Origin: a virus
Strand: one strand, 5' to 3'
IMG/VR virus record: IMGVR_UViG_3300027746_000095
Span: 1-23,836 of that record
DNA length: 23,836 nt
Numbering within the stretch: position 1 is the stretch's first letter; each line of letters starts with the position of its first letter. Made by a program: the position numbers and the translations under genes. Positions 1-23,836 of this stretch are shown in pieces. A model generated the notes under the pieces. That model saw only the letters and a program-made list of their open reading frames with translations. It ran no database searches and was not told the DNA's origin.

Positions 1-26
1 CTGCATTGACTACTCCAGGCGCTTAA
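1..26 (+). CDS. 3' end of an upstream gene (partial, tentative)
   Basis: Reading from base 3 gives the short tail ALTTPGA followed by TAA at 24-26. A strong terminator begins 27 bases later, which is where the end of a transcription unit is expected. The frame starting at base 1 stops at once (TGA at 7-9), and the frame starting at base 2 runs through the terminator hairpin, so base 3 is the best choice. Seven residues are too few to identify the product. Confidence 0.25.
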
Positions 27-52
27 AGATAGTCGTTTGGTTGACGGGTAAG

Positions 53-79
53 GGGGGAGCAGATGCTTCCCCTTTTTTT
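53..79 (+). terminator. Rho-independent terminator
   Basis: GGGGGAGC (53-60) pairs with GCTTCCCC (65-72) through eight pairs including one G-U, with a four-base loop AGAT, and is followed by seven T residues (73-79). It sits between the end of the upstream gene and the first complete gene and probably separates two late transcription units. Confidence 0.85.
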
Positions 80-113
80 ATATAAGAAATTTTGTTAATG
101 CTATTTATATTTG

Positions 114-500
114 ATGATACATTTAATCAAAGGTCAGGTCAATAAAATAATATTAACATTAAGCGAAAAGGCAACTTTGACATCGCCTAATTATCTATTC
201 TATTTTAAGTCAAGAAATACAAACGAAACGGTGGCATTTGTGATTTTAAACAATGCTGATCTATCGACTTACCCTGAAAGATTCAACGCTTTTAATATTA
301 CGGTAAGTTCTTATTTTGCAACTAAATTACCTGGCGAATGGTCTTATCAGATTTATGAGCAAACTTCAAGTTCTAATTTAATCCCATCGCAAGCAACTTC
401 AATGCTTGAAAGTGGGCAAGCAAGTTTAAATGACACAAGTCAATTTAGTTTTACTACTTATAGCAACCAAACAAACACTTACAAAGTAAGAGATATATGA
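114..500 (+). CDS. Small conserved phage protein, possibly virion-associated
   Basis: A 128-residue protein with no signal peptide or membrane segment. It is rich in beta-prone stretches and begins MIHLIKGQVNK; the middle holds a WSYQIYEQ segment. Proteins of this look recur next to portal and connector genes of Bacteroidota phages, but I know of no assigned function. The frame has a TTG three bases upstream (111), but the ATG at 114 is the more natural start. It overlaps the portal gene by four bases (ATGA-type junction), so the two are very likely translated together. A small structural or neck protein is an inference from position only. Confidence 0.75.
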   Translation: MIHLIKGQVNKIILTLSEKATLTSPNYLFYFKSRNTNETVAFVILNNADLSTYPERFNAFNITVSSYFATKLPGEWSYQIYEQTSSSNLIPSQATSMLESGQASLNDTSQFSFTTYSNQTNTYKVRDI

Positions 501-2458
501 GCAATCAATTAATGGTTTTAACTTTTGCGGAGGCAAGACAACCTGAATATCGGGAGAAGAAAGGCGAAGGAGAAGGTTACATTGAGTTTGGAAAAAAGAA
601 TGATTATCCTAACTACTTGGTCGATTTATTTAATAAGTCTGCCAAGCATAATGCGATAATTAAAGGAAAGGTCAACTACATAACTGGGAATGGCTTCAAA
701 ATCAAAGAGGGTGTCGACCCTATTGGTGAACAATTCATCGCACAAGCTAACCGAGTGGAGTCGTTGACCGAAGTATTAAGAAAGGCATCTATTGATATTG
801 AATTATTTGGAGGCGCTTACTTACAAATTATATGGAGTGTAACGGGAGAAAATCTTGCTGAGGTTTATCATGTCGATTATACTAAGATTCGTACAAATGC
901 TGATAACACTCAGTTTTGGTATTCGGAGAATTGGGAAGATAGGAAGTATAAAAGGGAGGTATTTAACGGATTTAATTCTCAGTTAAGACAAGGCACTCAA
1001 ATAATGTATTTAAAGGAATATCGACCTAACTTAAATGCTTACGCATTGCCAGGTTATTTCGGTGCTTTAAACTACGTTGAATCAGATATTGAAATATCTA
1101 AGCACGTTTTAGGTAATGCCCAAACGGGATTCAGCGCATCTAAATTAATTACCTTACCAAATGGCGAGCCATCGGATGATGAGAAGCGCCAAATTGAACG
1201 CAAGTTTACCGATAGGTTTACGGGTAGCGATGGCAAGAAGTTTATACTTTCATTTGTAAACGATGCTTCAAGAAAGCCAGTGATTGAAGACTTAGGAGCA
1301 AGCGATATTACAAAAGAAGATTTTGGTAATGTAGATAAAATGATTCAGCAAAATATCTTTGCTGGCCATCAAATTACTGCTCCCGATTTATTTGGTATTT
1401 CAACTCCAGGTCAATTAGGAACTCGCCAACAAATGCGAGATTCTTACGAGATTTTTAAAAATACTTACGTTAATGATAAGCAAATATTTCTTGAGCAAGT
1501 ATTCAGTTTACTTGCCAAATTACACGGTGCTAATTCAGAACTCCAAATCGTACCAGTCGAGCCGATTGGCATAGAGTTTACTGAAACAATTATAGCAGCA
1601 AATTTAACTAAAGACGAGATTCGTGAAAAGTTAGGAGCGCCAGCATTAGAGCCTAAAACTTCGTCAACTTCTCAAGATGTAATTGATGCAATCAATTCAT
1701 TAAGTCCGTTGGTTGCAAATAAGGTACTTGAGTCAATGACTGCAAACGAGATTCGTTCTTTGGTTGGGTTAATACCTGAGCAAGGTGGCGAAGATATTCC
1801 AACTGCGCCAAGTGGATTTAATTTTAGCGAAGATGATGTTGTAAGTGTATTTGAAGAGTTTGGTGTTTCAAAAGAAGAATATTCAATCTTTAAATCAAGA
1901 GAGGTATTTAGCCAAGTTCCAAATGAATTAGAGGAAGCTTTGCATTTAGAATTTGCAGAGCAAGCATTAAGCGGATTAGAGGCTAACGTATTGGACTTAA
2001 TACAAAAGGATAAAAGAATAACGGCTGAAGTTATTGCTGGAACTATCGGAGTTGATTTAGATATTATCAATCGTGTCTTAGATGGATTGGATAAAAGAGG
2101 AATTGTAAGCAGTTCAGTTTCAAGGGGAATAACCGAAAGAAAATTATCAAAGCCATTATCTGAATTGAATGCACCAAAGCCAACAACTACGAGTTTTATG
2201 GTTCGTTATTCATACGAATGGAGGTCAGATATACCAGGTAACGAAAGAAATTCAGCTGACCATCCAAGCCGTGCATTCTGCGCTCGATTAATGCAATTAG
2301 ATAGGTTATATTCAAGAGCAGAAATTGAATCTATATCAGCAAGATTAGGCTATAGCGTATTTGATAGGCGAGGTGGTTGGTGGACTAAACCAAATGGTCA
2401 AGCTTCGCCAAGTTGTAGACATCGTTGGTTTGCTCAAACGGTAATTAAGAAAGGATAA
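497..2458 (+). CDS. Portal protein with C-terminal winged-helix-like and MuF-like domains
   Basis: This 653-residue protein is the probable portal, the ring at the capsid vertex through which DNA is packaged and ejected. Residues 1 to about 420 have the look of a portal body: an early motif near HNAIIKGKVNYITGNGF, a conserved FGGAYLQIIW stretch, and a later GQLGTRQQMRDSYEIF helix typical of the stem/crown side. The C-terminus is unusual. Residues about 494-541 (VLDLIQKDKRITAEVIAG onward) resemble a winged-helix fold. Residues 570-653 carry a Cys/His-containing module with FCARL (Cys595), RRGGWW and CRHRW (Cys640, His642), reminiscent of the C-terminus of Mu gpF-type minor head proteins. Typical portals are 400-550 residues, so the extra length fits appended domains. 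The head-morphogenesis relation is inferred from motif shape, not from a search. The next gene follows after one base. Confidence 0.85.
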   Translation: MSNQLMVLTFAEARQPEYREKKGEGEGYIEFGKKNDYPNYLVDLFNKSAKHNAIIKGKVNYITGNGFKIKEGVDPIGEQFIAQANRVESLTEVLRKASIDIELFGGAYLQIIWSVTGENLAEVYHVDYTKIRTNADNTQFWYSENWEDRKYKREVFNGFNSQLRQGTQIMYLKEYRPNLNAYALPGYFGALNYVESDIEISKHVLGNAQTGFSASKLITLPNGEPSDDEKRQIERKFTDRFTGSDGKKFILSFVNDASRKPVIEDLGASDITKEDFGNVDKMIQQNIFAGHQITAPDLFGISTPGQLGTRQQMRDSYEIFKNTYVNDKQIFLEQVFSLLAKLHGANSELQIVPVEPIGIEFTETIIAANLTKDEIREKLGAPALEPKTSSTSQDVIDAINSLSPLVANKVLESMTANEIRSLVGLIPEQGGEDIPTAPSGFNFSEDDVVSVFEEFGVSKEEYSIFKSREVFSQVPNELEEALHLEFAEQALSGLEANVLDLIQKDKRITAEVIAGTIGVDLDIINRVLDGLDKRGIVSSSVSRGITERKLSKPLSELNAPKPTTTSFMVRYSYEWRSDIPGNERNSADHPSRAFCARLMQLDRLYSRAEIESISARLGYSVFDRRGGWWTKPNGQASPSCRHRWFAQTVIKKG

Positions 2459-2459
2459 T

Positions 2460-3044
2460 ATGAAGAATACATTATTTATAGGAGCAAATGCAATCAAAGA
2501 AAGAACGGCGGTTCATTCTAATATTGATGACAAGTTAATCATGCCCGAAATAAAAACAGCTCAGGATATGTATATCTTGCCAGCTTTAGGAACGGCTTTA
2601 TATGTTAAACTTCAAACGGGTATTGAAAATGCTACGTTAAGTAATTTAGAAACTTCTTTATTGAATGACTATGTGACCGATGCTTTAGTTTATTATGTAT
2701 TATCTGAATTGCCCGTAGGCTTATCTTTCCAATTCTACAATAAAGGATTAATTCGTAAAACTTCAGATAATAGCGATCAGCCTAATATGCAAGATTTAAT
2801 TGATGTTGCTAATCGATATCGTTCAAGAGCAGAGTTTTATAAGCAAAGAATGATTAAGTATTTGCAAGAGGTAAGCACGACAAACTTATTCCCTGAGTAT
2901 ATCAATCCTGGCACGGGCATCGATACTATGTATCCTGAGAAAGATGGTTATCAATCAAGCATATTTTTAGGAGATGAGAATAGCTTGTTTGGGATGAGTT
3001 ATCCTCAGCACGTTTTAAAGAGCAAAAAAAATTATAATTATTAA
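2460..3044 (+). CDS. DUF6712-like probable head-tail connector
   Basis: A 194-residue soluble protein whose middle (IKTAQDMYILPALGTALY, then TDALVYYVLSELPVGL and a YRSRAEFYKQRMIKYL helix) matches my memory of the DUF6712 family, found directly after portal genes in Bacteroidota phages. The mostly helical N-terminal half and its position between portal and a tail-completion-like gene suggest a role comparable to gp6/gp15-type connector proteins, which join the portal ring to the tail. This role is inferred from context. The start at 2460 lies one base after the portal stop (TAATATG), consistent with coupled translation. Confidence 0.7.
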   Translation: MKNTLFIGANAIKERTAVHSNIDDKLIMPEIKTAQDMYILPALGTALYVKLQTGIENATLSNLETSLLNDYVTDALVYYVLSELPVGLSFQFYNKGLIRKTSDNSDQPNMQDLIDVANRYRSRAEFYKQRMIKYLQEVSTTNLFPEYINPGTGIDTMYPEKDGYQSSIFLGDENSLFGMSYPQHVLKSKKNYNY

Positions 3045-3103
3045 TATGCCTAAAGCATTCTCAACCAAAAACATAAACAAGTTAATTGTTTATTTAAATA
3101 CAA

Positions 3104-3562
3104 ATGGCAGTAAAACAACTAACACTAAACCAAACAATCAAGCTGATAAGGGATATTGCCCAAAGCCACGACCAAATTAATACGGTCTATTTTGGCGATG
3201 TGTGGGAGTTTCTTTCTCAGCCTGATAATGTTTATCCATCAATGTTTTATTCGTTGACTGGAAGCCAAATAAACGGCAAAGAATTGACTATGTCATTTAG
3301 TTTATTCTTTCTTGATAGGCAACTCCAAGATGAAACTAACGAAACGGAAGTTTTGTCTGACCAATTACTAATCTGCCAAGATATTATTTCGATGTGCAAA
3401 CATCCAAATTTTAATTGGGATGTAGGAGAAGGAATTACCTTAGAATTTTTTACTGAAAACGAGAAGGATTATTTGGCTGGAGTAAAGGCTGATATATCAA
3501 TCATTTATCCGATGCTTTCAAATAGGTGTCAAATACCAACCGACTTTACATATCCAAGTTAA
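3104..3562 (+). CDS. Probable neck or tail-completion protein
   Basis: A 152-residue soluble protein starting MAVKQLTLNQTIKLIRDIA. It has a central segment on measured output (TVYFGDVWEFL), a middle stretch SFSLFFLDRQLQDETNETE that could be a beta strand plus turn, and a C-terminus ending in NRCQIPTDFTYPS. No enzymatic motif is visible. Small proteins of this type lie between connector and tail genes in Bacteroidota phages, and I infer a neck or tail-terminator role from position. The 59-base gap before it holds a short overlapping frame (3046-3180) that I do not count as a gene. The fibre gene starts three bases after its stop. Confidence 0.65.
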   Translation: MAVKQLTLNQTIKLIRDIAQSHDQINTVYFGDVWEFLSQPDNVYPSMFYSLTGSQINGKELTMSFSLFFLDRQLQDETNETEVLSDQLLICQDIISMCKHPNFNWDVGEGITLEFFTENEKDYLAGVKADISIIYPMLSNRCQIPTDFTYPS

Positions 3563-3565
3563 GAA

Positions 3566-5590
3566 ATGGCAAATAAGAAAATAAACCAATTAGTCAGTAA
3601 GACTGCAATTTTATCTACCGATATTTTTGGTATTGGCGATGCAACTACGGGGCAACTATTTAAAAAGACTATTGCTGAATTACAAGCTGCGATTGGTGGA
3701 GCAGTAATTTCGGTAAACGGATTAGTTGGAACGGTTGTCTTGGATACGGATGACATTCAAGAACTTGCCACTCCGACAAATAAGTATTTTACGGATGCAA
3801 GGGCGAGAGGTGCTATTAGCTTAACGGTAACGGGTAACTCAGGCGCATCTACTTACTCAAGTGGAACGGGTGTCTTAAACGTGCCTACTTACACGCTTGC
3901 TGGTCTTGGTGGAATTAGTGCCACGTTCTTATCAGGTACTTCGGGCATTTCTTATAATTCCACGACGGGCGTTATTTCGTATTCGGGGACAGTTTATACC
4001 GATGCTTCCATTCGTGCTTTGTTAAGTGGCTCAACGGGAATAAGTTACAACTCGACTACGGGTGCTATTTCTTATAGTGGCACGGTTTACACGGATTCTT
4101 CGGTTAGGGCATTAATTTCAATTACAACAACGGGAACGAGTGGCGCATCTACCTACAATAATACAACGGGAGTAATAAACGTACCAAATTACACTCTTGC
4201 TGGACTTGGAGGTATTTCTTTGACTTCGTTAAGCGGAGGCACGGGGATTACTTATAATAATACTACGGGGGCGATTAGTTATTCGGGTACGGTTTACACC
4301 GATGCAAGTGTAAGAGCATTAATTTCTTTAACAACAACTGGAACTTCGGGTGCATCAACTTATAATTCTACAACTGGAGTTTTAAATATTCCTCAATATA
4401 CTACTGATTTAAGTGGATATTTACCATTAACTGGAGGTACATTAACGGGTGCGTTAAATGGCACAAGTGCTACTTTTACTGGAAATGCTACAACACCAAT
4501 AACATCTATAAATAACGGAGGAAGAGAGTGGGGTTTGTTTAGAACATCGACTAATGGTGGATTTATGACTTTTCAATCAAGTGGTGCTACTTTAAGAGGA
4601 TACTTAGGTAATGGTGGTGCTATTAGTTCAGCTGGAGAAACAAGTTTTGGTATTCGTTCTGAATCTGATTTAATATTAATGTCAGGTGGTAATAATATTA
4701 GACTTACCATAGCCTCCACAGGCGCAGCCACTTTTTCGAGTAGTGTTGGAGTTGGTGGTAGTCCAACTGGAACTTATGGAACACTTTCGGTATTTGGTGG
4801 CATATCCACCAAGAATGATAATAATGGGAAATTAGAAATAGGTAGATATTCTTCTGGAGTACCAAATTCATATATAAAATTAGGTGCTAATTCTGATTCA
4901 TTAAGAATTACGAATAATACTGATGCAGCAGATTTAGTAACTATTACTAATGCTGGCAACGTTGGAATTTCTAATACTTCTCCTGGTGATGCTTATGATG
5001 CTGGTAGTTGGTTTACTGCTAAAGGATTAACAATTGGAAATGATACTTCTACTGCTGGTTTACAAATAGTTTCATCAAGCACAAGTACATTATCAGCAAT
5101 AAGATTTGGAGATGGGGCATCAAGTTTATATGATCAAGGTTTTATAAATTATAATCATAGTACTGATAGAATGGCTTTTGGTGCTAATAGAAATACTACA
5201 ATAACTTTAACTTCAACAAATAATTGTCTTATTGGAACAACCTCTGACAACGGGGAGCGCTTGTACGTATCAGGTGCAATAAGAGCAACGGGAACAATTA
5301 CTGCAAACTCAGATATTACATTAAAGAAAAACCTTTTAAAAATTGAAAATGCTTTAGAAAAAGTTGAGCAAATAAACGGATATACTTATGAGTTTAAAGA
5401 GGATGATTCAAAGCGTCATGCTGGGGTAATTGCTCAAGAAATTCAAACGGTTCTTCCTGAGATTGTAAACAAAGGCAACGATGGTATTCTTGGAGTTGAA
5501 TACGGAAACATATCAGCTTTATTAATTGAAGCGATTAAAGAACAAAATATTAAAATCAAAAATTTAGAAACACTTTTAGCTTCTAAATAG
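3566..5590 (+). CDS. Tail fibre protein with C-terminal Peptidase_S74 intramolecular chaperone
   Basis: A 674-residue fibre protein. The N-terminus (residues 1-45, KINQLVSKTAILSTDIFGIG) resembles the virion-attachment start of many Bacteroidota phage fibres. Residues about 75-285 are glycine/threonine/serine-rich imperfect repeats that would form a beta-rich shaft. Residues about 286-575 are non-repetitive and probably hold the receptor-binding part. The last 93 residues are an S74 chaperone: SDITLKKN places Ser582 five residues before Lys587, matching the Ser-Lys spacing known from the K1F endosialidase family, and the domain ends in a coiled-coil helix (ALLIEAIKEQNIKIKNLETLL). In that family the chaperone drives trimer folding and then cuts itself off. 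Self-cleavage here is expected but inferred. By eye, base composition becomes more AT-rich from about 4460 on. The next gene begins directly after the stop. Confidence 0.9.
   Translation: MANKKINQLVSKTAILSTDIFGIGDATTGQLFKKTIAELQAAIGGAVISVNGLVGTVVLDTDDIQELATPTNKYFTDARARGAISLTVTGNSGASTYSSGTGVLNVPTYTLAGLGGISATFLSGTSGISYNSTTGVISYSGTVYTDASIRALLSGSTGISYNSTTGAISYSGTVYTDSSVRALISITTTGTSGASTYNNTTGVINVPNYTLAGLGGISLTSLSGGTGITYNNTTGAISYSGTVYTDASVRALISLTTTGTSGASTYNSTTGVLNIPQYTTDLSGYLPLTGGTLTGALNGTSATFTGNATTPITSINNGGREWGLFRTSTNGGFMTFQSSGATLRGYLGNGGAISSAGETSFGIRSESDLILMSGGNNIRLTIASTGAATFSSSVGVGGSPTGTYGTLSVFGGISTKNDNNGKLEIGRYSSGVPNSYIKLGANSDSLRITNNTDAADLVTITNAGNVGISNTSPGDAYDAGSWFTAKGLTIGNDTSTAGLQIVSSSTSTLSAIRFGDGASSLYDQGFINYNHSTDRMAFGANRNTTITLTSTNNCLIGTTSDNGERLYVSGAIRATGTITANSDITLKKNLLKIENALEKVEQINGYTYEFKEDDSKRHAGVIAQEIQTVLPEIVNKGNDGILGVEYGNISALLIEAIKEQNIKIKNLETLLASK
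3788..4421 (+). repeat. Imperfect repeats in the fibre shaft
   Basis: The fibre gene encodes recurring modules at residues about 75-285. SGTVYTDASVRAL and its variants appear three times (from about residues 140, 171 and 240). GISYNSTTGAISYSG variants appear three times, and TTTGTSGASTYN(N/S)TTGV variants also appear three times. The nucleotide repeats are diverged, so this is an old protein-level repeat, not a recent tandem duplication. Confidence 0.75.
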
Positions 5591-7795
5591 ATGCCATTAC
5601 AAGGAAGTGGCGAAATGTCTTTTGCCGATGTTTATAATGAAATGACGGGGGAATCTTTATCGAATCCTCCTATTTCTATTACATTAGCTGAACTTGGTCA
5701 ACTTCAAAATTCAAGTGGGCAAACGATTGCTTTAAATCAATATTATACTCCAAGACCTGACGGCAGTTTACCAACGGTATTCCCGACTGAATGGTATCTT
5801 TATTGCCAACGATGTAACGTACCTAATCCATATTTAACGATTAGTAAATCGGGTGCTACGGCTGGCAATTTAAATCAGTCATTTTCCTATTTTTTGACTA
5901 TTACAAATAACGGAACTACGGCAACGACTGCGCCAATACAAATATCTGATTATCTACAAGAGGGTTTAGTTTATATTACTTACGGAGGCGCTGGTTGGAA
6001 TATAACCGTTCAGCAATATTCAATTGATGTCGGTAGATTTACTTATAATGTCTTTGGAACTTATAACGGGGTATTGCAACCAAATGGAGTTTTAACACTT
6101 CAAATAATTGTTCAGCCTAATATATCGACTACTTACTATAATTATGCAACGGTATCAGGCGGAGGGGAAGCAATATCAAAAACTTCAAATACAACCACTA
6201 CTTTAATCGGTGGCGCAGAAACGTGGACAAGTTCAGTCACTAAAAGATTAGTCCGTACAATACAAAAGAATGACTGCGGTCAATATGGAGTAGGTTCAAA
6301 TCAAGAGGTTTATTCTCCATTCTTTACGGCTACTTATACAAGTACTATAAGCCAAGCTGATGCAGATGCTAATGCGAATACTAATGCAACGGCTTTATGC
6401 AATCAATGGCTCGATGCCAATGGGCAATCGGTGGCAAATCAATACGGTACTTGTTCATATGGTTATCCGAATATGACTTTAGGAAAGTCAATGCCAGGCG
6501 CATTTAATATAAATCAGTCAGGTACGGTAAGGATTCAAATGCGAATTTTGGCAAATCCTACAAGTGGACAAATTGTGATGTCAGATGTTTTGCCTAATGG
6601 CTTCGAATTTGTAAGTATGATCGATGTGCCAAGTCCTTTTAGTTCTTCGGTAAGTGGCAGAACGGTTACTTTTACAACTTCAAATTCTTTACCGATTGAC
6701 TATTTTGCAGAATTTGTATTTACAATAAGGGCAATTCAGTTCGGAAATTATACCAATTTTGCTTCCGCATATGGCGGTAATATAATTAACAATTATGCTC
6801 AAAGTAATACGGTTGAAACTTATGTATTTGGAGCGCCATCTTTTTCATTTACTTCAAATGTTCTTAATAATAGTTTTAATCATGCATCGCCTATAAATGC
6901 AACTCCAACGGATGAGGCTTATTATAATTACATTGTAACGATAGGCAACCAGCCAAGTACTAATTCTACTTTATTAGCAGCAAGAATTACATTACCTGGA
7001 CATCTAAGAATTGTTGATCACGTTTCAGTTTTTATTAATCAAACTTATTTTTATTATTCTCAAGGTATTGTACCTAATGAATTACTTATATTTCAACAAA
7101 ATAATGTAACCGTTCCCGTTGGTCAATATTTATTTGCAGTAAGAATAAATTTAGTAATTGATTATTATAGAATGTCTTCTATTTCACAACCTGAAACGGG
7201 AAGACCTGGCGATAATTTAATTATTAATTCAAGTTCAACCGTTGTTCCAAGAAGACAAATAACTAATTTTAAAGGCTTTGTTAGTGGAACTCAAGTAGAT
7301 AATAGAGATTCATCAATAGATTGGGCAAATAATTACCAATTTTTAGGAACTGCAACGTGTAGAGATAGCAATCAAAATACTGGAACTCCTATTAATCCTA
7401 ATAATTTGACTTGGGATTATTCGATTAATGATAGAAATAATCCGAGTCAGCAATTCCCATTGACTTATGATTCAGGAATAAATATTTTTACTGCGGTTGG
7501 TAATATGTATGCAATTAATCCAGTAAGAGATTCTTGGACTCCAGCAAGTCAAGTCAAAATAAACATAGATTATCCTTATCAAGATGCGACTATGTTTGGC
7601 ATTAGAATTTATTATAGAATTTTTCACGAAGGAAGGCAAATTCATACGGCAATGGTTCAACCTAATGGAGATTGGGTTGCTATATTTGATAGTTACGAAT
7701 TAGTTAATATTGATAAGGCAAGTAATGAGCCAAAGCTAAGAAATTTAGGATTTAAAATATTACTTAATACTAACGGCACATTTAGGTATTGGTAA
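5591..7795 (+). CDS. Large fibre-like virion protein with DUF11 and DUF5977 domains
   Basis: A 734-residue beta-rich protein. The N-terminus (GSGEMSFADVYNEMTG, then ISITLAELGQL) matches a short motif common at the start of Bacteroidota phage tail proteins and may be the virion anchor. Residues about 80-205 look like a DUF11-type Ig-like repeat (YLTISKSG ... FSYFLTITNNGTT). Residues about 215-288 match DUF5977, with conserved landmarks KNDCG, the SQADADANA helix, GQSVANQYGTC and paired cysteines. A second DUF11-like repeat follows (about 290-410). The remaining 320 residues are not recognised. DUF11 and DUF5977 are also common in secreted Bacteroidota cell-surface proteins, so exchange with host surface genes is plausible. 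It abuts the fibre gene with no gap, so a role in adsorption is inferred. Confidence 0.75.
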   Translation: MPLQGSGEMSFADVYNEMTGESLSNPPISITLAELGQLQNSSGQTIALNQYYTPRPDGSLPTVFPTEWYLYCQRCNVPNPYLTISKSGATAGNLNQSFSYFLTITNNGTTATTAPIQISDYLQEGLVYITYGGAGWNITVQQYSIDVGRFTYNVFGTYNGVLQPNGVLTLQIIVQPNISTTYYNYATVSGGGEAISKTSNTTTTLIGGAETWTSSVTKRLVRTIQKNDCGQYGVGSNQEVYSPFFTATYTSTISQADADANANTNATALCNQWLDANGQSVANQYGTCSYGYPNMTLGKSMPGAFNINQSGTVRIQMRILANPTSGQIVMSDVLPNGFEFVSMIDVPSPFSSSVSGRTVTFTTSNSLPIDYFAEFVFTIRAIQFGNYTNFASAYGGNIINNYAQSNTVETYVFGAPSFSFTSNVLNNSFNHASPINATPTDEAYYNYIVTIGNQPSTNSTLLAARITLPGHLRIVDHVSVFINQTYFYYSQGIVPNELLIFQQNNVTVPVGQYLFAVRINLVIDYYRMSSISQPETGRPGDNLIINSSSTVVPRRQITNFKGFVSGTQVDNRDSSIDWANNYQFLGTATCRDSNQNTGTPINPNNLTWDYSINDRNNPSQQFPLTYDSGINIFTAVGNMYAINPVRDSWTPASQVKINIDYPYQDATMFGIRIYYRIFHEGRQIHTAMVQPNGDWVAIFDSYELVNIDKASNEPKLRNLGFKILLNTNGTFRYW

Positions 7796-7843
7796 AATTT
7801 TGAATAATAGCTATTTATGATTGTAAACTAAACAAACAACCAA

Positions 7844-8113
7844 ATGAAATTAGATTTTAACTTTGACTTTATCGGTCTTGATGACCAAGTATTTGAGGGT
7901 GGTAATGCTGGTAAAATGTTAGCTGGCGCATTAGCCTCCGCATCTAAAGGCGATGCACTTAAATTTTGGGATTGGGCAAAGAAGTTATTTAAAGGCGAAG
8001 TCTTAGATTTAGACAAGTCAGACCAAGAAACTTTAAAAGGATTTGTAAAAGATTCAGAGTCATTTACCGTGTTAGCCAAAGCGCAGTTATTAGAAATATT
8101 TATTAAAGACTAA
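7844..8113 (+). CDS. Small conserved phage protein before the lysis genes
   Basis: An 89-residue soluble acidic protein (MKLDFNFDFIGLDDQVF...), with a short glycine-rich start of a helix (NAGKMLAGALASASKG) and a helical C-terminal half. No motif tells its function. Genes of this size and look are common between tail fibre and lysis genes of Bacteroidota phages. The 48-base gap before it contains the recurring motif GCTATTTAT (7810-7818). The following gene starts one base after its stop. Confidence 0.65.
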   Translation: MKLDFNFDFIGLDDQVFEGGNAGKMLAGALASASKGDALKFWDWAKKLFKGEVLDLDKSDQETLKGFVKDSESFTVLAKAQLLEIFIKD

Positions 8114-8114
8114 T

Positions 8115-8408
8115 ATGATAGTATTCATTGAGCCAGTTAAAGGTGTTAGAGAAATAGCAGACCGAGTAGAAATAAAGGTCGTTAATTATGCTCTTCAGAA
8201 TCCTGAGCAAACTTTGTATTTTAAATTAATGAGCCAATTTAATCCGATGATTGAAGAAGGCAATCTGATTATCCCTGAGCCTATCGTGGCTCAATGGGGA
8301 ATCGATGACTCATTTATCGTTAAATGGGCGCTTGAAACATTAGGCTTAAAAGAGAAAGTAATTACTCCAATCGAAGAAGAAGTTGCACCTGAAATTGAAG
8401 GCGAATAA
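8115..8408 (+). CDS. Hypothetical phage protein, acidic C-terminus
   Basis: A 97-residue soluble protein starting MIVFIEPVKGVREIADRV with a strongly acidic tail (PIEEEVAPEIEGE). I recognise no domain. It lies between two small lysis-adjacent genes and shares a TAATG junction with the next gene, so it is translationally coupled to the membrane protein that follows. A structural or lysis-accessory role would be a guess. Confidence 0.6.
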   Translation: MIVFIEPVKGVREIADRVEIKVVNYALQNPEQTLYFKLMSQFNPMIEEGNLIIPEPIVAQWGIDDSFIVKWALETLGLKEKVITPIEEEVAPEIEGE

Positions 8409-8722
8409 TGAATGATTGGGAAGAGGTAATAATACCAGGCGCAACGGGTTTATTTGGTTCATTAATTACCTGGCTATTTGGTCGCAAAAAAGAAAAAATA
8501 GAAGTTGAATCTTCTGAAATTACAAACGTTCAAGAAGCTATAAAAATTTGGAGAGAAATGGCAACAGACCTAAAAGCGGAAGTTGCGGAATTAAAAATTA
8601 AAGTTGATTCTTTAACTACCGAGATTCATAATTTGAGAAGTGAAAACATTGAGTTAAGAGCAAAATTAGATGAAAATCAACCAAATAAGCCAAAAAGGAC
8701 TAAGCCTAATAAAGAAGTTTGA
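8408..8722 (+). CDS. Membrane-anchored coiled-coil protein, holin candidate
   Basis: A 104-residue protein with one short hydrophobic stretch near the N-terminus (IPGATGLFGSLITWLFG, residues about 9-25), a basic RKKEK stop, then a long heptad-like coiled coil (about 40-92, DLKAEVAELKIKVDSLTTEI region) and a basic tail. It directly precedes and overlaps the endolysin gene by 53 bases. Small proteins with a single membrane segment next to an endolysin are often holins or lysis regulators. The hydrophobic stretch is short and partly polar, so a membrane-associated, non-holin role is also possible. Confidence 0.65.
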   Translation: MNDWEEVIIPGATGLFGSLITWLFGRKKEKIEVESSEITNVQEAIKIWREMATDLKAEVAELKIKVDSLTTEIHNLRSENIELRAKLDENQPNKPKRTKPNKEV

Positions 8723-9125
8723 GGGAGTTAAACTCAAGCCCTACTTATGTCCAGCTGGTATTCCAACGATTTCAATCGGTTGCACTTATTACGAAGACGG
8801 GACAAAGGTTAGAATGACCGATGCACCCATTAGCGAAGCAAGAGCAACCGATATATTCCTAAACGTTATTAAACATTATGAACGGAGCGTTGACTCGTTT
8901 TGCCGTGATGACATTAATCAGAACCAATTCGATGCCCTTGTATCATTTTGCTATAACTTGGGCGCTGGGTCTTTAAAGAAAAGCACTTTGCTTAAAAAAG
9001 TAAATGCCGACCCAAATGATGAGTCAATTAAATTAGAATTTTTAAAATGGAATAAGAGTGGAGGCAAAGTCTTAAATGGATTGACACTTCGAAGAAACGC
9101 TGAATCAGAACTTTACTTTTCATGA
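8670..9125 (+). CDS. Endolysin, GH24 phage lysozyme
   Basis: A 151-residue muramidase of the T4-lysozyme/lambdoid GH24 type that would cut the glycan backbone of peptidoglycan. The catalytic signature is clear: Glu18 in IKKFEG, Cys27 nine residues later and Thr33 six residues after that, matching the E-(8)-D/C-(5)-T pattern with the Cys variant. The C-terminal half shows QFDALVSFCYNLGAGSLKKS and GLTLRRNAESELY, both conserved in the family. Length is normal and covers only the catalytic domain, with no cell-wall-binding domain and no signal or SAR sequence at the N-terminus, so it should depend on a holin for export. It overlaps the preceding gene by 53 bases. The ATG at 8670 fits the usual spacing from start to the catalytic Glu. 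Confidence 0.92.
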   Translation: MKINQISQKGLSLIKKFEGVKLKPYLCPAGIPTISIGCTYYEDGTKVRMTDAPISEARATDIFLNVIKHYERSVDSFCRDDINQNQFDALVSFCYNLGAGSLKKSTLLKKVNADPNDESIKLEFLKWNKSGGKVLNGLTLRRNAESELYFS

Positions 9126-9571
9126 AAAAACTAATCCTTTGTTTGCTAATTGCAAACTTTTTTATTTCATGTCGGCCACAAAAATCGGTCATAATCGAAA
9201 AAGAAAAGATTCGTGTTGACACAATCCGTGATTACAAAGTAATTACTAAATTCAATGCGATATATGATACGCTAATCATTGAGAATCCTTGCGATTCTAC
9301 GGGCATCTTAAACACTTTCTACTCTAAGATTACCGTTCCACAAGGAAAGATAATTATAAGGTCTTACAAGGGCAACATTCAAGCTACCGTTAATATAGAT
9401 TCAATCGAAAACGTGTATAAAAATATGTACGTTTCCAGTTTGCATACTGATAATTCATCAATTAATAAAGAGAAAATAACCAATATCATTCCAACTTGGT
9501 GTATATTGACTATCATATTTCAAGGATTAATAATCTTTGGATATATATACCTTAAATTTTTCTATGTATAA
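9122..9571 (+). CDS. Probable unimolecular spanin (lipoprotein with C-terminal membrane anchor)
   Basis: A 149-residue protein. The N-terminus MKKLILCLLIANFFISC is a lipoprotein signal peptide with lipobox ending at Cys17. The C-terminal 29 residues contain a clear membrane segment (about 122-144, ILTIIFQGLIIFGYIYL). The periplasmic part between them is about 100 residues. An outer-membrane lipoprotein that also has an inner-membrane anchor is the architecture of u-spanins such as T1 gp11, which fuse the two membranes at the last step of lysis in Gram-negative hosts. It follows the endolysin with an ATGA overlap, the expected place. The role is inferred from architecture and position because spanins have little sequence conservation. 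Confidence 0.8.
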   Translation: MKKLILCLLIANFFISCRPQKSVIIEKEKIRVDTIRDYKVITKFNAIYDTLIIENPCDSTGILNTFYSKITVPQGKIIIRSYKGNIQATVNIDSIENVYKNMYVSSLHTDNSSINKEKITNIIPTWCILTIIFQGLIIFGYIYLKFFYV

Positions 9572-9755
9572 AATTGACATTGAACCATTGGAGAAGCCAA
9601 AATCAAGAGCAAAGGATTTACTGGATACCATGATGGATGTAATGGAGAATATCGAACACGTCGATGATGCTGCCTATGTTTTACGAATGAAAGTGCTAAA
9701 CAATATCGAATTTTTGGTCGATACATTAATGGAAGAATATGAAAATGGAAGATAA
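9564..9755 (+). CDS. Small hypothetical helical protein
   Basis: The 63-residue product MYKIDIEPLEKPKSRAKDLL... is acidic and almost entirely helical, with no membrane segment. A TTG-started extension at 9537 exists but would overlap the spanin gene by 35 bases, while ATG 9564 overlaps by eight. It overlaps the next gene by 17 bases. Function unknown. Confidence 0.55.
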   Translation: MYKIDIEPLEKPKSRAKDLLDTMMDVMENIEHVDDAAYVLRMKVLNNIEFLVDTLMEEYENGR

Positions 9756-10731
9756 GATTATTAAGATTAGAGAGCATTTTTATTCTACAAACCTAAGTAA
9801 AACTGATTTTCATAAACAATTCTTTGAAATGTATGGATATCAAAATGCTGACTCCCTGAGAAAGTTTATGATTACAAAGAATATAACTTCAAAGGATAGG
9901 TCATTACAAGAAATAAATAAAATCATTCCGCCATTAGTCGCAAACTATAATCTTGAAACTTTGGATAACTTTGGAATAGAACCAAGCATTGGCAAAGAAT
10001 ATGTGTCGGCTAAACTGCCTCCGCATTTAAAAAAGATTGGAATCTTATCTGATATACATTTTCCATATCATGATTTGCAAGCTTTGACTTGTGCTATCAA
10101 GCATTTAAAGGAAGAAAACATTGATTGCTTGTATCTGAATGGAGACGTAACTGATCAATATTCCATAAGTCGACACGAGCGCGACCCCCTGATGAGGGAT
10201 TTCAAAAGGGAAGTAGATATGAATAGAGATTTTTTACAAAGGCTAAGAGATATATTCAGAACAATACCAATTTATTATAAACTTGGCAATCACGAAAATA
10301 GATTTGCAAGGGCATTACAAGTTCAGGCAGAAGAATTTGCCCAGTTACATGATCTTCAATTTGATATATTTTTTAGGTTAGATAAATTAGGTATCACAAT
10401 GATCGAAGATTGGCAAGGAATGGAGATGGGAGACTTACTTGTATTACACGGTCATGAATTGTATGGCGGAGGCGGAGTAAATCCAAGTCAGAATTTATTT
10501 AACAAGACAATTTGCAATACTTTAATAGGTCACGTTCATCGGACAAGCAATACCCAAAAGAAAACTGGTTTTAAAGAGTTTATAAATACTTACTCTACTG
10601 GTTGCTTAACTCATCTTAGTCCAAAGTATATGCCATTTAGTATGCACAATCATGGCTTTGCCATTGTAGAAATTGAGAATGGTAAATCAAAAGTTAAAAA
10701 TATTCAGATTAAAGACGGAAAAATTTTGTAG
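9739..10731 (+). CDS. Calcineurin-like metallophosphoesterase
   Basis: A 330-residue protein. The catalytic domain (about 98-310) shows the full metal-binding set: Asp105 and His107 in SDIHFPYH, Gly-Asp136 in LNGDVTDQ, Asn184-His185-Glu186 in GNHEN, His237/His239 in HGHE, and His265/His267 in GHVHR. Such enzymes use two metal ions to hydrolyse phosphomono- or diesters; phage members include DNA ends-processing and 2',3'-phosphatase types, but the substrate cannot be told here. Residues 1-60 form a separate helical region resembling a helix-turn-helix (LSKTDFHKQFFEMYGYQN), so nucleic-acid binding is plausible. The gene ends its transcription unit, with a strong terminator 38 bases downstream. 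An in-frame ATG six bases later (9745) is an alternative start. Confidence 0.9.
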   Translation: MKMEDKIIKIREHFYSTNLSKTDFHKQFFEMYGYQNADSLRKFMITKNITSKDRSLQEINKIIPPLVANYNLETLDNFGIEPSIGKEYVSAKLPPHLKKIGILSDIHFPYHDLQALTCAIKHLKEENIDCLYLNGDVTDQYSISRHERDPLMRDFKREVDMNRDFLQRLRDIFRTIPIYYKLGNHENRFARALQVQAEEFAQLHDLQFDIFFRLDKLGITMIEDWQGMEMGDLLVLHGHELYGGGGVNPSQNLFNKTICNTLIGHVHRTSNTQKKTGFKEFINTYSTGCLTHLSPKYMPFSMHNHGFAIVEIENGKSKVKNIQIKDGKIL

Positions 10732-10768
10732 GTTTGTGTTTTCATAGTTAAATAGGTTTAAGTATTAG

Positions 10769-10800
10769 AATCCCCATTGGTCATGCCGGTGGGGATTTTT
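10769..10800 (+). terminator. Rho-independent terminator
   Basis: AATCCCCATTGG (10769-10780) pairs with CCGGTGGGGATT (10786-10797), a 12-bp stem including two G-U pairs, with loop TCATG and a run of T ending at 10800. It closes the lysis/phosphoesterase unit and insulates it from promoter P1 about 50 bases downstream. Confidence 0.92.
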
Positions 10801-10850
10801 GTATTATAAGACCATTAAATAAATAATTAAAATAATTTTATATAAAGTTA

Positions 10851-10878
10851 TTGTTTTAAAATAAAAGCATTACATTTG
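10851..10878 (+). promoter_or_regulatory. Bacteroidota-type promoter P1
   Basis: TTG at 10851-10853, 17 bases, then TACATTTG at 10871-10878, matching the Bacteroidota sigma-ABfr consensus (TTTG near -33, TAnnTTTG near -7). Transcription would start near 10883-10885, about 16 bases before the ATG at 10901. The location right after a terminator and before the recombination genes suggests the host RNA polymerase starts the early operon here. Confidence 0.8.
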
Positions 10879-10900
10879 CATATACTTAAACAAATAACAA

Positions 10901-11032
10901 ATGAAAAAAATTATCGATTACATCAAAGACTTTTACCAAACTGACCGTGAAGGTTTACTTGGTAGCATTGCAATCGCAATATTTGGATATCTTTTATTTT
11001 GGCACATCGTACCTATAATCTCAGGACTATGA
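10901..11032 (+). CDS. Tiny single-span membrane protein (43 aa)
   Basis: The first ORF after promoter P1. It reads MKKIIDYIKDFYQTDREGLL then a hydrophobic segment (about 20-41, IAIAIFGYLLFWHIVPII). The basic N-terminus predicts an inner-membrane protein. It overlaps the next ORF by an ATGA junction, which supports translation. First-gene position in an early operon and the small size fit a host-directed or exclusion protein, but nothing in the sequence proves this. Confidence 0.6.
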   Translation: MKKIIDYIKDFYQTDREGLLGSIAIAIFGYLLFWHIVPIISGL

Positions 11033-11175
11033 AAAAGTATAAAGCAAAATTCAAAGATGAAGCTGGGTTCTATTCTTGCACCTGGTATTTCGATGAACTC
11101 GAAGACTTTTGGGCAGCAGTTTGCAGAGAGGAAAGAGTTTACAAATCAAAATTTCAACAATTAATCTTAGACTAA
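11029..11175 (+). CDS. Tiny hypothetical protein (48 aa)
   Basis: Reads MKKYKAKFKDEAGFYSCTWY, then FDELEDFWAAVCREERVYKS and ends QQLILD. It is soluble, aromatic-rich, with two cysteines. It is joined to the previous ORF by an ATGA overlap and lies one base before the ERF gene, which makes it part of the operon. No family recognised. Confidence 0.55.
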   Translation: MKKYKAKFKDEAGFYSCTWYFDELEDFWAAVCREERVYKSKFQQLILD

Positions 11176-11176
11176 A

Positions 11177-11740
11177 ATGGAAAACAAATTAGTGAATGAA
11201 TGCTCATTAGCATTAATTCAAAACAAAGTAAAAGCACCTAAAGGTCAATTCAATTCATTTGGTAAATACAACTACCGAAGTGCTGAAGATATCCTTGAAG
11301 CAGTAAAGCAAGTAGTTAATCCGATGGGTTATTCTATTACGATTTCCGACACGATAATTAACGTAGGCGATAGATATTACATAAAAGCTACTGCAACTCT
11401 CACAAACGGCAAGGAAACGTATTCTACGGATGGCTATGCAAGAGAAGAAGAAAGCAAGAAAGGAATGGATGGTAGCCAGGTAACTGGAGCGAGTTCTTCT
11501 TATGCTAGGAAGTATGCACTTAACGGACTATTTGCATTGGATGACACAAAAGATTCGGATGCTACAAATACTCACGGGAAAGAGGAGGCTAAAAGTTTAC
11601 AAATATGGAAACAAGAGATTGACAAATGTAAATCTTTAGAAGAGTTAAATAGCTATTATGCTAACTCTCAACAATTAATTAATGGAAATAAAGATATTAT
11701 AGTATTATTTACAACTAAAAAATTAACTTTTAACATTTAA
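11177..11740 (+). CDS. ERF family single-strand annealing protein
   Basis: A 187-residue recombinase of the ERF superfamily (P22 Erf type), which anneals complementary single strands during phage recombination, genome circularisation or repair. The landmarks are FGKYNYRSAEDILEAVKQV (residues 28-46), GYSITISDTI, the YYIKATATLTNG strand pair, and the conserved SQVTGASSSYARKYALNGLF (100-119) followed by acidic DDTKDSD. The C-terminal 45 residues form a small separate helical region (SLQIWKQEIDKCKSLEELN). It is followed by an SSB-like gene 12 bases downstream, the usual functional partner. Confidence 0.9.
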   Translation: MENKLVNECSLALIQNKVKAPKGQFNSFGKYNYRSAEDILEAVKQVVNPMGYSITISDTIINVGDRYYIKATATLTNGKETYSTDGYAREEESKKGMDGSQVTGASSSYARKYALNGLFALDDTKDSDATNTHGKEEAKSLQIWKQEIDKCKSLEELNSYYANSQQLINGNKDIIVLFTTKKLTFNI

Positions 11741-11752
11741 ACAATCAATCGC

Positions 11753-12049
11753 ATGAGCAAATTAGTAAGCATTTCAATTAACGTAGATTTGTTAGACAAG
11801 TCTAAATTGTACAAAGGTAAGAAAGGTACTTACCTTAACATCAGCGGATTCTTAAAAGAGGATGCTGATCAATACGGAAACTTCGGTTTCATCACGCAAG
11901 ATGGAGTAAAGACTCCCGAAAGCAATGCGCCTATCTTAGGTAACTTTAAGATTAAAGGAACGGAAGGGTTTAGCGCTCAATCTTCAAGGCCAGCGCCCGT
12001 TTTTGATATTCCCAGCGCTACATTAGTTGAAAACGATTTACCTTTTTAA
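11753..12049 (+). CDS. Single-stranded DNA-binding-like protein with SSB-type acidic tail
   Basis: A 98-residue protein: a short beta-rich body (residues 1-70; SISINVDLLDKSKLYKGKKG, then DADQYGNFGFITQDG), a proline/serine-rich linker and the terminal six residues ENDLPF. Bacterial SSBs end in a similar acidic-hydrophobic tip (DDDIPF) that recruits partner proteins. This, plus the position after the ERF annealing gene, supports an ssDNA-binding role. The body is shorter than a bacterial OB fold (about 110 residues), so the fold itself remains inferred. Confidence 0.7.
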   Translation: MSKLVSISINVDLLDKSKLYKGKKGTYLNISGFLKEDADQYGNFGFITQDGVKTPESNAPILGNFKIKGTEGFSAQSSRPAPVFDIPSATLVENDLPF

Positions 12050-12051
12050 CG

Positions 12052-12255
12052 ATGGAAGACCACGAAATAAAATACCAAGAAGTTTATGAGAGAGCATTCC
12101 TGGAAGTTCATTTTTTAAAATTGCTTAACGTTGATGAAAAAGACTTAAATTTTGAAATGAATATAACAAAACAATGTTTTGAGAATGCCGTAAAAGATAA
12201 AAGATTTTCACAAGAATTTTTAAACAAATTTAATTATGGAAGAGATACAATTTAA
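12052..12255 (+). CDS. Small hypothetical protein
   Basis: A 67-residue acidic, helical protein starting MEDHEIKYQEVYERAFLEVH. No domain recognised. It follows the SSB-like gene after two bases and overlaps the next gene by 20 bases, consistent with a single early operon. Confidence 0.6.
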   Translation: MEDHEIKYQEVYERAFLEVHFLKLLNVDEKDLNFEMNITKQCFENAVKDKRFSQEFLNKFNYGRDTI

Positions 12256-12733
12256 TCCACAACAATTCGAGATAGGCTTATTCGGTCATAACCCTATCCA
12301 AGAGATGAGCAAGGCTCAGATTAATCACTTGGTTCATTTGATTAACGAAGGAGTCAAAGAAGGTGGCAAGGACATAAAGTCTTTGCTTGCAATCGCATCG
12401 AAGTACCAGCTTCTATTCTCAGAACTTGAGAAGACATTAAAGGAGCAAGCAGTTGACGAACTTTTAAAATACGACAAAGGTCGATTTGAAATTCATAGTG
12501 TCGAGATGCAAGTGGCTGAGGTCGGAACTAAGTACGACTTTAGTGCAACCAAGCAATGGGTAGATTTACAAGAACAAATCGATGAGTTAAAAGAGAAGCA
12601 AAAGGAAGTCGAGAAGTTTTGTAAAGGGATCAAGAATAAAACAATTACCGTAGATGAAGAAACGGGCGAATCGTTTGAGTTTTATCCTCCAGCTAAGTCA
12701 AGTACAACATCAATTAAAAAAACAATACTATAA
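12236..12733 (+). CDS. Conserved coiled-coil phage protein of the recombination cluster
   Basis: A 165-residue soluble protein. The N-terminal 80 residues are helical. Residues about 90-110 carry the conserved-looking VGTKYDFSATKQWVDLQ, followed by a coiled coil (about 108-130, EQIDELKEKQKEVEKF) and a DEETGE ... PPAKSSTTSIKKTI tail. Proteins with this order (KYDF, coiled coil, TGE, basic Ser/Thr-rich end) occur near annealing proteins in Bacteroidota phages. I know of no firm function. It has a superficial likeness to Gam or Gp157-type recombination accessory proteins, but I cannot support that assignment. Confidence 0.65.
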   Translation: MEEIQFNPQQFEIGLFGHNPIQEMSKAQINHLVHLINEGVKEGGKDIKSLLAIASKYQLLFSELEKTLKEQAVDELLKYDKGRFEIHSVEMQVAEVGTKYDFSATKQWVDLQEQIDELKEKQKEVEKFCKGIKNKTITVDEETGESFEFYPPAKSSTTSIKKTIL

Positions 12734-12963
12734 TGATTAAGATAAAAAAAAGTAATATACATCAGGCGGTTGCTGATAGCTTAAATAAGAAAGGTATTTT
12801 GCCTTTTAGCGCAAGAGAATGGAATGTTTTAAATGTTCAGCAAGTAGTCTATTGGAATACAAGGAATAGAGAAAATGGATATGTAAAATATCCTGAAGTA
12901 ATGGCAGAAGTTCAAATAATAGCTAAACAAATGCAAGATGAAAAATCAAGGCAAGTCGAATAA
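12733..12963 (+). CDS. Small hypothetical protein
   Basis: A 76-residue basic protein starting MIKIKKSNIHQAVADSLNKK, with REWNVLNVQQVVYWNTRNRE in the middle. It could be a small helical DNA-binding protein, but no clear motif is seen. It shares a TAATG junction with the upstream gene and overlaps the next small ORF by 26 bases. Confidence 0.6.
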   Translation: MIKIKKSNIHQAVADSLNKKGILPFSAREWNVLNVQQVVYWNTRNRENGYVKYPEVMAEVQIIAKQMQDEKSRQVE

Positions 12964-13057
12964 TTCAACTGAAGTAGCAGAGTTTCTCACGATGGTAGGC
13001 ATCGTGGGAATCATAGCAGTATGGATATTTTATTTAATCGTAGATTTATTAAGATGA
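12938..13057 (+). CDS. Tiny single-span membrane protein (39 aa)
   Basis: Reads MKNQGKSNNSTEVAEFL followed by a strong hydrophobic segment (residues about 18-37, TMVGIVGIIAVWIFYLIVDL). It starts inside the end of the previous gene in another frame and ends with an ATGA junction to the next, so it fills the apparent gap between 12963 and 13054. That precise fit supports it as a real gene. Function unknown. Confidence 0.6.
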   Translation: MKNQGKSNNSTEVAEFLTMVGIVGIIAVWIFYLIVDLLR

Positions 13058-13209
13058 AAGAACTAACATTCAACCAATGGCAAGACCATTTGAGTAAGCA
13101 ATTGCAAAAGGATTACAAAAAATTGTATCAAACCTCAAAATTTAAACCAAATGAAAGCAAGCTTCAAAAATTATCACGAAGAGAATCCTCAGGTGTACGT
13201 TCAATTTAA
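13054..13209 (+). CDS. Tiny basic hypothetical protein (51 aa)
   Basis: Starts MKELTFNQWQDHLSKQLQKD and ends SRRESSGVRSI, strongly basic and helical. The start is set by the ATGA overlap with the previous membrane ORF; an upstream ATG at 13021 would lie inside that ORF. It overlaps the next gene by 59 bases. Basic charge would fit nucleic-acid contact, but that is speculation. Confidence 0.5.
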   Translation: MKELTFNQWQDHLSKQLQKDYKKLYQTSKFKPNESKLQKLSRRESSGVRSI

Positions 13210-13417
13210 GCGCATAGCATTCCAATTAATCAATCGTGGTTATGTAAGATTAGGAGCAAAGCAAATATTTGAAGTTATTAGATATCACACTATGATTGAA
13301 ACTAATGACAAGTATCGTGTCAATAATAATTATACTTCGGACTATGCCAGGTTATTTGAGAACGACCATCCTATTTATGCTGGGTATTTTCTTAAAAGAC
13401 TTTGTAAATCGGTTTAG
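13151..13417 (+). CDS. Conserved phage protein of unknown function
   Basis: An 88-residue protein with a pattern I have seen in many phages and prophages: ENPQVYVQF at the N-terminus, then KQIFEVIRYHT and YRVNNNYTSDYARLFENDHP, ending in an aromatic FLKRL stretch. These small proteins sit in replication or recombination regions but have no settled function. The N-terminal motif is part of the conserved pattern, so the ATG at 13151 is likely right even though it forces a 59-base overlap with the previous ORF. Confidence 0.7.
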   Translation: MKASFKNYHEENPQVYVQFKRIAFQLINRGYVRLGAKQIFEVIRYHTMIETNDKYRVNNNYTSDYARLFENDHPIYAGYFLKRLCKSV

Positions 13418-13440
13418 TAATAACTTAAACAATAAATACT

Positions 13441-13725
13441 ATGAATATTTTAGATAAGGTTTTGGCAGTTATGCCATATAGATTTACAATACATTATTTT
13501 AGAAAAATTGCAAAAGATAAATATGAAATTTCAATTGATACTTTAACATCAAGAGAAACAAAAGATTATCTTACTACAAATTGTATTCAAACAAATATGT
13601 TTAATTATAAAAAAATTAATAATGACTTAGTGGATGAAAATGAAATTAATAAGGCAATTAAATTACTAAAATCAACAAATAATTATAAAATTTTACAAAG
13701 AGTAAATGATTGGAATGAGATTTAA
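13441..13725 (+). CDS. Hypothetical protein, unusually AT-rich
   Basis: A 94-residue soluble basic protein starting MNILDKVLAVMPYRFTIHYF; no domain recognised. Reading the gene I find no CpG dinucleotide in 285 bases, unlike its neighbours, and it is very rich in AAA/AAT/ATT codons. It is flanked upstream by a short gap and downstream by promoter P2, which overlaps its last bases (TTG at 13710-13712). This suggests a recently acquired accessory gene at an operon end. Confidence 0.6.
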   Translation: MNILDKVLAVMPYRFTIHYFRKIAKDKYEISIDTLTSRETKDYLTTNCIQTNMFNYKKINNDLVDENEINKAIKLLKSTNNYKILQRVNDWNEI

Positions 13726-13738
13726 ATTATTATATTTG
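13710..13738 (+). promoter_or_regulatory. Bacteroidota-type promoter P2
   Basis: TTG at 13710-13712, 18 bases, then TATATTTG at 13731-13738, a full match to the TAnnTTTG box. Start of transcription would fall at about 13743-13745, exactly where the first hairpin of the structured leader begins. It would drive the replication genes, or a separate small RNA. Confidence 0.8.
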
Positions 13739-13743
13739 TAAAC

Positions 13744-13840
13744 AATCGCCTCTCGACATTATAGCGATTAAAGATTTTAAGTGCCTTATAATGAAATTGG
13801 AAGTCGAGAGCCAGTGGATTTGTAAGGCATTTATTTTTTA
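13744..13840 (+). ncRNA. Candidate structured RNA / leader with kissing hairpins
   Basis: Three inverted repeats are interleaved. Hairpin 1: AATCGC (13744-13749) with GCGATT (13764-13769), with CTCTCGAC (13750-13757) in its loop. Hairpin 2: AAGTGCCTTATA (13779-13790) with TGTAAGGCATTT (13821-13832), 12 pairs with two G-U, capped by ATTGG/CCAGT (13796-13800 with 13811-13815) whose loop presents GTCGAGAG (13803-13810). The two loops are perfectly complementary over eight bases, so they can kiss, or the 8-bp helix can replace the hairpins. A T-rich run (13831-13839) follows hairpin 2. The element starts at the predicted P2 start and ends 12 bases before the replication gene, so it is either a short RNA with its own terminator or a regulatory leader. 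No known RNA family is assigned. Confidence 0.6.
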
Positions 13841-13851
13841 TAAAAATTAAT

Positions 13852-14565
13852 ATGGAAAAAGAAGCATTTTATTTCCCACATTTTTGCAACGCAAGACATG
13901 ATAGGAAAATCCGTAGGTTGCGCAAGGAACTTGGAACGGAGGGTTATGGCATTTATTTTATGCTATTAGAAACGTTAAGAGAACAACAAGACTTAATGTA
14001 TCCATTAGAGGATTTAGATTTGTTAGCCGAAGAGTTTGGGGTATCTGAAGCAAAGGTAAGAGTGGCTATTTGTAACTACGGATTATTTGAGATTGACGAA
14101 GAACAAAAATTCTTTAGTCCTAAGATGTTGGTTTACTTAGAGCCATATTTTAAGATGAAAGAACAAAGGAAAATTGCTGGTCAAAAGAGCGCAGACAAGA
14201 GAAGAGGAATAGAAATTTCAACGACCGTTCAACAACCGTTCAACGACCGTTCAACAAAGGAAAGTAAAGTAAAGGAAAGTAAAGAAAAGGAAAGTAAAGT
14301 AAATGAAATAAAAGAAGAGTATAATTTGGTCGAAATGCTTTCTCCCTATATTGCTGATTTAGGAATTGAATACACTAATTTTTATTCTTATTGGTCAGAG
14401 AAAAATAACAAAGGGAAAGAACGATGGCAAGTAGAAAAGTTTTTTGATATTAGCAGACGAATAAATACCTGGTTAACTAACGCAAACAAATTTAGCAATA
14501 ATGGAAATACAACTGAGAAACTTGGAACAAGTGCCGCAAGAATGGAAGCATTACGGAAGTGGTAA
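13852..14565 (+). CDS. Replisome-organizer-like protein, DUF4373/Lin1244-type N-terminus
   Basis: A 237-residue protein. Residues 1-105 match the DUF4373 (Lin1244/Lin1753) pattern: MEKEAFYFPHFCNARHDRKI, GTEGYGIYFMLLE, a winged-helix-like LLAEEFGVSEAKVR and CNYGLFEID. Residues about 105-152 are a basic, low-complexity linker with KESKV repeats. The C-terminal part (about 155-237) includes FYSYWSEKN and RINTWLTNANKF, similar to the end of phage replication-initiation proteins. Such proteins bind the origin and bring in helicase loaders. It is the first gene behind P2 and its leader, and two tandem DNA repeat arrays lie in the linker-coding part, suggesting the origin lies within the gene as in lambda O. 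It overlaps the next gene by 65 bases. Confidence 0.8.
   Translation: MEKEAFYFPHFCNARHDRKIRRLRKELGTEGYGIYFMLLETLREQQDLMYPLEDLDLLAEEFGVSEAKVRVAICNYGLFEIDEEQKFFSPKMLVYLEPYFKMKEQRKIAGQKSADKRRGIEISTTVQQPFNDRSTKESKVKESKEKESKVNEIKEEYNLVEMLSPYIADLGIEYTNFYSYWSEKNNKGKERWQVEKFFDISRRINTWLTNANKFSNNGNTTEKLGTSAARMEALRKW
14221..14253 (+). repeat. Three tandem 11-bp repeats, iteron candidates
   Basis: ACGACCGTTCA (14221-14231), ACAACCGTTCA (14232-14242) and ACGACCGTTCA (14243-14253) are contiguous with one mismatch in the middle copy. Eleven is not a multiple of three, so each copy is read in a different frame (TTVQ, QPFN, DRS). Protein selection alone would not maintain this, which points to a DNA-level role, for example initiator binding at an origin. 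Confidence 0.7.
14256..14300 (+). repeat. Three tandem 15-bp purine-rich repeats
   Basis: AAAGGAAAGTAAAGT occurs at 14256-14270, with one changed base at 14271-14285 (last base A), and again at 14286-14300. A decayed fourth copy may follow. It encodes KESKV/KESKE/KESKV and gives one strand that is entirely purine and T-poor. Together with the adjoining 11-bp array it could serve as an unwinding region, or simply be linker expansion by slippage. Confidence 0.7.
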
Positions 14566-15247
14566 TGCCTTAGCAATAAAACAAGCACAAAGCGCCATTA
14601 CTTTGCGTGTAAGAAACGAAGAAGATATAAAGCAAGCATTACGTTACTCGATGCTTTTGGTTGGCTTACGAGGAAGCAATTTACCAACTGAAGAAGAAAA
14701 GTTTGTATTAACCAATTTTGTTAAATCTAATTTTGGTAATAATACTTGCGAGGAGATAAAACTTGCCTTTGAAATGGCAGTCGCTGGCAAGTTAAATATG
14801 GATTCTAAATGCTATGAGAATTTTTCTTGTGAATACTTTGGAAGAATTATGAGTGCTTATCAGGAGTATGTTAGACAAGAAATGAAAAACTTACCTAAAC
14901 CAATAGAGCCAGTGAAAGAAAAACCAAGTGACCAAGAATTAAAGAAGCAAGCCATTGACACGGCTAATGAATATGCAAATCAGATTAGATTCTGCGAGAA
15001 GAACGATAAAAAATTTACGTTTATCGCTGGAGGCTTATCAATTTTATTCGATTACTTGGAACAATTTAAGATTCCAACCATATCAAAAGAAGAACGAATC
15101 GAACTTTGGAATAAATATTCTACGATTCAAGATATTGAAGAACGTAAAATGCACTGCAAAACTCAAGGTTATATTAAATTTATCAATAGTTTAGTTACAT
15201 TTGATTGTCATATTGATAATGATGGAACTATTAAACCAAACGAATAA
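14501..15247 (+). CDS. Probable replication partner protein, function unknown
   Basis: A 248-residue soluble protein starting MEIQLRNLEQVPQEWKHYGSG. It is mainly helical, with a conserved-looking FEMAVAGKLN and FSCEYFGRIMSAYQEYV in the middle, a charged linker near residue 130, and a helical C-terminal part including ILFDYLEQFKIPTISKEERI. No Walker motif is present, so it is not an ATPase-type helicase loader. Position after the replisome-organizer gene resembles that of helicase loaders or initiator accessory proteins; that role is an inference. It overlaps the previous gene by 65 bases and joins the methyltransferase gene through a single-base overlap (TAATG). Confidence 0.65.
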   Translation: MEIQLRNLEQVPQEWKHYGSGNALAIKQAQSAITLRVRNEEDIKQALRYSMLLVGLRGSNLPTEEEKFVLTNFVKSNFGNNTCEEIKLAFEMAVAGKLNMDSKCYENFSCEYFGRIMSAYQEYVRQEMKNLPKPIEPVKEKPSDQELKKQAIDTANEYANQIRFCEKNDKKFTFIAGGLSILFDYLEQFKIPTISKEERIELWNKYSTIQDIEERKMHCKTQGYIKFINSLVTFDCHIDNDGTIKPNE

Positions 15248-15861
15248 TGAAAATATTAGAATTATTTGCTGGGAGCAGATCTATTGGTAAAATAGCTGAA
15301 AGAATGGGATTTGAAGTTTTATCATCTGATATTAATGACTTTGAAAATATATCGTATGTCAAAAATATATTAGAATTTAATCCTAATGATATAAATTTTA
15401 TTCCTGATGTTATATGGGCAAGTCCTCCATGCACTGCTTTTAGTGTAGCTTCATTAGGTCATCATTGGGGGGGGGGGGACAAAGGTTATATTCCAAAGAC
15501 TGAAAGCGCTAAACTTGGAATTGAAATAGTAAAAAAGACAATTGAGATAATTAATTTTTATAAACCTAAATATTTTTTTATTGAAAACCCAAGAGGTTTA
15601 TTAAGAAAAATGGATTTTATGAAAAATTTGCCAAGACAAACTATTAGTTATTGTCAATATGGAGATGAAAGAATGAAGCCAACTGACATTTGGACAAATA
15701 ATATCTTTTGGAATCCAAGACCAATTTGCAAAAATGGAGAAGCTTGTCACGATGAAGCTCCAAGAGGATCAAGAACTGGGACTCAGGGATTATCTAATGC
15801 TTACGAAAGAAGTAAAATACCAAGATTACTTTGTTATGAAATTTTAAAATCTTGTTTATAA
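15247..15861 (+). CDS. C5-cytosine DNA methyltransferase-like protein with G12 tract
   Basis: A 204-residue protein. LELFAGSRSIGKIAERMGFE (residues 4-23) is SAM-binding motif I; ASPPCTAFSVAS carries the PPC catalytic motif with Cys62; FFIENPRGLL (Glu113) is the equivalent of the ENV motif, here ENP; and ISYCQYGDERMKPTDIWTN matches motif VIII and adjacent stretches. The enzyme would methylate cytosine C5, probably to protect phage DNA from host restriction. It is much shorter than usual C5 enzymes (300 or more residues): there is no clear target-recognition domain between motifs VIII and IX, so specificity is uncertain and activity is not certain. The codons for W74-GGG-D78 form a run of 12 G. 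It is AT-rich with few CpG apart from the tract, suggesting transfer. A TAATG junction links it to the previous gene. Confidence 0.8.
   Translation: MKILELFAGSRSIGKIAERMGFEVLSSDINDFENISYVKNILEFNPNDINFIPDVIWASPPCTAFSVASLGHHWGGGDKGYIPKTESAKLGIEIVKKTIEIINFYKPKYFFIENPRGLLRKMDFMKNLPRQTISYCQYGDERMKPTDIWTNNIFWNPRPICKNGEACHDEAPRGSRTGTQGLSNAYERSKIPRLLCYEILKSCL
15467..15478 (+). repeat. Poly-G tract (12 G) inside the methyltransferase gene
   Basis: Twelve consecutive G residues in an AT-rich genome, encoding the end of W74, three Gly and the first base of Asp78. Loss of one G leads to a TAG about 16 codons later, and gain of one G to a TGA about nine codons later, so any slip switches the gene off before the ENP motif. 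This is the structure of a phase-variable simple repeat. Sequencing error in the tract length cannot be excluded, but 12 is the length that keeps the frame open. Confidence 0.85.
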
Positions 15862-15862
15862 T

Positions 15863-16072
15863 ATGAAAAGAAAACTAATTTATGGAACTGCGCTGGCATT
15901 AATTTGCTATGCTTATTATTGTGCGTTGAAAAATAATCAGACAATACAAAAAAATAATGAGCCAAATTGGGTATTCGGAATTTCCGAATCTGAGGATATC
16001 TACACGGATACAATAGATTTAAGGTTATACACAAGTCACGGAAGACTAAAATATAATAGCAATGAGCAATAA
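15863..16072 (+). CDS. Small membrane-anchored or exported protein
   Basis: A 69-residue protein with a basic N-terminus and a hydrophobic stretch (residues about 4-21, KLIYGTALALICYAYYCAL) that would be a membrane anchor or uncleaved signal, then a soluble polar part (NNEPNWVFGISESEDIYTDT). No family recognised. It starts one base after the methyltransferase stop and overlaps the next ORF by 11 bases. Confidence 0.6.
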   Translation: MKRKLIYGTALALICYAYYCALKNNQTIQKNNEPNWVFGISESEDIYTDTIDLRLYTSHGRLKYNSNEQ

Positions 16073-16298
16073 ACAAACGGCAGTAGAATGGATATACGAA
16101 AGATTGGAAAGAATGATTCCGAGAGATGCCATTTATAATATGGACAAGCAAGAATATTTTAAACAAGCAAAACAAATGGAGAAAGAGCAGATAAAAGATG
16201 CTTTTACTGATGGATGTATTGGAGAATTGTATGAGCTAAATGCTTATTATACATCAGAAAAATATTACAACAAAACTTATAATGTTAAAGATATTTGA
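16062..16298 (+). CDS. Small conserved phage protein, function unknown
   Basis: A 78-residue soluble protein starting MSNKQTAVEWIYERLERMIP, with an acidic FKQAKQMEKEQIKDAF helix and a tyrosine-rich end (ELNAYYTSEKYYNKTYNV). Small proteins starting with a TAVEW(L/I) motif recur in Bacteroidota phages, and a similar AVKW motif appears in the ORF at 17240. Function unknown. It ends the operon; the next 165 bases are non-coding. Confidence 0.65.
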   Translation: MSNKQTAVEWIYERLERMIPRDAIYNMDKQEYFKQAKQMEKEQIKDAFTDGCIGELYELNAYYTSEKYYNKTYNVKDI

Positions 16299-16340
16299 CA
16301 ATTTGCAGTAAAATGTAAAATATGTTTAATGTTATTGTTG

Positions 16341-16462
16341 GTAAAATCCGACATTAAATAATAAAATGTCACATAGTGAGGGTAATATCCGACAAATTAT
16401 GTCACAAAGTAAATCTATAACTTGAAAAATTATAAAAAAAATAAAGGTATAACTTGACAAAT
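16341..16462 (+). promoter_or_regulatory. Repeat-rich intergenic region with operator-like dyads
   Basis: The 165-base gap 16299-16463 holds paired repeats. GTAAAATCCGACA (16341-16353) and GTAATATCCGACA (16382-16394) lie 41 bases apart. Each is followed by a dyad: GACATT (16350-16355) with AATGTC (16365-16370), and GACA (16391-16394) with TGTC (16400-16403), and then by TCACATAGT or TCACAAAGT. Downstream, TATAACTTGAAAAAT (16416-16430) and TATAACTTGACAAAT (16448-16462) repeat 32 bases apart. I see no full TAnnTTTG promoter. The arrangement looks like tandem binding sites for a regulator, or an activated phage-specific promoter, ahead of the lipoprotein gene. Confidence 0.5.
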
Positions 16463-16463
16463 C

Positions 16464-16670
16464 ATGAAAAAAATAATAGTATTTGCATTCCTATTTATTT
16501 CTTGTTCAGATATTGAACAAACAATTTCTCCAAAATTAAATATCATTGGTTGCATTTGTAAAGATGGAACTACTCAAGTTTATAGACCCGATTTAATTAA
16601 GGAAATAAATAGGATTACCCAGTTCCCGTGTTCGGCTAATGGTGGCATTAAAGAATATATATATAAATAA
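16464..16670 (+). CDS. Small lipoprotein, superinfection-exclusion candidate
   Basis: A 68-residue protein. MKKIIVFAFLFISC is a lipoprotein signal peptide with lipobox ending at Cys14; the mature part is about 55 residues. It has a CICKDGTTQ segment and a CSANGGIKEYIYK end, reminiscent of small cysteine-containing exported domains with a C-x-DGT ... CS-x-x-GGI pattern (DUF3761-like), which I cannot confirm. It would be anchored in a cell membrane, most likely the outer one. A solitary lipoprotein behind its own regulatory region and away from the lysis genes could block superinfection, as known phage lipoproteins do; this is inference. Confidence 0.65.
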   Translation: MKKIIVFAFLFISCSDIEQTISPKLNIIGCICKDGTTQVYRPDLIKEINRITQFPCSANGGIKEYIYK

Positions 16671-16671
16671 A

Positions 16672-16896
16672 ATGAAGAAAATAAAATTAATGCACTACGA
16701 ACTCGATGGCGAGATTTGTGTGGTAGATTACAATGATCTTAAAGTTTCCTATTATGGAAACAAAGGACATCACTACAATTTACTTGGAGCGGTAAGTGAC
16801 AGAATAGAAGCATTCTTAATGCGAAGAAACTGGAATAAGATTTCAGCTGATACATTCTCAAAATTAAAGATTGAGATTGATAAGGTCATAGCATGA
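16672..16896 (+). CDS. Small hypothetical protein
   Basis: The ATG at 16672 gives a 74-residue basic soluble protein (MKKIKLMHYELDGEICVVDY). An in-frame ATG at 16639 lies inside the lipoprotein gene and is less likely. It shows a YYGNKGHHYNLLGAVSDRIE stretch and a helical end. No family recognised. It overlaps the nuclease gene by four bases. Confidence 0.6.
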   Translation: MKKIKLMHYELDGEICVVDYNDLKVSYYGNKGHHYNLLGAVSDRIEAFLMRRNWNKISADTFSKLKIEIDKVIA

Positions 16897-17243
16897 GGAA
16901 TGAGCATGAGCATAAACTCCAGGTAGCAATTTGCAAATGGTTAGATTGGACTCAGGACTTTTATTTCTATGCTATTCCAAATGGAGGAGTAAGGCATAGG
17001 CTAGTAGCTATTAAGTTAAAGATGGAAGGAGTTAAAGCTGGAGTGGCTGATATGTTTTGGATGGTTTCAAATAAGAATTGGAACGGATTATTTGTTGAGG
17101 TTAAGATTGACAAAGGAACTCAGCAACCAAATCAAAAAGCATTTGAGCAAATAGCTTTAGCACATGGGTATTATTACGCAGTCGTAAGATCAATAGATGA
17201 CTGCGAGAGTTTGATCAAGAGATTTAAAGCAGATGAGATTTGA
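16893..17243 (+). CDS. VRR-NUC domain nuclease
   Basis: A 116-residue stand-alone VRR-NUC protein of the PD-(D/E)XK nuclease superfamily. Family marks: HEHKLQVAICKWL with Glu5 at the N-terminus, the IPNGGVRHRLVAIKLKMEG segment, GVADMFW with Asp53, the FVEVKIDKG core strand giving Glu69-x-Lys71, and PNQKAF with Gln81. Stand-alone VRR-NUC enzymes in phages are predicted Holliday-junction or branched-DNA endonucleases used to tidy replication and recombination intermediates before packaging. Length is normal. It is coupled at both ends (ATGA-type overlap with the previous gene, overlap of stop and start with the next). Confidence 0.9.
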   Translation: MRNEHEHKLQVAICKWLDWTQDFYFYAIPNGGVRHRLVAIKLKMEGVKAGVADMFWMVSNKNWNGLFVEVKIDKGTQQPNQKAFEQIALAHGYYYAVVRSIDDCESLIKRFKADEI

Positions 17244-17452
17244 AGGATAACCATCTGAGTGCAGTTAAATGGATTACAATGAGAATACAACGACCTACGA
17301 TTCAATTAGTTATTGATTGCGCTACCTATCACGATTTAAATTATAGCCTAGAAATAAACCTTAATCGAATTAAAATGGAAAGCGGTGCATCATACCCAGC
17401 ATACCGACAAACAAAAAAAATAAAGGATTATTTGGAATTGCATAAAATTTAA
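17240..17452 (+). CDS. Small hypothetical protein, TTG start uncertain
   Basis: The frame opens with TTG at 17240, which overlaps the nuclease stop (TTGA), giving a 70-residue protein starting MKDNHLSAVKWITMRIQ. The alternative ATG at 17279 gives 57 residues. The AVKW segment, similar to the TAVEW start of another small gene here (16062), favours the longer form. The rest is soluble with a CATYHDLNYSLEINLNRI stretch and a basic end. No function recognised. Confidence 0.55.
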   Translation: MKDNHLSAVKWITMRIQRPTIQLVIDCATYHDLNYSLEINLNRIKMESGASYPAYRQTKKIKDYLELHKI

Positions 17453-17464
17453 ATAACTTTGAGC

Positions 17465-17707
17465 ATGGAAAAGATTAATTATCAGGGAGTTATCAAAGAT
17501 GATACCGATTGGGTCAATCAGCCTCCGCACTATAAAAGCAAAGGAGGCATTGAATCCATAGATGTCATTGAGTCTTTTGAGTTAGGATTTCATTTGGGCA
17601 ATGTAGTTAAATACATTCTTCGAGCTGATAAGAAAGGAAACAAGAAGCAAGATTTAGAAAAGGCTCAATGGTATTTGAATCGGGAATTAGAAAAGTGGAA
17701 AGGTTAA
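17465..17707 (+). CDS. DUF3310 family protein (phage nucleotide-kinase-like annotation)
   Basis: An 80-residue protein that is almost entirely the DUF3310 domain: DWVNQPPHYKSKGGIESIDV (residues 15-34), FHLGNVVKYILRADKKGN (43-60) and DLEKAQWYLNREL (63-75). Members are widespread in phages and often labelled nucleotide kinase, but that label lacks a P-loop here and its function is not established. The TTG at 17459 is a possible longer start, but ATG 17465 is preferred. Confidence 0.85.
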   Translation: MEKINYQGVIKDDTDWVNQPPHYKSKGGIESIDVIESFELGFHLGNVVKYILRADKKGNKKQDLEKAQWYLNRELEKWKG

Positions 17708-17793
17708 TTTGGGAAGCCATTGCGGTAGGAATTATCGAAGTGGCTTTTATCGTTTATTTTATTTTTGAGATAATCAGAAAATCAAAGGAATGA
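17668..17793 (+). CDS. Tiny single-span membrane protein (32-41 aa)
   Basis: An ORF ending at the ATGA junction with the sigma-like gene. From ATG 17668 it is 41 residues; from GTG 17695 it is 32. The hydrophobic core (LIWEAIAVGIIEVAFIVYFI) is a clear membrane segment. It fills the 82-base gap between the DUF3310 gene and the next gene. The exact stop/start overlap supports it being translated. Function unknown. Confidence 0.5.
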   Translation: MVFESGIRKVERLIWEAIAVGIIEVAFIVYFIFEIIRKSKE

Positions 17794-18302
17794 CCAGGTC
17801 GCAAATCATTGAGGAACTTTATAATTCAAAGGAGATTAAACAAGCCTTGATGAAAATGCACCCAGCAAATTTAAGGGAAGAACTCAAGCAAGAAATGTTT
17901 GTGAATCTTTGTTCTATAACCGAAGACAAATTTTGGTCGATTTATAATAACAACGGAAGCAATGGATTAAAGTTTTGGCTTGTCAGATGTATGCTAAATA
18001 TGATTTATAGTACTGGCATGAATCAGCCATTCTTCAGACATTTTAGAGCAAAGTATGAATCAATAGATGGATTAGAAGATTTAGTGCAGATTGAGGATGA
18101 ATCTAAGGAATATAAAGAAAAGCTATTTAATCGAGTGGAGGTAGCAAGAAAAGAATTATCCTGGTATGAAGATATGCTTCTCGATACTTATGTCGAATTA
18201 AATTTTAATCAAACGGAGATTTCGAGAAAGACTGGCATTCCGTATATGTCCATAGTCAAAACGATTTCAAACATTAAAAAGAAAATAAGGGATGAAGCCT
18301 GA
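17790..18302 (+). CDS. Sigma-70/ECF-like transcription factor
   Basis: A 170-residue protein with a two-part sigma-like layout. Residues about 28-75 resemble region 2 (ANLREELKQEMFVNLCSI, KFWLVRCMLNMIYST). After a charged linker, residues about 123-168 form a region-4-like helix-turn-helix: LSWYEDMLLDTYVELNFNQ, then TEISRKTGIPYMSIVKTISN. Phage proteins of this kind could direct RNA polymerase to late promoters or bind DNA as regulators. The lack of host-type promoters in front of the late genes in this window fits such a switch, but this is inference. It shares an ATGA with the tiny membrane ORF before it and overlaps the next gene by 11 bases. Confidence 0.7.
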   Translation: MTRSQIIEELYNSKEIKQALMKMHPANLREELKQEMFVNLCSITEDKFWSIYNNNGSNGLKFWLVRCMLNMIYSTGMNQPFFRHFRAKYESIDGLEDLVQIEDESKEYKEKLFNRVEVARKELSWYEDMLLDTYVELNFNQTEISRKTGIPYMSIVKTISNIKKKIRDEA

Positions 18303-18474
18303 TGAACGAGCAAATAGTTTACTCTTAAATTCTTTGTACTTTTGTGGGAACAAGGTATTTGCTAAAGAACTTGGATTGTATATCTGCGAGTTAATACTTC
18401 AACAAAAACTAAAGGCAGATGATCAGGCATATTGGAGTTTAGTTAAGGATGAAATTTACCAAACAAACAAATGA
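18292..18474 (+). CDS. Small hypothetical protein
   Basis: A 60-residue soluble protein (MKPDERANSLLLNSLYFCGN), helical with a DDQAYWSLVKDEIYQ end. It overlaps the genes on either side (11 and 4 bases). No family recognised. Confidence 0.55.
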   Translation: MKPDERANSLLLNSLYFCGNKVFAKELGLYICELILQQKLKADDQAYWSLVKDEIYQTNK

Positions 18475-18698
18475 TCACTATAATCGCAGCCGTTTCTTTT
18501 GCAGTCTTTTTTACGATGACAAATCTTTATCAGTCATTCGGACTAAACTTTAAACCGTTTAGTTGTACTCCTTGTTTAAGTACTTGGAGCGCCATCGTTT
18601 TAATTGTCGTACCTATGCAGTTCCAAGAATGGATTGCAATCGTATTTAGTTCAGGGATTTTAGGAGCGGTCATTTTTAGATTAATTAACAAACTATGA
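18471..18698 (+). CDS. Small membrane protein with CxxC motif
   Basis: A 75-residue protein with two or three hydrophobic segments: residues 2-18 (ITIIAAVSFAVFFTMTN), 39-50 (STWSAIVLIVVP) and 54-71. Between them lies FSCTPCLSTW with Cys-x-x-Cys, similar to small phage membrane proteins of Bacteroidota and loosely to DUF1360. The role is unknown. It is coupled by four-base overlaps with both neighbours. Confidence 0.65.
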   Translation: MITIIAAVSFAVFFTMTNLYQSFGLNFKPFSCTPCLSTWSAIVLIVVPMQFQEWIAIVFSSGILGAVIFRLINKL

Positions 18699-18979
18699 AC
18701 GAGCAAGAGATAGCATTTATTGAAGCCAATATCATAAACTTTGAGGCAGTTGCTTTAGGGTTTACTAAAAACATAGAAAGAGAAGTGCTTGAAGAATATG
18801 CGAGTTTATATCGTAAATATGTAAATAAAGATTTTAATTTTAATTCGTGGTGTGGATCATGTGTCTTTGATATGCTTAAAAGATTATCCGCACATTACGA
18901 AGGAATAAAGTATATTGCAAAACTCAACCAACCAAAACTAAACGATGTCCAAACTAAGAATCTGCGCCGTAGGAAGTAG
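18695..18979 (+). CDS. Small conserved phage protein with WCGSC motif
   Basis: A 94-residue soluble protein. The central region has YRKYVNKDFNFNSWCGSCVF and a DMLKRL helix; the WCxSC pattern with spacing Cys-x-x-Cys recurs in similar small proteins of Bacteroidota phages that precede glycosyltransferase or packaging genes. It could bind a metal, but no fold is recognised. The tail is basic (NLRRRK). It overlaps the glycosyltransferase gene by 35 bases. Confidence 0.65.
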   Translation: MNEQEIAFIEANIINFEAVALGFTKNIEREVLEEYASLYRKYVNKDFNFNSWCGSCVFDMLKRLSAHYEGIKYIAKLNQPKLNDVQTKNLRRRK

Positions 18980-19961
18980 ACATTCAGGAGTCACTTACCA
19001 TCGCCTTGCATTGCCATTATCAGTAATGAAAAAGGAGTATTGTATTATCACGGATACAATGACCGAAGAGATGCTGATTGAGAAGGCGATAAACGTGGTC
19101 GTGGTCAATCGGTTTTGTGAATTGATACCATTGCCTGATTTACTAAAATGGAAGGCTAAGTTAGGCTTTAAATTAATTGTCGATATTGATGATTATTGGG
19201 AGTTATTTTCTCAGCATTTATCTGCGCCAACTTATCGGTCTTTAGGAGTCACTCAAGTAATTAAGAATTATATTAAAGTAGCGGATCTCGTTACGACAAC
19301 TCACAACCGATTACGGCTTGAGATTATTAAGATAAATCCTAACTGCTATATTCTGCCGAATGCCTTACCGTTTGACCGTGACCAATTTACTGCGGTAAGA
19401 AATGTAAACGAATTTGTTAACATTGCGCACACGGGTAGCATTACTCACTTTCCTGATATGAGGCAGTTAAAGAATCCGATTAGAGAATTAGCCAAGTCTA
19501 AATCTTTTAAAGAATCGACACGGATGCTTCTTTGCGGTTGGAATAAAGCAAATGAGTTTCATTGGAAGCAGATGGGCGATTGGTTTACTGCTGGAGAAAG
19601 ATTAAACCACAAGATTCTTGAATCGATGCCCGTAGATTTATATATGAATTTCTACCTGGAAGCGGATATATTACTTGCTCCATTGCTTGACAATAAGTTT
19701 AACCGATTAAAATCGAATCTAAAGGCATTAGAAGCTGGCGCTAAACGGATTCCATTGATGGCAATTAAAAGAGCGCCATACGATGACATTCCAACGGTGT
19801 GCTGGGTTGATAATTGGGAGAGAGATATAAAACGAATGGCATTTAGTTCACAAATGAGAACGGATTTTGGCGAGGCAAATGCTGAATATGTCCGAGAGCA
19901 TTACGATTTATTTAAAATTAATGAAGAGCGTTTGGCTATTTATAGTAAACTAATAGAATAA
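18945..19961 (+). CDS. GT-B fold glycosyltransferase (GT4-like)
   Basis: A 338-residue enzyme predicted to transfer a sugar from a nucleotide-sugar donor. The N-terminal half (residues 4-130) has a Rossmann-like start with SRHSGVTYHRLALPL, the IVDIDDYWELF segment and ADLVTTTH followed by CYILPNALPF (134-143), a pattern seen in phage GT4-like proteins. The C-terminal half has NIAHTGSITHFPDM and LLAPLLDNKFNRLKSNLKAL (243-262) with the acidic EAGA, which is the donor-binding E motif of GT4. The acceptor (phage DNA, capsid or host glycan) cannot be told. It is the first gene of a group with a HAD fusion, a GT9-like gene and a methyltransferase. Confidence 0.82.
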   Translation: MSKLRICAVGSRHSGVTYHRLALPLSVMKKEYCIITDTMTEEMLIEKAINVVVVNRFCELIPLPDLLKWKAKLGFKLIVDIDDYWELFSQHLSAPTYRSLGVTQVIKNYIKVADLVTTTHNRLRLEIIKINPNCYILPNALPFDRDQFTAVRNVNEFVNIAHTGSITHFPDMRQLKNPIRELAKSKSFKESTRMLLCGWNKANEFHWKQMGDWFTAGERLNHKILESMPVDLYMNFYLEADILLAPLLDNKFNRLKSNLKALEAGAKRIPLMAIKRAPYDDIPTVCWVDNWERDIKRMAFSSQMRTDFGEANAEYVREHYDLFKINEERLAIYSKLIE

Positions 19962-20698
19962 TGCCAGTAATAAAATGTTCAAATGATAAATGGCGCATCG
20001 GTAACGGTGCTTGTATTTATGAAACGGAAGAAAAAGCAAATGAAGTATGGAAGGCTATATTGGCAAGCGGAGAATATCGAGCAGATATTAATAAGGTTTC
20101 TTTTGATTTCGATGACACGTTGTCTACGGCAAGAGGTCAAGAGATTGCGAAAAGGAATATCTTGCAAGGCAAAGAAGTCTATATCATAACAAGGCGAAAT
20201 GAATATAATTCTTCAGAGGTTTATCGTATGGCTGAAAGATTAAGAATACCAAAGTCAAGGGTTTACTTTACTAATGGTCAATACAAATGGATGCTAATTA
20301 AACGATTGGGAATTGGCACACATTATGATAATAACCAAACCGAAATTGACTTAATAAAAATAAATACGGATACTAAAGCAATGAAGTTTGCTTTTGCTGA
20401 TAGTTATAACGACTATCCTGAGGCAGCGGTTAACAATGCAAAGAGAGCCTTAAAGTATGTTGAAGAAAATGGTTGGGGATCATGCGGAACTCCAGTAGGA
20501 AAAATTCGTGCTAACCAATTAGCAAATCGTGAGAATATTACAAGAGATACGATTGCAAGAATGGCTTCGTTTAAAAGGCATCAGCAAAGTAAAGATGTTC
20601 CTTATGGCGAAGGATGCGGAGGCTTAATGTGGGATTGTTGGGGAGGTACTGAAGGTATTGAATGGGCAATAAGAAAATTAGAGCAAATCGATAATTGA
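19961..20698 (+). CDS. HAD-like hydrolase fused to a phage-associated C-terminal domain
   Basis: A 245-residue fusion of three parts. Residues 1-35 carry WRIGNGACIYETEEKANEVW, a short motif seen at phage protein termini. Residues about 45-140 have HAD features: SFDFDDTLST with Asp49 and Asp51 (motif I), ITRRN with Thr77 (motif II), and a Lys/Asp region ending HYDNN (Asp123). Residues about 150-243 (DYPEAAVNNAKRALKY, CGTPVGKIRANQLANR, DTIARMASFKRH, GGLMWDCWGGTEGIEWAIRK) form a conserved module I have seen appended to many phage structural or protease proteins and of unknown function. The combination is unusual. The HAD domain may act on a phosphorylated sugar or nucleotide of the surrounding modification genes, or be inactive. 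It overlaps the previous gene by one base. Confidence 0.75.
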   Translation: MPVIKCSNDKWRIGNGACIYETEEKANEVWKAILASGEYRADINKVSFDFDDTLSTARGQEIAKRNILQGKEVYIITRRNEYNSSEVYRMAERLRIPKSRVYFTNGQYKWMLIKRLGIGTHYDNNQTEIDLIKINTDTKAMKFAFADSYNDYPEAAVNNAKRALKYVEENGWGSCGTPVGKIRANQLANRENITRDTIARMASFKRHQQSKDVPYGEGCGGLMWDCWGGTEGIEWAIRKLEQIDN

Positions 20699-20706
20699 AA
20701 ATAAAA

Positions 20707-21354
20707 ATGAATAATTTTTATCATAGTGGCGCAACTGGAGATGTGATTTATTCTTTGCCTACTATTAAGGCATTAGGCGGAGGTATTTTTAATGTACAAT
20801 TACCCGACCATTTATATGACACGATTTTACCATTATTAGAATCTCAGGAATATATTTACGAAGTTAAAAAAGGCAGAGAATTGACTGGTACAATATATAA
20901 TTTAGATTTATTCCGTTCAAATATAGATTTACATTTAACTCATTTAGTACAATTGCATTTGCAAAGTTTTCAGATTATAGATGAAACTTGGAAACAAGGA
21001 TGGTTAAAAGTTGAGCCAATAAAATCAAATAATAGTTTTATTAATATAACTCCAAGATATAAATCTTTAACTACGGATTGGATTAAAGAAATTAATTTTT
21101 TAAAAGACAATTCAGATAATGTTTATTTCATTGGTTTAGAATCTGAATATGAGCCGTATAAACATTTGATTGAGAGATACGAAATAAAGGATTATTTAGA
21201 ATTGGCGCAATTACAATTAGGTGCAAAATATGTTAGTGGCAATCAATCAAGTTTTATGGCAGTTGCTCAAGGACTTGGTAGAGATTATAGAATGAGCCAA
21301 GCTGAAGGGCATACAAATTGCAATCAATTTTTACCAAAAGAAACAATAATATGA
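20707..21354 (+). CDS. GT9-like glycosyltransferase (small)
   Basis: From ATG 20707 the protein has 215 residues; a TTG at 20695 overlapping the previous stop is the alternative. The start SGATGDVIYSLPTIKALGGG matches the G-D-x-I/V-x-x-x-P-x-x-x-x-L motif of GT9 (heptosyltransferase-type) proteins. The C-terminal part shows YFIGLESEYEPYKH and YLELAQLQLGAKYVSGNQSS, the nucleotide-binding side of a GT-B fold. It is shorter than bacterial GT9 enzymes (about 330 residues) and is probably a minimal phage version. It forms an ATGA junction with the methyltransferase gene. The acceptor is unknown. Confidence 0.7.
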   Translation: MNNFYHSGATGDVIYSLPTIKALGGGIFNVQLPDHLYDTILPLLESQEYIYEVKKGRELTGTIYNLDLFRSNIDLHLTHLVQLHLQSFQIIDETWKQGWLKVEPIKSNNSFINITPRYKSLTTDWIKEINFLKDNSDNVYFIGLESEYEPYKHLIERYEIKDYLELAQLQLGAKYVSGNQSSFMAVAQGLGRDYRMSQAEGHTNCNQFLPKETII

Positions 21355-21887
21355 GCCGTGTAAGCGACAAAGAATTTTTTGATATTGAAGTACAAAATGG
21401 AATAACTCCTGAGAATCCTGATTATTATAATTTGATGGATGCAACGGCTGACATAATTATCGAATATGCTAAAGACATAATCGAGATAGGCGCTGGCATG
21501 GGTACGCTTGGAGAATGTTTGCAAAAGAAAGGAGTTAATTATTACGGTATTGAGCCAAATAAATACCATCAGGAATTTGCTTATAAAAGAGGAGTTATAC
21601 TACAAGAGATTACTGATTATCCCGACCATTGTCAAATGATTGTTAGCATTGAAGTAATGGAGCATTTAACTGATGATCAGATTATAGATTATATGAACAA
21701 TATAAATTGTAAATATTTCTTATTTTCATCAACTCCATATTTTACAACTCCTGAGAAAGATGAGGCTTGGGGTCATATCAATATAAAATCAGAAGAAAAT
21801 TGGATTGAGTTCTTTGCTCAATTTGGATTTAGCTTAGAAAAGAAATTAACACTACCGACTGAATGGTCACTTTTATTTAAAAAATAA
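21351..21887 (+). CDS. Class I SAM-dependent methyltransferase
   Basis: A 178-residue small-molecule or glycan-type methyltransferase, Methyltransf_23-like. Motif I IIEIGAGMGTLGECL (residues 43-57) binds SAM, YYGIEPN gives the acidic residue Glu68, and SIEVMEHLTDDQ (99-110) is the post-II motif common in enzymes that methylate non-nucleic-acid substrates. No target-recognition domain or NPPY/DPPY motif is seen, so it is unlikely to be an adenine-N6 or C5 DNA enzyme. An ATG at 21318 would extend it into the previous gene; the ATGA overlap at 21351 is preferred. With the glycosyltransferases upstream it may cap or decorate a sugar. Confidence 0.82.
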   Translation: MSRVSDKEFFDIEVQNGITPENPDYYNLMDATADIIIEYAKDIIEIGAGMGTLGECLQKKGVNYYGIEPNKYHQEFAYKRGVILQEITDYPDHCQMIVSIEVMEHLTDDQIIDYMNNINCKYFLFSSTPYFTTPEKDEAWGHINIKSEENWIEFFAQFGFSLEKKLTLPTEWSLLFKK

Positions 21888-22324
21888 TGCCAAGACTTCC
21901 CAAAGATATTGACCAAGAGAGATTGCTTGAATGGGCAGATGAATACATTGACTATTGCCTTAACTCAACTAAGGAGGTGGCAACGGGCGCTGGAGTTAAG
22001 ATAATAAGAGAGCGCCATCTACCAACGATTAGTTTCTTTTTATTGATATGGCTACCAAGACAAGGATTTGAATTTTATAGTAGGGCGACTTATTACGAAG
22101 TTCTTAATAGAGAAGATCATCCTTGCTATAAAATAACCAAGCAGATTGATGAATTATTTAGAGCATTGGCAGCGGATGTTGTAGCTAATGAAGGCAAAGG
22201 TATTTTCTATGCAAAGAATCTTTTAGGTTGGACTGACCGAGCGAAGAACGAGGAGAAACAAGAAGTAATAATAAGTTTTGCAAACGAACATAGTACTCCC
22301 GAAACCACACAAGAACCAAGCTAA
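21887..22324 (+). CDS. Terminase small subunit
   Basis: A 145-residue protein immediately before the large terminase. It starts MPRLPKDIDQERLLEWADEY and shows LPTISFFLLIWLPRQGFEFY, a helix-turn-helix-like stretch YSRATYYEVLNREDHPCYKI, and VANEGKGIFYAKNLLGWTDR with a C-terminal acidic/polar tail. This order fits small terminases, which recognise the packaging start and hand DNA to the large subunit. The C-terminal end overlaps the large subunit gene by 47 bases, consistent with coupling. Confidence 0.8.
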   Translation: MPRLPKDIDQERLLEWADEYIDYCLNSTKEVATGAGVKIIRERHLPTISFFLLIWLPRQGFEFYSRATYYEVLNREDHPCYKITKQIDELFRALAADVVANEGKGIFYAKNLLGWTDRAKNEEKQEVIISFANEHSTPETTQEPS

Positions 22325-23450
22325 AGTCTTAGAATCTAAAGCAAGGTTTAAAGTTCTCATGTCGGGTAGGCGATGGGGCAAATCACTTATATGCCAGGTC
22401 ATAACTTGTATTGAAGCGATGCAAGGAAAACGTGTGGCATACATTACTCCCACTTATCAACTTGCCAAAGTATTTTTTGATGAACTTGCACGGCTTATGC
22501 CGAGTAATATTGCAGTTCCAAATCGAAGCGATTTAACTTTTAAACTTATTAGCGGAGGAGAGATTCGATTCTTTACTGGAGAACGATTAGATAATCTTCG
22601 TGGCTTAAAGTTTCACTATGCCATTATCGATGAAGCTTCGTACATTCCTGACTTGGAAAGTGGATGGCAAAACTCAATTAGGCCAACATTAACGGATTTT
22701 CAAGGCAAGGCAATATTTCTATCTACTCCAAGAGGTAAGAATTATTTCTATTCTTTGTTCTTAAATGGGGTAAATGCCAGTGCAGATTGGGAATCATTTA
22801 AGTTTAGTACCTATGATAACCCATTTATTCTTACATCTGAGATTGATTCTGCTAAAAAGGAACTGCCAAACGTAGTATTTGAACAAGAGTACATGGCTAA
22901 CCCAGCTGAGAACGCTGCGAATCCATTTGGAAGCGAGGCAATTCGTAAGTGTACATCGGACATTTCTACCAATATTGTTAAATGTTACGGAGTCGATTTG
23001 GCAAAGTACTCAGATTGGACAGTAATTATCGGTTTAGATAATAGTGGCAATGTGGCTTACTATGACCGATTTCAGAAGGATTGGGCAAGCACTCAGAATA
23101 TAATCCGCAATTTACCAAAAGCGCCGATGTTAATTGATAGTACTGGAGTAGGCGATCCGATAGTCGAACAATTACAACGGGAAGGCATGGACATTGAAGG
23201 GTTTAAATTTACAAGTCAAAGCAAGCAAGAATTAATGTTAGGTCTTCAAGTAGCAATCCATCAAGAACGGGTACATTATCCCGAAGGAATGATTAAAAAT
23301 GAATTAGAAGTTTTTGAATATCAATATACATCACACGGAGTAAAGTATTCAGCACCTACGGGATTTACGGATGACTGCGTATGCGCATTAGCATTAGCGT
23401 GGCGCAAGTTTGATTTTAAGTCAGGAACGGGCAGATACAACTTTGTTTAA
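22278..23450 (+). CDS. terL: Terminase large subunit (ATPase and nuclease)
   Basis: A 390-residue packaging motor. ATPase part: Q-motif-like KNQAKVLESKARFKVL, Walker A SGRRWGKS (29-36), Walker B YAIIDEA (Asp118, Glu119) and coupling motif STPRG (149-153). Nuclease part: RNase H-like CYGVDLAKYSDW (Asp240), LIDSTGVGDPI (Asp287) and TDDCVCALALAW (Asp365/366). Length is at the short end for terminases but both domains are complete. The start is forced: a TAA lies six bases upstream in frame and the first ATG (22359) is already inside Walker A, so TTG at 22278 is the only usual start codon. It overlaps the small subunit gene by 47 bases. In this genome the gene is far from the portal gene. Confidence 0.95.
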   Translation: MQTNIVLPKPHKNQAKVLESKARFKVLMSGRRWGKSLICQVITCIEAMQGKRVAYITPTYQLAKVFFDELARLMPSNIAVPNRSDLTFKLISGGEIRFFTGERLDNLRGLKFHYAIIDEASYIPDLESGWQNSIRPTLTDFQGKAIFLSTPRGKNYFYSLFLNGVNASADWESFKFSTYDNPFILTSEIDSAKKELPNVVFEQEYMANPAENAANPFGSEAIRKCTSDISTNIVKCYGVDLAKYSDWTVIIGLDNSGNVAYYDRFQKDWASTQNIIRNLPKAPMLIDSTGVGDPIVEQLQREGMDIEGFKFTSQSKQELMLGLQVAIHQERVHYPEGMIKNELEVFEYQYTSHGVKYSAPTGFTDDCVCALALAWRKFDFKSGTGRYNFV

Positions 23451-23466
23451 TTAGCTATTTATAAAT

Positions 23467-23836
23467 ATGAACTGGAAAGATGTCACGGTTTGGCAATGGC
23501 AACAAATTCAAAACTTGCTTGTAAAAAGGGAAGGTTTAACCGAGTTGGATATTGCAGTAAAGTCATTAGAGATTTTAACTTACCAAACGGAAACGCAAAT
23601 TGATTCTTTAAGTATTAAAGAATTAAATGAGCAGTTAAAAAAGATTACATTTATTACTGAGTCAGCACCCATACCAAAGCCAAGCGATATTATTAAGATT
23701 GGTAAAAAGAGATATAGGTGCGTTTATGATATTAGGAATATCCCTTATTCAAGGTATTTAGAAACTAAATTCTTTGGGGATGATATTATAAACAATTTGC
23801 ATAAGATAGCAGCTTCGATGGTTATGCCTATGAAGT
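23467..23836 (+). CDS. Partial gene after the terminase, truncated at the window edge
   Basis: Opens at ATG 23467, 16 bases after the terminase stop, and is still open at the window end, giving 123 residues so far. It starts MNWKDVTVWQWQQIQNLLVK and includes KSLEILTYQTETQIDSLSIK and IIKIGKKRYRCVYDIRNIPY. Proteins with this MxWxxVTxxQxxxI start occur in Bacteroidota phages and may be tail-assembly chaperone-like, but this is uncertain. The motif GCTATTTAT (23454-23462) lies just before its start. Confidence 0.7.
   Translation, partial: MNWKDVTVWQWQQIQNLLVKREGLTELDIAVKSLEILTYQTETQIDSLSIKELNEQLKKITFITESAPIPKPSDIIKIGKKRYRCVYDIRNIPYSRYLETKFFGDDIINNLHKIAASMVMPMK

Follow-up and report, generated by a model that had tools for sequence, protein, structure and literature searches.

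We describe a leader RNA with two kissing hairpins at the head of the replication operon of a phage and its relatives. With a probability of roughly 0.55, judging from sequence and comparison, we read it as a cis-acting transcription attenuator of this operon, built from a kissing-loop terminator, that probably meters the amount of replication protein made. At the sequence level, the promoter, the two hairpins, the covarying kissing helix, the U-tract, the constant position and the exchange as a cassette are all established.

The window, meaning the whole stretch of 23,836 nt (24 kb) that was analyzed, is a linear IMG/VR virus contig carrying genes for a portal, a tail fibre, an ERF recombinase, a replication initiator, a cytosine methyltransferase and a terminase. 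It probably comes from a phage of a Bacteroidetes host, since its promoters fit TAnnTTTG, the Bacteroidetes sigma -7 consensus quoted in PMC7366714, and its gene order resembles that of the cultured Nonlabens phage P12024S. The TATATTTG box at 13731-13738 matches this consensus, with a TTG at 13710-13712 in the -33 area, and points to a transcription start at ~13744. The features of the region are listed below; the leader of the window belongs to type A, one of the two main sequence types described further on.

13731..13738, + strand, -7 box TATATTTG of a Bacteroidetes-type promoter (sequence and homologues)
13744..13769, + strand, hairpin H1, at the inferred transcription start, with a 6-bp stem (13744-13749 / 13764-13769) and a 14-nt loop
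13750..13757, + strand, 5′ kissing strand CTCTCGAC in the H1 loop, 8/8 pairs in all 13 distinct type A sequences
13770..13777, + strand, A/T-rich linker between H1 and H2, part of the 11-12-nt type A linker
~13778..13833, + strand, terminator-like hairpin H2, outer stem 13778-13791 / 13820-13833, inner stem 13796-13800 / 13811-13815
13803..13810, + strand, 3′ kissing strand GTCGAGAG in the H2 loop (type A covariation)
13831..13841, + strand, U-rich tract behind H2, T-rich in the DNA (sequence)
13852..14565, + strand, replication initiator (phrog_2562, Pfam Lin1244_N), the first gene behind the leader
14217..14257, + strand, putative origin formed by 11-bp iterons of the TTCAACGACCG type within the initiator gene

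The first-pass annotation had the outline right: two hairpins whose loops hold perfectly complementary 8-mers, exactly CTCTCGAC and GTCGAGAG, with H1 beginning at the predicted start and a U-rich run behind the second stem. What it counted as three crossing helices are in fact two nested hairpins and a single crossing (kissing) helix. H2 consists of an outer stem, an internal loop, an inner 5-bp stem and a 10-nt loop, and was not picked up by a simple terminator scan with a loop limit of 3-8. The leader folds better than its shuffled versions (z -3.08, 1/200 shuffles as good) and, as in intrinsic-terminator attenuators, a stable hairpin followed by a U-tract lies between the promoter and the first gene.

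Other features of the window were recorded along the way. The region 10765-10880 holds a very stable hairpin with a T-tract (z -5.4), then a TACATTTG promoter box at 10871 that is probably the start of the early operon. A weak sigma-factor-like gene (phrog_1740) lies at 17790-18302, and P12024S has a sigma-70 region 2 gene similarly placed. Within the initiator gene, the stretch 14217-14315 carries the iterons (spacing 11) and then three 15-nt A/G-rich repeats, forming a lambda-O-like putative origin.

The arrangement had been called unlikely by chance, which is wrong as stated: in first-order Markov sequences, pairs of hairpins whose loops contain perfectly complementary 8-mers number 0.98 per 24 kb, and further pairs occur in the window itself, at 15180/15211-15212 and 22760/22795. 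A stricter scan, combining a promoter box, an H1 loop able to kiss that of a T-tract hairpin and an ATG behind, yielded a single site in the window, the leader at 13731-13852, against 0-2 matches in 3.6-5.2 Mb of Markov sequence (~0.2-0.4 per Mb). Only three matches, all evident relatives of the element, were found in other virus contigs amounting to 2 Mb (both strands), a set chosen for holding both window 8-mers as a spaced pair. A chance origin is ruled out by covariation, though the pattern is not rare on sequence alone.

To follow the element in homologues, 80 IMG/VR loci were fetched by the initiator protein alone. In all 80 cases an element lies upstream of the initiator, 55 of type B (covariance model R1) and 25 of type A (R2, including the window). 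The whole records examined contain one element each, except for a 59-kb contig, IMGVR_UViG_3300027969_000114, with two elements and two different initiators (L207, L273), which appears to join two 30-kb phages from another sample (29671 + 29624 bases).

Only the nested stems were part of the covariance models, which makes the kissing helix an independent check on alignments made with them. Compensatory change in homologues was the test named in the first-pass annotation, and the helix passed it strongly. In type A, all 8 kissing pairs are formed in 100% of the 13 distinct sequences and 5 of the 8 have changed on both sides; the H1 stem has 97.3% of its cells paired, with two-sided changes in 3/6 pairs. 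In type B, the 7 core pairs are all formed in 55/55 distinct sequences (first in 40, then in 55), and 3 of them show changes on both sides. The score of the type B helix was reached by 0/500 shuffles and exceeds that of all slid controls. Since such shuffle statistics are inflated by the relatedness of the sequences, the count of different helices is the stronger argument. Altogether, ~25 distinct kissing duplexes were collected, one or two of them possibly chance matches, and every new variant from independently anchored loci is 7/7 complementary over the core. The predicted energies of the type A and B duplexes range from -9.6 to -12.4 kcal/mol. The leader thus has what characterizes a kissing-loop RNA, a loop-loop helix backed by compensatory changes.

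The type B linker is 16-21 nt long and contains a conserved GGTT/AACC-like mini-hairpin, with at least 4 bp in 59/61 distinct sequences vs 34% of shuffled linkers. The strand-marking count is modest, with 42 G-U vs 24 A-C stem cells. Two type A loci, L003 and L023, differ by two compensated pairs in the kissing helix and by nothing else. General diversifying selection on this helix finds no support, as the helix changes more slowly than the other stems in type B and just one type A comparison has changes confined to it.

The architecture extends beyond these two types. Loci anchored on two other initiators carry type B in 56/80 and 38/59 cases, and a single one has type A. Where no model matched, inspection of the loci revealed type C (GTCGAGA/TCTCGAC, and GTTGTGAG/CTCACAAC in L362) and type D (GTTGCAG/CTGCAAC, and GTCGCAT/ATGCGAC in L389), which have the same architecture, unrelated sequence and compensated changes in both. 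A fourth initiator anchor gave more alleles, including type-A-like elements with a covarying H1 stem. Shuffled upstream regions gave 0/132 matches, and no sequence outside the helices is common to different alleles. In a candidate type E, the partner of the terminator loop is a 5′ strand of the leader, and the variants form a compensated pair (AACACAC/GTGTGTT in L342, CAGCAC/GTGCTG in L352). Similar kissing-terminator elements (GTAGCCG/CGGCTAC; GTAGCAG/CTGCTAC) lie 590-790 nt upstream of weak initiator relatives in L451-L455.

Across all alleles, one kissing strand is nearly always GU-initial and purine-rich (GUNNNAG in B, GUNNNNAG in A, with most of C and D alike), a regularity suggesting that the loop-loop helix is structurally constrained. 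Shine-Dalgarno mimicry by GUAGGAGU was rejected, as it fails for GUGGUAG, GUCAGAG and others. A leader peptide was likewise discarded: the short reading frame in type A H2 (MPxxN...-like) has lost its start codon in L047 and is absent in type B.

Cultured phages were searched with the architecture scanner. Flavobacterium phage 11b has one element, with its promoter box at 33621 and an 8-bp kissing helix (CGGGCAGG/CCTGCCCG); Polaribacter phages Danklef_1 and Freya_1 have one 7-bp element each in the 6-kb stretches examined; and Croceibacter phage P2559S has one at 33901, with 6-bp kissing, for which a lower threshold was needed. All four head the initiator operon. Behind the Freya_1 element lie a replisome-organiser-like gene and then one for a DnaC-like loader. 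The elements of Danklef_1, P2559S and 11b are separated by a small gene from the initiator or initiator-like gene, the assignment in 11b resting on phrog_19415, which also matches the window initiator. No element was detected by scanning P12024S, 6H and B40-8. A search of INPHARED by type B sequence gave no real match, and it was the architecture scanner that found other alleles there. The commonest type B pattern is absent from GTDB contigs, and the sole cellular relative of the initiator, in a Balneola MAG, is without types A and B. At locus L461 (33955-34194, NC_018276 gp48), the leader element contains the annotated start of gp48, which more likely begins at the ATG at 34001, directly after the U-tract.

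The position of the element is as constant as its architecture. A -7-like box precedes H1 at a near-constant distance in 92/93 homologous elements (the strict TANNTTTG in 67/93), and the first ATG follows 4-21 nt behind the element in 109/111 distinct loci. This spacing leaves no room for a second promoter, so that the first gene would be read through the terminator. The genes behind the element vary, from a window-type initiator to small inserted genes and then the initiator, and other elements precede initiators with relatives in several PHROG groups, behind which a DnaB helicase gene often lies. The RNA therefore belongs to the operon head and not to one gene, and a first gene that varies behind a constant RNA points to control at transcription, not of one ribosome-binding site. 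A hairpin at the 5′ terminus and a U-tract within ~20 nt of the ATG would also fit a structure that shields the 5′ end, or one that regulates the first gene at translation by covering its start region. Such a role is improbable because the same RNA precedes different genes, small inserted ones included, and it has no need for a U-tract.

Alleles are exchanged as cassettes. In L003 (type A) and L049 (type B), the upstream gene, promoter and initiator are alike whereas the intervening RNAs are unrelated, types A and B being swapped exactly between the same promoter and start codon. The window element is identical to that of L016, the initiator genes of those two being 84% identical; compared with L003, the initiator gene of the window is 96% identical and the element just 85%. 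These exact swap points, between start site and ATG, also bear on a DNA-level role, in which a cruciform or single-stranded origin structure would act beside the iterons. The adjoining initiator and iterons and the interleaved inverted repeats would suit such a structure, which is nonetheless highly improbable given the swap boundaries, the fixed promoter distance and the T-tract on the coding strand.

Could the element be a stand-alone small RNA of the phage, ~95 nt long with its own promoter and terminator, that acts in trans? The kissing fold would then give compactness and stability, and low read-through would express the initiator. Promoter, 5′-terminal hairpin and intrinsic terminator do bound a compact fixed unit, present in one copy per record. 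However, the element always heads the replication operon with an ATG 4-21 nt behind, as a trans-acting gene need not; the loop 8-mers of the leader are not enriched elsewhere in the window; and the alleles share no sequence outside the helices. We consider a small RNA possible but doubtful.

The lack of shared sequence is also awkward for a checkpoint of terminator plus leader that a phage or host protein would relieve by acting on the polymerase or the RNA, the kissing RNA serving as its loading site. This reading takes as models the terminated short transcript before the lambda late genes, or antitermination RNAs. It accounts for the same order of promoter, short RNA, terminator and operon, and for a leader placed between the early recombination genes and the initiator. 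Yet alleles with a common architecture and almost no common sequence sit badly with one sequence-specific protein, and no candidate antiterminator gene was identified, which makes the checkpoint distinctly unlikely.

We favor an attenuator with pairing-dependent read-through because the conserved parts are the promoter, the kissing and the terminator, and not the sequence. Of the three proposals in the first-pass annotation, an attenuator controlling the replication operon is thus the best supported. Its idea of a switch to one long helix is unsupported, as the complementary stretch is no longer than 8 bp and we saw no alternative helix that is conserved; nor did inspection of type B reveal a mutually exclusive antiterminator helix. 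We infer the synthesis of the RNA, termination at H2, the origin of initiator mRNA in read-through, and the direction of the effect. RNA polymerase would start at the TAnnTTTG promoter and transcribe H1, the linker and H2, whose stem and U-tract would form an intrinsic terminator ending just ahead of the initiator ATG. The H2 loop strand would exit the polymerase ahead of the H2 3′ arm and be free to pair with the H1 loop. The loop-loop helix would then set the termination efficiency of H2, and with it the amount of initiator mRNA and the transcription through the iterons inside the initiator gene. We lean toward kissing that delays the terminator and favors read-through, so that an occupant of the H1 loop would turn the operon off; kissing that stabilizes the terminator is nearly as likely.

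A coaxial kissing rod has the base of H1 at one end and that of H2 at the other, and because the linker is short (11-12 nt in A), intramolecular kissing requires bending. Intermolecular kissing between leaders of different genome copies would leave the same covariation and is possible, and pairing across copies would make the leader a copy-control or immunity RNA. In such a scheme, which we hold to be rather unlikely, the terminated leader would act in trans, its loops kissing nascent leaders of the same allele on other genomes and promoting their termination. If true, this would provide copy-number sensing or immunity against co-infecting relatives with no separate antisense gene, and the swapped alleles and kissing-only changes (L003 vs L023) would be specificity groups.

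Several known systems resemble the leader in part. The attenuators of pT181 repC and pIP501 repR are leaders before a rep gene that end in an intrinsic terminator and in which loop-loop contacts matter. The phage element shares with them an intrinsic-terminator leader directly ahead of an initiator operon, but they rely on a counter-transcribed antisense RNA together with an alternative antiterminator helix, whereas here the complementarity lies within the leader itself. No conserved antisense promoter emerged, a minus-strand TANNTTTG being found within 250 nt downstream in 31/138 distinct elements vs 30 shuffled. In lambda, pR′, the 6S RNA and tR′ give a promoter, a short terminated RNA and then a phage operon, much like the promoter, short RNA, terminator-like hairpin and operon found here; the lambda short RNA, however, is without conserved kissing hairpins, precedes late genes and is relieved by Q through DNA. 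In ColE1 RNA I and RNA II, loops of seven to eight nucleotides pair fully and loop variants stay matched, but the partners are two RNAs from opposite strands, while here both loops lie in one transcript and the second hairpin is the terminator. The phi29 pRNA is also a phage RNA with two complementary loops able to join copies in trans. Our element differs from it in having no Rfam match, a terminator end and a place before a replication operon instead of packaging genes, a position that argues against a phi29-type packaging role. The guanidine-II riboswitch likewise places a pair of neighboring, loop-kissing hairpins in a leader, but its loops are short, conserved ACGR loops, unlike the variable 8-14-nt loops followed by a terminator and without Rfam match described here.

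The Rfam 15 covariance models gave no match at gathering score in the whole window, and a search of Rfam with types A and B returned sub-threshold chance matches only. The layout was not found in literature, mostly outside subscription journals, on kissing loops, phage leaders, attenuation and structured RNAs of Bacteroidetes or metagenomes, and the available parts of PMC8040213 and PMC2864571 mention no such element. Within Rfam 15 and the literature searched, the earlier statement that no described family has this layout holds. Phage leader RNAs of this kind, with a conserved architecture and a sequence exchanged wholesale, appear to form a class not described before.

To our knowledge, little regulation is known in phages of Flavobacterium relatives, and the leader points to RNA-level control of replication initiation across them. 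The presence of the element in the cultured phages 11b, Freya, Danklef and P2559S makes the hypothesis testable at the bench. If true, attenuation in these phages would be governed by a loop-loop contact in cis, without an alternative antiterminator helix.
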